A stretch of DNA of 64,000 nucleotides from positions 124,001 to 188,000 of the forward strand of contig NZ_GL892005.1 of assembly GCF_000213575.1 (NCBI RefSeq), read 5' to 3'. Shown here piece by piece: positions 1-64,000 of the stretch. The notes beneath the pieces were generated by a model that saw only the letters and a program-made list of their open reading frames with translations, ran no database searches and was not told the DNA's origin. The stretch's first letter is position 1, and the number at the start of each line of letters is the position of its first letter. This DNA is from Dysgonomonas mossii DSM 22836. GTDB lineage: Bacteria > Bacteroidota > Bacteroidia > Bacteroidales > Dysgonomonadaceae. The translations under genes and the position numbers were made by a program.

Positions 1-1342
1 CTAATATACCCCATTTGTATGCAAGGTCGGCTACTGATAAGAATTTCAGGGCAAGCGCGAGCTCTAAGAACCCTAATACGACTTTTACAGAGTTCAACCA
101 TCCTCCTGATTTTGGCATACTTTCGAGCCAAGAAGGGAATATTGCAAATAAAGAAAATGGAATAGCCAAAGCTACAGCAAAGCCCAACATCCCGATTGCG
201 GGGGCTATTATGCTGCCCGATCCGGCTGCCTGTACCAACAATGTGCCTATGATAGGCCCGGTGCAAGAGAATGAAACGAGTGCTAGTGTAAAAGCCATGA
301 AGAAAATACTGATAATACCTGTAGTAGAATCGGCTTTCTGATCCATTTTGTTCGTCCATGAAGATGGTAAAACGATCTCGAATGCACCGAAGAATGATAT
401 TGCAAACACCACTAACAAGGCAAAGAATATCAGGTTGAATATGGCACTTGTGGCTAAATCATTCAGAGCGCTGGCTCCAAATATTCCGGTTATTAATAAA
501 CCGAGAGTAACATATATAATGATAATTCCCACTCCGTAGGTAATCGCATCTTTTATTGCTTTTTCTTTGTTTTTCTTATTTCGTTTAAGGAAAAAGCTTA
601 CGGTCATAGGTAGCATCGGCCATACACAAGGTGTAAGTAGGGCGATAAGTCCACCGCCAAAGCCCCCTAAGAAAATCCAAAGGAGTGACATGTCAGAGGT
701 ATCTCCCGCAGCACCATAAGCTTTCAGATCGCCTATTACAGGAGTCCAAAGTTCTTCGCTGCTTACGTTTGCTGTGGTACTTGATACCGATGAAGATAAG
801 CTGTCGGCTTGAACTTGTTCGGCTAATAATCCTTCCGATGCACTATCGGATTCGCCTGCTTTAGCTGCAACAACTGTAGCCGGTAAATCTTTTGATTTGA
901 AGTCCAGATCAATTTTTATCGGAATACACTGCCCGTCAATCTCGCTACATACCTGTCCACGAAAATCACCTTCGAGAGCGAAAGCTGCTTTGTCGGTTAT
1001 TTTAAGTGTTTGAACAAAAGTAGCCTGATTTTCATAATAGCCATACTCCATCTGAAATATGTCGTCATATTTTTTCTTCAATTTGGAGTTGACCGCTTTC
1101 AGGTTACCGACTTTAGTTGCGCCCTTCAACTTATCGATTGAGATCGTTGTGGGCATCGGTCCATTTTCGGGAATAGTTATGTCAAAGATATGCCATGTAG
1201 GATCTATTCGAAAAGTTGTCGTTAATTCAACTTCTCCGTTTCCTTTATCAACAAGCTTGGTTGTCCATGACGCAGGTTGCTGAGCATAAAGCGATACTGA
1301 CAGAACGATTGACAGGAAAAATAAAAATGATATTTTTTTCAT
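1..1342 (-). CDS. dsbD: Protein-disulfide reductase DsbD family, 5' part (cut by window edge)
   Basis: Membrane electron-transfer protein that passes reducing power from cytoplasmic thioredoxin to periplasmic thiol proteins. About 447 residues are visible. A signal peptide of about 21 residues ends SLYAQ. A periplasmic beta-rich domain with a CX6C pair (CSEIDGQC) follows, then a Thr/Ser-rich linker, and the membrane domain begins near residue 215. Its paired membrane cysteines lie in TPCVWPMLP and FSCTGPIIG, the hallmark of DsbD/CcdA. The C-terminal thioredoxin domain would lie beyond base 1. The ATG at 1340-1342 sits about 40 bases downstream of a good promoter. The family call is secure; the exact partner is unknown. 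Confidence 0.9.
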   Translation of the reverse strand, partial: MKKISFLFFLSIVLSVSLYAQQPASWTTKLVDKGNGEVELTTTFRIDPTWHIFDITIPENGPMPTTISIDKLKGATKVGNLKAVNSKLKKKYDDIFQMEYGYYENQATFVQTLKITDKAAFALEGDFRGQVCSEIDGQCIPIKIDLDFKSKDLPATVVAAKAGESDSASEGLLAEQVQADSLSSSVSSTTANVSSEELWTPVIGDLKAYGAAGDTSDMSLLWIFLGGFGGGLIALLTPCVWPMLPMTVSFFLKRNKKNKEKAIKDAITYGVGIIIIYVTLGLLITGIFGASALNDLATSAIFNLIFFALLVVFAISFFGAFEIVLPSSWTNKMDQKADSTTGIISIFFMAFTLALVSFSCTGPIIGTLLVQAAGSGSIIAPAIGMLGFAVALAIPFSLFAIFPSWLESMPKSGGWLNSVKVVLGFLELALALKFLSVADLAYKWGIL

Positions 1343-1380
1343 AGAAAGTATCTATACGAATTATTTTAAAATAAGAAGTC

Positions 1381-1412
1381 CAAAGTTAGCAAAAAGACTC
1401 TATATAGATAAA
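1381..1412 (-). promoter_or_regulatory. Promoter of dsbD (Bacteroidetes type)
   Basis: On the minus strand TAACTTTG (1381-1388) matches the TAnnTTTG -7 element. TTTA at 1409-1412 lies 20 bases upstream in the place of the -33 TTTG. Transcription would start about 30 bases before the dsbD ATG. Confidence 0.55.
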
Positions 1413-1494
1413 CAGCCTGATCGCTTTTATGATTAATTTACTTATTTGTATTTATAGATATTTACTTATCGTAATAGTCTTTATTTTTTATTAA

Positions 1495-3141
1495 TTAATA
1501 CTTAAACTTGATGTATTCGGGTTCTTCTTTTATTTCAGAATATGGAGAATAGCTTTGGTCGCTATGGCGCACATAGCGTCCGTCCTCAATAGATTTGTCT
1601 ACGTACTTCTGTGGTATAATATATCCCATCATCTCTGCTAGTATATATATCGTGCTCGAATTGTTGATCAGCTTGGTTACTGGATCAACGTATTTAGTCA
1701 TTACGGAGTTGATCCTGCTTTCATTCTTCTGTATTGTTATGAGTGGAATGTCATATTGGGCAATACCATTTTTCCAAGGGCCGTGTCCTTTACCTAATAT
1801 CTCTCCATGATCGGAAAAATGAAAGAATACAGCTGTGGTATCTTGTTGCATCACCTTGTATATTTCACGCATCACCCTGTCGGTATGATGTATAGATCTA
1901 TCATAGTCTGTTTGCAGAGGTGAGCCCGAGCTTGGTATTGCTTTGGCATCTATTGTATCATACCTGTCCGAGTAATTATTATGACTTCCCACCAAATGTA
2001 TAATAAAGAATTGTTTTTTATCCGGTTTATGTTCTTCTTTTAGTATCGGGATCAGATCGAAATCATCATTGGCCAGATATCCACCTTTGGTAAATACCGC
2101 TTTGTCTGTTCCTGCTGCTAAATATCCCAAATAAGAATCCTGAATACCCGATGCACCTTGATTGGATAACCAATAAGTTTCATATCCTGCATCATTGGCG
2201 AGGTTTATAAGTGTTTTCTCTTCATAAAATGGCGTCATATTTGTTGGCGATGCAAACGACAAGGCTATACGTAAAGCGTTCCGTGTAAAAGGTGCTGCTG
2301 CAATACCATTATAGTAATTTATAGGGGAGGGTACACTTTGTGCCAAGCTATCCAAAAACGGAGTTGTTTTTATCGGATAACCATACAGAGAAAGGTGTTT
2401 GCGATAGGCACTCTCTCCGATTACAAGGTATATTTTTTCGGGTTTTTGTACTGTGTCATTGAGTAGTATTCCTTCGGGAAGCTTTTTGTTGCTCTGATCA
2501 GCAAACTTCCGTAGTTGCGCCATCTCTTCTTGGTAAGCCAAAATTGTTGCTATATTGCCATAGAGAATCGGCGCATACATATTTACTTTATCTTGTCCTA
2601 CCCGAATCGGGAATTCCATAAACAGGTCTTCTTGATATTCGTAAGCGATGCGTTTGTAAGAAACAAACGGTAGGAATAAAAAGATATAAATCAACAATCC
2701 TACTAAAGACCATTTTATAGAAAGCCTAGCTTCCTTAAGTTCTTTTTCGGATAACCACAGAAGAAGAGTTGTAGTAGTTAATGCTATCAGACCACCGATC
2801 AGTACTCCACCTTTCAGCATACTCGCAGCTTCTGTCGTATGCGTTTCGAATATCGAAGCCATCATATCCAGCGAAATATCGCTCCCTAAGACAAATGCGA
2901 AATAGGCATTGAACGTAAGTATAAATGCGAGTATAAATGTAATTACAAATGTGTATTTGGTCTTGGCTAATATATTTAGGACGAATAGGAATGAAGCTAC
3001 ATGTATAGCCATTGGAATACTTGGAGCTAAATTGATAGGCAGAAAGGCTATTAGACCAATATATATTAGAGCCAGTATAGTAAATTTATATCTGTATATA
3101 AGTTTTCCTATCCACTTTGTATATTCTTTAATCTTAGTCAT
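1495..3141 (-). CDS. Phosphoethanolamine transferase (EptA/CptA-type membrane sulfatase)
   Basis: Probable inner-membrane enzyme that moves phosphoethanolamine from phosphatidylethanolamine to lipid A or another envelope glycan. About five hydrophobic segments fill residues 15-170. The periplasmic alkaline-phosphatase-fold domain follows, with the metal-binding start YLVIGESAYRKH (about 238-249) and the nucleophile context PFTRNALRIALSF (Thr about 286). Later motifs are IHLVGSH and SDHGEILGKGHGPWK. Length (548 aa) is normal for the family. It stands alone, with a TATCTTTG -7 element at 3176-3183 upstream. The acceptor cannot be told from sequence. If it modifies lipid A it could alter cationic peptide sensitivity, but that is inference. 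Confidence 0.88.
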   Translation of the reverse strand: MTKIKEYTKWIGKLIYRYKFTILALIYIGLIAFLPINLAPSIPMAIHVASFLFVLNILAKTKYTFVITFILAFILTFNAYFAFVLGSDISLDMMASIFETHTTEAASMLKGGVLIGGLIALTTTTLLLWLSEKELKEARLSIKWSLVGLLIYIFLFLPFVSYKRIAYEYQEDLFMEFPIRVGQDKVNMYAPILYGNIATILAYQEEMAQLRKFADQSNKKLPEGILLNDTVQKPEKIYLVIGESAYRKHLSLYGYPIKTTPFLDSLAQSVPSPINYYNGIAAAPFTRNALRIALSFASPTNMTPFYEEKTLINLANDAGYETYWLSNQGASGIQDSYLGYLAAGTDKAVFTKGGYLANDDFDLIPILKEEHKPDKKQFFIIHLVGSHNNYSDRYDTIDAKAIPSSGSPLQTDYDRSIHHTDRVMREIYKVMQQDTTAVFFHFSDHGEILGKGHGPWKNGIAQYDIPLITIQKNESRINSVMTKYVDPVTKLINNSSTIYILAEMMGYIIPQKYVDKSIEDGRYVRHSDQSYSPYSEIKEEPEYIKFKY

Positions 3142-3175
3142 TAACTGGGTAAAAAGTTGTGCTTAAGTTGATGAG

Positions 3176-3183
3176 CAAAGATA
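3176..3183 (-). promoter_or_regulatory. -7 element of the phosphoethanolamine transferase gene
   Basis: Minus-strand TATCTTTG matches TAnnTTTG about 35 bases before the start codon. No clear TTTG -33 element is seen. Confidence 0.45.
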
Positions 3184-3288
3184 TTATTTTTTACTATGAA
3201 TTTTATATTAAAAAATGTTCTTTTTTATTTAATTTTTTAATACATTCGCTTCCTATTTTAACATTTTACACTATGAAAAACTGAATTT

Positions 3289-4482
3289 ATGAAAAAGAAA
3301 TTATTTTTATGCCCATTTATTTCTTTAGTATTGTTAGCCTCTCTTAATGCCCAAAATAATTATAAAAAAGGCTATGTTATAACCAATGATAACGATACAA
3401 TATTTGGCTTGATCGATTTTAGGACGGATGCCATAAATGCAACACGATGTACATTCAAATCAGAGCAGGCTGAAAAAACATATTATCCCGGTGATATTGC
3501 AGGTTATAGATTCTCAGATGAAGGAAAATATTATGTAACACGTGATGTGACAATAGATAGTGTTCCCCAGAAATTCTTTCTTGAATATCTTGTAGAAGGT
3601 GTGATGAACCTTTATTACTATGATACGACTGCTAAAAAATACTTCTTCTTCGAGAAAGATGGTAAGATGATAGAAATATCGAAGGCTCCTGATGTTGAAA
3701 GGGATCGACGTATTATTCAGGATAATAAATATAAGAATCTTATTAGCTATTACTTTAATGATTATCCATCTATTGTGAATAATTTGAATAAGATGGATTT
3801 TAGTCAAAAGACTTTTATTGAAATAGCAAAAACATATCATGATAAAGTATGTACTACGGGAGAAGAATGCGTTATCTTTGAAAATAAGCATCCGGATGAA
3901 AATTCTATCAAAACGGCATTCTCTGTTTATGCAGGAGTACAGCTACAAACTTATTCTTTGAATAGTTATTCGGGAAATAGCTACTGTACTCTTAAAGGGA
4001 CACAACCTGTTATAGGAGGAAAGATGAATTTGTATAATCCTCGCTGGTCTAAATCATTCTCATTGCAATTGGATATGTCTTTCTCGCGTTTTTCTTTTTC
4101 GCAAGCTCTTCCATATTTTCTTGAAGGAGAATCAGAATTCAAATTGAAAGCTATAATTATTACTGGAAAGTTAGGTGCAGAATACAAATTCTCATTAAAC
4201 AAAATACAGCCAATGATAGGTGCGGGAATATCCTATACACATTTATTGGGCGACGACAGTAAGTTTATGGTTAGTGAATGGTCTAATAGTTGGCAAAAAT
4301 ACGAACTTAGAAGCCCTTTTGTCGGTTGTTATCTTAACATAGGAGCATCTTATATACTGAAAAACAAACATTCGATCTTTGTTCTGGCTTCAATGGAACA
4401 ATACCTGAAAGAAGATACATCAAAAGAAAACTATAATGATCGATTCAAATCCTATAACATAGTCTTGGGATATACCTTCTAA
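3289..4482 (+). CDS. Outer-membrane beta-barrel protein of unknown function
   Basis: The precursor has a signal peptide (about 1-21, ending SLNAQ). An N-terminal domain of about 170 residues begins KKGYVITNDNDTIFG, a start seen in many uncharacterised Bacteroidetes envelope proteins. The C-terminal half has alternating aromatic and polar strands (for example SLQLDMSFSRFSF and LGAEYKFSLNKIQPMIGAG) and ends in YNIVLGYTF, a terminal Phe typical of outer-membrane barrels. It is monocistronic, bounded by a bidirectional terminator shared with trpA. Its function is not known; the barrel assignment rests on pattern and not on a recognised family member. Confidence 0.75.
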   Translation: MKKKLFLCPFISLVLLASLNAQNNYKKGYVITNDNDTIFGLIDFRTDAINATRCTFKSEQAEKTYYPGDIAGYRFSDEGKYYVTRDVTIDSVPQKFFLEYLVEGVMNLYYYDTTAKKYFFFEKDGKMIEISKAPDVERDRRIIQDNKYKNLISYYFNDYPSIVNNLNKMDFSQKTFIEIAKTYHDKVCTTGEECVIFENKHPDENSIKTAFSVYAGVQLQTYSLNSYSGNSYCTLKGTQPVIGGKMNLYNPRWSKSFSLQLDMSFSRFSFSQALPYFLEGESEFKLKAIIITGKLGAEYKFSLNKIQPMIGAGISYTHLLGDDSKFMVSEWSNSWQKYELRSPFVGCYLNIGASYILKNKHSIFVLASMEQYLKEDTSKENYNDRFKSYNIVLGYTF

Positions 4483-4504
4483 TTGGATATTACAAAATAA
4501 CCGG

Positions 4505-4550
4505 AATCCTTTACTTATGGGACTATGTATAAGTAAAGGATTTTTTATTT
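4505..4550. terminator. Bidirectional terminator between the barrel gene and trpA
   Basis: A 13-bp perfect inverted repeat, AATCCTTTACTTA (4505-4517) with TAAGTAAAGGATT (4530-4542), runs into T-rich sequence on the plus strand. It lies between convergent genes. Confidence 0.8.
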
Positions 4551-5317
4551 GCTCAACGCTTCTTTTAGAGCTTTTACTGCCTCTTTTATATTGGCACTTT
4601 CTTTTAGTAATGTGATAAATTTACTTCCGATAATTGCTCCACTAGCATTCTCTTGTGCTGCTTCTAACGTAGCTTTGTTAGATATACCGAATCCAATCAA
4701 ACGGGGATTGCGAAGATTCATTTCGTTTATTTTTCGGAAATAAGCTTGCTTTTTATCATCAAAATTACTCTGTGCACCAGTAGTAGACGCAGACGAAACC
4801 ATGTAGATAAAGCCATCGGTATGTTCATCTATCAGGCGAATACGCTCATCTGATGTTTCAGGGGTGATGAGCATAACTATTTTTATATCGTATTTGTCTG
4901 CTATTGGTTTATATTGAGATATATAGTCATTGAACGGAAGATCGGGAATGATAGCTCCGTCTATACCTGTTTCTTTGCATTGTTTGCAAAAGTTCTCAAA
5001 ACCATATTGCATAATCGGATTGAGATAACCCATCAAGATGAGAGGTATCGTTACCTCGCTACGGATGTCTTTCAACTGTTCGAATAAGACCTTTAATGTC
5101 ATGCCATTGCGAAGAGCAATTGTTCCACTTTCCTGAATAGTTGGGCCATCAGCCATCGGATCTGAAAATGGAATACCTATTTCTATCAGGTCGATACCAT
5201 TTGCTTCTAATTCGCGAATAACATTGAAGGTGTCATTCAATTGCGGAAATCCGGCAGTAAAATAGATGGATAATATATTCTTTTCTTTTTTTCAAACAGT
5301 TGCTTTATTCTATTCAT
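4545..5317 (-). CDS. trpA: Tryptophan synthase alpha subunit, apparent -1 frameshift near N-terminus
   Basis: Cleaves indole-3-glycerol phosphate to indole for TrpB. The body ([48 protein letters not shown]) is a normal TrpA with the catalytic Glu and Asp in place. The natural start is the ATG at 5315-5317, overlapping the trpF stop as ATGAATAG. Read straight, that frame stops after 26 codons (TGA at 5237-5239). The conserved N-terminus ([13 protein letters not shown]) is in the -1 frame. The two frames join at A AAA AAG (5291-5285). One backward slip gives a 257-residue protein of normal family length. A start at the TTG at 5240 would drop beta-strand 1 and is unlikely. Sequencing error, mutation and slippage are all possible. 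Confidence 0.85.
5285..5291 (-). other. Slippery heptamer A AAA AAG within trpA
   Basis: In the frame of the trpA ATG the codons are GAA AAA AAG, so the minus strand holds A AAA AAG in the phase of the dnaX -1 frameshift site. A -1 slip changes the next codon from AAA to GAA and enters the conserved TrpA frame. The A-run is 7 bases (5286-5292), so transcriptional slippage or a miscalled homopolymer would give the same result. I see no strong downstream hairpin. Confidence 0.6.
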
Positions 5318-5933
5318 TTCTTAGTTGTTTTATAAATTGATCAAGTAGTTGTATGTCTTTTAACCCCGGTTCTATTTCAAATTTGCTATTAAGGTCTACT
5401 CCGTATAGCCGAGGGTGCTTTATTGCTTCTATTTGCTGAATGTCTTCAGCTGATATCCCTCCACTAAGGAAAAATGGAGTATCTCCATTATAAGTATCTA
5501 GTATTGCCCAATCGAATTTTTTCCCTGAACCGCCATATTGTGGGGTTTTGGTATCGAATAAGAAATATCCCCGAAGCCCCTCGTATGCTTTAGTCTGTTC
5601 AAAGTCAGAAGACTCGGAAATACAGAAAGCTTTAATTATAGGCATAAACTTGTTTAACTCGCTACAAAAGTTTGGAGATTCGTTTCCGTGCAATTGGATT
5701 AAGTCTAACTTATATTTGTCAATCATTTCAACGATGAAATCTATTCCTGAATTCACAAATACGCCTACTCTTTTGATATTACTAGAGTCTATATTCCCTA
5801 CGTCTTGCCATAGTTGATAATCGATATAGCGGGGTGATTTCTGATAGAATATCATACCCATATAATCAATAGGTAATTTGTTTAACTCCTGTATATTCTC
5901 AGGATATTTCATCCCGCAGACTTTTATCTTCAT
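5310..5933 (-). CDS. trpF: Phosphoribosylanthranilate isomerase
   Basis: Catalyses the Amadori rearrangement of phosphoribosylanthranilate, step three of Trp synthesis. A (beta/alpha)8 barrel of 207 residues, normal length. It starts KVCGMKYPENIQEL with the catalytic Cys, continues with DYMGMIFYQKSPRY, LIQLHGNES, the late FLSGGIS phosphate loop and the catalytic Asp in GVDLNSKFE. The start overlaps the trpC stop (ATGA at 5930-5933) and the stop overlaps the trpA start by 8 bases, so translational coupling along trpC-trpF-trpA is likely. Confidence 0.96.
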   Translation of the reverse strand: MKIKVCGMKYPENIQELNKLPIDYMGMIFYQKSPRYIDYQLWQDVGNIDSSNIKRVGVFVNSGIDFIVEMIDKYKLDLIQLHGNESPNFCSELNKFMPIIKAFCISESSDFEQTKAYEGLRGYFLFDTKTPQYGGSGKKFDWAILDTYNGDTPFFLSGGISAEDIQQIEAIKHPRLYGVDLNSKFEIEPGLKDIQLLDQFIKQLRNE

Positions 5934-6712
5934 GCCAATTGGTTTATAAAGTCTTCCAATGCTTTCCCCGGATTACTTGTTTTCATAAAGTTCTCTCCCA
6001 TCAGGAATCCTTTGTATCCTGCCTGTTGCAGATCGATGACTGTTTGAGGTTCAGATATACCACTTTCGGATATCTTAATAAAGTCGCTCGGTATCTTATC
6101 TGCCAAGTCAAAAGAGATTTGTATATCTGTAACAAAGGTTCCCAGATTGCGGTTGTTGACCCCTACAACGTCTACTTTATCATTGATATGATGAAGTTCC
6201 TGCTCGTTATGAATTTCCAACAAAACATCAAGGTGTAGTTCCTTTGCTTTCTGTGCCAGTTGTTTAGTTTCATCTATCGTCAGAGCTGAGGCAATCAGTA
6301 ATATGGCACTGGCTCCCGATATTTTAGCCTGATACAATTGGTATCCATCCACTACGAAATCTTTACGTAATAATGGCATTTTTGTAAGACTTCCGGCTAA
6401 TTCTAGATCAGCTAATTCCCCTCCAAAGAAATCCATGTCGGTAAGTACAGATATTGCACTAGCTCCGTTTTGGGAGTATAGAGGAATTACATCTTCTATT
6501 TTTGCATCTTTAAAGATCCAGTCACGAGAAGGTGAGCGACGCTTAAATTCCGCAATAATTCCTGTTCTTGAATTCTTGATAGCTTCTTTAAAAGAGGCAG
6601 GAGTAGTGATTGTCGATAATCTTTTTTCTAATTCGTTGATAGAAGTGTCTTTTTTATGTCTTTCTACTTCCAACCGTTTGTTTGCAATTATCTTATCTAA
6701 AATATTAGTCAT
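5930..6712 (-). CDS. trpC: Indole-3-glycerol phosphate synthase
   Basis: Closes the pyrrole ring to form indole-3-glycerol phosphate. 260 residues, a stand-alone TrpC not fused to TrpF. Family signatures are IAEFKRRSPSR (catalytic Lys), ISVLTDMDFFGG, LRKDFVVDGYQ, DVVGVNNRNLGTF, ISESGIS and GFLMGENFM. It begins 8 bases after the MFS transporter stop and overlaps trpF by 4 bases, so it belongs to the long trp transcript. Confidence 0.97.
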   Translation of the reverse strand: MTNILDKIIANKRLEVERHKKDTSINELEKRLSTITTPASFKEAIKNSRTGIIAEFKRRSPSRDWIFKDAKIEDVIPLYSQNGASAISVLTDMDFFGGELADLELAGSLTKMPLLRKDFVVDGYQLYQAKISGASAILLIASALTIDETKQLAQKAKELHLDVLLEIHNEQELHHINDKVDVVGVNNRNLGTFVTDIQISFDLADKIPSDFIKISESGISEPQTVIDLQQAGYKGFLMGENFMKTSNPGKALEDFINQLA

Positions 6713-6720
6713 ATCTTATA

Positions 6721-7899
6721 TTATTGTTTTTCTTTCTTCAGAACGTTAATAACAGAAGCCAATGCTACAATGCAAATGCCGAACATACCTATCAGTGCAT
6801 AAGAATATCGCAAGTTGGTTGCACTTGCAATATACCCGATCAGAGGAGGTCCCATCAAAAAGCCGAGGAAACTCACACTGGATACTAATGTCAGTGCTAT
6901 ACTTGTTGATATTTTTGTTTTCTGTCCGGCAATACTATACACTGTGGGTACAATACCCGCCGTACCCAACCCGATAATCATAAAGGCTATGATAGTAGTT
7001 ATGAAATGCGGAAAAGCTACAGCAGCGAACAGTCCTGTTGCTATAAGGATACCTCCTACTTGAACAACACGTTGCGAACCCCATTTCTGAGTGGCCTTGT
7101 CGATAACAAATCGTCCTGATGCCATCGTTATCATATATGCTGCTAGTCCGATAGGGGCCATATGTACCGGAGTGCCTACTACATCTATCAGATAAAGCCC
7201 ACTCCAGTCGGCCATAGCACCCTCGGCAGCCATACCACAAAATGCCACAATGCCCAGTAAGAACAGAAACTTCTCCGGTTTATTCTTCTTTCTAGCTGCA
7301 ACATCCGACGGATCTTTTTGCTTTTTAAGATCAGCCTGAAGATAGCGCATATTGAGATAGACAGCTATAAGAACAAGTGTTCCGATGATGCAAAAATGAT
7401 AGATAGGTTTGAACTTTAGCGATGCCATTAACAGCCCTACGGATGCACCGGCCAATCCTGCCAAGCTCCACCCTCCATGAAAGGAGGCCATGATCGGTTT
7501 ATTATAAGTAGCTTCAAGCGTTACAGCCTGAGTATTGACTGATATATTGCAGAAATTGCCGCAAAAGCCGAAAAATATAAGACTCATAATCAAGGCATAT
7601 TCAGAACCTGAAAGCCCTATAAGTAGCAACGCTAAGACATAGCCTGTAAGAGCTAAGGGTAGAATACGTTTACTTCCCACTCTGGATATGAGTAAGCCTG
7701 ATATGGTCATCCCGCATATCTGTCCGATAGGGATCATTAACAGGATAGTACCCCATGCTGCATCACCCAGTCCCAAAGAATTCTTTATATCGGGAATTCG
7801 GCTAGCCCAGCTGGAAAAGCACATACCCGAACAAAAATACAGACAGAAAATAGCTAGTCGTATACGTTCTTTCGATGTTGTATTGGTCGTTATATCCAT
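6721..7899 (-). CDS. MFS transporter embedded in the trp operon
   Basis: Integral membrane protein with about 12 hydrophobic segments, 392 residues, resembling the YbjJ-like branch of the major facilitator superfamily. Motifs include CFSSWASRIPDIKNSLG near the N-terminus, SRVGSKRILPL after TM2 (motif-A position), and GRFVIDKATQKWGSQRVVQ in the second half. Its ATG overlaps the oxidoreductase stop by one base (TAATG) and its stop lies 8 bases before trpC, so it is co-transcribed and probably translationally coupled. Export of Trp, an intermediate or an indole derivative is a reasonable guess from position only; the substrate is unknown. Confidence 0.85.
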   Translation of the reverse strand: MDITTNTTSKERIRLAIFCLYFCSGMCFSSWASRIPDIKNSLGLGDAAWGTILLMIPIGQICGMTISGLLISRVGSKRILPLALTGYVLALLLIGLSGSEYALIMSLIFFGFCGNFCNISVNTQAVTLEATYNKPIMASFHGGWSLAGLAGASVGLLMASLKFKPIYHFCIIGTLVLIAVYLNMRYLQADLKKQKDPSDVAARKKNKPEKFLFLLGIVAFCGMAAEGAMADWSGLYLIDVVGTPVHMAPIGLAAYMITMASGRFVIDKATQKWGSQRVVQVGGILIATGLFAAVAFPHFITTIIAFMIIGLGTAGIVPTVYSIAGQKTKISTSIALTLVSSVSFLGFLMGPPLIGYIASATNLRYSYALIGMFGICIVALASVINVLKKEKQ

Positions 7900-8471
7900 T
7901 ATTTACGAGCTAATAGCTCTATTTTGTTTAACCATTTTTCCCGTTGTTCGGGAGTTGATCCTTTTATTGTTGCCAGATAAGTTGTTCTGATATTTTTAAT
8001 ACCGCAAAATGCACCGATATTTTTTCTTATCATTTTTCCTCCGATATCTTTCACTATCCATTTGTAATAAAAAACAGGTGCATCCATCGTGCTGATGATT
8101 TCAGATGTTTTTCCCATCAATAGTTTTTTTGGAAACGGAGACTTTTCCTGATATTCAAAAGTGAATCCCGGAAGGAATAGCCTTTCTATAAATCCTTTCA
8201 ATAGAGCAGGAGGGGATGCCCACCATGTAGGGTAAATCCAAACAATATGTTCTGCCCATTGCAACTTGTCCCAAGCTTCCAACAGATCGGGCTCGAGTTC
8301 CGTTCTTTTGCGATAGCCATACATCAGTATGGGATTGAAATTCATTTCAGCGAGGATGATCTCTTTTACTTCATTTCCTTTTGCCAGAGTACCTTTCTTG
8401 TATTGCTGATGCAGCCCAAAGCAAAAGCTTTCTTTGTCGGGATGTCCGTTAATTATTAAAACTTTTTTCAT
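7899..8471 (-). CDS. NAD(P)H-dependent flavodoxin-fold oxidoreductase
   Basis: 190-residue quinone-reductase-like flavoprotein (NQO1/MdaB/KefF superfamily). The N-terminus VLIINGHPDKESFC is the FMN/FAD phosphate loop, and IVWIYPTWWASPPALLKGF is the conserved flavin-contacting segment, followed by FLPGFTFEY. It probably passes two electrons from NAD(P)H to a quinone or other electrophile. It lies 20 bases after trpD and overlaps the MFS gene by one base, inside the trp operon. No step of the standard Trp pathway needs it. A role in handling a side product is speculative. Confidence 0.85.
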   Translation of the reverse strand: MKKVLIINGHPDKESFCFGLHQQYKKGTLAKGNEVKEIILAEMNFNPILMYGYRKRTELEPDLLEAWDKLQWAEHIVWIYPTWWASPPALLKGFIERLFLPGFTFEYQEKSPFPKKLLMGKTSEIISTMDAPVFYYKWIVKDIGGKMIRKNIGAFCGIKNIRTTYLATIKGSTPEQREKWLNKIELLARK

Positions 8472-8491
8472 ATCAGAATATCGTTGATATA

Positions 8492-9490
8492 TTAAGTGTT
8501 TAACTCTAAGAATCTCAAAAATGTATCCTTTAGCCTTCCGCTCTCTATTGTTTCCCGCGCTTGTGCAATGCTATCTTCGAAAGACATATTCGGATCAATT
8601 GTCTGAATTGCTGTAGCAGCGTTTGCAATCACCGCATTTTTTTGTGCTTTAGTCGCTGTATTGCAGATGATATTATCAAAAATCTTAGCGGCATCTTCCG
8701 GCGTTGCGCCACCGTCCAGGTCGGCTTCTTTGCAACGTTCAAAACCAATTAGTTCGGGGCTGTATATTTTTTCTTCAAATTTATTGATTATTTTGAAATC
8801 TCCCGTTAATGATATTTCATCATATCCGTCTAAACTATGTACAATCGAATAATCCACATCCGTTTGTTGATACATATAGAAATACAGACGTGCCATTTTC
8901 AGATTGAAAACACCTAACACCGTGCGCTTTGGTTTTATTGGGTTAACCACCGGTCCCAGCATATTAAAGAAGGTGCGAACACCAAGTGCCTTACGTACGG
9001 GTGCAACCACCTTAAGTGCGTTGTTGAACAGAGGGGCATGCAAGTAAGTTATATTGGTTTTGTCTAAAGATGCTTCCAGCTTGCTCACATCGGATGTGAA
9101 TTTCACACCGTGCTGTTCCATTACATTGGATGCTCCACTGACTGAGGTTGCCCCGTAATTACCATGTTTGGCAACCTTATATCCTGATGCGGCAACAACG
9201 AAGCAAGACAGCGTTGAAATGTTGAATGTATTCTTATTATCTCCGCCTGTACCTACTATGTCGATAGGGTTGTAAGCTGCCAGCGCATCTACATTGGCTC
9301 GCAGATCTAAAAGTGCATCTGCAAATCCGAGAAACTCATCAACGCTGATACTGCGCATAAGAAAGACGCTGATGAATGCTGCAATTTGCGAGTCATTATA
9401 GTCTCCGGCAGCCATCTTTGTCAATATTTCCTTTGCTTCACATCTGTTGAGATATTGATGCTCAAAGAGTCTGTTTAATATTTGTTTCAT
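8492..9490 (-). CDS. trpD: Anthranilate phosphoribosyltransferase
   Basis: Transfers phosphoribose from PRPP to anthranilate. 332 residues, a separate TrpD not fused to TrpG. Signatures: IDIVGTGGDNKNTFNIST (PRPP loop), KHGNYGATSVSGASNVMEQ, and RTFFNMLGPVVNP. The helical N-terminal dimer domain is present. It follows trpB2 after 71 bases that hold a strong hairpin (9519-9546), the widest gap in the operon after the leader. Confidence 0.97.
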   Translation of the reverse strand: MKQILNRLFEHQYLNRCEAKEILTKMAAGDYNDSQIAAFISVFLMRSISVDEFLGFADALLDLRANVDALAAYNPIDIVGTGGDNKNTFNISTLSCFVVAASGYKVAKHGNYGATSVSGASNVMEQHGVKFTSDVSKLEASLDKTNITYLHAPLFNNALKVVAPVRKALGVRTFFNMLGPVVNPIKPKRTVLGVFNLKMARLYFYMYQQTDVDYSIVHSLDGYDEISLTGDFKIINKFEEKIYSPELIGFERCKEADLDGGATPEDAAKIFDNIICNTATKAQKNAVIANAATAIQTIDPNMSFEDSIAQARETIESGRLKDTFLRFLELNT

Positions 9491-9518
9491 GTCTTTAGCT
9501 GTTAACTTATAGCTTTTA

Positions 9519-9546
9519 GCCGTTATTATATTTGCTAACGGCTATC
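9519..9546. repeat. Hairpin between trpB2 and trpD
   Basis: TAGCCGTTA (9519-9527) pairs with TAACGGCTA (9538-9546) around a 10-base loop. Flanking copies of AGCT-type words (CTGTTAACTTATAGC, ATCAGCTA) extend the symmetry. There is no U-run, so it is unlikely to be a terminator. It may be a REP-like insertion or an mRNA processing or stability element. Confidence 0.6.
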
Positions 9547-9561
9547 AGCTAAGAGATTATT

Positions 9562-10923
9562 TTACGGAACCAGATGTTCTAGTGTATTTGTTGTTTTCGC
9601 AATCTCTTCGTCGCCTAGCTCATGGTTCGATAGTTCTCCATCGAAATAACGATCATACGCAGCCATATCGATAAGCCCGTGGCCCGATAGATTAAATAGA
9701 ATTGTTTTTTGCCTTCCTTCCTCTTTTGCTTTCAATGCTTCCTGAATAGCTGTGTGTATAGCGTGTGATGATTCAGGAGCCGGAATTATACCTTCCGCTT
9801 TAGCAAACAATATAGCCGCTTCGAATGTATCGAGTTGCTTTACATCTACAGCTTCTATATATCCGTCTTTTTTCAACTGGCTGACAATGGTTCCTGCACC
9901 ATGGTACCGAAGGCCACCCGCATGGATATTTGCCGGCGCAAAATTGTGCCCAAGTGTGTACATCGGTAGTAGTGGTGTATATCCGGCTTCGTCACCAAAG
10001 TCATATTCGAATTTACCTCGGGTCAGTTTAGGACATGATGCTGGCTCTGCCGCAATCAGGCGTACTTCTTTTCCTTCGGTCAGTTTATGGCGCAGAAAAG
10101 GGAATGTGATACCGGAAAAATTCGATCCGCCGCCAAAACAGCCTATTACTATATCGGGATATTCTCCGGCTATTTCCATTTGTTTTTCCGCCTCCAACCC
10201 AATGATCGTTTGATGCAGAGATACATGATTCAGAACACTGCCTAATGTATATCTACAATTCGGTGTGTTTAATGCCAGCTCTATGGCCTCCGAGATAGCT
10301 GTGCCGAGGCTTCCCTGATAAGTCGGGTTTTCTGTAATTATTTTACGTCCGGCTTTCGTACTCATACTCGGCGAAGCTATAACTTCGGCTCCATATGCCT
10401 GCATGATAGATCGGCGGTAAGGTTTCTGGTGGTAACTGATCTTAACCATATATACAGCCAGATTCAGATCGAAATGACTTGCTGCATACGATAAGGCGGC
10501 ACCCCATTGTCCAGCTCCGGTTTCGGTTGTGATGTTTGTTATACCCTGCTCTTTACAGTAATATGCCTGTGCTATTGCCGAGTTTAGTTTGTGTGAACCT
10601 ACAGGGCTGACACTCTCATTTTTGAAATAAATATGAGCCGGTGTGTCCAACGCTTTTTCTAGACCGTAGGCTCTTACCAACGGTGTAGGACGGTAATTTT
10701 TATATAGTTCCCGTATTGGTTCGGGTATTTCTATCCAACGGTCGGTATCGTTTAGTTCCTGTTTAGCTAGCTCTGTCGCAAATATTGGTTCCAGATCACT
10801 TACCTCCAATGGCTTTTTTGTTGCCGGATGAAGCGGTGGTAGAGGTTTGTTTTTCATGTCCGCCACAATGTTATACCAGCTTCTAGGAATGTCGTTCTCG
10901 CTTAATAAGATTTTCTTTTTCAT
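9562..10923 (-). CDS. trpB2: TrpB2-type tryptophan synthase beta homolog (PLP-dependent)
   Basis: 453-residue fold-type II PLP enzyme. Features that set the long TrpB2 class apart from TrpB are the N-terminal extension (WYNIVADMKNKPLPPLHP), the motif RPTPLVRAYGLEKAL, the PLP lysine in GSHKLNSAIAQAYY, TETGAGQWGAALSYAA and the loop GCFGGGSNFSG. A normal trpB is the first gene of the same operon. Known TrpB2 enzymes can make Trp from indole and serine but usually do not bind TrpA well. A role in indole salvage or as a TrpA-independent synthase is inference. It lies 14 bases after trpG. Confidence 0.93.
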   Translation of the reverse strand: MKKKILLSENDIPRSWYNIVADMKNKPLPPLHPATKKPLEVSDLEPIFATELAKQELNDTDRWIEIPEPIRELYKNYRPTPLVRAYGLEKALDTPAHIYFKNESVSPVGSHKLNSAIAQAYYCKEQGITNITTETGAGQWGAALSYAASHFDLNLAVYMVKISYHQKPYRRSIMQAYGAEVIASPSMSTKAGRKIITENPTYQGSLGTAISEAIELALNTPNCRYTLGSVLNHVSLHQTIIGLEAEKQMEIAGEYPDIVIGCFGGGSNFSGITFPFLRHKLTEGKEVRLIAAEPASCPKLTRGKFEYDFGDEAGYTPLLPMYTLGHNFAPANIHAGGLRYHGAGTIVSQLKKDGYIEAVDVKQLDTFEAAILFAKAEGIIPAPESSHAIHTAIQEALKAKEEGRQKTILFNLSGHGLIDMAAYDRYFDGELSNHELGDEEIAKTTNTLEHLVP

Positions 10924-10937
10924 TATATTAGTATTAA

Positions 10938-11504
10938 TTATTGGTTCAGAAAGTTTTTTACTATTGTTTCTCCGGCAGGAGTTAAAACAGACTCGGGATG
11001 GAATTGTACTCCATGCACATCAAACTCCTTATGCTTTAGCGCCATTATCTGCCCGTTATTGTCCGTTGCTGTTATTTCAATAGAGTCTGGAAGTCCGTTA
11101 TTGTCTACGATCCAAGAATGATAGCGCCCAACTTCTAATTCGCTCCCTAGCGTATCAAATATATAATCGGGTTGTGTGATATTAATCCGGGTTGCTACTC
11201 CATGATACACATCTTCTAGGTTTTTCAACTGAGCACCAAAAGCTTCGCCTATTGCCTGATGTCCAAGGCAAACACCTAATATTGGTTTTTTGCCTGCATA
11301 TTCTTTTATCAGGGGTAATAGTAATCCGGCTTCGGAAGGGATACCGGGACCTGGAGAAAGAATAATTTTATCATATTTAGCAACATCTTCAAGTGCTATT
11401 TTGTCATTCCTGAAAACATCCACATCTGTATAACCTAGCTCCTTTACCAAATGAACAAGATTGTATGTAAATGAATCGTAGTTGTCGAATATCAGAATTT
11501 TCAT
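10938..11504 (-). CDS. trpG: Anthranilate synthase glutamine amidotransferase component
   Basis: Supplies ammonia from glutamine to TrpE. 188 residues, class I amidotransferase: IFDNYDSFTYNLVH at the start, the oxyanion segment SPGPGIPSEAG, nucleophile Cys in GVCLGHQAIGEAF, and the His-Glu pair in VHGVQFHPES. It is not fused to TrpD or TrpE and begins 14 bases after trpE, so stoichiometric expression is expected. Confidence 0.96.
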   Translation of the reverse strand: MKILIFDNYDSFTYNLVHLVKELGYTDVDVFRNDKIALEDVAKYDKIILSPGPGIPSEAGLLLPLIKEYAGKKPILGVCLGHQAIGEAFGAQLKNLEDVYHGVATRINITQPDYIFDTLGSELEVGRYHSWIVDNNGLPDSIEITATDNNGQIMALKHKEFDVHGVQFHPESVLTPAGETIVKNFLNQ

Positions 11505-11518
11505 ATCGAAAGTTACTT

Positions 11519-12925
11519 TTAGTTTTTTAATTCTTCTGCAAACCGAATAGCTTTGGCTAAAGCTCCCAGTTTGTTTTTTACCTCCATTACCTCTGTCTCG
11601 GGATTAGATTTAGATACGATTCCTCCTCCTGCCTGATAGTATAGTGTGTTATTACGACTCAAGAATGTACGTATTGTAATAGCTTGATTAAGGTCTCCGT
11701 TAAAACCTATATAGCCAATGCAGCCGCCATATACACCACGCATTTGTTTTTCGATATCACGTATCAGTTGCATCGCTCGCACTTTGGGCGCACCCGAGAG
11801 TGTTCCGGCCGGAAATGTATCGGCAAAAACAGATATACTGTTATTGTCTCTATCTACAGTCCCACTTACACGAGAAACGAGGTGGATCACATGCGAATAG
11901 AATTGAACATTTTTGTAAAATTCTACTTGCACGTCGTGACAGTTGCGGCTGAGATCATTCCTTGCCAAATCGACAAGCATGACATGCTCTGCATTTTCTT
12001 TTTCATCATTCAGTAAGTTCTCTGAAAGGATGCGGTCTTTCTCATCGTCTCCGGTGCGGAAATACGTTCCGGCAATGGGGTCTATATAAGCTTTGTCTTT
12101 TGTTACCTTGCAATGAGTTTCGGGTGATGAACCGAAAATGCGGTACGAACCAAAGTCGAAATAGAAGAGGTATGGCGAAGGGTTGATAGATCGTAAAGAA
12201 CGATATACTTTAAAATCGTCTCCTGCAAATTTTTGGGTGAAGCAGCGAGAAAGAACAATCTGAAATACATCACCACGTTTGCAATGTGCTATTCCTTTCT
12301 TTATCATTTCCTGATGCTCTTCATCTGTGATCATCGATTGCTCGTCTCCGATGGCTTCAAAATTGTAGGATGGGATATTGTTGTTCGTTAGGATAGCTTC
12401 AAGTTCAGGTGTCTTTTCCTGAGTGCCTTCCACTATATTTTCTACGATGGTAAGTTCATTCTTCAGGTGATTAATAACTAATATGAAACGGTATAATATG
12501 TAGTAAAATTCAGGGACATCAGCATTTCTTAGTTTTGTATTCACCGGATCAACAGCCTCGAAATAGCGAATGGCATCGTAAGAAGTATATCCAAAGAACC
12601 CGTTTATATTTGTCTTGTTTTCTCCTTGTACATCAAACTGCTTGATAAAAGCATTGAACTTATCAGTAAGCTTTTCGTGTCCTAGCAAGGTTTCCTGATG
12701 GGTTGTATTGTCCGGATAAGTCATGGTTATTTCATCATTGTCTACTCTGAATCTAGCAATAGGACTTATACCTATAAAAGAATAGCTGTTTTCTCCACCG
12801 TGATAATCGGAACTTTCCAGTAAGGCAGACTCCGGATACACATCTCTTACCTTTAGATAAATTCCGACAGGAGTCTGTAAATCTGCCAGAAGGTTTTTCG
12901 TCTTTACCTGTATATTGTATTTCAT
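11519..12925 (-). CDS. trpE: Anthranilate synthase component I
   Basis: Converts chorismate plus ammonia to anthranilate. 468 residues. The N-terminal part carries ALLESSDYHGGENSYSFIG, where LLESS is the usual allosteric Trp-binding motif, so feedback inhibition is likely. The catalytic C-terminal domain has KRGDVFQIVLSRCF, DPIAGTYFRTG, ENAEHVMLVDLARNDL, FPAGTLSGAPKVRAM and the terminal GGGIVSKSNPETE. It is second in the operon, 34 bases after trpB. Confidence 0.97.
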   Translation of the reverse strand: MKYNIQVKTKNLLADLQTPVGIYLKVRDVYPESALLESSDYHGGENSYSFIGISPIARFRVDNDEITMTYPDNTTHQETLLGHEKLTDKFNAFIKQFDVQGENKTNINGFFGYTSYDAIRYFEAVDPVNTKLRNADVPEFYYILYRFILVINHLKNELTIVENIVEGTQEKTPELEAILTNNNIPSYNFEAIGDEQSMITDEEHQEMIKKGIAHCKRGDVFQIVLSRCFTQKFAGDDFKVYRSLRSINPSPYLFYFDFGSYRIFGSSPETHCKVTKDKAYIDPIAGTYFRTGDDEKDRILSENLLNDEKENAEHVMLVDLARNDLSRNCHDVQVEFYKNVQFYSHVIHLVSRVSGTVDRDNNSISVFADTFPAGTLSGAPKVRAMQLIRDIEKQMRGVYGGCIGYIGFNGDLNQAITIRTFLSRNNTLYYQAGGGIVSKSNPETEVMEVKNKLGALAKAIRFAEELKN

Positions 12926-12959
12926 ACTATTTGTCTGATATTGTTAATCTATTGTTTGT

Positions 12960-14144
12960 TTAGCGGTTGCGATAGTTTATATAGGTTTCCATGTCTTTGT
13001 CGCCACGCCCCGATAGGCAAAGCACAACTACATCGTCAGCATTGAACTGCTTTTTGTTCAGTGCACCCAGAGCATGAGCCGATTCTATGGCAGGTATTAT
13101 CCCTTCCAGTATGGTGAGTTCAAAAGCAGCCTCCATCGCTTCATCGTCCGTCACGGCAAGTACTTCAGAACGACCTATCTGAGCAAGGTGTGCGTGCATC
13201 GGTCCAATCCCCGGATAATCCAGTCCGGCTGATATGGAGTAAGGCTCTTCTATCTGTCCGTCCTCCGATTGCATGAGCAGTGTTTTACACCCATGTATAA
13301 TCCCTAATCTGCCTAAGTGGATTGTTGCAGCCGACTCACCTGAGTCTATTCCTTTTCCGGCAGCTTCGGCAAGTACGATCTTTGTTTGGGGCTCATCTAT
13401 AAAGTGATATATTGTTCCGGCGGCATTGCTTCCTCCTCCTACACAAGCGATGAGATAATCAGGAGTCTCACGTCCTTCTTTTTCTAAGAGCTGCTTACGG
13501 ATCTCTTCGCTTATTACAGATTGCAGGCGTGCTACCATGTCGGGATAAGGATGAGGCCCTATGGTAGAACCTATCACATAATAAGTATCGGACGGATGAC
13601 TGCACCAGTCACGGATAGCTTCATTTGTCGCATCTTTCAATGTCATGTTTCCACTGGTTACAGGAACTACTGTAGCTCCCAACATTTCCATCTTCTGTAC
13701 ATTGAGTTTTTGGCGGGCAACATCCGTGGCTCCCATATATACAATGCACTCCATATTCATCAGAGCACATACAGTGGCAGTGGCTACACCATGTTGTCCT
13801 GCTCCTGTTTCGGCAAGTATGCGTGTCTTCCCCATACGGCGGGCTATGAGGATTTGACCTAAAGCATTGTTTATCTTGTGTGAGCCTGTATGATTGAGGT
13901 CTTCACGTTTGAGATATATCTTGCATCCGTATTTTTGGGAAAGCCTGTTTGCTAAATAGAGAGGCGATGGGCGTCCTGCATAATCTCTTAGCAAGTCGTT
14001 ATATTCTTTCTGAAAACTGGGGTCGTTTATGATGTTCAGATATGAGTTCTTTAATGTTTCCACATTGTCATATAAAATCTCAGGGATATATGCACCCCCA
14101 AATTCTCCATAAAAGCCATTTGTATCAACTGCGAATTTTTCCAT
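12960..14144 (-). CDS. trpB: Tryptophan synthase beta subunit (TrpB1)
   Basis: Makes Trp from indole and serine, normally in complex with TrpA. 394 residues, canonical TrpB1: GEFGGAYIPEIL start, PLYLANRLSQKYG, the PLP lysine in HTGSHKINNALGQ, the catalytic Glu in LAETGAGQHGVATAT, CVGGGSNAAGT and the Ser loop LSGRGDKDM near the end. It is the first structural gene of the operon, 27 bases after the attenuator U-run. Placing trpB first is the usual Bacteroidetes order. Confidence 0.97.
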   Translation of the reverse strand: MEKFAVDTNGFYGEFGGAYIPEILYDNVETLKNSYLNIINDPSFQKEYNDLLRDYAGRPSPLYLANRLSQKYGCKIYLKREDLNHTGSHKINNALGQILIARRMGKTRILAETGAGQHGVATATVCALMNMECIVYMGATDVARQKLNVQKMEMLGATVVPVTSGNMTLKDATNEAIRDWCSHPSDTYYVIGSTIGPHPYPDMVARLQSVISEEIRKQLLEKEGRETPDYLIACVGGGSNAAGTIYHFIDEPQTKIVLAEAAGKGIDSGESAATIHLGRLGIIHGCKTLLMQSEDGQIEEPYSISAGLDYPGIGPMHAHLAQIGRSEVLAVTDDEAMEAAFELTILEGIIPAIESAHALGALNKKQFNADDVVVLCLSGRGDKDMETYINYRNR

Positions 14145-14171
14145 CTTATATAGTGTTTATTTTATTGTCAT

Positions 14172-14204
14172 AAAAAAAGCCTATCGTGAGTTACGATAGG
14201 CTTT
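14172..14204 (-). terminator. Attenuator terminator of the trp operon
   Basis: On the minus strand AAAGCCTATCGT (14204-14193) and ACGATAGGCTTT (14187-14176) form a perfect 12-bp stem with a 5-base loop, followed by an unbroken run of T (7 counting those in the stem). It lies 43 bases after the leader-peptide stop and 27 bases before trpB, the right arrangement for a classical attenuator. Confidence 0.88.
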
Positions 14205-14253
14205 GTATTTTAAAAATTTTCTATTTGTAAATACACACCGATTTGGCTCACGA
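14184..14253 (-). promoter_or_regulatory. Antiterminator pairing in the trp leader
   Basis: Minus-strand TCGTGAG (14253-14247), overlapping the last sense codon and stop of the leader peptide, is the exact complement of CTCACGA (14190-14184), which forms the loop and inner 3' arm of the terminator. The two pairings exclude each other. A ribosome stalled at the Trp codons (14272-14280) leaves TCGTGAG free to disrupt the terminator; one that reaches the stop codon covers it. Seven base pairs is modest, so other pairings may contribute. Confidence 0.7.
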
Positions 14254-14307
14254 CTTTTTGAGTTGAGAGTGCCACCACCAATATGTATTTGTTAATAGAA
14301 GATTCAT
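14248..14307 (-). CDS. trpL: trp leader peptide with three tandem Trp codons
   Basis: A 19-codon reading frame, MNLLLTNTYWWWHSQLKKS, starts at ATG 14305-14307 and ends with TGA 14248-14250. TGG TGG TGG at 14272-14280 gives three Trp in a row, where one Trp in about 80 residues would be usual. It starts about 15 bases after the expected transcription start and precedes a terminator with an exclusive antiterminator partner. All elements of ribosome-mediated attenuation are therefore present. The purine-rich AAAAAGAAAG lies upstream of the start in place of a standard ribosome-binding site. Confidence 0.9.
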   Translation of the reverse strand: MNLLLTNTYWWWHSQLKKS

Positions 14308-14321
14308 TATACTTTCTTTTT

Positions 14322-14358
14322 GCTCTTGCAAAGATATAAAAAAAATGAAACGAACAAA
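14322..14358 (-). promoter_or_regulatory. Promoter of the trp operon
   Basis: Minus-strand TTTG (14358-14355), 18 bases, then TATCTTTG (14336-14329): a -33/-7 pair of the Bacteroidetes sigma factor with spacing one base short of the usual 19-21. Transcription should start near 14321, giving a leader transcript of about 180 bases before trpB. Confidence 0.75.
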
Positions 14359-14413
14359 TGTTTGACATATATTTTTTGATTTGATTAAGAATTGTTTAAA
14401 TTTTAATCCACCC

Positions 14414-14445
14414 TTTGCTTATCACTATGAAAGCTTATATCTTTG
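14414..14445 (+). promoter_or_regulatory. Promoter of the metallophosphoesterase gene
   Basis: TTTG (14414-14417), 20 bases, TATCTTTG (14438-14445): a perfect Bacteroidetes promoter, divergent from the trp promoter about 60 bases away. Confidence 0.75.
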
Positions 14446-14506
14446 TTAAGACAGTATCAACCACTAAATTCTATTCGTACATAATAATATTTAAACATAA
14501 AAAAAC

Positions 14507-15511
14507 ATGCGTAATTTCATTCTCACTCTCCTTATCTTATTTTCTATCTCAGTGAATGCCCAACACAAGTCGCTAAGCTTTAATAACAATGGTAAATTTA
14601 AGATTATCCAGTTTACCGATATCCACTATAAGAAGAATGTTCCCGAATCGGCAGTTGCCTTAAAGCTAATCAGTGAAGTACTTGATGCCGAAAAGCCCGA
14701 CTTAGTTGTATTCACAGGTGATGTCATTTATGCGAAGCCTGTGAAAGAAGGACTTGATGATATCTTCAACCTTGTGATAAAAAGGAAGATACCTTGGGCT
14801 TACGTATTCGGAAACCATGATGACGAACACGAAACGTCTCGACAGGAACTCATGGATTTCGTAACCCTCAAACCATACTGTCTTGCTCAGGCAGGAGATA
14901 AGTCTTTGAATGGAGTAGGCAACTATATCCTCGAGGTGAAGGGAGCTTCAGAAGATAAGGTAAAGTCGGTTCTTTACTTTTTCGATTCGGGAGCTTATAC
15001 ACCTATCAAAGAGGTTGGTACTTATGACTGGCTTGCATTCAATCAGGTAGAGTGGTACAGAGCTCAAAGTGCTGCATACACCAAACAAAATGCCGGAGTG
15101 CCTTACCCTGCTCTTGCCTTTTTCCATATCCCGTTGGTTGAATACTCGATGATGAAAGCTGAGAAATACGACCAGCTGATAGGAAGCCGTGATGAGAAAG
15201 AATGCCACGGAAAGATGAACACCGGAATGTTTGCAGCCATGCGCGAAGCCGGAGATGTGATGGGTACTTTTGTAGGGCACGACCACGACAACGATTATAT
15301 AGGAGAATACTATAACATATATCTCGCTTATGGACGTTATTCGGGAGGCAATACCGAGTACAACAACCTGGGTAAGAACGGATGCCGTGTCATAGAGCTC
15401 GAAGAAGGCAAACGAACTTTCTCTACTTATATCCGACTGCTGGGTGGTGACAAGTTATACCCTGTAACTTACCCTGATACATTTGCCAAAAAAGCAGAAG
15501 TAAAACAATAG
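14507..15511 (+). CDS. Secreted calcineurin-like metallophosphoesterase
   Basis: 334 residues with a signal peptide (about 1-18, ending SVNAQ). Metal-ligand motifs appear in order: FTDIHYKKN, VVFTGDVIY, VFGNHDDEHE, a His in FFHIPLVEY, and VGHDHDNDY. This matches the purple-acid-phosphatase-like group (DCR2-type) with two metal ions, acting outside the cytoplasm on an unknown phosphoester. It has its own promoter and a terminator shared with the convergent thioesterase. A link to tryptophan, its divergent neighbour, is not implied. Confidence 0.9.
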   Translation: MRNFILTLLILFSISVNAQHKSLSFNNNGKFKIIQFTDIHYKKNVPESAVALKLISEVLDAEKPDLVVFTGDVIYAKPVKEGLDDIFNLVIKRKIPWAYVFGNHDDEHETSRQELMDFVTLKPYCLAQAGDKSLNGVGNYILEVKGASEDKVKSVLYFFDSGAYTPIKEVGTYDWLAFNQVEWYRAQSAAYTKQNAGVPYPALAFFHIPLVEYSMMKAEKYDQLIGSRDEKECHGKMNTGMFAAMREAGDVMGTFVGHDHDNDYIGEYYNIYLAYGRYSGGNTEYNNLGKNGCRVIELEEGKRTFSTYIRLLGGDKLYPVTYPDTFAKKAEVKQ

Positions 15512-15518
15512 AATAAAT

Positions 15519-15552
15519 GTAGAGAGGCTGTCAAAAAAACAGTCTCTTTACA
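15519..15552. terminator. Bidirectional terminator after the metallophosphoesterase
   Basis: TGTAGAGAGGCTGT (15519-15532) pairs with ACAGTCTCTTTACA (15539-15552), with two G-U pairs and a loop of CAAAAAA. It overlaps the stop codon of the convergent thioesterase gene. Confidence 0.65.
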
Positions 15553-15979
15553 ATTCTACTCCTTCATATTTGGAAATGACTGAACGCCATACGTCGGGTA
15601 TGCGCATCGACGATTGTGTATCTGCATCATAAGTCACGAAAACGGATTCGCAACGGCATTTTACTTCATCGTTTTTTACACTTCGTATTTGCTGAAGAAA
15701 TACGCCGCTTTTGTCGCCCAGCTTTGTAATCTTGGTATCAACAACAATCTTTTCTTTGTAATAAATCGGTGAAAAGAAGTCCACGTCGATATGCGCGAGT
15801 ACAATCATTCCCTCAATCCAACTGACGGAAGCAGGCTTAATTACTTCAAAATAATTGGTCTTTCCTAAATCAAAAAAACTGAAGTATACATTGTTGTTTA
15901 TATGTCCTAGTGCGTCTATATCGTTGAACCGGATTTGAACAGGGAGTGTAGCTTTAAATGTTTCTGGTTTTATTTCCAT
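15548..15979 (-). CDS. Acyl-CoA thioesterase, 4HBT hot-dog fold
   Basis: 143 residues with the YbgC/4HBT signature IRFNDIDALGHINNNVYFSFFD, in which the Asp and the H-NN-Y box form the active site. It probably hydrolyses an acyl-CoA or acyl-ACP in the cytoplasm; the substrate is not predictable. Five bases separate it from the DUF721 gene, so it is likely the last gene of the recF-DUF721-thioesterase transcript. Confidence 0.88.
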   Translation of the reverse strand: MEIKPETFKATLPVQIRFNDIDALGHINNNVYFSFFDLGKTNYFEVIKPASVSWIEGMIVLAHIDVDFFSPIYYKEKIVVDTKITKLGDKSGVFLQQIRSVKNDEVKCRCESVFVTYDADTQSSMRIPDVWRSVISKYEGVEL

Positions 15980-15984
15980 TTGTC

Positions 15985-16278
15985 TTATCTGAATACTATA
16001 TCGTTTACAACAGGCATGCCTGCATGTTCATTCAATTTTGCTATTAATTTATCTTTAGCCATCATGAGCTCGGAACGTAATACCGATGAGCTGAGTGATA
16101 CATATAGCACCCCATTCCGCAGGTAAATATTTGTTGTATAAGATGAAATCATAGACCCCAGAAGCTTCGACCAGCCTGTAACAGCCCTGCTCTCTGCAAA
16201 CTTTCTTTTGAAGAATTGATTCTCTTCAAAAAACTGTCTGAGTACTTCACCTATACTTTCAGTGTTTCGTTTTCTCAT
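15985..16278 (-). CDS. DUF721 (DciA-like) protein
   Basis: 97-residue basic protein: a helical N-terminal segment (SIGEVLRQFFEENQFFKRKFAE), then AVTGWSKLLGSMISSYT and the beta-strand core LYLRNGVLYVSLSSSVLRSELM-like region at about residues 52-73, characteristic of DUF721. Members are thought to help load or recruit the replicative helicase where DnaC is absent. Its start overlaps the recF stop by 4 bases (ATGA), which supports a DNA-replication role. It is short compared with actinobacterial DciA. Confidence 0.85.
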   Translation of the reverse strand: MRKRNTESIGEVLRQFFEENQFFKRKFAESRAVTGWSKLLGSMISSYTTNIYLRNGVLYVSLSSSVLRSELMMAKDKLIAKLNEHAGMPVVNDIVFR

Positions 16279-17384
16279 AAGGCTTTATTCTTCTTTTGTA
16301 CGACTTCGCCACCGCTTACCTCGTAGAGGTGATAACTGCTGTTTGTATGCGACAGTATTTCGTCGAGATGTTCACGGTTTGTATCGGTAACGAATATCTG
16401 CCCAAAGTCTTTATCCAATACAAGTTTTACTATTTGTTCTACACGTGTTGAGTCCAGTTTGTCGAATATATCGTCGAGTAACAGCACAGGTGTTGTTTCG
16501 GTTGCCTTTCGTAGAAAATCGAATTGGGCAAGCTTCAACGCAACAACGTATGTCTTGTTCTGACCTTGCGACCCTACTCGTTTTATCGAATATCCATCCA
16601 TCTGCATATCCAGGTCATCTTTGTGCACACCGATACTCGTGTATCCTAATATGCGGTCTCGCTCTCGCTTTTGTTTCAGCGAACGTGCAAAGTCTGCATC
16701 GTCGAAATGTGATTCGTACCGTAGCTCTACTTTCTCATTTGATAAACAGATAAAATCATAGAAACGTTGAAAGATAGGAATGAATTTCTCGATAAAATCT
16801 TTACGTTTCGAATAGATAATCTTTCCTTCTTCTATCAATTGCTCGTCCCAAAGGTCGAACAAGGTCTCGTCGATATACGAATCCGTTTTCAGAAGTGCGT
16901 TACGCTGTTGCAAGGCTTTATTGTAGCGGATGAGAGAATGCAGGTATTCCTTGTCGAACTGCGAAAGGAACATATCCATAAATTTTCTTCGCTCGTCACT
17001 TCCTCCATTTATCAGTTCGGTGTCGGAGGGAGAAACCATGATAAGAGGCAGAAAACCAATATGATCGGATAGGCGTTCGTATTCTTTTTTGTTCCGCTTG
17101 AATTGTTTCTTCTGTTTACGCCTGAGACTGCAAAAGAACTCTTCTTGCTTGTCGCCCAAAACATACCATCCCTGTATAACAGCAAAATCGGCATCGTGCC
17201 TTATATTTTGGCTGTCGATAGGGTTGTTGTGGCTTTTGCAGAACGAGAGATAATAGATGGCGTCCAACAGGTTTGTTTTACCCATACCGTTACTACCCAA
17301 GAAGCAATTGATCTTGGGAGACAGATTGAGTTCTGCCTGCTCTATATTTTTATAGTTGAGGATGGATAACCGCTCTAATATCAT
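16275..17384 (-). CDS. recF: DNA replication/repair protein RecF
   Basis: SMC-like ATPase that loads RecFOR/RecA at gaps. About 369 residues from the ATG at 17382-17384. I chose it over the upstream ATG because MILERLSILNYKNIEQAEL is the family N-terminus and the 29 residues before it have no counterpart. Walker A is FLGSNGMGKTNLLDAIYYL; the signature region is RVGSQGQNKTYVVALKLAQ; Walker B is PVLLLDDIFDKLDSTRVEQ. It overlaps the DUF721 gene. No dnaA or dnaN is adjacent, as is common in Bacteroidetes. Confidence 0.95.
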   Translation of the reverse strand: MILERLSILNYKNIEQAELNLSPKINCFLGSNGMGKTNLLDAIYYLSFCKSHNNPIDSQNIRHDADFAVIQGWYVLGDKQEEFFCSLRRKQKKQFKRNKKEYERLSDHIGFLPLIMVSPSDTELINGGSDERRKFMDMFLSQFDKEYLHSLIRYNKALQQRNALLKTDSYIDETLFDLWDEQLIEEGKIIYSKRKDFIEKFIPIFQRFYDFICLSNEKVELRYESHFDDADFARSLKQKRERDRILGYTSIGVHKDDLDMQMDGYSIKRVGSQGQNKTYVVALKLAQFDFLRKATETTPVLLLDDIFDKLDSTRVEQIVKLVLDKDFGQIFVTDTNREHLDEILSHTNSSYHLYEVSGGEVVQKKNKAL

Positions 17385-17528
17385 GCTCTGTAGAATTAAT
17401 AGAATACAAAAATACGATTTTTTGTGAGGGTTACTAAAGTTTTTAATCCAATAGTTACATCTAAACATCAAAGGTAATAAATCGGTATAAGTGTAACGTG
17501 TTTGTTCTTATTTGTTTACTCTGAAAAA

Positions 17529-17572
17529 GGTGACAAAAGTGACACTTTTCAGTATGGTCGTATTATGTCACC
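17529..17572 (+). repeat. GTGACA element, copy A (44 nt)
   Basis: Starts GGTGACAAAAGTGACAC and ends TGTCACC, with 7-base terminal inverted repeats and an internal direct repeat of GTGACA at a 9-base period. The same design recurs at 47683-47725 and 52064-52106. This copy overlaps the stop codon of the HTH gene and lies about 145 bases upstream of the recF start. Confidence 0.75.
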
Positions 17573-18262
17573 TTCTTTTACTTCGCTCCTTTTCACTTTT
17601 CGGTACAAATGGGGTGGAGGGAGGCAATAGTCCCTGATAAAAACATATTCCGATTCTTCTTTCTCTTGAGTTACTGTTTCGCCCTCATCTTCAATCTGTA
17701 CATCCTGCAAGTTATCAGAATGCGATATTTGTTCGGTCGGCTCAGAAACAACCTCTTCCTTTTCTATTTTCTTTTCGAACGGTGCATTATTCATCAGTTT
17801 CTCTCGCAGCTCATTCAAACTATCTTTCGTTTTGGGGTCTTGTACGATTATCGTTAAGGGTTGACTGTGCTCTTTGTCCTCTTCTTGCTTTGTTTCGTTG
17901 TGCGACAATACCAACCTGATAGCATGTGTGTCGGGGGCATACTCTTTTTGTCTGACTACACGGGTTTTTAGTACTAGTTTGTCGGGATTCTCTTTGTCTG
18001 GAACATAAGTTGTTCGCACTTCTGTGAGGGTATAACCTTCCAACTTTTTCCTTAACGATCGGCGGGCAGTGATTGCCAACGTCTCATCCCGGCTTTCAAT
18101 TGCTGCTTCAATTGCTTTTCTAAACTCGGGTTTCTTATCTCGCCATTCATAGAATGATTTGCGGGTTATTTTCAGGTGTTTGCAAATTTCTGTGATAGAA
18201 TATGTGTCTTCTTCTATCAGCGAGACAATCTTTTCTGCCAGTCTTTCGGTATACTTTGCCAT
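17549..18262 (-). CDS. Helix-turn-helix DNA-binding protein, phage small-terminase-like
   Basis: 237 residues from ATG 18260-18262; upstream codons in this frame look non-coding. The N-terminal segment (residues 1-70: TYSITEICKHLKITRKSFYEWRDK, split here as SITEICKHLKI and TRKSFYEW) is a clear HTH resembling phage small terminase or phBC6A51-type DNA-binding proteins. Basic GYTLTEVRTTYVPDKENPD follows. The last 100 residues are acidic and Glu-rich, then a conserved-looking tail, CLPPPHLYRKVKRSEVKEGD. No phage genes are near. It lies between two repeats (17529-17572 and 18330-18391). Its function is unknown. Confidence 0.7.
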   Translation of the reverse strand: MAKYTERLAEKIVSLIEEDTYSITEICKHLKITRKSFYEWRDKKPEFRKAIEAAIESRDETLAITARRSLRKKLEGYTLTEVRTTYVPDKENPDKLVLKTRVVRQKEYAPDTHAIRLVLSHNETKQEEDKEHSQPLTIIVQDPKTKDSLNELREKLMNNAPFEKKIEKEEVVSEPTEQISHSDNLQDVQIEDEGETVTQEKEESEYVFIRDYCLPPPHLYRKVKRSEVKEGDIIRPY

Positions 18263-18329
18263 ATCTGTTATAATAATGTTGTTTATAATAGATAATTGTT
18301 TAGAAAAGTGATGAATAAGCAGGAGAGAG

Positions 18330-18391
18330 GTAGGGGCAGTGGCTTGTCCCTGCCCGTTTATATTCGGGCGACCACAAGGGATCACCCCTAC
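18330..18391. repeat. REP-like imperfect palindrome
   Basis: A 62-base element bounded by GTAGGGG (18330) and CCCCTAC (to 18391), with inner GGGCAG/CTGCCC and GGGCGACC/GATCACCC arms. It is G+C-rich against an A+T-rich background. Its form, GTAGGGGC..TTGT..GCCC, resembles dispersed intergenic palindromes seen in many bacteria. It lies just upstream of the HTH gene. Confidence 0.65.
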
Positions 18392-18438
18392 AGTTGCCAG
18401 AACAATTTGTGGATAAAAAAAGATAAGTTATAAACAAA

Positions 18439-18466
18439 AAACGGTCGGAAAAAAATCCGACCGTTT
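18439..18466 (-). terminator. Terminator of the NigD-like gene
   Basis: Inverted repeat ACGGTCGGA (18441-18449) with TCCGACCGT (18456-18464) and an A-run on its left, giving T6 after the stem on the minus strand. It follows the NigD-like stop at 18511. Confidence 0.8.
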
Positions 18467-18510
18467 ATGATGATGAACCCGCTTTTTAGAGTTTTATTTA
18501 TAGCTAGAAG

Positions 18511-19248
18511 TTATTTTATGTTCGAAACACTTCTCTGAGCTGTAATTGCCGAGCTCTGAGGTGTTGATTTACGTGTAGTGAAATCAAATTCGGTAGACTT
18601 GTTGCCGCTGAATGATTTCCATTTCAATTTTAACTTCACTGTTTTACCTTCCGTATCCGGTAAGTTGTTGATATTAAATGCTACTAATCCATCAGCTTCA
18701 CGTCCATAGGTATCTCCACTTGCATTATGTCTGAATTCCAGTTCGTAAGGGTTTGAAGGATTTGTGTTTACTAACAGATTTACGTAATGCGTCTTAGTTG
18801 CATCACCGAACAAAGTTCTGAATCTGAGAGTAAGATAGCCGTCTTCGGCAATAGTTACCCAGTCGTTCACTATTTCGATAGGATCTGTTCCGTATTTTGC
18901 ATCGTTTTCAGCACCTAAGTTGGGAACGGTTTGTTTTGTAAGGATGCTGTCTATCCAGTTTATATGTATAGCCTTCGTGTATCCTTGGCTAGGTTTGTCT
19001 ACTTCGTCGTAGTTGACAAGTGCCCTGACTTCTCTGTTGCCGTAAGGCGAAGTTGTCATATTGGTAGGCAGTAATGTTGTCTTTTCGTCCAGCTGTAGGA
19101 AAAAAGAATTTCCGCTAGTCGGCTTTACAGTTACAAGTGCATTTGGATACCTCCAACTTGAGTCATCATCATCATCCAAACACGACTGAAAAAAGATAGT
19201 CATGCCGATGATCCCAATAGTCATTAAAAAAAGTTTCAACGCTTTCAT
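18511..19248 (-). CDS. NigD-like lipoprotein
   Basis: 245 residues with a lipoprotein signal (IIGMTIFFQSC, Cys about 23) followed by an acidic stretch CLDDDDDSS, consistent with surface-exposed or envelope lipoproteins in Bacteroidetes. The core shows an N-terminal OB-like part and a C-terminal beta-sandwich with LVAFNINNLPDTEGKTVKL, as in the NigD family, first named for a bacteriocin-associated gene in Bacteroidales. The role is unknown; homologs are widespread and mostly unlinked to bacteriocins. No toxin gene is adjacent. Confidence 0.8.
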   Translation of the reverse strand: MKALKLFLMTIGIIGMTIFFQSCLDDDDDSSWRYPNALVTVKPTSGNSFFLQLDEKTTLLPTNMTTSPYGNREVRALVNYDEVDKPSQGYTKAIHINWIDSILTKQTVPNLGAENDAKYGTDPIEIVNDWVTIAEDGYLTLRFRTLFGDATKTHYVNLLVNTNPSNPYELEFRHNASGDTYGREADGLVAFNINNLPDTEGKTVKLKLKWKSFSGNKSTEFDFTTRKSTPQSSAITAQRSVSNIK

Positions 19249-19439
19249 AGTTCTAACATCATTAATTATTTGATTCTATATATATGATGAGTTAGATGTC
19301 AGAAAAGTTGCAGCATGCTATAATTAAAATATATTAATAAATATCTCATCTATTAACAATACGGGAGATTATAGCCTGTAGTTGATTGGTTGACCCTATC
19401 TGATAGCCGGGAATATACTATGAAAATAGGATGTTTTTT

Positions 19440-20051
19440 TTACAGAAGTTTAAACGTGTACCCTTGTTCTTTTAGCCACTCTATACTTTGGGGTAGAGCA
19501 TGTTTCATGTTCTTCTCGGCTTTTAGCGAGTCGTGAAAAACGATCACAGAACCATCACGGGTATATCTTTTTACGTTTTCGAACACCTTTTCAGGAGTCA
19601 TTAGTTTACTGTAATCTCTGGTAACAACATCCCACATCACAATTTTATAATAACGTCTCAGGGTAAAGAACTGAGGTACTCGCATGTGGCCATGTGGCGG
19701 ACGGAATAGTTCCGAATCGATATATTCCGAAGCCAGTCGGGTATTTTCAAGGTATCTTTTTGAGAGTTTTCGTATACCTTGTACATGGTTGAAAGTATGA
19801 TTTCCTACACGATGCCCTCTTTCCAATACCATTTTATAGATATCGGGATGTTTGCGAACATTGTCTCCTACACAGAAAAATGTCGCTTTAATTTCATATT
19901 TGTCCAAAAGATCTAATACCCACGGGGTAATGTCAGGTATCGGTCCATCATCGAATGTGAGATAGACTGTTTTTTGTCCTTCTACAGGTTTACGCCACAA
20001 TGCTCCCGGAAACAGCATCCGGTATATCTTAGGGGGTTGTTCTATTAGCAT
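19440..20051 (-). CDS. Polysaccharide deacetylase (NodB domain)
   Basis: About 203 residues from the ATG at 20049-20051 (MLIEQPPKIYR); an earlier ATG adds six residues. The five NodB motifs are present: TFDDGP, HTFNH (metal His pair), RPPHGH, VMWDV and VFHDS. Likely a carbohydrate esterase family 4 enzyme removing N-acetyl groups from a glycan. There is no clear signal peptide, so it may act in the cytoplasm or be anchored by the hydrophobic N-terminus. It follows the DUF2723 gene after a strong terminator. Confidence 0.9.
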   Translation of the reverse strand: MLIEQPPKIYRMLFPGALWRKPVEGQKTVYLTFDDGPIPDITPWVLDLLDKYEIKATFFCVGDNVRKHPDIYKMVLERGHRVGNHTFNHVQGIRKLSKRYLENTRLASEYIDSELFRPPHGHMRVPQFFTLRRYYKIVMWDVVTRDYSKLMTPEKVFENVKRYTRDGSVIVFHDSLKAEKNMKHALPQSIEWLKEQGYTFKLL

Positions 20052-20061
20052 AATCGATATA

Positions 20062-20108
20062 ATAAACAAACAGATAATCGTAAGTATTCACGATTATCTG
20101 TTTGTTTA
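20062..20108 (-). terminator. Terminator of the DUF2723 gene
   Basis: A long near-perfect inverted repeat: AAACAAACAGATAATCGT (to about 20081) with ACGATTATCTGTTTGTTT (from 20090), stem 18 bp. It lies between the DUF2723 stop and the deacetylase start, overlapping an upstream alternative start of the latter. Confidence 0.8.
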
Positions 20109-20114
20109 TTTATT

Positions 20115-23100
20115 CTAGTTAGATCTGTATTTTTGCAAAAGACGAGGATTATATTTCTGCATCAGACCGGCGATGTGTTCGGCCATTGCATGTTCTTCTT
20201 TTTCCGCTATAGTATCTTCACCCGACAGGTAGAAGCCTCTCATTGTTACCCGCATAAGATAATCGAGAGGGTGTCTGCTTTCACTGAAGCTTACCCCATT
20301 GCTAAGGTACAGTTCAGATAGGCTCATCAATTTGTTGAGGAGCACTTTATATTTAGCTCTGTCGTAGCGTTGATAGATATCCAAGATCTGAATTTCGGTA
20401 TTTATATTATCCCGTATATCAGAACTGCATGTGATCATGTCTGTTTGTTTCATACTGGCGTACCATTCCAAAGAGCCGTTTGATCTGTACATGATTTCGT
20501 CTATTATTTTTTGAGCCTTGTCTGCATGTCCGAGTTGGTAATATGCTTCAGCAAACATAACAGATTCTCCACCGCGCGGAACAGTGTTGCCCGGTATTTT
20601 TGTTATACATGCATCTAGTGCTTGGAGTGCTTTCTCATTGTCGCCTTTTTCTAACAAGGCAGAGATCAGTTCGCCAAACAATACACGGAACGTGCGGCAC
20701 ATTCTGAGGTTGTTTTCATCCAAATATACTTTCGGATTTTCGATGCCTCCCCATTTATATTTGTTGACCATGTTGTCGAACATCACATCGGTATTTACTC
20801 CTGTACTGTCTGCTACACCCGGAATGATGCGGCATATAATACCTTCCTTGATGGATTGTTTCTCCAGTTTCAAAGGTGGTTCGCCGATAGTCATCGCATA
20901 ATAGATGCCACGTTTCCAGTCGTCGTTGTTGATATTGTTCAGCATTTCCAATATCATCATTTCCTGTCTGTAGATACCTCCCTTGTTGTCTCCAAGATTG
21001 AATATAAACTGTGATTGAGGGCTTGCACCCATTTTCTTCCAGTCTACTTTCGATTCGTTCACAGACATTTTCAATACACTACTTGGTATTACAACGCCTT
21101 TGTCGATACCGAATGGATTGCGAGGAGCATAGTTATCTTTTGTTTTCAGTATATCCAATACCTCGCTCACTTGCATAGTATCTTTATATGCTGATGTATC
21201 ATAATAGTCGTTGAAGTTGATTCTTCCCAGCCATGCTCCGTCCTGAGAGTTTTTGAGCTCGCGGGTAATAATGCTTTCAATATCTTTTCGAGACAGAACG
21301 TAAGCCGATTGTCCTTTAGACCCTTGATAACGGTCTTCTTCCCAGCTGATAGGCAGTGGCGACGAATCGTATGCCTGACGACGCATTTGGTCTACATACC
21401 AGTCTGTTTGCAGGTAGCTGAGGTTACATACACGCACATCGGTGCGGAAACCTTCTACTTCCTGTGCATACCATAATGGGAATGTATCGTTGTCTCCCAT
21501 CGAGAATAAAATACTATTCGGCTCGCATCCTCTGAGGTAGTTCATACCAAAGTCACGCATTGTATATCTGTTAGAGCGGTCGTGGTCGTCCCAGTTTTGT
21601 CCTGCCATTTGTATCGGTATAAACAGAGATAAAGCTGTTGAGATTCCGGCTGCTATAGTGCTTGGCACCCATTTGCTTAATGTTTTCCATATAAAGGCGA
21701 CACCAAACCCGATCCATATACAGAAGGCATAGAACGATCCGGCATAAGCATAGTCACGCTCACGTGGTTCGAATGGTTGCTGGTTCAGGTATATGATAAT
21801 AGCGATACCTGTCATAAAGAATAACATAAACGTTACAAGGAATTGTTGCTCTCCTTTACGTCCTTTGGTCAATTGGAAAACAATACCGAGTATACCCAGT
21901 ATGAGCGGCAACATGTAATATTTATTATGTCCTTTGTTTTCTGCAATATCAGGAGGAAGATTCCCCTGTGGTCCACGTCCGAGTAATTCGTCAATAAAGC
22001 TGATACCTGTGATCCAGTTACCGTTGCTTATATTTCCTACCGACTGAATATCATTCTGACGGCCGGAGAAATTCCACATAAAGTAGCGGAAGTACATAAA
22101 GTCTAGCTGGTAGCTAAAGAAGAATTTCATGTTCTCAAACATTGTCGGAGGCACAGATGGGTCTTTGATGTTTGCCCAGATCTGATAACCCAGAACATGT
22201 CTGTCTTCGGTCGAATACATACGAGGCAACAACATATTGTTGGTGGTAGCGTATGTAGGGATCGTACCTGTTACTACGTATTCGTCTTTTTGGTCAGGTG
22301 ACTTCTTTACTATCTTATCGTATGTTTTCTTTTCGCTTTCAGGTGCTGCCATTCTGCCTGTAGAAGGGTCTTTCTTCTCGGTTGAAGCATACGTCCTGCC
22401 ATAGAATAGCGGTCTGTCGCCATACTGTTCACGGTTGAGGTAACTTGCCAGCGTAAATACGTTTTCGGGAGAGTTCTGATCCATCGGAGTATTCGCTATC
22501 GAACGGATAGGGATTAAAGCAAACGATGAATAACCTACCAGTATAACAAGTAGACACAGAACGGTTGTATTCAGAAAACGAGCGTTGATTCCTTTATAAA
22601 AGAACAAGAAACCAGCGAGTGCAGCAATCAAAACGATCCACAGTACTACACTAGAGCCTATAAATACAACGCCGCTTAGAGCTAAAGCAATAAATGTAGC
22701 GATCTTGGCTCTTTTGATGCTTCCCTTCGATGAAAGAGTTTCATATATTGCCCAAATAATAGAAATTACTGTCAGCAGAATATATGATAACGCACCTGTA
22801 TTATATGAGAATCCGAGGCTATTGACAAACAGCATCTCGAACCATGCTCCTACTTTTGTAAATCCCGGGATAATACCATACATAAGAATTACAATAAGCA
22901 ACAGTGAGCCTGCCAACGCAAGCAATATGCCTTTTACATCAGCGTGTTTCGCTTTTTTGAAGTAATATACCAAAACAATGGCAGGGATACAAAGTAAGTT
23001 AAGCAAGTGGACACCTATAGATAATCCCATTGCATAGGCTATAATTACAAGCCACTTGTCTGCTCCGGGCTGATCGGCTCGGTTTTCCCATTTCAGGATT

Positions 23101-23582
23101 AACCAGAATACAAGGGCGGTAAACATAGACGAGTATGCATACACTTCACCCTCGACAGCCGAAAACCAGAATGTGTCGGTAAATGTATATGTAAGAGCCC
23201 CAACCAATCCGCTTCCGATGATGGCTATAAGTTGTCCCATAGTCATTTCTTTGTCAGTATCGGTATATATGAGCTTTTTAGCAAGATGTGTAATAGTCCA
23301 AAACAAAAATAGTATGGTGAGTGCACTTAATAGTGCAGACATACTATTTATCATTGCAGCAACTTGGCTGGGATCGGAAGCAAATAACGAAAAGAACTTC
23401 CCTGTGAGCATAAAGAATGGCGCACCCGGGGGATGTCCAACTTCCAGTTTATAGGCTGAAGTAATAAACTCGCCACAATCCCAAAAACTGGCTGTAGGTT
23501 CAATTGTCATCAGGTAAACAATAGCGGCTACGGCAAAACTAAACCAACCAAAAATATTGTTTATCAGGTTATATTTCTTCAT
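20115..23582 (-). CDS. DUF2723 membrane glycosyltransferase-like protein (TMEM260-like)
   Basis: 1155 residues. The first 170 hold YLMTIEPTASFWDCGEFITSAY (about 21-42) and VGHPPGAPFFMLTGKFFSLF, the acidic first-loop pattern of GT-C mannosyltransferases. About 12 membrane segments extend to residue 690, with a large soluble insert (about 385-510). The remaining C-terminal part is periplasmic, with helical repeats resembling TPR (YYQLGHADKAQKIIDEIM). Eukaryotic TMEM260 with the same domain is a protein O-mannosyltransferase, so envelope protein O-glycosylation is the best hypothesis; it is not shown here. A TATCTTTG element lies at 23645-23652. Confidence 0.85.
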   Translation of the reverse strand: MKKYNLINNIFGWFSFAVAAIVYLMTIEPTASFWDCGEFITSAYKLEVGHPPGAPFFMLTGKFFSLFASDPSQVAAMINSMSALLSALTILFLFWTITHLAKKLIYTDTDKEMTMGQLIAIIGSGLVGALTYTFTDTFWFSAVEGEVYAYSSMFTALVFWLILKWENRADQPGADKWLVIIAYAMGLSIGVHLLNLLCIPAIVLVYYFKKAKHADVKGILLALAGSLLLIVILMYGIIPGFTKVGAWFEMLFVNSLGFSYNTGALSYILLTVISIIWAIYETLSSKGSIKRAKIATFIALALSGVVFIGSSVVLWIVLIAALAGFLFFYKGINARFLNTTVLCLLVILVGYSSFALIPIRSIANTPMDQNSPENVFTLASYLNREQYGDRPLFYGRTYASTEKKDPSTGRMAAPESEKKTYDKIVKKSPDQKDEYVVTGTIPTYATTNNMLLPRMYSTEDRHVLGYQIWANIKDPSVPPTMFENMKFFFSYQLDFMYFRYFMWNFSGRQNDIQSVGNISNGNWITGISFIDELLGRGPQGNLPPDIAENKGHNKYYMLPLILGILGIVFQLTKGRKGEQQFLVTFMLFFMTGIAIIIYLNQQPFEPRERDYAYAGSFYAFCIWIGFGVAFIWKTLSKWVPSTIAAGISTALSLFIPIQMAGQNWDDHDRSNRYTMRDFGMNYLRGCEPNSILFSMGDNDTFPLWYAQEVEGFRTDVRVCNLSYLQTDWYVDQMRRQAYDSSPLPISWEEDRYQGSKGQSAYVLSRKDIESIITRELKNSQDGAWLGRINFNDYYDTSAYKDTMQVSEVLDILKTKDNYAPRNPFGIDKGVVIPSSVLKMSVNESKVDWKKMGASPQSQFIFNLGDNKGGIYRQEMMILEMLNNINNDDWKRGIYYAMTIGEPPLKLEKQSIKEGIICRIIPGVADSTGVNTDVMFDNMVNKYKWGGIENPKVYLDENNLRMCRTFRVLFGELISALLEKGDNEKALQALDACITKIPGNTVPRGGESVMFAEAYYQLGHADKAQKIIDEIMYRSNGSLEWYASMKQTDMITCSSDIRDNINTEIQILDIYQRYDRAKYKVLLNKLMSLSELYLSNGVSFSESRHPLDYLMRVTMRGFYLSGEDTIAEKEEHAMAEHIAGLMQKYNPRLLQKYRSN

Positions 23583-23644
23583 AATGAACAGTTATTGAAT
23601 GATATGCTGCTTGATTAAACAGTTGTTTTTTATACATTTGGGTG

Positions 23645-23652
23645 CAAAGATA
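23645..23652 (-). promoter_or_regulatory. -7 element of the DUF2723 gene
   Basis: Minus-strand TATCTTTG, 63 bases before the ATG. No convincing -33 TTTG at 19-21 bases. Confidence 0.45.
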
Positions 23653-23862
23653 GTTAAATCACCGAAAGTATTATTTTTTATTGCTTGGTTTTTAGTTGCT
23701 AAATTCAAAAACTTCTTAAAATAGAGGGTTTTCCTTTCTCTTTGAAACAAGGAGTTAGATGATGAGCCACATTTCTTTAAATAATATGCGGGTATGTGTT
23801 CTTATTTTTTTCTACATTTGCTAAACAAACTAAGACTCAAAAATGAAACAATAAATAAAACT

Positions 23863-24420
23863 ATGATGAGAAAATATTATTTCCTGTTCTTGGCTTTGGT
23901 CGCAAGCCTCTTCATGATGTCGTGTTCAGGTAAATACGACGGAGCTATATCAAGCTACATTCAGTCTACAGAAGGACAAATTTCGAAAATAGAGGTCAAC
24001 GTGAATGAAGTGAAGGAGTTAAAGAAAGTAACGGTAGGTGACAGCATCAACTTCCTTAATATGAAGGCTGAAAAGGAATTGAAGGCCAGGATTGAACAAG
24101 CTGAAAAAGAATTGGCAAGCTATCAGCAAGATCTGGTGAGAATAGGTACATCGTCGAAAGTTGTAACTGATGCATATACTGTGCAATTGACAAAGACACA
24201 GCAAACAATTGACTCACTAAAAGCTGTAAAACCCGAGCCTACTCGGTTGTATGAAGGACAAAAGACCGATCAGGTTTTGGCTGTTGTCGTGGAATGCAAG
24301 TATACAGTAACCAATGAGGCTAAAGAAAAAACAGATGTAGTGAAAAATTTTGTACTGTCGGTAGATGGCAAAACTTGCTATGGTGTGACAGATAATCCTG
24401 ATATGAGTGCAGAAAAATAA
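23863..24420 (+). CDS. Coiled-coil lipoprotein of unknown function
   Basis: About 185 residues from ATG 23863 (a second ATG follows directly). I preferred it to the upstream ATG at 23794 because the signal MRKYYFLFLALVASLFMMSC then begins correctly and has a lipobox Cys. Residues 35-125 are heptad-like and rich in Lys, Glu and Gln (MKAEKELKARIEQAEKELAS), a probable coiled coil. A small beta-rich domain follows (VLAVVVECKYTVTNEAKEK). I do not recognise the family. It is monocistronic with its own terminator. Confidence 0.75.
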   Translation: MMRKYYFLFLALVASLFMMSCSGKYDGAISSYIQSTEGQISKIEVNVNEVKELKKVTVGDSINFLNMKAEKELKARIEQAEKELASYQQDLVRIGTSSKVVTDAYTVQLTKTQQTIDSLKAVKPEPTRLYEGQKTDQVLAVVVECKYTVTNEAKEKTDVVKNFVLSVDGKTCYGVTDNPDMSAEK

Positions 24421-24441
24421 ATTAATAATATATGCGTTTGT

Positions 24442-24475
24442 AAAAGCCTCACTCTTTATATGGTGAGGCTTTTTT
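24442..24475 (+). terminator. Terminator after the coiled-coil lipoprotein gene
   Basis: AAAAGCCTCAC (24442-24452) pairs with GTGAGGCTTTT (24463-24473), followed by further T. Confidence 0.85.
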
Positions 24476-24563
24476 GTTAAATAGATAAATAAAAAAGTTT
24501 ATTTTTATAGTCGATGCAACTTTTTTAATTTAACCTGCATCATACTAATAGAGAGAAAAGCTA

Positions 24564-25127
24564 ATGGACGAACTGCAATTAATCACCGGATGTAAACGTG
24601 GTGAGTCATGGGCTCGTAAAGAACTTTATGAGTTACATGCTCCTGCCATGATGTCTGTTTGCATGCGGTATGTTAATGATAGGGAGACAGCCAAAGATTT
24701 GATGCAGGATGGGTTTGTAAAGGTATTTACTAAAATACATACCTACTCCGGAACGGGTTCTTTTAATGGTTGGATGCGTCGGGTTTTTGTAACAACTGCT
24801 CTTGAGCATTTGCGCCGCAATGATATACTTCGGGTGACTTCAGATATAAATGAGTATGACGAAGCAATGGAAAGCGGTGATGTTTCGGCATTGGAACAAC
24901 TCTCTGTGAATGAGATATTGGCTTGTGTGGCTAAATTGCCTAATGGGTATCGCACTGTTTTCAACCTGTTTGTGATCGAGGGATATTCGCATAGCGAGAT
25001 AGCAGATATGCTTGGTATAAACGAAAGTACATCCCGGTCTCAATTTATAAGAGCCAGGAAAATTTTACAAAAAAATGTGGAATCTTTAATTATGCATGAA
25101 AATGCAGCAGAACGAAAAAAAATATAA
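24564..25127 (+). CDS. ECF-type RNA polymerase sigma factor
   Basis: 187 residues. Region 2 is WARKELYELHAPAMMSVCMRYVNDRETAKDLMQDGFVKVFT-like (about 17-57, with the DLMQDGFVKVF core). Region 4 is LPNGYRTVFNLFVIEGYSHSEIADMLGINESTSRSQFIRARKIL-like (about 131-174, with the HSEIADMLG helix-turn-helix). This is the usual Bacteroidetes ECF sigma paired with an anti-sigma factor. The next gene starts 32 bases before this one ends, which indicates coupling. No housekeeping TAnnTTTG promoter is obvious upstream, so autoregulation is possible. Confidence 0.93.
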   Translation: MDELQLITGCKRGESWARKELYELHAPAMMSVCMRYVNDRETAKDLMQDGFVKVFTKIHTYSGTGSFNGWMRRVFVTTALEHLRRNDILRVTSDINEYDEAMESGDVSALEQLSVNEILACVAKLPNGYRTVFNLFVIEGYSHSEIADMLGINESTSRSQFIRARKILQKNVESLIMHENAAERKKI

Positions 25128-26424
25128 AGACCAACTTGACGATTTCAGTAAATTGATAAAGCAGCGGCTCGAAGATCACCGTATGCCTGTCGATGAAGAT
25201 AGCTGGAATGCAATAGAGCAGCGCATCAAACCTGTGAGTAACAGGCGTACAATGTGGTGGACTATTGCCGGGGCTGCTGTTGCCGTCATTTTGTTAGTCT
25301 TGTTGATGTTACCATTAAAAGAACAAGACTTTATTACTCAAATAGGCACTGGCGCAACACCTGCTAAAATAACAACCTTTGTAGAAAAAGATAATAATGC
25401 CGTAAATGGCAAGGATAATGTCGTAAAAGAAGAAAATAAAATAAGAATAACTAAGAAATCTTCAGGAAGCGTCCGGTTGATTTCGCAACAAGTAAGTGAA
25501 GCAGTATCGATAGATGACAGTTCGTCCGGCACAACGAAATCTGTTGAAAATTCTCTGTTAATGATAGATACTGTGCAGCTTGCTCAAATTGGCAATTCTC
25601 TCGGAGTTGCGGAGCCTGATAGCGAATCCGATTTACCTGAAGTAAAGAAAGATTCTGTTCCTTCTCGTGTTTATAAAGATGTAAAGAAAAGTAATGAACC
25701 AACTAGAATCCTTATTGAAAAATCGAAGAGACAAGACAAATGGTTATTAGCCGCTTCTTTCTCTTCGGGAGGAAGCGCTTCATTTGGAGGAGGGGGACCG
25801 GATAAGAATGGTTATTATTCTATGATGAATTCCCTTCCTTCGAGTGAGAGCGGTGCACTTTCTGATGGAGGACATAATTCATACGGAAAGGAGTTTTTGG
25901 ATTACAACGACTTTACAAATGTAAGTCACTCTGTTCCGTTATCATTTGGTGTTACTGTTCGTAAAGATCTGACTGATAGGATAGGTTTCGAGACCGGGTT
26001 GGTATATACTTACTTGTCTTCTAAATTTAGGAGGAGTGGAACATCTTATCACACCGCCAAGCAAGAATTGCATTATTTAGGTATTCCTCTCAATGCTGTT
26101 GTGTATCTCTGGAATAACCCGAATTGGAATATATACGTATCTGCCGGAGGAATGGTAGAAAAAGGTTTGCGAATGAATTATTCGCAGAGCGTTATACAGC
26201 GAGAAGAGTCTAATTCTTTAAATTATTCTACCCATCAGAGTATTCACGGGCTTCAATGGTCTTTAAATGCTTCTGTGGGTGTAACATATAAATTTTATAG
26301 TGATTGGGGAATATATTTCGAACCCCGCTATTCTTATTTCTTTGACAATAATCAGCCGTTTAGCATACGTTCAGAAAACTCTCATGTCTTTGGCGTAAGT
26401 GGAGGTTTGAGATATTCATTTTAG
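25096..26424 (+). CDS. Membrane-anchored beta-barrel protein, probable anti-sigma partner
   Basis: 442 residues (an alternative ATG two codons later). A cytoplasmic N-terminal 50 residues (QLDDFSKLIKQRLEDHRMP) resembles the sigma-binding part of Bacteroidetes anti-sigma proteins. One transmembrane helix follows (WWTIAGAAVAVILLVLLML, about 54-72), then a 150-residue Ser/Asp/Lys-rich linker. The C-terminal 170 residues are PorT-like barrel strands (FGVTVRKDLTDRIGFETGLVY, within 20-residue stretches) ending VSGGLRYSF. It overlaps the sigma gene. The combination suggests a sensor reaching through the periplasm; release of the sigma factor upon an envelope signal is inference. Confidence 0.75.
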   Translation: MKMQQNEKKYKDQLDDFSKLIKQRLEDHRMPVDEDSWNAIEQRIKPVSNRRTMWWTIAGAAVAVILLVLLMLPLKEQDFITQIGTGATPAKITTFVEKDNNAVNGKDNVVKEENKIRITKKSSGSVRLISQQVSEAVSIDDSSSGTTKSVENSLLMIDTVQLAQIGNSLGVAEPDSESDLPEVKKDSVPSRVYKDVKKSNEPTRILIEKSKRQDKWLLAASFSSGGSASFGGGGPDKNGYYSMMNSLPSSESGALSDGGHNSYGKEFLDYNDFTNVSHSVPLSFGVTVRKDLTDRIGFETGLVYTYLSSKFRRSGTSYHTAKQELHYLGIPLNAVVYLWNNPNWNIYVSAGGMVEKGLRMNYSQSVIQREESNSLNYSTHQSIHGLQWSLNASVGVTYKFYSDWGIYFEPRYSYFFDNNQPFSIRSENSHVFGVSGGLRYSF

Positions 26425-26468
26425 AATTATCGCTATAGAAAAGTAAATCAAATTTTTAATTTTGTTGG

Positions 26469-26500
26469 AGCATCAGTTTTTTATAGCTGGTGCTTTTTTA
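26469..26500 (+). terminator. Terminator after the sigma/anti-sigma pair
   Basis: GCATCAG (26470-26476) pairs with CTGGTGC (26487-26493, one G-U pair), followed by T6. Confidence 0.6.
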
Positions 26501-26566
26501 TGGATAGGAATATGCCGAACTGTTTAAGCTAAATAGAGGGAATACTTTCATATAACTAAAAAAGCA

Positions 26567-26574
26567 TATCTTTG
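26567..26574 (+). promoter_or_regulatory. -7 element of the acpH gene
   Basis: TATCTTTG, 22 bases before the start codon. A weak TTTC lies 17 bases upstream in place of TTTG. Confidence 0.5.
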
Positions 26575-26596
26575 TGTCCAGAAAACTAGAGACATA

Positions 26597-27184
26597 ATGA
26601 ATTTCCTTGCACATGCTTACCTTTCTTTCGGAGATCCTGAAATATTAGTGGGGAATATGATTGCCGATATGGTAAAAGGTAAACAGATAGAACAATATCC
26701 CGAAGGGATACAACGTGGTATACATATACACAGGCAGATAGATACTTTTACCGACAGGCATCCCATACCCTTGGATACGATGACTATATTCAAGAAATCG
26801 GCTGGCAGATATGCCGGTCCTTTTTTAGATGTCTCTTACGATCATTTCTTAGCTCTCGACGATAGTAGCGAGCCCGAGGAAGGCTGGGAGGCATTTGCCC
26901 AAAGATGTTATGCCCAGATAGAGCAAAGTGTAAAGCATCTTCCTTCTAAGTTTTGCTCGATGTATATGTATATGAAAAAAGAAGATTGGCTTTATAATTA
27001 TCGTCACAGATGGCTGATAGAACGAAGCTTCGAAAGACTAAAAAACAGAGCAAACTATCTTGATGATGATGCGCCTGTGTTTGATGACTTCGAAAAGCAT
27101 TATAAAGAAATACAGGAGAGCTATAAATTATTTTTCCCCCAATTAAAGGCATACGTAGAGGATATATCGGGTGAAGATATATAA
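26597..27184 (+). CDS. acpH: Acyl carrier protein phosphodiesterase (AcpH/DUF479)
   Basis: 195 residues, HD-like helical enzyme that removes the phosphopantetheine arm from acyl carrier protein. Diagnostic start MNFLAHAYLSFGDPEILVGN, then MIADMVKG, GIHIHRQIDTFTDRHP (metal-binding His and Asp) and DVSYDHFLALD. Length matches family. It has its own promoter; the downstream glycosyltransferase is 148 bases away and probably separate. Confidence 0.9.
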   Translation: MNFLAHAYLSFGDPEILVGNMIADMVKGKQIEQYPEGIQRGIHIHRQIDTFTDRHPIPLDTMTIFKKSAGRYAGPFLDVSYDHFLALDDSSEPEEGWEAFAQRCYAQIEQSVKHLPSKFCSMYMYMKKEDWLYNYRHRWLIERSFERLKNRANYLDDDAPVFDDFEKHYKEIQESYKLFFPQLKAYVEDISGEDI

Positions 27185-27332
27185 TCCCGAGAATATGAAT
27201 GATTATAGTACGAGGAGGATTCATATTACTGATCAATCTAAATTCTATTATCTTTATACACAAAATACAAACTAAACCAAATTAGGGAGTTAAATCAGAT
27301 ATACGCTTAATATTTTGCAAATACTATAATAT

Positions 27333-28427
27333 ATGAAGATACTTTTGATAGGAGAATACAGTCGAGTGCATCTTACTCTTGCCGAAGGTCTGAGAAGTAT
27401 GGGGCACGAAGTGGTCGTTGCGTCAGACGGAGACGGTTTTAAGAACTATCCGAGGGATATTGACTTGTCTCGTAAGAGTTCTGGCGTAATAGATACTTTG
27501 ACGAGTCTGATGTCGGTTCTTGGGAAATTTAAAAAGTTCAAAGGGTATGATGTTGTTCAGCTGATAAATCCATGCTTTACTACCCAGAATGTAAAGGTAA
27601 ATAATTACTTGTATAAGAAGCTGAAGAAGAATAATAAGAAAGTTTTCTTAGGGGCTTTTGGTGACGACTCATATTGGGTAAAGGCATGCCTCGGTAACGA
27701 AATATTTGATTATTGCGAGTTCTTTGTTGACGGTAAACCTATAAATGTGGACTTCAACCAACGGTTTATCGACAAATGGATAAACACCCCTCTCGAAGAT
27801 TCTAATGTAATGATGGCAAATACATCCGATGGGATAGTTGCTTGCCTGTATGAGTATTATGTGGCTTACGAGCCTTTTTTTAAAGATAAAGTAAGATATA
27901 TCCCTCTGCCCTTAAATACCTCCGAAATAGAATTTCAGCCCATAGCAGACGAACCCGAAAAAGTAAACTTCTTTATTGGTATCAATAAAGTACGCGAGAA
28001 GTTTAAAGGAACCGATGTTATGGAATGTGCATTGGCCAGAGTAAAAGACAAATATCCGGATAAGGTGATTGTTACTCGGGTAGAATCGGTAAGCTATGAT
28101 GTATATCAAAAGTTGATGTCAGAGGCACATGTTGTGCTCGATCAGCTGTATTCGCATACCCCTGCCATGAATGCGTTGCTGGCTATGGCGCAAGGTAAAG
28201 TACTGATAGGAGGGGGAGAGCCTTATATTTACGACCTATATGGTGAATATGATAATAGGCCAATAATAAATGTACACCCTACCGAAGATGATGTCTTCGA
28301 GAAGCTGGAGTGGGTAGTATTGAATAAAAAACAAATACCCGAAATATCAAGAAAGAGTCGTGAGTTTGTAGAAAAAAATCATGACTTCCTTACTGTTTCA
28401 AAAAAGTATCTTGATTTTTGGAAGTAA
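27333..28427 (+). CDS. Glycosyltransferase, GT-B fold
   Basis: 364 residues. It starts MKILLIGEYSRVHLTLAEGL with the first Rossmann strand of GT-B enzymes, followed by GHEVVVASDGDGF. The C-terminal domain has VNFFIGINKVREKFKGTDVM and HVVLDQLYSHTPAMNALLAMAQGKVLIGGG, in which the HTPAMNALLAMAQGK part corresponds to the donor-binding region of GT4-like enzymes. Donor and acceptor are unknown. It is the last plus-strand gene before a bidirectional terminator and is not in a recognisable polysaccharide cluster. Confidence 0.75.
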   Translation: MKILLIGEYSRVHLTLAEGLRSMGHEVVVASDGDGFKNYPRDIDLSRKSSGVIDTLTSLMSVLGKFKKFKGYDVVQLINPCFTTQNVKVNNYLYKKLKKNNKKVFLGAFGDDSYWVKACLGNEIFDYCEFFVDGKPINVDFNQRFIDKWINTPLEDSNVMMANTSDGIVACLYEYYVAYEPFFKDKVRYIPLPLNTSEIEFQPIADEPEKVNFFIGINKVREKFKGTDVMECALARVKDKYPDKVIVTRVESVSYDVYQKLMSEAHVVLDQLYSHTPAMNALLAMAQGKVLIGGGEPYIYDLYGEYDNRPIINVHPTEDDVFEKLEWVVLNKKQIPEISRKSREFVEKNHDFLTVSKKYLDFWK

Positions 28428-28471
28428 AAGTATTTATAATTGATCTATTAACTGTAGGTATTAGAAATAAA

Positions 28472-28508
28472 GCGAGGATAATTCGACCCTGAATTACCCT
28501 CGCTCTCT
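28472..28508. terminator. Bidirectional terminator after the glycosyltransferase
   Basis: GCGAGGATAATTC (28472-28484) pairs with GAATTACCCTCGC (28491-28503), one mismatch, followed by TCTCTTTATTT. It separates convergent genes. Confidence 0.75.
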
Positions 28509-28553
28509 TTATTTACTACTCACTATAAAAACCTATATACCTAATTTATCTTT

Positions 28554-29330
28554 TTATCTGCTTCTGGTTGCTTTTTCTCTGTTCGATGCCAGCCTGTAGT
28601 TTCCTCTTTCTTCAGAAGATGAACGTTTTACATTCGACTCTTTCCTGGTCTCTCTGCTAGAAGACGGTCTGCTGCTGATGTTATTATTAATCCTTTCGGT
28701 TTGTCTGTTATCGTATCTTTGTTCTTTATTATTGTTTCTTCCGCTGTTTAAGTTTCTGTCGTTGTTGCGACTTTGTTCACGTCCATTGTAATTATAATCT
28801 TTGCGGTTATTGTCTTTTTTGTTATAATTATATCTGTCATTATCTCTTCCGTTGTATTTATATTCGTTTCCTCTATAGTTGTTGTGTTTGTTGCCCGAAT
28901 ACCATGCTACTCTATTCTTACGGCTGTCTCTGTAACGATAATCACGGCTATCACGGATGATCACTTGAGAGTGGTGTCCTTTATAACGACCATAGTCTCT
29001 ACAGTGTATCTGGTTGTACCTCCAAGGGTTTGCTACATTTACCAAAACTACTTTGTGCATTCCGTATAAGTCGTAATTGCGATAAGCATACGGTAAATAA
29101 CGAGCCGAAATCCATCTTCCTCTGTCAAAATAGAAGAATAGCCCTGAATTGACATTGAAATAACAGTTAATATCAGGCATGTAGTAATAGTCTACATAAT
29201 CATACCCCACGGGTCCCCAAGCAGGTTGACGCCCTATATTGATACTAATATTTATATTTTGAGCGTCGGATGTATTGTAGAATGATGCTACACCTATCAA
29301 TAATGCGAATGCTAATAGAAACTTTTTCAT
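28554..29330 (-). CDS. Secreted basic low-complexity protein rich in Arg, Asn and Tyr
   Basis: 258 residues with a signal peptide (about 1-23). Residues 24-115 form an ordered part with aromatic repeats (YDYVDYYYMPDINCYFNVNSG, split: VDYYYMPDINCYF; GRWISARYLPYAYRNYDLYG). The remaining 140 residues are low-complexity, dominated by Arg, Asn, Tyr, Lys and Ser (NNYRGNEYKYNGRDNDRYN). The protein is strongly basic and probably disordered at the C-terminus. I do not recognise a function; nucleic-acid or anionic glycan binding at the envelope is conceivable only from composition. No paralog is in the window. Confidence 0.7.
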   Translation of the reverse strand: MKKFLLAFALLIGVASFYNTSDAQNINISINIGRQPAWGPVGYDYVDYYYMPDINCYFNVNSGLFFYFDRGRWISARYLPYAYRNYDLYGMHKVVLVNVANPWRYNQIHCRDYGRYKGHHSQVIIRDSRDYRYRDSRKNRVAWYSGNKHNNYRGNEYKYNGRDNDRYNYNKKDNNRKDYNYNGREQSRNNDRNLNSGRNNNKEQRYDNRQTERINNNISSRPSSSRETRKESNVKRSSSEERGNYRLASNREKATRSR

Positions 29331-29420
29331 GACTATATGTATTAAAAGGTGAATACTTTTTTTATCTCTTTGTATCTTTGATTCGATTAATATCAGAAAG
29401 ATTAATCGGCAGAGACTTGT

Positions 29421-29436
29421 TTAACGTTAATTAACG
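29421..29436. promoter_or_regulatory. Overlapping palindromes, possible operator
   Basis: TTAACGTTAA (29421-29430) and CGTTAATTAACG (29425-29436) overlap in the 291-base gap between the basic-protein gene and the zinc-ribbon gene. Both are perfect. A single DnaA-box-like TGTGGATAA lies at 29495-29503. Confidence 0.3.
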
Positions 29437-29621
29437 AGGGGTTTCTTTTGTTGTGCTGTGTAAATGTCTTATTTTTAATTTGTTGTTTGCATTTTGTGGA
29501 TAAGTGAGCTATCTGCGTTTGTATATTAAAAAACTAAATAAGCAAGATTGGATAACCCTTCATTTTATCATATTTCCGTTATTTGTAGTGCCAATTAATT
29601 ATTAATAAAATAAGAACTATT

Positions 29622-29897
29622 ATGGATCAGAAATTTTGCCAAAGTTGCGGTATGCCTCTTAATGTGAATGAAGATTTCGGAAATAATGCCGACAACAGTA
29701 AGAACGAAGATTATTGTCGCTACTGCTTTGCTGATGGTAAGTTTACGCAAGACTTTACAATGGACGAAATGATTGTGCATTGTGCTCAGTTTGTAGATGA
29801 ATTTAATAAAGATTCGGAGCAAAAGGTGACAAAAGAACAAGCTATAGAACAAATGAAAATCTATTTCCCAAAGCTGAAGCGTTGGGTGCAAGCATAA
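29622..29897 (+). CDS. Small zinc-ribbon protein
   Basis: 91 residues. The N-terminus FCQSCGMPL and later YCRYCFADGKF provide two CxxC pairs, a zinc ribbon seen in a family of small putative zinc-binding proteins often placed beside AraC/GyrI regulators. The C-terminal half is helical (MDEMIVHCAQFVDEFNKD). It ends 9 bases before the AraC-family gene, so the two are almost certainly co-transcribed. Function unknown; a metal- or ligand-sensing accessory is plausible. Confidence 0.85.
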   Translation: MDQKFCQSCGMPLNVNEDFGNNADNSKNEDYCRYCFADGKFTQDFTMDEMIVHCAQFVDEFNKDSEQKVTKEQAIEQMKIYFPKLKRWVQA

Positions 29898-29906
29898 TCA
29901 TTCTTA

Positions 29907-30797
29907 ATGAAGGAAACTACCCAAAGCGAATACGATAAAGCGGTAAACAATGTAGTTGATTATATCAATAGTCATCTATTTGAAGTACCTGACATAAAAA
30001 GGTTGTCTGAGATAGCTAATATCTCCGAATATCATTTTCATCGTATATTTAAAGCTATAATAGGGGAAAATATAGGTGAGTATATCAATCGCCTTCGCTT
30101 AGAATATATTGCAGAACACTTGCAGATGACAAAGCATACGTTGAGCGAAATCGCCGTGAAAACCGGCTATGGAACAAAGTATGCTTTGTCTAAAGCATTC
30201 AAGAAGCATTTTGGGATTTCTCCTTCAACTTTTCGTATGCAGGAAGAGGATGCGTCCAATTTTTTCAGAAAAGCTGAGAGAGTGACCATCTCGCTTGCTC
30301 CTGAAATAAGAAAAATGCCCTCCAAACAGGTTGTGTATATTCGTATAATAGACAGCTACGGTGCTGCGGAGTCATATACAATCGCATGGAAGAAACTGGG
30401 ACAGTTTGCAAAAGAGAACAATCTGGTGAATGATAAAACTGAGTTTATAGGACTCAGTTTCGATAACCCAACCATAACACATCCTCAAAGTTGCAGATTC
30501 TACGCTTGTTTTACCGTAGATAGAGAAGTGAGACCTCAGGGAGCTTTCGGCGTGCAAAAGATAAGTGGGGGGATGTATGCTATTTTTACACTTAGAGGTT
30601 CATATAGCGGATTGCTGGATATGTATTATAATATCTACCTCAGGTGGTTACCGCAAAGTGGCTATAAATTGCGAGGGGGATATGCATTTGAGAAATATCT
30701 GAATAGTCCCAACAATGTTTCGGAGGATGATATACTGACCGAAATATACATTCCCATTTCTAAGTTGGAAAATTTTGATCAGCCACTATTTTTGTAA
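29907..30797 (+). CDS. AraC-family regulator with GyrI-like ligand domain
   Basis: 296 residues. The N-terminal AraC domain (about 10-110) has two helix-turn-helix units: IKRLSEIANISEYHFHRIFK and LSEIAVKTGYGTKYALSKAF, then FKKHFGISPSTFR. The C-terminal half (about 135-296) is a GyrI/BmrR-like small-molecule-binding domain (EIRKMPSKQVVYIRIIDSYG). The Rob/SoxS-like layout suggests control of a drug or stress response. It is co-transcribed with the zinc-ribbon gene; its targets are unknown. Confidence 0.92.
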   Translation: MKETTQSEYDKAVNNVVDYINSHLFEVPDIKRLSEIANISEYHFHRIFKAIIGENIGEYINRLRLEYIAEHLQMTKHTLSEIAVKTGYGTKYALSKAFKKHFGISPSTFRMQEEDASNFFRKAERVTISLAPEIRKMPSKQVVYIRIIDSYGAAESYTIAWKKLGQFAKENNLVNDKTEFIGLSFDNPTITHPQSCRFYACFTVDREVRPQGAFGVQKISGGMYAIFTLRGSYSGLLDMYYNIYLRWLPQSGYKLRGGYAFEKYLNSPNNVSEDDILTEIYIPISKLENFDQPLFL

Positions 30798-31343
30798 TTG
30801 CTATTTTAGGGAGGTATAAACTAGCCAAATCAAAATTCAAATACACTCTCATCCCGAACCTCCCCAAGGGGGAGGTACTTGCTCTCAGAATGATGAGTTT
30901 TGATTCACTTTACAATTTATAGTTCTTCTGTAGAAGAATCAACGGTCAATGACCGAAGAAAGTTAAGGAAGGAAGTCGAATAAATAAAAAAACAAAAAAA
31001 TCACTGTTAAAATCCATTGGTAACCGGAAGTCCGCAAGAAGCAGGAATTCCTCTCAGAATGTCGGTACGACTAGTGATTAAAAAATCGAATAATCAACGT
31101 CATTCAGACTGCGTTCACCCCAATATCCATTGGACGTATAAAAGTATGAAGAATCGAAAAGTATACTGTTTCATATTTACAAAAAGTACTGTTTCATATT
31201 TACAAATTCGGCTACATTTATCGCCTCTTTTATAGTACAGATCAAATAATCGACTAGAAAATAAGATTATAGACAGAAGGCTCGATTGCCAGCTATTTTT
31301 ATAATTATTACTTTTACAACAAGAGGAGTTAGAACCTTTATTT
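30798..31343. repeat. Gene-poor gap with degenerate REP-like sequences and a 23-base tandem repeat
   Basis: No convincing gene in 546 bases. A G+C-rich palindrome, CCTCCCCAAGGGGGAGG, lies at about 30860-30876. The words CTCTCAGAATG at about 30893 and again near 31051, and CGTCATTCAGACTGCG near 31099, look like decayed copies of one dispersed repeat. A 20-base sequence, TACTGTTTCATATTTACAAA, is present twice in tandem (31164-31183 and 31187-31206, period 23). The short open frame at 31017-31235 has no protein-like features. Confidence 0.55.
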
Positions 31344-31352
31344 TTGAAAAAT

Positions 31353-32114
31353 ATGAATATAATCAAGCTTACAGAAGAAAATCTATTTACAGAACATATT
31401 TGCTGTGCAATGAGTAGTAAGTCTACAGCGAAAGGCATTGAAGCCAAGAAAGAGTGGTTGAGCGAACGCTTTAAAGAAGGCTTACGATTTATGAAGTTCG
31501 ATGTGCAAGGGAAGGTCTTTATAGAGTATATTCCCGCAAAGAATGCATGGGTTCCTGTTGATGCGGAAGGCTATATTTTTATCAATTGTTTTTGGGTATC
31601 TGGCTCGTTTAAGGGAAAAGGCTACGGGAAACGTTTGTTGGCAGAATGTGAAGAGGATGCTCGTTCTCAAGGTTACAAAGGTGTGGTATTGATTGTTGGG
31701 AATAAAAAGAAACCTTTCTTGTCGGACAAAGCTTTTATGCTACGTAATGGATATGAGGTATGCGATAGTTGTGATCCTTATTTTGAACTTTTGGTAAAAA
31801 ACTTCGATCGAAAAACAATAATGCCCTCTTTTAAACAATCGGCTAAGACCGGGATGGGAGATGGCGTGAAGGGAATCGATATTTTTTATACAGAACAGTG
31901 TCCTTTTACCGTTCCTTACATAAAATTATTAGAGCCAATTATCCAAACATCAAACTACCCTGTAAGATGTCATCGGATCGACACAAAAGAAACTGCCCGG
32001 AATCATTTTTCTCCTGTAACAACTTACAGCCTATTTGTGGATGGTAAATTTTATACTAACGAAATATTGACTGCGGATAAGTTAAATAAGTTGATTGAAA
32101 CGGTAAGAGGTTGA
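31353..32114 (+). CDS. GNAT acetyltransferase with C-terminal YoaP-like domain
   Basis: About 253 residues from the second ATG (31353, MNIIKLTEENLFTEHICC). The N-terminal GNAT domain has YIFINCFWVSGSFKGKGYGK, whose GKGYGKRLL is the acetyl-CoA loop. The C-terminal 100 residues (GIDIFYTEQCPFTVPYIKL and FSPVTTYSLFVDGKFYTNEI) form a thioredoxin-like YoaP domain with a lone Cys in the CPFT position. Substrate unknown. A start at 31344 is also possible. Monocistronic. Confidence 0.85.
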   Translation: MNIIKLTEENLFTEHICCAMSSKSTAKGIEAKKEWLSERFKEGLRFMKFDVQGKVFIEYIPAKNAWVPVDAEGYIFINCFWVSGSFKGKGYGKRLLAECEEDARSQGYKGVVLIVGNKKKPFLSDKAFMLRNGYEVCDSCDPYFELLVKNFDRKTIMPSFKQSAKTGMGDGVKGIDIFYTEQCPFTVPYIKLLEPIIQTSNYPVRCHRIDTKETARNHFSPVTTYSLFVDGKFYTNEILTADKLNKLIETVRG

Positions 32115-32458
32115 ATCAGATGTTATTAATCTTTCTTTACTTTATATAGGCAATTAAGAGTAATGTTCTATAGAGAAATAAAGTTAAAGAATGTTTCCTG
32201 CAAGATTAAATCTTACGAATATAAAGATAACGTTAAGTTATCTTTATGTTAAATTATTTATTCTTTCATAGTTGGATAATTTGTGTTAATGTGTTTATTT
32301 GTAGTTTGTTGTGTTAGTTGTGGGAGATTTATAAATATTCAAGTGAAATAAAAAGAGGGATATATTGGAGATTAATTAACTACATTTAACAATGTTGTTG
32401 ATATATTCTTGTTATATTAGCTAAAGTTTTTTTTTGTTAATTTTATAAAACTACAGAT
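32115..32458 (+). other. A+T-rich gap with one hairpin
   Basis: 344 bases with no gene. AAAGATAAC (32223-32231) pairs with GTTATCTTT (32237-32245), loop GTTAA; T-rich sequence follows, so it may terminate the GNAT gene. The rest is very A+T-rich and leads into the lipoprotein gene; no TAnnTTTG with correct spacing is clear. Confidence 0.45.
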
Positions 32459-34051
32459 ATGAAAAATCTTATTAGTATTTTGTTAATTCTTTTTCTAGTT
32501 TCATGTTCTGTTGACGAATATGATGCAGGAACTTTTTCAGCTAACAGAATAGATGAAACGGGATATAATAATTTAGTATTCGCACAAGGTATAGCTAAAT
32601 CGTTAGTTAATCCAGAAATTAGAGCTTTTTTAAAGGAGGAGGCTTTAAAAGAAGTTGACAATGATTTTGATGTTATTTATGCTCTGGTAAAAGATCGAGA
32701 ACTGAAAAGCGGAAAGTCATTCAGAGAGACTATAAGTGGCTACATGGGTGGAATAAAGAGATTAGACTCAATTGCTAAGCTAGACCCAACTCTTACGATT
32801 GCGATTCCTTACCTAAGTAATAAAACGAATGTAGAGACATGGGATACGAGTACAGAGATTCCTAAATTAGTTTATAGAGATCATTTTACAGATAAAAAGC
32901 AGAAGGAGCTTTTAGGATTCGATTGTGAAGGAAATTCTTTCAAAATGCTACGTTATACTAAACCGGATAGACTAACTTTAGTTGTGAAATCAAATGAGAG
33001 ATTGCTGGCTTCTCCTAAAATGAGGAGTTTAAAGTCCAGTGCTTATAAACCTTTGATTGATGATTCAGGAGATGTTGTTGCATATTTTGTTGATGATGAG
33101 TTCTCGCATAATACTTTTTCTAATTTAAAAGCCAATCAAGTTGTTGTGGGATGGGAGAAAGTGACAGAATTTGAGAATAATATATATTTGAAGGCTGTAA
33201 GAGAATCTCCTGATTCTCCAAGGGACTATATATACTACGGTATTAGTACTAAAAATAATGTTACATTAGGGCGATTAAATACTACTTATAAAGAGTATAT
33301 AACTAGTATACAATTCAATTCAACTGAATCCTATACGCATGTTGCAGATTTAGACGATAGATCGCAGGCTGCTGATTGGAGTGATGGAAACTTAGAAATA
33401 GTGTTTGATTTTCTTTTTTTAACAAAAGAGGAGGTAATATCTAAGGTTACTAAGATGATAAGTGTGAGAATTAAAGATCTATTTTATTCAGGTAAAACAC
33501 TCACATATAACTTGCCAAATCCTATTGAAGTTTTTAATTGGGACATGTATAAATATGGAAGTACCTTTAAGATTATTGTTTCGGAATATGATCCAGGAAC
33601 TGCTACTGAAAGAGTAGAAAGTACATCTACAACAATTAGTCATAATTGGCAAGTTGAAACTTCCGGAGGATTTGGGTCAATTTGGAAAGTTGGAGCAAAG
33701 TACAATGGAAGCCATACCGATGTTAAAACTCAATCGACAAAAATTAATTTCACAAATAATAGTGATCCATTAGGTGAGATTTTAGTAGATTTTTTTAATC
33801 CAATTAGTCTAAATAAAACTGTAAAAGTTTGGGTTAAATTTTCTACTTCACATTCTTCTACTAATTGGGGTACATGCCATGTTATTAAAGATATTAACGA
33901 TATTGTGGGTATCAGAAGTTTTATAAATGAATGTCTTGATTGTTGGCCCACATATCCAGCTAAAAAAATTGAATTAGAATATGATTTGATATACCATAAA
34001 TCAAATACAGGTATGGTTTCTTTAGGTATTAGACCTATAAAAATAGGTTGA
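32459..34051 (+). CDS. Large unrecognised lipoprotein
   Basis: 530 residues. The signal MKNLISILLILFLVSC has the lipobox Cys at 16, followed by acidic SVDEYDAG. A helical part follows (FAQGIAKSLVNPEIRAFLKE, then DVIYALVKDRELKSGKSFRE). The rest is beta-rich, with DRSQAADWSDGNLEIVFDF near residue 300 and a C-terminal part WKVGAKYNGSHTDVKTQSTK. The layout recalls uncharacterised lipoproteins such as DUF3103, but I cannot confirm that. DNA is more A+T-rich than the neighbours, which may mean recent acquisition. The following gene codes a second lipoprotein behind its own terminator and promoter. Confidence 0.75.
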   Translation: MKNLISILLILFLVSCSVDEYDAGTFSANRIDETGYNNLVFAQGIAKSLVNPEIRAFLKEEALKEVDNDFDVIYALVKDRELKSGKSFRETISGYMGGIKRLDSIAKLDPTLTIAIPYLSNKTNVETWDTSTEIPKLVYRDHFTDKKQKELLGFDCEGNSFKMLRYTKPDRLTLVVKSNERLLASPKMRSLKSSAYKPLIDDSGDVVAYFVDDEFSHNTFSNLKANQVVVGWEKVTEFENNIYLKAVRESPDSPRDYIYYGISTKNNVTLGRLNTTYKEYITSIQFNSTESYTHVADLDDRSQAADWSDGNLEIVFDFLFLTKEEVISKVTKMISVRIKDLFYSGKTLTYNLPNPIEVFNWDMYKYGSTFKIIVSEYDPGTATERVESTSTTISHNWQVETSGGFGSIWKVGAKYNGSHTDVKTQSTKINFTNNSDPLGEILVDFFNPISLNKTVKVWVKFSTSHSSTNWGTCHVIKDINDIVGIRSFINECLDCWPTYPAKKIELEYDLIYHKSNTGMVSLGIRPIKIG

Positions 34052-34143
34052 ATATGATAAGTAAACTTAATTCTTTGATTAAATATATTTATGTAATCTT
34101 TTAGAGATAATTCAATATTTGGTATATTATAAGAGATAGTTAG

Positions 34144-34185
34144 GATGGGTTCAGTTTTGTGCTGAATCCATCTTTCTGTTTTTAA
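34144..34185 (+). terminator. Terminator after the large lipoprotein gene
   Basis: GATGGGTTCAG (34144-34154) pairs with CTGAATCCATC (34162-34172) with one G-U pair, followed by TTTCTGTTTTT. Confidence 0.75.
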
Positions 34186-34242
34186 TTTTAATAATCAATG
34201 TTGTTTACTCGCTAGATTATAAATTGCCAATTTTAATTGTAG

Positions 34243-34250
34243 TATATTTG
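34243..34250 (+). promoter_or_regulatory. -7 element of the small lipoprotein gene
   Basis: TATATTTG matches TAnnTTTG about 107 bases before the ATG. The -33 box is poor. Confidence 0.4.
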
Positions 34251-34356
34251 TTTTATTATTTTGGAAAAAAGCATTATTTTTATGTCACTATTAACAGGAA
34301 TTTTCTAAATACACAGTGCCTAAACAAACCAATAAAACTAAAACAACAATCAAATT

Positions 34357-34899
34357 ATGAGAAAATTAGCATTTATTTTATTTACAATAACTACAGTTTT
34401 TGCCTTAACATCTTGTGGTAGTGATGAGGAAAAAGAACAGATATTCTTTGAAGGAGAATGTAAGCAAACAGTTGAAATTAAGGGTTATTCAGGACAAGTT
34501 GCAGAGACTAATCCTGCAGTAATATCTACATTATCAGATATGCTTAAAGATAATCCCAATTATGGTTCACCTATCTCTACAGGAGAGTTTTATCCGGATC
34601 GCACATCTATAAAAATTGTAGGGTTGAAAGAAGGTGTTACTCTTGCTGGCTTTACTCTAACTATAAATGGTAGAAGTCAAGTTTTCGGAGATATAAAATT
34701 GCCAAATGGATCAACTGAATATATCTTATATACAGGTTCTTATACTGATTTCTTTAAAAATGCATTTAATCTAATGGTGAATAAAAAGCAATTGGAGACA
34801 GTTGTAAAATTTACTCCTTCTGTTGATGTTACTGCTGGTGATAATGTCAAATTAGAAATTGTGTATAGAGGGAAATTCTCTTATTGGGCAAAAAAATAA
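34357..34899 (+). CDS. Small unrecognised lipoprotein
   Basis: 180 residues. Signal MRKLAFILFTITTVFALTSC with lipobox Cys at 20, then acidic GSDEEKEQ. The remainder looks like one beta-sandwich domain (TSIKIVGLKEGVTLAGFTLT, then LETVVKFTPSVDVTAGDNV). A C-terminal strand ends FSYWAKK. I do not recognise the family. It shares the A+T-rich composition of the preceding lipoprotein gene but has its own promoter. Confidence 0.75.
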   Translation: MRKLAFILFTITTVFALTSCGSDEEKEQIFFEGECKQTVEIKGYSGQVAETNPAVISTLSDMLKDNPNYGSPISTGEFYPDRTSIKIVGLKEGVTLAGFTLTINGRSQVFGDIKLPNGSTEYILYTGSYTDFFKNAFNLMVNKKQLETVVKFTPSVDVTAGDNVKLEIVYRGKFSYWAKK

Positions 34900-34921
34900 A
34901 ATACTGATTTAGTGAATTACA

Positions 34922-34953
34922 AAAGAGGGCTATTCGACAGAATAGCCCTCTTT
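34922..34953. terminator. Bidirectional terminator at 34.9 kb
   Basis: AAAGAGGGCTATTC (34922-34935) and GAATAGCCCTCTTT (34940-34953) form a perfect 14-bp stem with a GACA loop between convergent genes. Confidence 0.9.
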
Positions 34954-34971
34954 GTGTATTGTTACAAATCT

Positions 34972-35550
34972 TTATTGAGACTTGTATATATTTTCAAAAT
35001 CTTCGTTAAGCTCGTTCAGAAAATACAAAGTGCTTTTGCTTGTATTCACTTTTAGCTCTTGGAAGCCATCACTTGCTTTTATTGCATCGTTCGTAATAAA
35101 ATCTTCTGCTCTGATTATACGCGTAAGGAGATTACCTTTTCCTGAATTCTCATACAGATAAGAGATATCTGTAATTTCCAGTACACATTTATCTTGAAAT
35201 AAGAATCCGTTCACACGGTAACGCATGATCATTTTTTCACGTACTCCTTTCGAGTCGGCAGGTAGTAATAACTCTATCCTCGATTTTGCTATAAATTCGT
35301 GGTTCTGATAACCATATCGTATACTGGATATAAAAGGGTCCTTTCCGTATTTTACTCCAGCCCAATCTTTTAGTATCTTATAATTATCTTCTATGGATAA
35401 GTTCGGTTTTGCCGGAATTTCCTTTATAAACGTCACTTTCCCCTCAAATACAGGGATAGACGTAAATTTCTGACCTTGCTTTGTTACTTGAGCAAAACAT
35501 GTGGCAGAAATGAGACTACATACGATATAAATCAAAAACTTTTTCATCAT
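34972..35550 (-). CDS. DUF4468-like secreted protein
   Basis: 192 residues with a signal peptide ending ATCFAQ (about 21). It follows the DUF4468 pattern: an early VPVFEGKVTFIKEIP-like strand (here IPVFEGKVTFIKEIPAK), KILKDWAGVKYG, and a later MIMRYRVNGFLFQDKCVLEI strand pair, a TBP-like fold. Probably periplasmic. No function is established for the family. It lies alone, 73 bases downstream of the acyltransferase stop on the same strand, so it may or may not be on the same transcript. Confidence 0.75.
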   Translation of the reverse strand: MMKKFLIYIVCSLISATCFAQVTKQGQKFTSIPVFEGKVTFIKEIPAKPNLSIEDNYKILKDWAGVKYGKDPFISSIRYGYQNHEFIAKSRIELLLPADSKGVREKMIMRYRVNGFLFQDKCVLEITDISYLYENSGKGNLLTRIIRAEDFITNDAIKASDGFQELKVNTSKSTLYFLNELNEDFENIYKSQ

Positions 35551-35623
35551 TCTATCTTTTTTGATTTATACAAATATATGAATATATTTTTAACTTAAAC
35601 CCTTGATCGGAATTATCCTGCAA

Positions 35624-36772
35624 TCAAGACTCTATTGTAGTCAGATAGTTCTTTAATGTATTCGAATACATTTCCAGCATTTTATCCCATACAAAGTCGT
35701 AGTCGATATAGTCGAGGTCTATTTTCTTTATTTGTTTATCCAGATAGACTTTAAACTCTTCCAGTTGATCGGATGTATATTTGTCCTCAAACCTTGTTTC
35801 TTTATAGAAGAGATCATAGGCTATGTAGTTGCACGGAAATATTTCATAATTGCGGTGTATTTCCTTATCTATTATCTGGGCTGCAATTTCGGGTTGCAAT
35901 CGTTTGTCGGGTTCGGTAATTTTATCCAACTCATCATTTATGCAGTTGCCAAAGCGGAATACTACATTGCCCTTCTTGCCTAAAATGCCGATTTCCATGT
36001 TTAGAAGGTCGTCACGCTGAGTTTTTTTGAAATCAGGATTGTCTCTCTTCTGTTGAAACTCTTTCGCTTTCAGATAATCGCAAGGGTCGTATTCGTATGA
36101 TATGGATAGCGGAATAAGATTCAGTTCCTTAAGACTTTCGATAAAAGATTTGTCTTCGGGATATAGAGCTAGCATTTTTAATAAACTGTCTTGGGTGCGG
36201 TCGTCCGAGTTTTTAGCTCGTCCTTCACGTTGAGCAATCCATACCGATTCTTTTTTCTCAGAAATGGCATAGTGTATATATTCAGACATGTGTTTTGACG
36301 CTATCAGTCTTTCTTTTATAGATAGCCCACGTCTTACAATAAAGCTCTTGTTGAGGCGCACAAGCTTGTCTATCCAAGGGTGGATAAGCAGATTGTCGCC
36401 TATTGCAATTTCTGTCGTCTCAAAGCCTTTCTCGTGGCGCAGAATGTTTAGCAATCCGGCATCGAGCACAATATCTCTGTGGTTTGATAAGAAAAGATGT
36501 TCCACCGATCGGTCGATACTCCCCCAGTTGTCGAGCTTCATGCTCGATGATACTCTCATACCCAATGCTTTTATCACAGGGTATATCATACGGCTTTGAA
36601 ATTCTTTTTTTGTTGCATATTTAGACATTTCGGCAGAAAACTCAGCCCAATCTATTTCGGGCATAATATATTTTACTGCGTGCTGAAAACCGGGGTCAAC
36701 CAGTATATCTTGAATGGCTTGCTTCACCTCGTGGTCGTAGAGAGGCGCTATATCGTCAAATTTGCTACTCAT
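35624..36772 (-). CDS. Acyltransferase of the PlsC/lysophospholipid type
   Basis: 382 residues. The core motif LFLSNHRDIVLDAGLL (about 92-107) resembles the HX4D box of glycerolipid acyltransferases with one extra residue. Later GDNLLIHPWIDKLVRLNKSF and WIAQREGRAKNSDDRTQDS match the substrate-binding block. Likely acylates a lysophospholipid or related lipid at the inner membrane. It is last in a conserved-looking minus-strand row: PASTA protein, rluD, ddl, acyltransferase. The gap to ddl is 4 bases, so operon membership is clear. Confidence 0.85.
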   Translation of the reverse strand: MSSKFDDIAPLYDHEVKQAIQDILVDPGFQHAVKYIMPEIDWAEFSAEMSKYATKKEFQSRMIYPVIKALGMRVSSSMKLDNWGSIDRSVEHLFLSNHRDIVLDAGLLNILRHEKGFETTEIAIGDNLLIHPWIDKLVRLNKSFIVRRGLSIKERLIASKHMSEYIHYAISEKKESVWIAQREGRAKNSDDRTQDSLLKMLALYPEDKSFIESLKELNLIPLSISYEYDPCDYLKAKEFQQKRDNPDFKKTQRDDLLNMEIGILGKKGNVVFRFGNCINDELDKITEPDKRLQPEIAAQIIDKEIHRNYEIFPCNYIAYDLFYKETRFEDKYTSDQLEEFKVYLDKQIKKIDLDYIDYDFVWDKMLEMYSNTLKNYLTTIES

Positions 36773-36776
36773 GGTA

Positions 36777-37757
36777 TCAATTTACATTAAATTCGTTTTC
36801 TATAATCTCTGTTAAGACTTCAGTTATATTTAAGCCCGCAGCAGCTACCTGTTGAGGGATAAAGCTGGTCTGAGTCATGCCCGGAACAGTATTTACTTCT
36901 AATAGGTAAGGCTTATTATCTGAAATGATAAAATCAACTCTGATAATGCCTTTCGCTCCTACCAAATCATATATTTTACGAGTTAATCGTTGTATCTCTT
37001 CTGTTATTTCCTGTGATATCCTTGCCGGTGTTATTTCTTCAACTTGTCCTTCGTATTTAGCATCATAGTCAAAAAAATCATTCGATGTAACTACTTCTGT
37101 CAAAGGAAAAACAACCTCTTTATTTTTTATTTTGTAACAGCCGCATGTCACTTCTGTTCCCTTGATAAAGCTTTCGATAATCACATCCGGTGTTTCGCCG
37201 AATGCCACGTCAATTGCTTTTTGTAGTTGATCAACGGACTTTACTTTAGTTGTTGCAAAACTTGAACCACCAGTATTCGGCTTTACAAACATGGGTAAGC
37301 CCAATTTTTCGGTGATATTATTTATCTCGTACTTAGAATCCTTATTCAAATATAATGAATCGGCAACTCTTATCCCAAAGTTTCGAAGAAAATTGTTGCA
37401 CACAAACTTATTCATTGTTAGCGACGATGGCATCATGCCGCATGTAGAGTAGGGGATGTCAAGCATATCGAAGTACGCTTGCAGGTGACCGTCTTCTCCG
37501 GGCGTTCCGTGTATGATGATAAACGCAAAGTCTATTTTAATCTTTTCTTTTTCCAGTGTATGGAAGGTAAAGTCATTTTTGTCAACAGGGTGTGTTTCTC
37601 CGTCGATTTCAACAGTCCACCCCTCTTTTACGATCTTTACTTTATACAGATTGTATTTTTCCTTGTCCAAGAAAGAATAAACACCAGCCATGCTTTTTGC
37701 TGAGACGATAACTTCGGAGGAATAGCCTCCCCATACAATGGCTATATTACGTTTCAT
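36777..37757 (-). CDS. ddl: D-alanine--D-alanine ligase
   Basis: Joins two D-Ala for peptidoglycan precursors. About 326 residues from ATG 37755-37757 (MKRNIAIVWGGYSSE); the upstream ATG at 37784 adds nine atypical residues. ATP-grasp signatures: HGTPGEDGHLQAYFDMLDIP, the FVKPNTGGSSFATTKVK phosphate region, GTEVTCGCY, RVDFIISDNKPYLLEVNTVPGMT. It comes between rluD and the acyltransferase. Confidence 0.97.
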   Translation of the reverse strand: MKRNIAIVWGGYSSEVIVSAKSMAGVYSFLDKEKYNLYKVKIVKEGWTVEIDGETHPVDKNDFTFHTLEKEKIKIDFAFIIIHGTPGEDGHLQAYFDMLDIPYSTCGMMPSSLTMNKFVCNNFLRNFGIRVADSLYLNKDSKYEINNITEKLGLPMFVKPNTGGSSFATTKVKSVDQLQKAIDVAFGETPDVIIESFIKGTEVTCGCYKIKNKEVVFPLTEVVTSNDFFDYDAKYEGQVEEITPARISQEITEEIQRLTRKIYDLVGAKGIIRVDFIISDNKPYLLEVNTVPGMTQTSFIPQQVAAAGLNITEVLTEIIENEFNVN

Positions 37758-37780
37758 TTTATACGAATGATTATATTTTA

Positions 37781-38848
37781 TCAAATGTCTCTATATGCTA
37801 TATATCCACGCCACTTCTCCACCAACTGAGACATGTCGTCGGGCAATGGAGCCTCGAACATTAATTCTTGACCTGTTCGCGGATGTACAAACCCTAATGT
37901 CTGAGCGTGAAGCGCCTGTCTTGGGCAGATATTAAAGCAATTTTGTACAAACTGTTTATATTTAGCAAAATTAGTTCCCTTTAATATTTCATTTCCGCCA
38001 TACCGTTCATCGTTAAATAAGGTATACCCGATGTGCTTCATGTGTACGCGTATCTGATGTGTACGTCCCGTTTCGAGCCTACACTGAATGAGTGTGACGT
38101 AGCCCAGTCGTTCCAATACTTTATAGTGCGTAACGGCATGTTTGCCGTAGTCTGCTTCGGGGAATACAGTCATCAGCATACGATTTTTCAGGCTGCGACC
38201 AATATTGGCCTCTATGCGCCCTTCGTCATCACTGATATTGCCCCATACTAAGGCTATATATTGTCTTTTTGTTGTCTTATTGAAGAATTGGGCTGACAGA
38301 TGCGTTTTTGCATAAGCATTTTTAGCCACAAGTATAAGCCCCGATGTGTCTTTGTCGATCCGATGCACAATTCCCAATCTGGGATCTTTCGAATCGTATT
38401 CGGGTGTATCTTTCAATCGGTATGCGATAGCATTTACCATTGTACCCTGATAATTCCCAAATCCCGGATGCACAACAAGACCCGGCGGTTTGTTTATTAC
38501 CATTAGGTCTTCATCTTCATATACTACATCTAAAGGGATGTCTTCGGGTATAATTTCCAACTCCCGTGGAGGGCGATTCATAACCACCGATATAACGTCG
38601 AGCGGCTTGATTCTGTAGTTGGATTTTACCGGAGTATTATTTACTAATATGCAGTCTGCTTCAGCTGCTTGTTGTATGCGGTTACGCGAAACTCCAACTA
38701 TATGCATAGCCAGATATTTATCAACGCGTATCATACCCTGACCTTTATCGGCTACAAAGCGATAGTGTTCAAATAACTCGGAATTCTGATCTTCTACAAG
38801 TTCGTCTTCCGAAAGGTCATCTATTTCATCAAATGAATCGTCGATCAT
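37781..38848 (-). CDS. rluD: Ribosomal large subunit pseudouridine synthase, RluD-like
   Basis: 355 residues. An S4 RNA-binding domain (GMIRVDKYLAMHIVGVSRNR, about 34-53) is followed by the RluA-type catalytic domain with the catalytic Asp in GIVHRIDKDTSGLILVAK, then LETGRTHQIRVHMKHIGYTL. Likely modifies helix 69 uridines of 23S rRNA. It overlaps the upstream PASTA gene by one base and the ddl upstream-start region by four bases. Confidence 0.95.
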   Translation of the reverse strand: MIDDSFDEIDDLSEDELVEDQNSELFEHYRFVADKGQGMIRVDKYLAMHIVGVSRNRIQQAAEADCILVNNTPVKSNYRIKPLDVISVVMNRPPRELEIIPEDIPLDVVYEDEDLMVINKPPGLVVHPGFGNYQGTMVNAIAYRLKDTPEYDSKDPRLGIVHRIDKDTSGLILVAKNAYAKTHLSAQFFNKTTKRQYIALVWGNISDDEGRIEANIGRSLKNRMLMTVFPEADYGKHAVTHYKVLERLGYVTLIQCRLETGRTHQIRVHMKHIGYTLFNDERYGGNEILKGTNFAKYKQFVQNCFNICPRQALHAQTLGFVHPRTGQELMFEAPLPDDMSQLVEKWRGYIAYRDI

Positions 38849-39471
38849 TATTCAAAAAAAGATTTTTCGATATCTTGTGAGTCAGATTGTTCAGATATAC
38901 TGTCTCCCTCACTAATATCACCTCCGGCTCCTACGGTCATTACCAGCGGAGAGCCTTTTGGTATTTTCTGATTTGGTGTTAGTTGTTTTCCTCTATACGA
39001 AATAGATATTACTAACCCTTTATAAGCGGCAGGTACTTCCTGTATGGTTACTTTGTTAAAGCCTAAAGAAGCTAATTGAGCTTCGGCTTGCCTTCTCGAA
39101 TAGTCTTTCAGTTCGGGCACAGATACCAGTTGTACACCTTTAGCTTTTATAACTAAAAATACGGTACGCCCTTTTTTTACTTTCGATTGCTCTTTCGGTA
39201 TCTGTTCGATAATAGATCCGGGAGCACCTTCCGCTTGGAAGATGGAATCACTGATCTCGTATCTCAAATCCGACGACTCCAGTATTCCCGCTGCATCTTG
39301 TACTTGCAGCCCTTTTACGGTAGGAACAGTGATGGACTCATTATGCTTGGTATAAAAATTGAGAAGAAACAATACGATTATAACCAGTCCTACAAAGACC
39401 CCGATCATCATCAGCACATTCTTCACATAAATATTCTTTAATAACCTTAATATGATATTCTCTTTCTTCAT
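38848..39471 (-). CDS. PASTA-domain membrane protein
   Basis: 207 residues. A short cytoplasmic N-terminus, one membrane helix (VLMMIGVFVGLVIIVLFLLN, about 19-38), then about two PASTA repeats: SITVPTVKGLQVQDAAGILE with SDLRYEISD, and VSVPELKDYSRRQAEAQLAS. The C-terminus is acidic and Ser-rich. There is no kinase domain. PASTA domains bind cell-wall fragments, so with ddl downstream a peptidoglycan role is likely. Confidence 0.88.
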   Translation of the reverse strand: MKKENIILRLLKNIYVKNVLMMIGVFVGLVIIVLFLLNFYTKHNESITVPTVKGLQVQDAAGILESSDLRYEISDSIFQAEGAPGSIIEQIPKEQSKVKKGRTVFLVIKAKGVQLVSVPELKDYSRRQAEAQLASLGFNKVTIQEVPAAYKGLVISISYRGKQLTPNQKIPKGSPLVMTVGAGGDISEGDSISEQSDSQDIEKSFFE

Positions 39472-39570
39472 GTATGGCTATCCTTATCAAACGACGGTAC
39501 AAAAATATTAAAAAAATACTTCTTTCATTTGTTTTACCTTACTTATTTAAGTTATAATAAGATAAATGAA

Positions 39571-39601
39571 AAGGATAATTGATTTCGCTTCAATTATCCT
39601 T
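39571..39601 (-). terminator. Terminator of the Lrp/AsnC gene
   Basis: AAGGATAATTGA pairs with TCAATTATCCTT across an 8-base loop, and on the minus strand runs into TTTTCATTT. It lies between the Lrp/AsnC stop and the PASTA gene start. Confidence 0.7.
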
Positions 39602-39632
39602 CTCATCTATAATAGTATATAATAAGTTTCGA

Positions 39633-40097
39633 TTATTCGGATTTAGATATCGGAATCTGGCGTTTTACTCCTTGACTCAAAGAAATCATAGTTTCTGTAG
39701 CTACAACTCCCGGAATGTCTTGGATTTTGTTGTTCAGCAAGTCCATCAAGTGCTCGTTATCCTTTGCATACAACTTGATCAGAATGGTGTATGGACCGGT
39801 TGTAAAATGAGATTCTACAATTTCAGGAATCTTATCCAATTCAGGAATTACCGTTTTGTACATTGAGCCTCTTTCGAGTTTTACTCCTATATATGTACAA
39901 GTGTTGTAACCAAGAACTTTAGGATTAACAAAATATCCGGAACCTACGATTACATCCATCTCGATCATGCGTTGTACACGCTGATGGATTGCGGCACGTG
40001 AAACACCACATTCGAGAGCTACATCCTTAAATGGAATTCTTGCATTTTGGGATATAATCTCTAGAATTTTTTTATCAAGTTTGTCAATTTTTTGCAT
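39633..40097 (-). CDS. Lrp/AsnC-family transcription regulator
   Basis: 154 residues. An N-terminal winged HTH (IDKLDKKILEIISQNARIPF, then CGVSRAAIHQRVQRM) is followed by the RAM ligand domain with GRSGP-like substitution (FTTGPYTILIKLYAKDNEHL). Likely responds to an amino acid and forms octamers or dimers. A TATATTTG element is at 40127-40134 upstream on the minus strand. Targets unknown; the trp operon is too distant to argue for control by it. Confidence 0.92.
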   Translation of the reverse strand: MQKIDKLDKKILEIISQNARIPFKDVALECGVSRAAIHQRVQRMIEMDVIVGSGYFVNPKVLGYNTCTYIGVKLERGSMYKTVIPELDKIPEIVESHFTTGPYTILIKLYAKDNEHLMDLLNNKIQDIPGVVATETMISLSQGVKRQIPISKSE

Positions 40098-40126
40098 AAT
40101 ATGAGCGTTTTATCGTTATTATATCT

Positions 40127-40134
40127 CAAATATA
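40127..40134 (-). promoter_or_regulatory. -7 element of the Lrp/AsnC gene
   Basis: Minus-strand TATATTTG, 30 bases before the start codon. Confidence 0.45.
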
Positions 40135-40239
40135 TGATATTTTTTACAATCTGTATGCTTTTTGCTCAATAATTTACTGAACTTGTGCCAAATTATTATT
40201 TAAATCCGTTGTTTTAACTTATTTTCTAACAATGTCAGA

Positions 40240-41259
40240 TTATTGTTTCGGATTGATCTCAAGCAATTCAACTTCGAAAATAAGAGTTGAAAAAGGTTTG
40301 ATTCTGTCTCCGCTACCTTGTGCACCATAAGCAAGATCGTAAGGGATATAAAGAATCCATTTTGATCCTACAGGCATCAACTGTAAAGCTTCAGTCCATC
40401 CTTTGATAACGCGGTTAGCGTTGAATGTGATTGGCTCTTTACCTTCGTTGCTGTCAAATACAGTACCGTCTAGAAGTGTACCTTTGTAGTTCACTTTTAC
40501 CATATCTGCTGCAGCTGGTTTAGCTCCTGTTCCTTCTTTTACAACTTTGTATTGCAATCCGCTAGGTAGAGCAACAACACCTTCTTTTGTTTTGTTTTCG
40601 GCAAGGAATTTTTCTCCTTCAGCAATTACTCCTGCATTTGCTTTCTTCAATTCTTCTTCTTCTCTTGCTTGAGCTTTAGCCTGAGCTTCTTGCATTTTTG
40701 CATTGAATACTGTAGATGGATCAGCAACTGCAAATTTACCTTGTTTCATAGCTGTGGCCATGGCTGCAAGGAATGCATCGCTGTTTAGTTTTTCTTTCGA
40801 ATTAGGACCATATATTTGTTGTATGATACCAGGCATCATTTGTTTTGATATCTGACCACCAACTGATACTCCGGCCATATAAGCAGCTTTTGATTCAGGT
40901 GCATTTAACGATTCTTTTAGTCCGTTTAAGAACTCAGAGATGTTTCTTGCGTTTGATTTTACTACAGAATCCATTTTAGCTTTCATCTCTTTTTCCAATG
41001 CTGTCTTTTTCTGAGCATCAGTTTCTGCGCTTATTTTGCTAAGATATCCGGCTTTAATGCTTGTAGTATCGCCTATTATACCTAGTTGTTGTAGATGCAT
41101 AGACAATCCTTGCTCGTAAAGGCTAGCACCAAAAGCGTAAGAAATAGTATCGAGATCGGTCTTTAATGGAACGTTTGTAGAAACATTTCCACCACAAGAT
41201 GTAAATAATGCTCCGAAAGCTACGATAGCCGAAAGAGCCACAACTTGAATTTTTTTCAT
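40240..41259 (-). CDS. FKBP-type peptidyl-prolyl isomerase, lipoprotein (Mip/FkpA-like)
   Basis: 339 residues. Lipoprotein signal ending FGALFTSC (Cys 22). A helical N-terminal dimerisation part (about 35-215) has charged segments such as [20 protein letters not shown]. The C-terminal FKBP domain has [40 protein letters not shown] and [20 protein letters not shown]. Probably a periplasmic or outer-membrane-anchored folding catalyst. The second FKBP gene is 16 bases upstream on the same transcript. Confidence 0.93.
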
Positions 41260-41275
41260 TTTTTAAACTGAATTA

Positions 41276-41863
41276 TTATTTGACAATATCTAAAATTTCC
41301 ACTTCGAAAATTAAAGTTGAATTCGGTTCGATCGATTGCCCTGCTCCTGCTTTGCCATAGGCAAGATCAGAAGGGATAAACAATTTCCATTTCGAACCTA
41401 CAGGCATTAGTTGAAGGGCTTCTACCCATCCCGGTATTACCTGATTAACACCAAATGTGGCAGGCTGTCCGCGTTTTACAGAACTATCGAACACTGTGCC
41501 ATCGATAAGCGTACCGTGATAATGACACTTAACCTGATCTGTAAGAGCCGGTTTAGGGCCATCGCCTTTTTTAAGTATTTCGTATTGTAGTCCACTCGGA
41601 AGTGTTACTACACCTGCTTTGTTTTTGTTGATAGATAGAAATTCTTCACCTGCTTTCAGGTTAATTTCCAATTTCTCGTCTTGTAATTTGGTGAAATAGT
41701 CGTTAATCACTTGTTTAGCTTCTTCATAATCCATGTCAGTGTCTCCTCCGTTGATTACATCCTTCATTCCTTTAAGGAAAGAGTCAAAGTCAACTTTGTT
41801 GATACCTGAGCTAAGGAAGTTATTTCCGATGCTTAAACCTAGAGCGTAACTAATTTTATCCAT
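41276..41863 (-). CDS. FKBP-type peptidyl-prolyl isomerase, cytoplasmic
   Basis: 195 residues with no signal peptide: MDKISYALGLSIGNNFLSSG is a shortened Mip-type N-terminal helix region. The FKBP domain is complete: [60 protein letters not shown]. It is very similar to the adjacent lipoprotein FKBP, suggesting duplication with a change of compartment. A TACTTTTG -7 element is at 41946-41953. Confidence 0.93.
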   Translation of the reverse strand: MDKISYALGLSIGNNFLSSGINKVDFDSFLKGMKDVINGGDTDMDYEEAKQVINDYFTKLQDEKLEINLKAGEEFLSINKNKAGVVTLPSGLQYEILKKGDGPKPALTDQVKCHYHGTLIDGTVFDSSVKRGQPATFGVNQVIPGWVEALQLMPVGSKWKLFIPSDLAYGKAGAGQSIEPNSTLIFEVEILDIVK

Positions 41864-41996
41864 ATTCTTTTCGTTTTATATCAGTCTTGTATGTCAAAGA
41901 AGTATTATTTCATGATATGACTGAATGTTTATTTAAATTTGCCAACAAAAGTAATTCTTTTCATGGGACTTTAATAAAATTTACCCCTGAAAAAAC

Positions 41997-42004
41997 TATA
42001 TTTG
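41997..42004 (+). promoter_or_regulatory. -7 element of the sirtuin gene
   Basis: TATATTTG, 31 bases before the start codon. On the opposite strand TACTTTTG (41946-41953) serves the divergent FKBP pair. Confidence 0.5.
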
Positions 42005-42034
42005 TATATGCTACTTACATTTTTTTAATAGTTT

Positions 42035-42730
42035 ATGAGACATATTGTTGTATTAACCGGCGCAGGGATGAGTGCAGAGAGTGGTATCGCCACTTTTAGA
42101 GACTCCGGAGGTCTGTGGGAGCAATACTCTATCGAAGATGTTGCCACTCCTGAAGGATTCAGCCGAAACCCTCAACTGGTGCTTGATTTTTATAATGCCC
42201 GCCGCAAGGCAGCTTTTGAGGCTAAGCCCAATAAAGGACATGTAGGATTAGTGGAGATGGAAAAAGAGTATAAAGTTTCCATTATAACACAAAATGTAGA
42301 TGAACTGCACGAGAGGGCAGGCAGCACAAATGTTTTGCATCTTCATGGGGAATTGAGTAAAGTGCGTTCTACAGTCGATCCATCGTTGATTTATACCTTG
42401 GCTCCTGATAATTGTGAGATTCACCTTGGAGATAAGTGTGAAAAAGGTTCACAGCTTCGTCCTCACATTGTTTGGTTTGGAGAGGCTGTGCCCATGATAG
42501 AAAAAGCAATGAAAATTGTACAAACGGCCGATATCTTTGTCGTGATAGGTACTTCTATGAACGTATATCCTGCCGCAGGCTTGCTTAATTATGTGCATGC
42601 GGGTGTGCCTGTCTATCTGATCGACCCGAAAGAAGTAAATGTGCATCAGCCTGGAATACACTTTATAAAGAAGGGAGCTTCTGAGGGTGTGGCTGAGCTT
42701 CGTGATATCCTTAAATTTCAAAATCAGTAA
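42035..42730 (+). CDS. cobB: NAD-dependent protein deacylase (sirtuin)
   Basis: 231 residues. Sirtuin signatures: VLTGAGMSAESGIATFRDSG (NAD loop), ITQNVDELHERAGS (catalytic region), VLHLHGEL with the active His, and HIVWFGEAVPMIEKA. Only a single Cys remains in the zinc-module region (GDKCEKGSQLRPH), so it is a class III-type, zinc-free sirtuin, as in many small bacterial ones. Removes acyl groups from lysines. The next gene begins 1 base after the stop. Confidence 0.93.
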   Translation: MRHIVVLTGAGMSAESGIATFRDSGGLWEQYSIEDVATPEGFSRNPQLVLDFYNARRKAAFEAKPNKGHVGLVEMEKEYKVSIITQNVDELHERAGSTNVLHLHGELSKVRSTVDPSLIYTLAPDNCEIHLGDKCEKGSQLRPHIVWFGEAVPMIEKAMKIVQTADIFVVIGTSMNVYPAAGLLNYVHAGVPVYLIDPKEVNVHQPGIHFIKKGASEGVAELRDILKFQNQ

Positions 42731-42731
42731 A

Positions 42732-43829
42732 ATGAATTATATAAAATTATTTTGTTCTATTTCTTTTCTTCTTGTTTTTAATTTTTGTTATGCCCAAAAA
42801 CATTTTAGTGGATATGAAAACTTATTTACTACTCCGGCAAACTACGTAGTCCTTTATGCATCCAAAGCACCGACAATTGATGGCGATACTAATGATCAAG
42901 TGTGGCTGAATACTCCTTGGTCTGATCGTTTTCAAGATATAGAGGGCGATGCCAAGCCTAAACCATATTACGATACTCGTGTGAAAATGCTTTGGGACGA
43001 ATCATATCTTTATATAGCGGCTGAGTTAAAAGATCCGCATGTATGGGCTACCTTGACCAAGCGTGATGAGATTGTGTTTTTTGACAATGATTTTGAAGTG
43101 TTTATAGATCCATTAAACACTGCCCACAACTACTTTGAAATAGAGATCAATGCATATAATAATATTTTTGACTTGTTTATGTATAAGCCTTATCGGAGTG
43201 GAGGCGCAGCGCTCTTCAGCTGGGATACTCAGGGGATGCAGCATGCCGTAAAAGTGCAGGGTACTATCAATAAGGCAGACGATACAGATACCAGTTGGAC
43301 GGTAGAGATGGCGATCCCTTTCAGGGCTCTTACCTTGGGGAATGCTGTAAATGTTCCTAAAGATAAGGATGTCTGGCGCATTAATTTCTCAAGAGTGCAA
43401 TGGGAAACAGATATTGTAAATAGTAAGTATGTAAAACGAAAAGATAATGCAGGGAAGGTGTTACCTGAAAATAACTGGGTGTGGTCTCCCCAAGGTGTTG
43501 TTGATATGCATAGGCCTGAAAGATGGGGCTATCTATTCTTTTCGAAAAACAAAGCAGGGGAAAAACAGCCTCAGTTTGTATTGCCATATACTGAAAAGCA
43601 AAAACAATATTTATGGCTGGTGTACTATAAGCAGCAAGACTATAGGCGTGCACATCAGCGTTATGCAACTAACTTTGCGGAGCTGAAAATGGATAAGCAG
43701 GAGTTCGATATTGATAATAAAAGAAACAAACTCGAACTGTCTTCTACCGGCAGGAGATTCGAAGTTTCTATCAAAGATGCCTCGGGTAAGAAGATTTATC
43801 TTAATGAAGAAGGATTGATAACTAAATAA
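42732..43829 (+). CDS. Secreted carbohydrate-binding family 9-like protein
   Basis: 365 residues from ATG 42732, which gives a clean signal peptide (MNYIKLFCSISFLLVFNFCY...AQ). The CBM9-like domain (about 35-230) shows APTIDGDTNDQVWLNTPWSD and DPHVWATLTKRDEIVFFDND, then DTDTSWTVEMAIPFRALTL. The last 100 residues include a helical part ending TGRRFEVSIKDASGKKIYL. Probably binds or acts on a polysaccharide with the next gene product. It begins 1 base after the sirtuin stop, an unusual operon neighbour. Confidence 0.85.
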   Translation: MNYIKLFCSISFLLVFNFCYAQKHFSGYENLFTTPANYVVLYASKAPTIDGDTNDQVWLNTPWSDRFQDIEGDAKPKPYYDTRVKMLWDESYLYIAAELKDPHVWATLTKRDEIVFFDNDFEVFIDPLNTAHNYFEIEINAYNNIFDLFMYKPYRSGGAALFSWDTQGMQHAVKVQGTINKADDTDTSWTVEMAIPFRALTLGNAVNVPKDKDVWRINFSRVQWETDIVNSKYVKRKDNAGKVLPENNWVWSPQGVVDMHRPERWGYLFFSKNKAGEKQPQFVLPYTEKQKQYLWLVYYKQQDYRRAHQRYATNFAELKMDKQEFDIDNKRNKLELSSTGRRFEVSIKDASGKKIYLNEEGLITK

Positions 43830-43842
43830 AAAATAAAAAACT

Positions 43843-44922
43843 ATGCGAAACCATTTTAAAATTTACTGGTTGACCTTATTACTATTGCCTTTTTTGTTCT
43901 CGAATTGTACAAGCAATGTAGGTAATAAGCAGGCAGAAAACACTTACAAGCATTGGGTGTGGATTAACCCTCAGGATTCTGATACGGAAGAGGAACTATC
44001 CGTGAGGTATAAAAAATATCATGATGCGGGTATTGCAGGCATTTTCTTCGAAGCCGATAGTGAGAAGCATTATAGGGCGGCAAAAGCTCAGGGATTGGAA
44101 GCTCACCGTTGGATGTGGATAATGAATAGGGGAGATGCATTGAAGACTCATCCTGAATGGGCAGCTGTAAACAGAAAGGGCGAATCGTGTGCCGATCATC
44201 CGCCGTATGTAGATTATTACAGATGGATGTGTCCTTCTCGTCCCGAGGTTGCGGAGTTTCTGACCAAAGAAGTAGAGAATGCATTGTCTAAAGATTATGT
44301 TGATGGCATCCACATGGATTATGTTCGCTTCAGTGATGTGATATTGGCGGTTAATCTGTGGGACGTTTATGGTATTGTTCAAACACAAGAATTGCCCGAA
44401 TATGATTTTTGCTATTGCGATGTATGTAAGGCTAAGTTTAAAGAAAAATACCATAAAGATATAGACAGTATTCAGTATCCTCAGGAAAATCTTTCGTGGA
44501 AATCTTTCAGATACGATGCTGTAACGGCAATTGTGAATAAGATTGGAGATGTGGCAAAAGCCCATCATAAGCCGCTTACTGCTGCCGTATTTCCAACTCC
44601 TGACGTAGCGAAGCGTTTGGTAAGACAGGATTGGACAAACTGGCCTTTGGATGCTGTTTATCCGATGATCTATCATGGTTTCTATAAAGAAGATGTGCCA
44701 TGGATTGGTGATGCCGTTAAGCAGGGATTGAGAGGTATAGACGGTCGTTTCCCTCTTTATGCCGGATTGTATATCCCCGATTTTAAAAATAATCAAGAAA
44801 TCGAAGCCGGAATAAAATATGCTTTGGAAAACGGAGCTTCGGGCGTTTCTATTTTCGGAAATGTTTCTGACGAAATACTGGCTATATTATCTAAGTATAA
44901 GCAGAAGCCCGAGAAAAAGTGA
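43843..44922 (+). CDS. Glycoside-hydrolase-like lipoprotein (TIM barrel, GHL family)
   Basis: 359 residues. Lipoprotein signal ending FLFSNC (Cys about 22). TIM-barrel pattern of putative glycosyl hydrolases: HDAGIAGIFFEADSEKHY, HRWMWIMNRGD, YVDGIHMDYVRFSD (Asp/Tyr active-site-like) and DAVYPMIYHGFYKED. A CYCDVCKAKFKEKYHKD cysteine pair resembles those of sugar-hydrolase GHL proteins. Co-transcribed with the CBM9 protein, 13 bases apart. Substrate unknown. Confidence 0.85.
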   Translation: MRNHFKIYWLTLLLLPFLFSNCTSNVGNKQAENTYKHWVWINPQDSDTEEELSVRYKKYHDAGIAGIFFEADSEKHYRAAKAQGLEAHRWMWIMNRGDALKTHPEWAAVNRKGESCADHPPYVDYYRWMCPSRPEVAEFLTKEVENALSKDYVDGIHMDYVRFSDVILAVNLWDVYGIVQTQELPEYDFCYCDVCKAKFKEKYHKDIDSIQYPQENLSWKSFRYDAVTAIVNKIGDVAKAHHKPLTAAVFPTPDVAKRLVRQDWTNWPLDAVYPMIYHGFYKEDVPWIGDAVKQGLRGIDGRFPLYAGLYIPDFKNNQEIEAGIKYALENGASGVSIFGNVSDEILAILSKYKQKPEKK

Positions 44923-44950
44923 AAGGCTTCAAATAACGAAAATATAAAAT

Positions 44951-44995
44951 AAAAGAAAAAAGAGCAAGGCGTATTGTCTTGCTCTTTTTCTTTTA
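44951..44995 (+). terminator. Terminator after the CBM9/glycoside hydrolase pair
   Basis: AAAAAGAGCAAG pairs with CTTGCTCTTTTT, followed by CTTTT, between 44951 and 44995. Confidence 0.85.
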
Positions 44996-45091
44996 TAAAT
45001 TGCCTATAATGAATTATATTGTATATCTTTATGCGTCATTATTATTGTAATTAATAATGGCGGATATAAACTTAACAAAACTATTAACGTA

Positions 45092-46015
45092 ATGAAAAAA
45101 CTACTATTTTTTCTATGCGCAACTATTCTGTTTGCGTCTTGTAGCAATGATTCGGAAGAAGTGCCCACAACAAGCAAAACGTATAAGGTTACGTTTGATG
45201 TATCTAACTTTAGTGTAAATGTTAAATCATTGAAAGCTGACACCTTTAACAATCAACTCTTTTATGTCATTTACGACAAAGAGAGCGGTAAAGGAGTAAA
45301 AGGGTGGACGTTTGAAGGAATGGTTGGACAGGTAACTGAGGAACTCCCTGAAGGAAACTACTATATTGCTTTTATTTCTCATCCTAGAGGAGGCATGAGT
45401 TCTCCTCCAACAGAAGGAGCGATTGATGTAAAGGATAATAATTTCTATACCGACTATTTTGAAAATCCTCCTACATGGATAATGGGAAATATGGGTAATA
45501 GATATGTATATTACCAAAAGGTTGACTTCTCGGTAGCCGCAAATAACTCGGATGTGCCAATAGAGGTGACTTTACAGCCGATGTGGTCTGAGATAACCGT
45601 TGAAGTGACCGATGCCAATACATGCTCTTTGCCCGAAGGTACAACTACAATTGGCTGTGTGATCACTCCTTTTTATTCCGGCATATCCATAGCCGAAGGC
45701 ATTCCTACTCGTGGTTCAGACGCATCTTGGGGATGGGCTGACCTATGTAATACGAATGTTGATAAATTTAGAGAACACAAAATAATTACAGATAGACATG
45801 CAACAGCAGGTAAAGATGTTACTGTGAAACTAGTATTTGTAAAACAGATTGCTACCGGTGATACTGTTCTAGGCGAAAGGGAGATATACAAGGGGAATAT
45901 CGAAGGTGGTAAGCGTATAACTTTCAGAGGAGCATTAGGCAAGGCCGCAACGTCTGCAACATTTAAAGTGTCATTAGCAGACCTAACGGATGGAGGAATA
46001 ATTTCTTTCGATTGA
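45092..46015 (+). CDS. Unrecognised beta-sandwich lipoprotein
   Basis: 307 residues. Signal MKKLLFFLCATILFASC with lipobox Cys at 17, then an acidic NDSEEVP. Two beta-rich domains are likely: YKVTFDVSNFSVNVKSLKAD through LPEGNYYIAFISHPRGG, and after about residue 150 VPIEVTLQPMWSEITVEVTD. The first domain with its EGNYYIAFISH strand resembles fimbria-associated lipoproteins of the FimB/Mfa2 type, but I cannot confirm that. A weak TATCTTTA lies at 45024-45031. It ends before a bidirectional terminator. Confidence 0.7.
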   Translation: MKKLLFFLCATILFASCSNDSEEVPTTSKTYKVTFDVSNFSVNVKSLKADTFNNQLFYVIYDKESGKGVKGWTFEGMVGQVTEELPEGNYYIAFISHPRGGMSSPPTEGAIDVKDNNFYTDYFENPPTWIMGNMGNRYVYYQKVDFSVAANNSDVPIEVTLQPMWSEITVEVTDANTCSLPEGTTTIGCVITPFYSGISIAEGIPTRGSDASWGWADLCNTNVDKFREHKIITDRHATAGKDVTVKLVFVKQIATGDTVLGEREIYKGNIEGGKRITFRGALGKAATSATFKVSLADLTDGGIISFD

Positions 46016-46041
46016 TGTACAAACGATAGACTAGAAAAGTA

Positions 46042-46074
46042 AAACGGCGGATATTTTTGAATTTTCCGCCGTTT
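46042..46074. terminator. Bidirectional terminator before pepD
   Basis: AAACGGCGGA (46042-46051) pairs with TCCGCCGTTT (46065-46074). T- and A-runs lie on both sides, between convergent genes. Confidence 0.85.
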
Positions 46075-46080
46075 CTTCTT

Positions 46081-47535
46081 TTATTTTATGTTCTCTAGGG
46101 TTTTAACCAGATAATCATAGAATTTGCTTACTGTATCTATTTCTACAAACTCGTCAGGAGAGTGTGCATTTAAGATGGTAGGACCAAATGATACAATGTC
46201 TAATCCCGGTGTGCTACCCAGAATGATACCACATTCTAATCCTGCATGTACCACTACTACATGGGCTTCTTCGTTATACATATCTTTGTATAGTTTAGCC
46301 ATCATGTTTAGCGTATCCGATTGAGCATTTGGCTGCCATCCCGGATAACCATTTTCGATAGATACTTTTGCACCTGCAAGGGCGAATACACTTTCGAGGC
46401 TTGAGCAAATTTCATCTTTGCGTGTTTCGGAAGAGCTGCGAGCCAGCATTTTCGCCGAAATACGACCTGCTTCAGACTTAACAGAGGCTAAGTTTGTAGA
46501 AGTTTCTACAATGCCTTCAAAGTCAGTTAGCATGCTGATTACTCCATTTTGGCAACCAATAACAGCATTGATAACGCTGTCTTGTATTTCCTCAGGGATA
46601 AGCGTTTTAGGTAATTCAGTTTTTGCTGCTTTGAATGAAAGGTTTGCTTCTACAGCTTTATATTCTTCTTTAAATATCTTTTCGTACTCTTTTACCAGTT
46701 TTAGGAAGTCTTTCTCATCTTCTTCGGGTAGAGTAACGATAGCTACAGCCTCACGAGGGATCGCATTTCTGAGTGAGCCGCCATCGATGGCAGACAAACG
46801 CACCTCATAGTTGCTTACTGCTTCTTTGAGGAAGTAAAACATAAGCTTGTTGGCATTTGCTCTTCCCATGTGTATTTCAGTTCCCGAGTGACCTCCTCTA
46901 AGGCCTGTAAGCGATATTTTATAAGCAACATCACCTGCTGGTACTTCTGCATCTTTAAATTCCCAGTCGGCATTAACGTCTGCACCTCCGGCGCAACCTA
47001 CGCATAGCTCTCCGATCTCTTCGGTATCCAGATTCAGCAATACGTTTCCTGAAAGAAATCCTTTCTTCAATCCGCTTGCACCAACCATGCCTACCTCTTC
47101 GTCTACTGTAAACAAGGCTTCTATTTTTCCATGTTTCAGAGTCGTGTCTTCGAGGACAGCCATCATGGCAGCAACTCCGATTCCGTTGTCTGCACCCAAT
47201 GTGGTAGACTTGGCCTTTACTCTGTTGCCTTCTATTTGGGTTTCTATAGGGTCTTTTGTGAAGTCATGCTTTACATTCGAGTTCTTTTGAGGAACCATAT
47301 CCAAGTGCGACTGAAGTATCACTACCGGAGCTTTTTCCATTCCTTTGGTAGCAGGCTTGGTAATAACAATGTTTCCTGTTTTGTCTTGTTTTACTTCTAG
47401 TCCCAGTGATTTACCGAAATCGATGACAAATTTTGTCACCTCCTTCATCTGTCCTGTAGGGCGAGGAATCTGGGTCAGGTCGTAGAAGTGTTTCCACAAC
47501 TGTTGCGGTTTTAGTTTAAGTATTTCTTTAGACAT
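46081..47535 (-). CDS. pepD: Aminoacyl-histidine dipeptidase (M20C)
   Basis: 484 residues, a zinc dipeptidase. Signatures: VVILQSHLDMVPQKN with the first metal His and Asp, TTLGADNGIGVAAMMAVLED, ALFTVDEEVGMVGASGLKKG with catalytic Glu, and the dimerisation segment GLRGGHSGTEIHMGRANANK. Late HAGLECGIILGSTPG completes the site. Cleaves Xaa-His dipeptides. A TATCTTTG element is at 47568-47575, about 35 bases upstream. Confidence 0.95.
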   Translation of the reverse strand: MSKEILKLKPQQLWKHFYDLTQIPRPTGQMKEVTKFVIDFGKSLGLEVKQDKTGNIVITKPATKGMEKAPVVILQSHLDMVPQKNSNVKHDFTKDPIETQIEGNRVKAKSTTLGADNGIGVAAMMAVLEDTTLKHGKIEALFTVDEEVGMVGASGLKKGFLSGNVLLNLDTEEIGELCVGCAGGADVNADWEFKDAEVPAGDVAYKISLTGLRGGHSGTEIHMGRANANKLMFYFLKEAVSNYEVRLSAIDGGSLRNAIPREAVAIVTLPEEDEKDFLKLVKEYEKIFKEEYKAVEANLSFKAAKTELPKTLIPEEIQDSVINAVIGCQNGVISMLTDFEGIVETSTNLASVKSEAGRISAKMLARSSSETRKDEICSSLESVFALAGAKVSIENGYPGWQPNAQSDTLNMMAKLYKDMYNEEAHVVVVHAGLECGIILGSTPGLDIVSFGPTILNAHSPDEFVEIDTVSKFYDYLVKTLENIK

Positions 47536-47838
47536 AATATGTTATGTTTTAAAATTACGAATAGTAACAAAGATAAGAATTTTCGATGAAGTCTTTTACA
47601 TATATAATGAAAAGAGTAGGCGGTAAACTCTTTTTTATAACTTTTTGTTATTCTTATTCTTTTCGTGCTTTTTTATTCAAAAGGTGACAAAAGTGACACT
47701 TTTTTACATGTGTTTTATTGTAACCTTTTGTTCTTTAAATTACCGAGGATTGCCTCTCTATCGAACGAAAGTACAAAGCTCTTATGTAATTAGATAAATC
47801 TAAAATATAAAAGTGTAGATGTGGAAATGATGGAAGAA
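47536..47838. other. Gap upstream of pepD: promoter and GTGACA element
   Basis: 303 bases with no gene. It holds the pepD -7 element (minus-strand TATCTTTG, 47568-47575) and element copy B (47683-47725). A plus-strand open stretch in another frame looks non-coding. Confidence 0.6.
47683..47725 (+). repeat. GTGACA element, copy B (43 nt)
   Basis: Begins GGTGACAAAAGTGACAC, identical to copy A through 17 bases, and ends TGTAACC (one change from the complement of GGTGACA). The middle is T-rich. It lies about 148 bases upstream of the pepD start. Confidence 0.75.
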
Positions 47839-48852
47839 TTATTTCTTTTGCTTTTTCAAAGCCAGCATTGCAATGCCGAACAGTCCGCAAATAATCACCC
47901 AAATAGATTGCACAGCAAACACGCCTGTAGCAAACGCTGTAGCATGTAGTTTGTCTACCCCATAGAGGCTTAACGATGCTATTACCGCTATTTGCCAAGG
48001 GCCTAACCCTCCGTTAGATGGTACTCCCATGCTGATGCTACTCAAAGCAAAAGCGATAAGTCCGGCTGTGATTCCCAAGTCGGCTGTAAAATCGAAAGCG
48101 AAGAATGTAATGTAGAAATAACAAAAATAAGAACCCCAGATGCCTATCGTATATAAGAATACACGCCCTTTGGTATTCATTTTCCAAATTGCTTTCAAGT
48201 CACTTGCGATACTTGATAGGAATCCTTTTATCTTACGTACAATAACATTTTCTTTGAAAAACCTAAAGACAATGTATGTGGTTGTTATTGCAGCGCCGAT
48301 AGCTAAGTACAATAAAGGGGATTTGAATATACTGGATATCGTATTGAATGTTGTTTGGTTTTGTTCCAGCTGCGTCATAAAGAATTGCATATTGAACAAA
48401 AAGGCCACCAAAGATATTATAGCAACGGTAATTGTATCAAATATCCGATCGAGAATCATCGTTCCGAATAATTTGGAGAAAGGGATGTTATCTTCCTTGG
48501 CTATTACACCGCATCTCCATATCTCGCCCGCACGTGGCAATGCAAAGTTTACGGCGTAACCGCCATAGATTGCATAATTGAGGTTCGATATTTTGGGAGA
48601 GTAACCCAATGGAGTAATAAAGAGAGCCCAACGGTATCCTCTGATGGTATTTCCTAGAAGCCCAAAGAATAGAGAGAATAACAGTATCCCCCAATTGGCA
48701 TCTTTCAATATTACCCAAAGTTGGCTCGGGTCAATTTTACTAATAAGATAATATATGATCGCAATTCCTAATCCTAGGGGTAATACGACTTTTATAAGAT
48801 TGTTTAATAAAGAGCTTTTCTTTTGTGTTACAACTTCATCTGTTTCTTCCAT
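47839..48852 (-). CDS. Lysylphosphatidylglycerol-synthase-type membrane domain protein (UPF0104)
   Basis: 337 residues with 8-9 membrane segments. Pattern: GNTIRGYRWALFITPLGYSP, then YAVNFALPRAGEIWRCGVIA (a conserved loop of the flippase-like domain), FSKLFGTMILDRIFDTITVA, and GVPSNGGLGPWQIAVIASL. This is the MprF-like flippase domain without the synthetase domain; it probably moves a lipid or lipid-linked group across the inner membrane. The substrate is unknown. TATATTTG is at 48937-48944 on the minus strand. Confidence 0.88.
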   Translation of the reverse strand: MEETDEVVTQKKSSLLNNLIKVVLPLGLGIAIIYYLISKIDPSQLWVILKDANWGILLFSLFFGLLGNTIRGYRWALFITPLGYSPKISNLNYAIYGGYAVNFALPRAGEIWRCGVIAKEDNIPFSKLFGTMILDRIFDTITVAIISLVAFLFNMQFFMTQLEQNQTTFNTISSIFKSPLLYLAIGAAITTTYIVFRFFKENVIVRKIKGFLSSIASDLKAIWKMNTKGRVFLYTIGIWGSYFCYFYITFFAFDFTADLGITAGLIAFALSSISMGVPSNGGLGPWQIAVIASLSLYGVDKLHATAFATGVFAVQSIWVIICGLFGIAMLALKKQKK

Positions 48853-48936
48853 TCTCCAAATTTAAATGTAGTGGTTTCAGAATAAAGGTCTTTTAATACG
48901 AACGATTTTCAGTAATAAATACTACCTTTGCCGCTG

Positions 48937-48944
48937 CAAATATA
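48937..48944 (-). promoter_or_regulatory. -7 element of the UPF0104 gene
   Basis: Minus-strand TATATTTG, 85 bases before the ATG. The plus-strand TACCTTTG (48923-48930) for rsmA is 6 bases from it, so the two divergent promoters nearly overlap. Confidence 0.45.
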
Positions 48945-48959
48945 ATGATAATTATAAGT

Positions 48960-49757
48960 ATGGGGGCAGTTAAGCCGAAGAAATTCTTAGGACAGCACTT
49001 TCTCAAAGATCTGGATATTGCACGTCGGATTGCCGATACATTGGATGATTTTACCGATGTGCCGGTAATTGAGGTTGGTCCGGGAATGGGTGTGCTGACT
49101 CAATTTCTTATCGAAAAGGAGAAAGGCTTGACCGTTGTTGAGATCGACCGCGATTCTGTGCCATACCTTAACGACCATTATCCTGCTTTGCATGGGCGTA
49201 TAGTAGAAGGTGATTTTCTTACCCTTGATTTGTCGGCTATTTATTCGGACAAATTCTGTGTGATAGGAAATTACCCTTATAATATTTCGTCCCAGATATT
49301 TTTTAAAGTTCTTGAGTATAAAAACAAAGTGCTTTGTTGCTCAGGAATGCTCCAGAAAGAAGTTGCCGAACGTATAGCCGCTAAGCCGGGAGGCAAAACA
49401 TACGGTATATTAAGCGTTCTGCTACAGGCATGGTACGATATAGAATATCTATTTACGGTGAGCGAAAAGGTATTCGACCCTCCACCGAAAGTGAAATCCG
49501 CAGTGGTTAAGCTGGTTCGCAATAAGAGGGGACATCTGGACTGTGATGAGAAATTGTTTAAAACTGTTGTGAAAACAGGATTTAACCAGCGTCGAAAGAC
49601 CCTTAGAAACTCTATGAAGCCTCTGTTGGGAAAAGATTGCGAAGCGTATGCCGACCCTATCTTTGACGAACGACCCGAGCGCCTCTCGGTTGCAGATTTC
49701 GAAAAGTTGACAAATATAGTCTCAGCTTTTCTGCCCGGGAGAAGTAGTGAGAAGTAA
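48960..49757 (+). CDS. rsmA: 16S rRNA (A1518/A1519) dimethyltransferase
   Basis: About 265 residues from ATG 48960 (MGAVKPKKFLGQHFLKD); a codon 15 bases earlier gives MIIIS-. Signatures: PKKFLGQHFLKDLDIARRI, IEVGPGMGVLTQFLIEK (SAM loop), FCVIGNYPYNISSQIFFKVL and SAVVKLVRNK. Adds N6-dimethyl groups to two adenines of helix 45. TACCTTTG (48923-48930) is its probable -7 element. Confidence 0.96.
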   Translation: MGAVKPKKFLGQHFLKDLDIARRIADTLDDFTDVPVIEVGPGMGVLTQFLIEKEKGLTVVEIDRDSVPYLNDHYPALHGRIVEGDFLTLDLSAIYSDKFCVIGNYPYNISSQIFFKVLEYKNKVLCCSGMLQKEVAERIAAKPGGKTYGILSVLLQAWYDIEYLFTVSEKVFDPPPKVKSAVVKLVRNKRGHLDCDEKLFKTVVKTGFNQRRKTLRNSMKPLLGKDCEAYADPIFDERPERLSVADFEKLTNIVSAFLPGRSSEK

Positions 49758-49787
49758 AGGAAGTCCTAACACTTAAAAAAATAGCTC

Positions 49788-50732
49788 ATGTCAGAAGTAA
49801 AATTATTCTATCACAAAGACAATGTTATACGAATGAGCCGTAGCATTGAATTTTTGAAAGCCACCCCTATTAAGGATTTTCTATGGATCGACCTTAATAA
49901 TGTAGATGAGGAGATAGAAAGCGAGTTAGAAGATTATCTAAAAATATATATCCAGGAAGAAGAAGAGATGGTAGAGATCGAGATGTCGTCCCGTTATATG
50001 GAGACGGCAGACTCATTGGTTGTGAATTCCAACTTCTTACTTGGAACTTTCGAAAGAGAGCCGGTTTCTTTTATTATAAAGAACAATATCCTTATTACTG
50101 TCCGTAGTGAGGATTTATCGTCCTTCCACGAGACAATAAAAAAGATCTCGGCTAACCCCAAGATGTATCCTACCGGCTATCATGTGTTCGTCGCTATTTT
50201 GGAGACGCGGGTAGAGCTCGATGCCGATATGATCGAGCGCATGACCCAGCAGATTACGTCATTGTCTAATAGCATCAGTATAAAAGAGGCTGACGAAGAG
50301 CTTTTGATGGAAATCAAAGACTTGCAGGAAAAGACCATGATGCTCAGAGAGAATATTATCGACAAGCAACGGGCTGTATCAAGTATGCTCAAGAGTGAAC
50401 TGATGCCGAGAGAGCTGCATGCCAGAATTACGATTCTGATAAAGGACATAAATTCGCTGCTCGAACATATCCGCTTTAGCTTCGATAGGCTCGACTATCT
50501 GCAAGATACATTCCTCGGGTTTGTTAATATCGAGCAAAATAAGATCATCAAAATGTTTACCGTGATCTCAGTCATATTTATGCCACCTACACTCATCGCA
50601 AGTATTTATGGGATGAACTTTGGAGAGATGCCCGAACTGGAATGGAAATATGGCTACGAATTTTCTATCGGACTGATGATCGCCGCTGTTGCCGTTATTC
50701 TCTTTTATTTCAGACGGAAGAAGTGGCTTTAA
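49788..50732 (+). CDS. corA: CorA-type magnesium/cobalt transporter
   Basis: 314 residues. A long acidic N-terminal cytoplasmic part, coiled-coil helices (ETRVELDADMIERMTQQITS, LLMEIKDLQEKTMMLRENII), and a C-terminal pair of membrane helices with the signature YGMNFGEMPELEWKYGYEFS. The GMN is the selectivity filter. It follows rsmA by 30 bases and is probably co-transcribed. Confidence 0.96.
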   Translation: MSEVKLFYHKDNVIRMSRSIEFLKATPIKDFLWIDLNNVDEEIESELEDYLKIYIQEEEEMVEIEMSSRYMETADSLVVNSNFLLGTFEREPVSFIIKNNILITVRSEDLSSFHETIKKISANPKMYPTGYHVFVAILETRVELDADMIERMTQQITSLSNSISIKEADEELLMEIKDLQEKTMMLRENIIDKQRAVSSMLKSELMPRELHARITILIKDINSLLEHIRFSFDRLDYLQDTFLGFVNIEQNKIIKMFTVISVIFMPPTLIASIYGMNFGEMPELEWKYGYEFSIGLMIAAVAVILFYFRRKKWL

Positions 50733-50764
50733 CTATTTGACTGTAAGTTAATTGATAAAATATA

Positions 50765-50800
50765 GGCAGCGTTAAGATAATCAGCGCTGCCTTCTTTTTT
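50765..50800. terminator. Bidirectional terminator after corA
   Basis: GGCAGCG (50765-50771) pairs with CGCTGCC (50785-50791) and runs into TTCTTTTTTATTTTTT. The PPK2 stop is in this T-rich tract. Confidence 0.7.
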
Positions 50801-51728
50801 ATTTTTTCTTGTCTTTCTTTTCCTTCTTTATCTTAGGCTTTTCCTCCTGAGGTTTTAACATGGATTTCTTGGCGTTCTCTATCTCTATCTTGGCTTCGTC
50901 TGTCAGTTCGGGATAATGAAGATCGAGTTCCTCTATTCTGTCGCTGATGATTTGACCAATGATATAGCGCATAAACCATTTGTTGTCTGCCGGAATAACG
51001 TGCCAAGGAGCTTCGTCGGTCGATGTATGAGTGAGCATATCTGAGTATGCCTCCATATAGTTGTCCCAGTATGCTCGCTCTTTAAGATCTGCTGCCGAAA
51101 ATTTCCAATTCTTAGACTCATCATTCAGTCTGGCAAGAAAGCGTTTCTCCTGCTCATCATGCGAAACATTGAGAAAGAACTTCAATACGATTGTTCCATT
51201 TTCTGTCAAATACCTTTCAAAGTCGTTTATCTGCCTGTAACGTTTTTCCCAAAACTTATCATCAATATCTTCCGTCTTTGTGATATTGGGTAATTTTCCG
51301 TTTAATACAATCGCCGGATGAACTTTTGCTATGAGTACATCTTCGTAATGAGACCTGTTGAATATACCGATTCGTCCGCGCTCGGGTAAGCATTTGTAGA
51401 TGCGCCACAGATAGTCATGGTCTAGTTCCTCTGCCGAAGGCTGTTTGAAAGCAAAAACCTGACAACCTTGCGGATTGATACCCGACATAACGTGCTTGAT
51501 TGTACCATCTTTTCCCGCAGCATCCATTGCCTGAAATATGATCAGGATAGAATAGCGGTCTTGTGCATAAAGCTTGTCTTGCAGTTTCGACAGTTTATCG
51601 ATACTTTCTTCAAGCAGCTTTTCTCCTTTCTGTTTTGATAATCCGGCGGTATAATCTGTTTTGAAGTCGGATACTTTATGCTTTTCTCCGGGTTTTGCAA
51701 TTATCCTTTTCAGAATTTCTTTTTTCAT
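50799..51728 (-). CDS. Polyphosphate kinase 2 family protein
   Basis: 309 residues. ATP/polyP-binding loop: ILIIFQAMDAAGKDGTIKHV (Walker A AAGKDG), then HDYLWRIYKCLPERGRIGIF, FNRSHYEDVLIAKVH, the Walker B-like region VLKFFLNVSHDEQEKRFLAR, and APWHVIPADNKWFMRYIIGQ. Transfers phosphate between polyphosphate and nucleotides; whether ADP or AMP is used cannot be told. The C-terminus is a Lys-rich tail. 22 bases separate it from the upstream small membrane protein, so they may share a transcript. Confidence 0.92.
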   Translation of the reverse strand: MKKEILKRIIAKPGEKHKVSDFKTDYTAGLSKQKGEKLLEESIDKLSKLQDKLYAQDRYSILIIFQAMDAAGKDGTIKHVMSGINPQGCQVFAFKQPSAEELDHDYLWRIYKCLPERGRIGIFNRSHYEDVLIAKVHPAIVLNGKLPNITKTEDIDDKFWEKRYRQINDFERYLTENGTIVLKFFLNVSHDEQEKRFLARLNDESKNWKFSAADLKERAYWDNYMEAYSDMLTHTSTDEAPWHVIPADNKWFMRYIIGQIISDRIEELDLHYPELTDEAKIEIENAKKSMLKPQEEKPKIKKEKKDKKK

Positions 51729-51750
51729 AACTATTTAATTTATAGTTCTA

Positions 51751-52047
51751 TTATGCTAGCAAACTTTCAATCAAAATGCAGATGCAGAAAAGCCCGAAGT
51801 TGGCGGGTATTACTGTCCATGCGCTTATCTTGTCTTTGATTAGTCTGACTGCAAGTAAAATTCCAATCAGCCCGCAAATGGTGTTTAAAATCAGTATCCA
51901 TTCCGGTATCTTGTAAAGATAAAGGATGTTGCCAAAGTTGTAATTATATAGTAATCTGAGTTGGAAATATATCCAGCATATATTTAGTATTATCAGTAAT
52001 ATTCCTATGATAACATTAACCAGATTACTATATTTCTTTTCTGTCAT
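51751..52047 (-). CDS. Small membrane protein of unknown function
   Basis: 98 residues from ATG 52045-52047 (MTEKKYSNLVNVIIGILLII). A further ATG at 52071 adds eight residues (MSLFTLLQ) and would place the start in the GTGACA element, so I prefer the inner one. Three hydrophobic segments are at about 9-31, 46-68 and 74-97. I do not recognise a family. It lies just downstream of element copy C (17 bases from this start) and upstream of PPK2. Confidence 0.65.
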   Translation of the reverse strand: MTEKKYSNLVNVIIGILLIILNICWIYFQLRLLYNYNFGNILYLYKIPEWILILNTICGLIGILLAVRLIKDKISAWTVIPANFGLFCICILIESLLA

Positions 52048-52063
52048 TTGCAATAATGTAAAA

Positions 52064-52106
52064 AGTGACAAAGGTGACAGCTTTTACCCTGTTTCTATTT
52101 GTAACC
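52064..52106 (+). repeat. GTGACA element, copy C (43 nt)
   Basis: Begins AGTGACAAAGGTGACA and ends TGTAACC, same length and spacing as copy B. The two GTGACA units have exchanged their flanking bases (AG/GG) relative to copies A and B. It is 17 bases upstream of the small membrane protein start, and its left end overlaps the longer alternative frame. Confidence 0.75.
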
Positions 52107-52166
52107 TTATTTCATCGCTTTTTGTTTAGTATCTGTATATAAAAAGATAATTATTCCCACAGAAAG

Positions 52167-52796
52167 TTATTTGATAACTTCAATCAGGTCGCTGAGGTCT
52201 TTTCTTACTTTCGGTTGATTGTGCAGCCAATCAAGGTTTTCGTCTTTGTATCCCAAAGGAAGAATAAATGTCGCAGAAAGGTTCTGTGTTGGTAAGTCGA
52301 GGATACGGTTCAATGCATCCCTGTCAAAGCCCTCGATAGGAAGTGTCTCAATGCGCTCGTTCGCTGCAATTGTACACGCCACTCCCAGTGCGATATAAGT
52401 TTGTTGAGAAATCCAGTTCTTTAGATTGCTGCCATTTTTCTCAATAAAGAATTCTATTTTTTTTCTATATTTATCGCACCACTCTTTGCTCGGATTCCGT
52501 TTTTTGTTTATCAAATCGAAATAGTCGTCAAGGTACTTTTCTGTAATTTGTGTATATGAAGCAAATACCAATAGGTGCGAACATCCGGTAATTGGCTGTT
52601 GCTCGCAGGCTTCATTGTATATCTTTTCTTTTAGCTCTTTGTTTTCTATTACAAATACTTTGAATGCCTGCATTCCCAAAGAAGTGGGGGTGAGGTTGAT
52701 TGCTTCAAGTATTCTTTCTACTACATCTTGTGGAACTTTGGCTCCATTCATGCCTTTGCATGCATGTCGCCATTTAAGATCTTCTATTAAGCTCAT
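52167..52796 (-). CDS. Nitroreductase-family NAD(P)H oxidoreductase
   Basis: 209 residues, NfsB-type FMN protein: WRHACKGMNGAKVPQDVVER start, LTPTSLGMQAFKVFVIENKE (FMN-binding Ser/Thr and Gln), ISQQTYIALGVACTIAANER and LPIEGFDRDALNRIL toward the end. Reduces quinones or nitro-compounds; the natural substrate is unknown. Normal length. Confidence 0.93.
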   Translation of the reverse strand: MSLIEDLKWRHACKGMNGAKVPQDVVERILEAINLTPTSLGMQAFKVFVIENKELKEKIYNEACEQQPITGCSHLLVFASYTQITEKYLDDYFDLINKKRNPSKEWCDKYRKKIEFFIEKNGSNLKNWISQQTYIALGVACTIAANERIETLPIEGFDRDALNRILDLPTQNLSATFILPLGYKDENLDWLHNQPKVRKDLSDLIEVIK

Positions 52797-53028
52797 ATTA
52801 TTGTTTTAGTTTAAATATATCGGGGAGTCGTGTTCGTTTTTCTCTGTGATCTTAAAGCCAATCTTACCGCACGATTCCTTTTATCTATACTTAGTGAATT
52901 TTGTTTGTATCTTATTTTAGGCAGAGGAATTTCATTTTCCGGCTGATCGATTGCTTCATGTAACGTATCTCTCAGGGTGTGAAATTCCTCTACCCATATT
53001 TAATTATAAGTATTTTCCCTGATCGCTT
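52797..53028 (-). other. Gap with a long inverted repeat and a possible broken small gene
   Basis: GGCAGAGGAATTTCA (52920-52934) and TGAAATTCCTCTACC (52980-52994) are complementary over 15 bases (one mismatch) around a 45-base loop. The minus strand also holds a 61-codon open frame from 52996 to the stop at 52811-52813 with a protein-like sequence (VEEFHTLRDTLHEAIDQPEN at its start) but no in-frame ATG. An ATG at 52995-52997 would be in frame if the G run after it were two G instead of three. Either a decayed small gene or chance. Confidence 0.35.
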
Positions 53029-53547
53029 TTATTCTTCTTTAAACCAGCCCGAGTACATCAGGTAATTTTTTGCTATTTTCTGGTTCATTTCTTTTGCTTG
53101 TTCCGAATCTACTTTTTTTACAAACTTGGCAGGTACACCCGCATAGATACTTCCGGGTTCTACTATTGTGTTACTTAGCACTACCGATCCCGCTGCAATA
53201 ATAGCACCTTCGCCTATCACTGCATGATCGAGAACAATAGCTCCCATACCTATCAGTGCACCATTTTCTATTTTTGCACCATGCACCACCACGTTATGAC
53301 CGATGGATACATCGTCGCCTATTTCTACTACAGACTTTTGATACAATGTATGCAACACACTGCCATCTTGTATGTTTACCCTGTTTCCGATGCGTATAGA
53401 GTTTACGTCGCCACGCAATACGGTGTTAAACCAAATGCTACAATCTTTACCTATTACCACATCGCCGATAATTGTAGCGTTTTCGGCCATGTATGTATTT
53501 TCTCCAATCTCAGGTGTAAACCCTCTGACTTCCTTTATTAATGCCAT
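53029..53547 (-). CDS. Gamma-class carbonic anhydrase-like protein
   Basis: 172 residues, a left-handed beta-helix of hexapeptide repeats. Signatures: FNTVLRGDVNSIRIGNRVNI (Arg of active site), QDGSVLHTL, and the metal-ligand His in VSIGHNVVVHGAKIENGALI. It lacks the acidic loop of the archaeal enzyme, as in the YrdA/PaaY group, so activity is unproven. 6 bases separate it from the thioredoxin-like gene stop on the same strand. Confidence 0.92.
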   Translation of the reverse strand: MALIKEVRGFTPEIGENTYMAENATIIGDVVIGKDCSIWFNTVLRGDVNSIRIGNRVNIQDGSVLHTLYQKSVVEIGDDVSIGHNVVVHGAKIENGALIGMGAIVLDHAVIGEGAIIAAGSVVLSNTIVEPGSIYAGVPAKFVKKVDSEQAKEMNQKIAKNYLMYSGWFKEE

Positions 53548-53553
53548 TATCTT

Positions 53554-54969
53554 TTATTTTGTATAATAATCGAAGAACTGTTCCAGTCCTTTTGAATCTA
53601 TTTTCTTTGCAACTATTTTTTTGTTTTTATCCAACACAAACACTGACGGAATGTATGACGTATCATAGTTCAACCAGTATTGTGATATATTATTGGGGTC
53701 GGCAGCGTTGATCCAGCCGGTCATCTTATTATTCTTTACAAACTTATCCCATTCTTTTTTGTCGCTTCCCTTTATATCGATAGCTACTACCTGCAATCCT
53801 TTGTCTTTGTATTTGGTATATACCTCATTGTATATGCGAGGTGTTTCTTCTATACAGTGATTGCAGTCGTGACCATAGAAATATAATATCAGGTATTCGG
53901 CTTTTATATCGTTTGTCTCAATTGTCTTGCCGTCTATTGTTGTCAGCTTTATATTGCGGGCTCTCATGCCTATGCGATTGTTTTTGATATGCTCATACAT
54001 ATACTGTAATCCTGTCACCTGAGCGCTGTCTATCCATGCCAGGTTTTTGCCGAAGACGTAATCTTCGCAAAGCTTTGCCCAGATATTTTCATCGCCCATT
54101 CTGTCGCTCGAAGTGGTTGTATTTATCAGATAAGACAACATTTCTTTAAAACACACTTCATTCTCTTTTGTTCTGTTCACAAGCTTACTTGCTGCCACTG
54201 CCAAAGAATCGGGTGTAGGATTTACCCACTGAGTCATATATGATTCTATATAGCTGGTCAAATAATTTGTTCGCCACAGACGAGGGTCGGTAAGGTTTAT
54301 ATTATCGAAATAATGTACTTTTCCGTACTTGTTATTTTCTGCAAACTCTTTATCATTCTTAGGGTCGGTATACGGCAACGTGATTGGAGTCATGCCCTTT
54401 AGGAAAGTTCCAAACCAGTTGGTCTTATTTTCTTTGATAAGATTGTTTACATAGGTCTGTGCTATTTGCTCTTCGGTTGCTATTTCCTTTTCTATACCGG
54501 CTCTTTTTTGCGGAGTAAGATTCGATGCCGATAGCTGATCTTCCAGAGTTTCTCTCAAAGCATCATTCTCTGCTACTTTGTTGAGGTAGCTCCACAGTAG
54601 GCGTGTATCATCGTTTCCTGTTATAGTGCTTTTTAAGAAATTATCCTTGTTGATTGTTATCTGCATTTTGCTCTGTTCGCTGCCAAAGAGCATGTCTGTT
54701 CTGAAGTCAGGTGCTATATAAAGAAAATATTGCCCTTCGGGATACTTCTCTTTTGCTGTAAATACACCTTTACCTGCCGCAGAAAGGACAACGGAGTCTT
54801 TTGCGTATGTAGCTCCTCGCCAATACTGTCCCAGATACAGTTTCTTACCACTCTGTCCCGGATAAGTCACTTCTAAGTTGAATTTATTGTCGGGACTTTT
54901 AATAGTTTGAGCCTCCATCTCAAACGTGAAAAGGAGGCTCAATAATATAACAGTTATTTTAAATCTCAT
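53554..54969 (-). CDS. Thioredoxin-like protein with N-terminal beta domain (DUF5106-type)
   Basis: 471 residues, secreted: signal peptide (about 1-20, LFTFEMEAQ). The first 330 residues form a Bacteroidetes-specific domain with YLYIAPDFRTDM-like strands and helices. The C-terminal thioredoxin fold (about 340-471) carries the redox motif YFYGHDCNHCIEETPRIYNE (CNHC), followed by LQVVAIDIKGSDKKEWDKFV and SYIPSVFVLDKNKKIVAKK. Likely a periplasmic thiol-disulfide oxidoreductase (TlpA-like). Its start overlaps the aminopeptidase stop by 11 bases. Confidence 0.88.
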   Translation of the reverse strand: MRFKITVILLSLLFTFEMEAQTIKSPDNKFNLEVTYPGQSGKKLYLGQYWRGATYAKDSVVLSAAGKGVFTAKEKYPEGQYFLYIAPDFRTDMLFGSEQSKMQITINKDNFLKSTITGNDDTRLLWSYLNKVAENDALRETLEDQLSASNLTPQKRAGIEKEIATEEQIAQTYVNNLIKENKTNWFGTFLKGMTPITLPYTDPKNDKEFAENNKYGKVHYFDNINLTDPRLWRTNYLTSYIESYMTQWVNPTPDSLAVAASKLVNRTKENEVCFKEMLSYLINTTTSSDRMGDENIWAKLCEDYVFGKNLAWIDSAQVTGLQYMYEHIKNNRIGMRARNIKLTTIDGKTIETNDIKAEYLILYFYGHDCNHCIEETPRIYNEVYTKYKDKGLQVVAIDIKGSDKKEWDKFVKNNKMTGWINAADPNNISQYWLNYDTSYIPSVFVLDKNKKIVAKKIDSKGLEQFFDYYTK

Positions 54970-56731
54970 AAGTTTTTTCTTTTAACCATTGTTTTTCGTC
55001 TTCAGTCAATAGTGGAGAAAGGCGGTCGTATACAAATTTGTGATATTCGTTAAGCCAGATAATTTCCTTCTCTGTCAACATTTCTTTCACTATAGGTGTC
55101 GTATCTATAGGGCAAAGAGTCAATGTTTCGAAAGAATAGAAATCTCCGAATTCGGTAGTCATTTCATGTTTCGTACGAATGAGGTTTTCTATACGGATAC
55201 CGTATTGTCCTGCTCTGTACAGTCCCGGTTCATTGGATGTTACCATTCCCGGTTGCAGAGTTGTAGGGTTTTCATTCATTCTGATATTTTGAGGCCCTTC
55301 GTGTACATTGAGGAAATGTCCGATACCATGCCCTGTTCCGTGCAGGTAGTTTAGTCCTTCATCCCACAACGCCTTACGAGCCAAGATATCTAACTGGCTT
55401 CCTCTTGTACCTTGAGGATATATTGCTGTTGCCAGATTGATATGTCCTTTCAGTACCATGGTGTAGTCCTTTTTCATTTGGTCGGTAAGCGGGCCTACTG
55501 CCAGTGTACGGGTTATATCAGTCGTGCCGTCGAAATACTGAGCACCGGAGTCTACAAGCAGCAAACCTTCGGGTTTGACAGGTAGTGAGCTTTCATTGCT
55601 TACATGATAGTGAACGATTGCTCCGTTTGGACCATAGCCCGAGATTGTATCAAAGCTTTCTCCTACAAAGTTTTTCTGTTGACTTCTGTATTCCACCAGT
55701 TTTTCGGGTATCATAATTTCCGTCACATTACCACCGGGTACTGCTTTTTCGAGCCACATGAAGAAGCGTACCAATGCAACGCCATCGCGCTCCATCGCAT
55801 TGCGGATACCCTGAACCTCTGTATCGTTTTTGATACTCTTCATCAGGTCTGCCGGAGATGGCATATCGATGATGCGGCATCCGTCGGGTATCGTATTATA
55901 TAGCTTGAAGGTTACTTTGTTCGCATCCAAACAAACAGGTGTCTTTAGTTTCGATACATAATCAAATACCTTATCGTATTCGGCAATTGTAACCCCTTCT
56001 GCTTTCAGGTAATCGGAAATTTCCGATGTTAATTTTTTAGGATTGATAAACAATACTGTTTCTTCTTTCGAAATATAGGCGTAACTAACCGCTACAGGGT
56101 TGCACTTTACGTCGTTACCTCTGATGTTGAAAATCCAGGCAATTGTATCCAATGATGCTACAAGCAAAGATTCTGCTCCATTTTTCTCTACAGCATCGCA
56201 AATACGTGCTATTTTTTTATGTGCCGCTTCGCCCGCATATTTTTCAGGCAGAACAAAGATTGCATTCGTAGGTATTTCGGGTCTGTCGTTCCATATTTTG
56301 CTGAACGGATCGTAATCACTGATAAGGTGCAATCCTTTCATGTTTAATTTGTGGGTAAGGTTCATGGCTTCTTTAGCTGCATACACAGTGCCATCTATAC
56401 CAACGTATTCTCCTTTTCCCAGTTCGGTGGTTAGCCACTCTTCTATACTTGGGGTTGAAGGAAGTCCTTCTTTGAATAATTCGATATCAGCTCCTTCCAG
56501 TTCTTTTGCTCCTTGCAGAAAATAGCGGGAGTCTGTCCACAGCCCGGCTTTTTCGCGAGTGACTACAACTGTTCCGGCCGACCCTGTGAATCCACTGATC
56601 CATTCGCGCGAAGCCCAGTGCGAAGCCGGATATTCACTTAGATGGGAGTCGGTGCTGGGGATGATAAAAGCGTGTAAGCTTTTTTCTCCCATAAATTCGC
56701 GTAGTGCGGCAAGTCTTTTATTTATATTCAT
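54959..56731 (-). CDS. Aminopeptidase P family (M24B) metallopeptidase
   Basis: 590 residues, three-domain long form. N-terminal: IIPSTDSHLSEYPASHWASR and ISGFTGSAGTVVVTREKAGL (creatinase-type). The C-terminal pita-bread domain has GLLLVDSGAQYFDGTTDITR (metal Asp pair), YLHGTGHGIGHFLNVHEGP (His), SNEPGLYRAGQYGIRIENL (Glu) and the final Glu region. Cleaves Xaa-Pro bonds in peptides; cytoplasmic. Overlaps the thioredoxin-like gene. Confidence 0.94.
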   Translation of the reverse strand: MNINKRLAALREFMGEKSLHAFIIPSTDSHLSEYPASHWASREWISGFTGSAGTVVVTREKAGLWTDSRYFLQGAKELEGADIELFKEGLPSTPSIEEWLTTELGKGEYVGIDGTVYAAKEAMNLTHKLNMKGLHLISDYDPFSKIWNDRPEIPTNAIFVLPEKYAGEAAHKKIARICDAVEKNGAESLLVASLDTIAWIFNIRGNDVKCNPVAVSYAYISKEETVLFINPKKLTSEISDYLKAEGVTIAEYDKVFDYVSKLKTPVCLDANKVTFKLYNTIPDGCRIIDMPSPADLMKSIKNDTEVQGIRNAMERDGVALVRFFMWLEKAVPGGNVTEIMIPEKLVEYRSQQKNFVGESFDTISGYGPNGAIVHYHVSNESSLPVKPEGLLLVDSGAQYFDGTTDITRTLAVGPLTDQMKKDYTMVLKGHINLATAIYPQGTRGSQLDILARKALWDEGLNYLHGTGHGIGHFLNVHEGPQNIRMNENPTTLQPGMVTSNEPGLYRAGQYGIRIENLIRTKHEMTTEFGDFYSFETLTLCPIDTTPIVKEMLTEKEIIWLNEYHKFVYDRLSPLLTEDEKQWLKEKTYEI

Positions 56732-56754
56732 AACTATATTGTTTTGGTATTTTC

Positions 56755-57144
56755 TTACTCATCCAAAGAACCGGTTGCGCTATTGTTTAGCATCGAACAA
56801 GTTCCTTCAAAATTGGCTCCCGGCTCTATCTCAATCGTACGTGTTTTAATCTCGCCGGTAAGAAGGGAACTCGCTTTCAGAACAATATTTTCGGAACATA
56901 TAATGTTTCCTTTTACTTTGCCGAATAAGTCTATATTCGAACAATTTATATTGCCGATAACGCAGCCGCTCTGACCTACGATAATTTTACCACGACACTG
57001 GATATTCCCTTCTATTGCGCCGTCGATACGGAAATCTTCCTCCGAAGATATATCTCCTTTTAGTTGTGTGCCCGACGCTAAAATGTTGTGTGTGCCGGAT
57101 GTTGTGTAAGGTGTTGTTTCTCTTGATTTACTCATAATTTTCAT
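56755..57144 (-). CDS. Bactofilin (polymer-forming cytoskeletal protein)
   Basis: 129 residues (an inner ATG three codons later is equally likely, giving MSKSRETTPY). The core right-handed beta-helix repeats read ILASGTQLKGDISSEEDFRI, DGAIEGNIQCRGKIIVGQSG, NIDLFGKVKGNIICSENIVL and LLTGEIKTRTIEIEPGANFE. Forms filaments without nucleotide and may organise the envelope or cell shape. It is 23 bases upstream of the aminopeptidase on the same strand. Confidence 0.93.
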   Translation of the reverse strand: MKIMSKSRETTPYTTSGTHNILASGTQLKGDISSEEDFRIDGAIEGNIQCRGKIIVGQSGCVIGNINCSNIDLFGKVKGNIICSENIVLKASSLLTGEIKTRTIEIEPGANFEGTCSMLNNSATGSLDE

Positions 57145-57166
57145 TCTCTGTTTTCACAAGGTTTTA

Positions 57167-57217
57167 TATCTTTGTAAACTCAATAACGAACAAATATAGA
57201 TAAAAAACTTAGCTTTG
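57167..57217 (+). promoter_or_regulatory. Candidate promoter elements of the folB operon
   Basis: Two TAnnTTTG matches on the plus strand, TATCTTTG (57167-57174) and TAGCTTTG (57210-57217), precede folB. TATATTTG on the minus strand (57191-57198) may serve bactofilin. Neither plus-strand match has a good -33 TTTG. Confidence 0.35.
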
Positions 57218-57239
57218 TGCCGTTTTATTTTGACTCTTT

Positions 57240-57593
57240 ATGAAAAGTTTTATTTTGCTTGAGAATGTTATTTTCTATGCTTATCACGGCGTACAACCTC
57301 ATGAAACGAAGGTTGGAAACGAATTTGTGATCAATCTGAAATTGGAAGTAAATCTAACAGATGCTGCTCAATCCGACTCGTTGGAAGATACGGTCAGTTA
57401 TGCCGATATATACAATGATGTGAAGGAGCAAATGCAAATTCCATCCAAGTTATTAGAGCATGTCGCATATCGGATCGTTCAATGCCTGAAGCAGAAATAT
57501 GCAAAAATAGAACATGTGGAAATTAAGCTCTCGAAACGGAATCCACCGATGGGAGCTCAGTTGGATTGTGCCAGTGTTGTTCTAATAGATTGA
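57240..57593 (+). CDS. folB: Dihydroneopterin aldolase
   Basis: 117 residues, tunnelling fold. SFILLENVIFYAYHGVQPHE at the start (the active Tyr/His/Glu region), then GNEFVINLKLEV, DLEDTVSYAD-like LEDTVSYADIYNDVKEQM, and the strand KIEHVEIKLSKRNPPMGAQL that carries the catalytic Lys. Folate pathway. 4 bases before the methyltransferase gene. Confidence 0.96.
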   Translation: MKSFILLENVIFYAYHGVQPHETKVGNEFVINLKLEVNLTDAAQSDSLEDTVSYADIYNDVKEQMQIPSKLLEHVAYRIVQCLKQKYAKIEHVEIKLSKRNPPMGAQLDCASVVLID

Positions 57594-57597
57594 GGGG

Positions 57598-58125
57598 ATG
57601 AGAGTAAAAAAAATAACAGAGTTGAATAGGCTTTCGGTCGAAGAATTTAAGTCTGAACCTAAAACTCCGCTTATCATTGTGTTGGATAACGTGAGAAGTC
57701 TTAATAATATCGGATCTGTGTTCCGCACTTCGGATGCATTCCTTGTTGAGGCTGTTTATCTTTGCGGAATTACGGCAACACCACCCAATGTGGAGATTCA
57801 TAAAACAGCTTTGGGGGCAGAGAATTCAGTTGCATGGGCATATTACTCTGATACAGATCAGGCTGTAGAAGAACTGAAGAAAAATGGCTACACCCTTTGT
57901 GCTGTGGAGCAAGCTCAAAATAGTATAATGCTGGATGAATTGCAACTGGATTCTACAAAGAAATATGCGGTTATTTTAGGAAATGAGGTAAAGGGCGTGC
58001 AGCAAGATGTTGTGAGCCGATGCGACTGCTGTGTTGAGATTCCTCAATATGGAACAAAGCATTCCCTCAACGTTTCGGTGGCTGCCGGGATGGTTATATG
58101 GGAATTTTCTAAACAATTGAAGTGA
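57598..58125 (+). CDS. SpoU/TrmH-type RNA methyltransferase
   Basis: 175 residues, trefoil-knot methyltransferase. Signatures: IVLDNVRSLNNIGSVFRTSD (first motif), PPNVEIHKTALGAENSVAWA, and the knot motif YAVILGNEVKGVQQDVVSRC with IPQYGTKHSLNVSVAAGMVI. Modifies a ribose 2'-OH in rRNA or tRNA; target not identified. It is co-transcribed with folB. Confidence 0.93.
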   Translation: MRVKKITELNRLSVEEFKSEPKTPLIIVLDNVRSLNNIGSVFRTSDAFLVEAVYLCGITATPPNVEIHKTALGAENSVAWAYYSDTDQAVEELKKNGYTLCAVEQAQNSIMLDELQLDSTKKYAVILGNEVKGVQQDVVSRCDCCVEIPQYGTKHSLNVSVAAGMVIWEFSKQLK

Positions 58126-58179
58126 TTTACCAATATTTTTCCTAGTTTTGCATATAAGACGTATATAACACACTATGCT

Positions 58180-59700
58180 ATGATAACTGAATCAGATAAA
58201 AACCATCTTGCAGAAAAAGGTATTACCGAAGACCAACTGAACAAACAATTGGATAACTTTAAAAAGGGGTTCCCTTTCTTGGGTATTGCCGTTGCTGCGT
58301 CAGTAGAAAAAGGTATTAAGGTGATATCTCCCGAACAGGAAAAAGAATATCTGTCCGACTGGGATGACTACAAAGCATCATCGGGAAAACAAATTGTTAA
58401 ATTTGTGCCTGCTTCGGGTGCGGCTAGTCGGATGTTTAAAGACTTGTTCGAGTTTTTGGATGCGCCTTATTCCGTACCGACTTCAGGCTTTGAAAAGAAA
58501 TTCTTTGAAGAGATAGAGAAGTTTGCGTTTTATAACGATCTGGATGCCATGTGTCTGGAGAATGAAGTGCAAACCCTTGCTGCTTTGCTTTCGGAAGGAA
58601 AATATAAGTCGGTTGTTGAAAATCTGCTAAAACCAAAGGGGCTTAACTATGGAAATCTGCCAAAGGGACTCCTTAAGTTTCATAAATATAGTGATACATC
58701 CCGTACTCCGGTCGAAGAGCATTTGATGGAAGGGTTTCTTTATGCAAAGAATGATAAAGAAGAGGTGAATATTCACTTTACAGTATCGCCTGAGCATAGA
58801 ACTTTGTTTGATGATTTGATAAAGTCAAGAAAACAAAAGTTTGAAAACGAACTGCATGTGAAATACGATGTTACGTTTAGCGAACAAAAATCGAGTACAG
58901 ATACAATTGCGGTGGATGCCGATAATGAGCCGTTTAGAGAAAATGGAAAATTATTGTTTCGTCCGGGAGGACACGGCGCCCTGATAGAAAATCTAAACGA
59001 TTTGGATGCCGATATCGTTTTTATAAAAAATATAGATAATACTGTCCCCGATAAGTATAAACAGACAGAGACTAAATATAAAAAGATACTGGCCGGCGTA
59101 TTGGTTGATACACAAAGAAAAATATTTGATTATTTGAAACTTCTCGATAGCGGGAAATATACGCATGACCAACTAATAGAAATTCTTTATTTTCTACAAA
59201 AAGAATTAAATATAAAAAATCCGGACACAAAATTGCTCGAAGATGCAGAGCTTGTTCTCTACTTGAAACGGAAACTCGATCGCCCTTGTCGCGTATGTGG
59301 TATGGTGAAGAATGTAGGAGAACCGGGAGGTGGACCTTTTTTGGCCGTAAATTCAGATGGTACGATCTCTCCTCAAATTTTGGAAAGCTCGCAAATTGAT
59401 ATGTCCGATCCTGTGAAACAGGAGATGTTCAAAAAAGGAACACACTTCAATCCTGTTGACTTGGTTTGTGGAATTAAAGACTATAGAGGTCGCCATTTCA
59501 ATCTGAAAGACTACGTAGATTATAATACCGGATTTATATCAATCAAATCAAAAAGCGGGAAGGAGCTTAAAGCCTTAGAACTTCCGGGCTTATGGAATGG
59601 TGCTATGTCTGATTGGAACACAATATTTGTTGAAGTTCCGGTCGAAACATTCAATCCTGTAAAAACTGTAAATGATTTGTTAAGAAACTGTCATCTGTGA
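58180..59700 (+). CDS. DUF4301 family protein
   Basis: 506 residues. Strong Bacteroidetes-family features: GITEDQLNKQLDNFKKGFPF near the start, KFVPASGAASRMFKDLFEFL (a GASRM loop of nucleotidyltransferase type), RPGGHGALIENLNDLDADIV and VGEPGGGPFLAVNSDGTISP. The last two blocks fit a sugar-phosphate nucleotidyltransferase-like fold. No biochemical function is known. It follows the methyltransferase by 54 bases. Confidence 0.9.
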   Translation: MITESDKNHLAEKGITEDQLNKQLDNFKKGFPFLGIAVAASVEKGIKVISPEQEKEYLSDWDDYKASSGKQIVKFVPASGAASRMFKDLFEFLDAPYSVPTSGFEKKFFEEIEKFAFYNDLDAMCLENEVQTLAALLSEGKYKSVVENLLKPKGLNYGNLPKGLLKFHKYSDTSRTPVEEHLMEGFLYAKNDKEEVNIHFTVSPEHRTLFDDLIKSRKQKFENELHVKYDVTFSEQKSSTDTIAVDADNEPFRENGKLLFRPGGHGALIENLNDLDADIVFIKNIDNTVPDKYKQTETKYKKILAGVLVDTQRKIFDYLKLLDSGKYTHDQLIEILYFLQKELNIKNPDTKLLEDAELVLYLKRKLDRPCRVCGMVKNVGEPGGGPFLAVNSDGTISPQILESSQIDMSDPVKQEMFKKGTHFNPVDLVCGIKDYRGRHFNLKDYVDYNTGFISIKSKSGKELKALELPGLWNGAMSDWNTIFVEVPVETFNPVKTVNDLLRNCHL

Positions 59701-59776
59701 TTTTTTTAGTCTTTTATTATGTTTTTCACAAATGTAAAAGATTGTGTATGTAATTCTTAAAAAAATATAGTCAAAG

Positions 59777-59807
59777 TTTTTATTTAAAGAAAAAAGAATT
59801 ATCTTTG
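59777..59807 (+). promoter_or_regulatory. Promoter of the T9SS cargo gene
   Basis: TATCTTTG (59800-59807) with TTTT (59777-59780) 19 bases upstream. It would start about 115 bases before the gene, giving a long untranslated leader. Confidence 0.55.
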
Positions 59808-59928
59808 CTCGGAATAAATTTTCTTTACATTATTACAATGTGGCTTTCCTTAAGCTAAGCACGAACGTAACTGTTTGACCATTATAGACTTTTGTTAGAC
59901 TATTACTGACTTTATTAAAACTACAATA

Positions 59929-62451
59929 ATGAGATTTCAATTAGGATTAGTTGTACTACTCTTCTTGCCTTTACTTATAAAAGGGCAATCTACTCCCCCA
60001 AGTGTAGTGTTTTACTCGAAGGGTAAAATGTACGTTAAGTACGGAAGTGAGACTGATGGAACGCAGTCTAAGGCAACAACTTTGTATATTAAAGGTTCTG
60101 CTGAGTTTGCTGATGGTTCAGGCATAATTCAGAACGGTCGTACAGAGTTGACCGGGGATTTTATTAATGGAAAAGATCCCGGAGTTCAAGGAAATGGTGC
60201 TGATGTTGGCGGTGAATATGCGCATCTGTTTAAAGATCCCAATACAAGCAGCGGTGTAGTTGCTTTTGTTGGTAAGGATAATAAACAAACGATTCGAAGA
60301 TCTACAGGTCTTTTAGCTAACAAAGGTTCTCAAAAAAAATACAATTATATAGCTTTCCCGACGTTGCATGTTGATAAAACAGTAACAGATATTAATGCTG
60401 CCGATCCTCGATTGGTAGGGTTTGTCGCTGTTGATACATCTGCTGCAGTTCTTGTGAATAAACTATTATCACCACTCAATGCATCAAATGTCTTGGGAGG
60501 TAATAGATTTGTTGTAGAGGGATACTATGATGATACGATTACGCAGAAAATAAATCTGGGGCAGGCGCTTATTGTAAGTGATACAGGCTCAGATCTTCCC
60601 GGCTATAGTCAGGTGAATCTGACATACTACAAATATAATGGTACCAGCGACGATGATGGAGCTATTAATCCTTCGACCCATGAGGCTGCTACCGGTCCTA
60701 ATACACTTCGTAAGGAAGTAAATGGAAAGATTTGGAATTACCTGACCGGATTTACTCCTCCATTTGAAGAAATGGGTACAGACTATTTGTTCTACCACGT
60801 ATTCATGAAACCAAACAAAAATAGTCTGACTTCGAATCAAGGAACTATCCTCGATCCTCTATACAAAATGAAAGCCGGATACGGATACTTTATGAGTATG
60901 GATGTGACGAATTATGGAAGTAAAAATATTGATGATAGATGGGCTGCATTGAAGATTGAGTCAGCGAATAGAGCTAAAGGTGGTTTTGAATTCAATCGTC
61001 GATTGATGAGATATCACTTCACCAAAATAAATGGTAATACAATTACCGGCGGAGTATTTAATCTTGGCTCTGTTGATTATTTAATGGGTTTTTCCCGCTT
61101 TTCGCCGGATATGGCAGGAACAAAACCTGGAGGTTGGAGGGGCTTAGGTGGCTGGCCTGATTTTGGAAGAGATAGGATCGAATTGCTCGAAACAGAGAAG
61201 TTTAAAACAGATGCTGTGACGGTAACGCTAGAGCAGGGGCTTAACTTTTTAGGGAATCCATTTATGGCGCCAATCAGTTTGAATCCATTGCTAGGATATG
61301 ATATTAAAGGCAACTCACTCGGTACGGATTTAACTGCCGGAGTTTTGGATGTGTCGCAATATTTTGGGCAAGATGTAAATACATCGGCTAAAAATGAAAC
61401 TACAAAAAATGTACTGAGATCTAAATATTGGATTGTAAATAATGGTTTGATCAGATATGATAACAGTGATAAACTATATCATATGCAGGTTAACTACGAT
61501 TATATAAGTACAGATGGCACTACTGTAACCGGCGGATCGGCAGATCCGGCAGACCCGGGTAGGAATATTATAGATCCTCTACAATTCTTAATTGCCCCTA
61601 TGCAAATGTTTATAGTACAGGCAAACAAAAGTTTCGATATTTCTTTAAGCCCTACTTTAAGAACATTCGGAACGACACGATACTTAAAGAGCTCTCCTAG
61701 TTCAAACCTCTTGTCAGACTTCTTTGTGGTTGAGGTTGCCAGTTCTGCGGATAAGATTGCAGACAGAACTGCAATTGTACTTCGAGACAATGCAAAAATG
61801 ACAAGCGATGATAATCTGGATACGCCGAAGAATTTCTCTAAGTCGATTACTGTACCAAGTGAAAGTGATAAAATATATCCTGAAGAAGGTTCTACTTTCA
61901 TCTACACGAAATCGAGTGACGGTGTAAATATGTTAGGGAATGTAGTTCCTCTAAATATTAAAGAGTTAGCATTGTATGTAACTCCTCCGGCTACGCAACA
62001 AACAATGTCTTTGAATTTTTACAATTTAGAGAATCTTGTATCTGTTCAGGATGTTTGGCTGATAGACCGTTACCAGAACAATAAGACAGTGAAACTGACT
62101 CCGGGTACATCTTACGAGTATTCATCAGGTCCGTCTGATCTGAAAGCTGTGGACGAAAATCGATTTATATTACGCTTTTTTGAAACGAAAGATATTCTAG
62201 AAGAAGAAACTACTGAAATAACCTGTTATTATAATGAACCGGTATTGCATATTTCCGGCTTGAATGAGAAAGATGTGAATAGCGATGTGTTGATTTATGA
62301 TATGCAAGGGCGATTGATGGGAAAAACCAGAGTTGGTAAAAATGACTATCCATCAATGGAATATTCTAAAACATTAAACTTAGGAACATACATAGTAAAA
62401 ATAGCAGGAAACAGAACTTTTACAACAAAATTTGTGAACTTACACAACTAG
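59929..62451 (+). CDS. T9SS-type secreted protein with C-terminal sorting domain
   Basis: 840 residues. Signal peptide (about 1-20, LLFLPLLIKGQ). The large body is beta-rich and Gly/Asn/Thr-rich, with no recognised enzyme motif; the N-terminal third begins VVFYSKGKMYVKYGSE and reads like a repeated beta fold. The final 80 residues are a type A sorting domain: VLHISGLNEKDVNSDVLIYD, MQGRLMGK, LNLGTYIVKIAGNRTFTTK. Probably exported by the type IX system and then attached to the surface or released. The next gene is 35 bases downstream. Confidence 0.8.
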   Translation: MRFQLGLVVLLFLPLLIKGQSTPPSVVFYSKGKMYVKYGSETDGTQSKATTLYIKGSAEFADGSGIIQNGRTELTGDFINGKDPGVQGNGADVGGEYAHLFKDPNTSSGVVAFVGKDNKQTIRRSTGLLANKGSQKKYNYIAFPTLHVDKTVTDINAADPRLVGFVAVDTSAAVLVNKLLSPLNASNVLGGNRFVVEGYYDDTITQKINLGQALIVSDTGSDLPGYSQVNLTYYKYNGTSDDDGAINPSTHEAATGPNTLRKEVNGKIWNYLTGFTPPFEEMGTDYLFYHVFMKPNKNSLTSNQGTILDPLYKMKAGYGYFMSMDVTNYGSKNIDDRWAALKIESANRAKGGFEFNRRLMRYHFTKINGNTITGGVFNLGSVDYLMGFSRFSPDMAGTKPGGWRGLGGWPDFGRDRIELLETEKFKTDAVTVTLEQGLNFLGNPFMAPISLNPLLGYDIKGNSLGTDLTAGVLDVSQYFGQDVNTSAKNETTKNVLRSKYWIVNNGLIRYDNSDKLYHMQVNYDYISTDGTTVTGGSADPADPGRNIIDPLQFLIAPMQMFIVQANKSFDISLSPTLRTFGTTRYLKSSPSSNLLSDFFVVEVASSADKIADRTAIVLRDNAKMTSDDNLDTPKNFSKSITVPSESDKIYPEEGSTFIYTKSSDGVNMLGNVVPLNIKELALYVTPPATQQTMSLNFYNLENLVSVQDVWLIDRYQNNKTVKLTPGTSYEYSSGPSDLKAVDENRFILRFFETKDILEEETTEITCYYNEPVLHISGLNEKDVNSDVLIYDMQGRLMGKTRVGKNDYPSMEYSKTLNLGTYIVKIAGNRTFTTKFVNLHN

Positions 62452-62486
62452 CTTTTTAGAACACAGACGTACGAAAAATATAACAA

Positions 62487-62894
62487 ATGAAAACAAAACT
62501 AGTGATATTTGTGTTTTTGATAACATGCTTTGGGCTGTCTATACCAACGGTTTCAATAACTGCTGCAGAGACCGATGCGATGGATGCGCAAGTTATATCC
62601 AGCAAGTCTCCTTCTGCTGTAACTTTATCAAAGATTGAAAATTTATCAATTGCAAGCAGGACAGATAATTCTTCGATGGCTACAACATTAAATAAAGTTG
62701 GTGGCACAAGAGCCCTTACAGACTGGGGTACAGATCCAACCTTGCCCGGACAAGGTGGAGAAGTAACAGACCCGGGTCAAGTAGGAGAAGCAGCTCCCAT
62801 AGGAGATATTACACTTCCTATAATTCTATTTGCGTTAGTTATTTATTTCGCTTATAGAGGAGTTTCTACTTCAAAAAGAAGAAATAATTTCTAA
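62487..62894 (+). CDS. Small signal-peptide protein with C-terminal membrane anchor
   Basis: 135 residues. Signal peptide (about 1-28, ending VSITAAE). The middle is Ser/Thr-rich and then Gly/Pro/Asp-rich (WGTDPTLPGQGGEVTDPGQV). The end is a PIGDITLP motif, a hydrophobic helix (IILFALVIYFAYRGV) and a basic tail (STSKRRNNF), the three-part layout of a sorting signal such as PEP-CTERM. The motif itself is not one I know. It is probably co-transcribed with the T9SS cargo gene 35 bases upstream. Confidence 0.7.
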   Translation: MKTKLVIFVFLITCFGLSIPTVSITAAETDAMDAQVISSKSPSAVTLSKIENLSIASRTDNSSMATTLNKVGGTRALTDWGTDPTLPGQGGEVTDPGQVGEAAPIGDITLPIILFALVIYFAYRGVSTSKRRNNF

Positions 62895-62913
62895 TACAAG
62901 TTTATAATGATAA

Positions 62914-62997
62914 AATAGGAGAGTGTTAATTAACATTCTCCTATGCCAATAATCATAAAAGTCCCATGTGTCACACGGCAAATGGGACTTTTATATT
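62914..62997 (+). terminator. Two hairpins after the small anchored protein gene
   Basis: ATAGGAGAGTGTT pairs with AACATTCTCCTAT (62914-62945, one G-U), then AAAAGTCCCAT pairs with ATGGGACTTTTA (62956-62997). Only the second is followed by T. They can serve both the plus-strand operon and the minus-strand GPx gene. Confidence 0.65.
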
Positions 62998-63011
62998 TAT
63001 ATGAGTAAAAA

Positions 63012-63548
63012 TTACTTTTCTATCCAGTTTATGATTTTATCACAAAAAGGATCTTCTCGTGGAGCTGCAAAATCTACAAGTTGACCATTCTCATCAATCA
63101 TAAATTTCTGAAAATTCCATTGTACCTCTGCATCCATTTTCCCGTTCTGTGATTTTTCTGTCAGCCATCTATAGAGCGGTGCTTTCTTGTCGCCTACTAC
63201 GTCTATTTTGCTCATCATAGGGAACGATACATTATATTTGAGTGTACAGAATGTTTTTATTTCTTCATTTGTTCCGGGTTCTTGACCGTTAAAATTATTA
63301 GCGGGAAAACCTATTACGACAAAATTCTTGTCTTTGTATTTTTCGTAAAGGTCTTGTAATTTGTCATATTGAGGAGTAAGCCCACATTTGGACGCGACAT
63401 TTACTACCAAAACTTTTTTACCTTTTAGGCTTGAGAGATCAAAATCGTTACCGTCAATGTCTTTTACTTTAAAATCATATAAGGATACTTGCGCTATCAT
63501 AACTGTAGAAATTATACTGAATAGAGTTGCTAAAATTAAATGTTTCAT
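63012..63548 (-). CDS. Glutathione peroxidase-like thiol peroxidase
   Basis: 178 residues with a signal peptide (about 1-20, STVMIAQ), so it is periplasmic. The active-site region is VVNVASKCGLTPQYDKLQDL (peroxidatic Cys), then VIGFPANNFNGQEPGTNEEI (Gln) and EVQWNFQKFMIDENGQLVDF (Trp). The Cys replaces selenocysteine. Bacteroidetes lack glutathione, so a thioredoxin-like partner is likelier. Removes lipid or hydrogen peroxides. Confidence 0.93.
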   Translation of the reverse strand: MKHLILATLFSIISTVMIAQVSLYDFKVKDIDGNDFDLSSLKGKKVLVVNVASKCGLTPQYDKLQDLYEKYKDKNFVVIGFPANNFNGQEPGTNEEIKTFCTLKYNVSFPMMSKIDVVGDKKAPLYRWLTEKSQNGKMDAEVQWNFQKFMIDENGQLVDFAAPREDPFCDKIINWIEK

Positions 63549-63721
63549 ATTGTATTATTTATTTAGTGACTATACTTAAAACAACTAGTATATGCAGAAT
63601 GTTTTGTTAATAAATATAGAATAACCGTGTTACATCTTCGTTATATTTTATAGTATTTGATGCTGTGTTTCCTTGTATCTTTTTTAAAAAGATTACCTTT
63701 ACGGCGTCAAAACAAAATAAT

Positions 63722-64000
63722 ATGGATTTTAATTTAGAGATATTTTCCCTGGTTTTATTTATCGGGGCATGTTTTGCCGGATTTATAGGTTCGCTTACAG
63801 GTTTAGGAGGAGGAGTAATTGTAATCCCTATTTTAACCCTTGGATTTGGTGTAGATATCAGATATGCAGTAGGAGCTGCATTGGTTACATCTATTGCCAC
63901 ATCTTCAGGAGCTGCCGCGGCATATATAAAAGAAGGGATAACCAACGTGCGCATTGGTATGTTTCTCGAAATAGCAACAACGACGGGAGCTGTTGCGGGT
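63722..64000 (+). CDS. TauE/SafE-type membrane permease, 5' part (cut by window edge)
   Basis: 93 residues seen, beginning MDFNLEIFSLVLFIGACFAG. Two glycine-rich membrane segments follow: FIGSLTGLGGGVIVIPILTL (the SLTGLGGG signature of the first repeat) and VGAALVTSIATSSGAAAAYI, then EGITNVRIGMFLEIATTTGA. This is the TauE/SafE family of anion exporters (sulfite, sulfoacetate and others); substrate unknown. The C-terminal repeat lies beyond the window. TACCTTTA at 63692-63699 is a weak -7 match. Confidence 0.88.
   Translation, partial: MDFNLEIFSLVLFIGACFAGFIGSLTGLGGGVIVIPILTLGFGVDIRYAVGAALVTSIATSSGAAAAYIKEGITNVRIGMFLEIATTTGAVAG

Follow-up and report, generated by a model that had tools for sequence, protein, structure and literature searches.

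A leader with three consecutive Trp codons upstream of the trp operon of Dysgonomonas mossii and its predicted antiterminator pairing with the terminator loop and 3′ arm

Results

The trp operon and the elements of its leader

The DNA analysed here, referred to as the window, is a stretch of 64,000 nt from Dysgonomonas mossii DSM 22836. It harbors on the minus strand a ten-gene trp cluster recognized by NCBIfam profile matches and, 5′ of this cluster, a leader region. The first gene of the operon is trpB (12960..14144; TIGR00263, 578.7 bits), followed by trpE (11519..12925), whose best NCBIfam match, TIGR00564 with 419 bits, is below the curated cut-off of 517.7, and by trpG (10938..11504; TIGR00566, 190 bits). 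Further downstream are trpB2 (9562..10923; NF009057, 706.8 bits), a second TrpB-type gene beside trpB that encodes a TrpB-like PLP enzyme, and trpD (8492..9490; TIGR01245, 287.8 bits). Between trpD and trpC, the operon also contains genes for an NAD(P)H-oxidoreductase-like protein and for an MFS transporter (6721-8471, minus strand). The cluster ends with trpC (5930-6712; NF001377), trpF (5310-5933; PRK01222-type models) and trpA (4545-5240; TIGR00262), the true start of which may lie upstream of the listed TTG, the profile match beginning at position 24. On its other side, the leader adjoins a divergent gene (14507-15511).

The elements of the leader are likewise encoded on the minus strand. 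A Bacteroidota-type promoter (TAnnTTTG) spans 14329..14358, with TTTG at 14358-14355, an 18-nt spacer and TATCTTTG at 14336-14329. It precedes a leader peptide of 19 codons, MNLLLTNTYWWWHSQLKKS (14248..14307; ATG at 14307-14305, stop codon TGA at 14250-14248), in which three consecutive and conserved Trp codons, TGGTGGTGG (14272..14280), form the putative sensing site. An intrinsic terminator, AAAGCCUAUCGU-AACUC-ACGAUAGGCUUU plus U run (14172..14204), was recognized by sequence, folding and terminator scoring. Its arms (14204-14193 and 14187-14176) form 12 pairs around the loop AACTC, and seven T residues occupy 14178-14172. A preliminary description of this DNA had named the promoter, the 19-codon peptide with three TGG codons and the 12-bp terminator stem with its U run, together with the sequence TCGTGAG (14253-14247), which was said to include the leader stop codon and to be complementary to CTCACGA (14190-14184) in the terminator loop and arm; all of these parts were found in place by a base-by-base check of the sequence. 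Two elements are added here, namely a long leader hairpin and a second helix which extends the antiterminator.

The leader hairpin (about 14231..14291) appears in both the MFE and the centroid structure and would act as a protector, holding the Trp codons and part of the antiterminator strand S2 when no ribosome is present. The MFE of the 159-nt leader is -47.1 kcal/mol compared with -23.4 +/- 3.7 kcal/mol for dinucleotide shuffles (z -6.5). In the ribosome-free state, folding gives a mean probability of 0.68 for the pairing of S2 with upstream sequence and of 0 for its pairing with the terminator segment S3.

These elements were compared among 97 related loci, in which the first downstream trp gene is trpB (59), trpE (31), trpD (5) or trpB2 (1), with none recognized in one case. 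A short ATG frame and a terminator exist in all 97 loci. The window leader has both of these attenuator features, its short frame carrying tandem codons for the amino acid of the pathway and its terminator lying ahead of the first gene. At its longest, the Trp run reaches WWW or WWWW in 73 loci and WW in 23, and a single locus has W-R-W. In 70 of the 97 loci, the motif TAnnTTTG, which like TTTG is quoted in PMC7366714 as the consensus of the primary sigma factor of Bacteroidota, precedes the leader ATG by at most 45 nt, mostly at a distance of 18-25 nt, compared with 3% of shuffled upstream regions. Scanning for sigma-70 promoters is uninformative for a leader of this phylum. In accordance with the weak use of Shine-Dalgarno sequences assumed in the preliminary description, the window leader lacks a core motif (AGGA, GGAG or GAGG at -18 to -4) and only one of the 97 related loci has one.

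Assignment to a known RNA family and distribution

A search with cmscan matched 14195..14327 on the minus strand to all 131 positions of the Rfam model RF01692 (Bacteroid-trp). The score of 49.9 bits is barely above the gathering cut-off of 49 (E 0.0058 over the 64-kb window). This score, together with a position 5′ of trp genes in a member of the Bacteroidota, places the leader in an RNA family that is already catalogued and that Weinberg et al. 2010 (PMC2864571) had included among probable cis-regulatory RNAs. The preliminary description had left undecided whether the leader was known; its family is. Further Rfam matches (Qrr, Phe_leader, Thr_leader, Yfr10 and Trp_leader) all scored below their cut-offs, overlapped the terminator hairpin and were rejected.

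RF01692 was detected in 33 of 61 relatives, in 47 of 295 genomes of the order and in 27 of 296 genomes of the class. These counts are underestimates because four genomes of the same family with trpB and without an Rfam match still carry the leader. As a run of UGG codons raises the score under the Rfam model, 80 loci were selected as a second set with the TrpB protein as the sole criterion; it overlaps in part with the Rfam-based set, some genomes being common to both collections. An ATG-initiated leader with WW and a terminator were found in 71 of these 80 loci. Three others (L118, L120 and L130) have Trp-run leaders apparently starting with GTG, and L133 has one further upstream. Two loci (L117 and L142) were left out for their short upstream DNA, and in L126, L134 and L160 no recognizable Trp leader was seen within 450 nt. 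Thus, at least 75 of the 78 loci with enough upstream DNA carry the leader; homologous upstream regions without Trp frame and terminator had been named beforehand as the observation that would speak against an attenuator. Judged from these sequences, the trp leader recurs before trp genes across the Bacteroidia.

The best named matches of the TrpB protein of the window are from Dysgonomonas (up to 92%). Two loci titled Apibacter (L118 and L120) encode TrpB proteins 80-82% identical to it and have the same kind of leader. A transfer of the operon together with its attenuator is possible.

Probable pairing partner of the antiterminator strand

The 5′ strand of the candidate antiterminator, S2a (GUCGUGAG, 14247..14254), overlaps the leader stop codon and pairs with S3 (CUCACGAU, 14183..14190), which consists of three loop bases and the top of the terminator 3′ arm; permutation and covariation point to both strands. 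In the pairing test, the 45 nt after the Trp codons were confronted either with the loop and the first 6 nt of the terminator 3′ arm or with the last 6 nt of the 5′ arm and the loop. For the window leader, the first partner gave -12.5 kcal/mol (shuffle mean -4.0, p = 0.002) and the second -3.4 kcal/mol (p 0.77). Across 55 dereplicated leaders, pairing with loop and 3′ arm amounted to -9.35 kcal/mol for the own terminator, -7.41 for permuted terminators and -4.91 for shuffled strands, and none of 20,000 terminator permutations was as good. The corresponding values for 5′ arm and loop were -5.82, -5.11 and -4.77 kcal/mol. Individually, 36 of the 55 leaders were significant for the loop and 3′ arm and 10 for the 5′ arm and loop. 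In the TrpB-selected loci the respective numbers were 47 and 1 of 71.

Compensatory changes between S2a and S3 comprise G-C to A-U at positions 1, 6 and 8 and C-G to U-A at position 3. Energy-based permutation serves as the main evidence, because a rigid alignment of S2 and S3 as 8-mers misplaced S3 in several terminators lacking CGA. Kinship among the leaders is controlled only in part by dereplication and permutation.

When the leader is folded with a stalled ribosome, a second helix (helix B, 14200..14240) is predicted between GGUGUGUAUUU (near 14240-14229) and AAAUACAAAGCC. The partner of GGUGUGUAUUU, AAAUAC(A)..GCC, lies directly ahead of the terminator 5′ arm and extends into it (z -2.0 for the sequence of the window leader). 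No general signal for this helix emerged when the entire linker was shuffled (mean z -0.28, 31 leaders); when the strand after S2a was paired with the 5′ arm in 44 Bacteroidales representatives, 214 of 20,000 permutations were as good. An extension of the antiterminator into the 5′ arm by helix B is thus predicted for the window leader and has moderate support across the Bacteroidales.

A classical attenuator of the E. coli type, whose antiterminator strand takes the 5′ arm of the terminator, is an unlikely description of the window leader. It suits trpL of E. coli as well as the D. mossii leaders of his, phe and ilv (see below), it agrees with the pairing of helix B to part of the 5′ arm, and some relatives, mainly outside the Bacteroidales (L082, L084 and L096-L098, also L029), are of this type. 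The 5′-arm values given above for the window leader and the TrpB-selected loci led us to reject this arm as the main partner of S2.

Within the 55 dereplicated leaders, those favoring 5′ arm and loop are commoner outside the Bacteroidales. In the trp leaders found there (L082, L084, L085 and L093-L099), S2 pairs with the terminator 5′ arm in several cases, so the antiterminator partner has changed within one RNA family.

Predicted ribosome-dependent switching

Partial transcripts were folded with a block on the upstream RNA that reached as far as 12 nt beyond the stalled codon; the footprint size and the RNA length held in RNA polymerase are assumptions taken from E. coli. For the window leader, placing the ribosome on the second or third Trp codon gave S2:S3 probabilities of 0.60-0.62 with the RNA out to 14186 and of 0.96-0.99 with the RNA out to 14183-14180. 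RNA polymerase holds a 9-nt hybrid and about 5 nt in the exit channel, and the latter range would thus place it in the U run. With the ribosome absent or at the stop codon, S2:S3 was 0 and the terminator nucleus formed, in accordance with the previously made claim that a ribosome which finishes translation blocks the antiterminator. Once the RNA was out to 14178 or beyond, the terminator was favored in all states, including the stalled one. Antitermination must therefore be kinetic in this model, since the terminator wins at equilibrium even with a stalled ribosome.

In 55 leaders, the probability of the terminator nucleus was 0.34 with the ribosome stalled, 0.95 with the ribosome at the stop codon and 0.88 without ribosome. 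A switch of at least 0.3 was obtained for 44 of the 55 real leaders compared with 36 of 330 controls with shuffled linkers (11%), and a clear switch was absent from the model in the other 11 leaders. Sequence, covariation and folding together argue for an antiterminator which excludes the terminator, is freed by stalling and is covered at the stop codon.

Discussion

Proposed mechanism and alternative readings

Taken together, the leader is very probably a ribosome-mediated transcription attenuator of the RF01692 family which couples transcription of the trp operon to charged tRNA-Trp. This part of the preliminary description stands, supported by the individual parts, their conservation, covariation and folding; the enterobacterial geometry ascribed to it is not supported, S2 being predicted to pair with the loop and 3′ arm. 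Transcription would start just upstream of the 19-codon WWW leader. With plentiful Trp, the ribosome reaching the UGA would cover S2a (GUCGUGAG) and the terminator would form. When charged Trp-tRNA is scarce, the ribosome would stall on the UGG codons and open the leader hairpin, and the freed S2a could pair with S3 (CUCACGAU) as S3 exits RNA polymerase, so that nucleation of the terminator would be blocked. Helix B would contribute pairing to the 5′ arm, and RNA polymerase would pass the U run. The choice would be a kinetic one, with the terminator being the stabler structure as soon as its 3′ arm has emerged completely. Without translation, the leader hairpin would retain S2a and termination would result. 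From the combination of a Trp-Trp-Trp leader peptide and a switchable stop signal, the trp genes are probably read through only when Trp is scarce; ribosome stalling, the decision made by the polymerase and cellular regulation by Trp are inferred here from the sequence.

A Trp-binding riboswitch or a protein-bound leader, in which the Trp-rich frame would be incidental, could explain why the leader hairpin is long and stable, and is nevertheless quite improbable. Among the relatives, the Trp run, the frame and the placement of the stop codon near S2 are conserved whereas the arms of the hairpin vary, no conserved aptamer core was seen among the related leaders, and in folding the ribosome positions alone yield the switch. 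Hardly credible is an explanation without attenuation, be it control at the level of translation or a terminator that serves a transcript from upstream: the terminator does end about 30 nt before trpB and, its stem being near-palindromic, a terminator-like site is scored on the plus strand too, but the neighboring gene is divergent, the promoter sits between this gene and the leader, and covariation links S2 to the terminator.

Bacteroides, Parabacteroides, Phocaeicola and Dysgonomonas, all of them common gut genera, carry leaders of the variant described here. Such an attenuator would imply that in Bacteroidota a ribosome can initiate in the absence of a Shine-Dalgarno core and still keep pace with RNA polymerase closely enough for control.

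Comparison with known systems

As the element is already catalogued, its discovery is not news; what is added is a tested switching model with an antiterminator partner unlike the textbook one. The window leader shares with RF01692 the full-length match, the position upstream of trp genes and the Trp-rich leader. The Rfam model represents the leader hairpin and stops within the 5′ arm of the terminator; neither the complete terminator nor the S2:S3 antiterminator described here is part of it. We found no description of the S2:S3 architecture in the main texts covered by a partial literature search, and it is for this reason that we regard it only provisionally as an apparently undescribed variant within a known family.

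Within the phylum, clues to leader-peptide attenuation have been reported before amino acid biosynthesis operons of Flavobacterium psychrophilum (PMC9723704), in a paper whose main text is silent on antiterminator architecture and on trp, and leader-peptide-like sORFs were noted in B. thetaiotaomicron (PMC7366714). For the fhsA candidate motif, the terminator stem-loop was proposed to pair with an upstream element, thereby blocking termination (PMC11109978); it is a riboswitch candidate without leader peptide and hence a precedent for loop capture only.

Three further attenuator-like leaders of the D. mossii genome were analysed by the pairing test, and none of them matched Rfam. The hisG leader (HHHH) favors the 5′ arm with p 0.02, the leader of the PDT gene (pheA; FFFFYFYF) with p 0.08 and the ilvD leader, with a frame rich in Ile, Leu and Val, with p 0.04. 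The first, MSNKFHHHHYSVTPVG (L100, about 1201-1360; G000:C2), is followed by a terminator and a 5′-arm antiterminator of GUUGGGUAAGU with GCUUGCCUGAU. The pheA leader MNIFSYTYFFFFYFYFRK (L101, minus strand) is located ~160 nt 5′ of its gene and has a terminator and an antiterminator of ACAGGA with the 5′ arm; in the ilvD leader MTNCFLHILSLIDILLVGQNK (L102, about 1232-1400; G000:C6), a terminator is again present and AAUGAGAAA forms the antiterminator with the 5′ arm. Upstream of the homoserine dehydrogenase gene, no thr leader was seen. We consider it likely that the trp leaders of Bacteroidales and many other Bacteroidia are of a distinct design, in which the freed strand binds the terminator loop together with the top of the 3′ arm when these emerge from the paused polymerase and nucleation is blocked late and in a purely kinetic manner, with the D. 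mossii leaders of his, phe and ilv being of the E. coli 5′-arm type.

The enterobacterial trpL family (RF00513) scores 16.6 bits on the window leader compared with a cut-off of 41, and S2 does not pair with the terminator 5′ arm as in that family, helix B reaching this arm in part only. In the pairing test, trpL of E. coli K-12 favors the 5′ arm (-10.9 vs -4.9 kcal/mol), the 5′-arm value being non-significant against shuffles (p 0.12). Both leaders encode a short peptide with tandem Trp codons and have competing protector, antiterminator and terminator structures. In the window leader, unlike E. coli trpL, the stop codon is inside S2 and there is no Shine-Dalgarno core. Thus, the leader of D. 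mossii is like E. coli trpL in its logic and differs from it in the part of the terminator that is captured.
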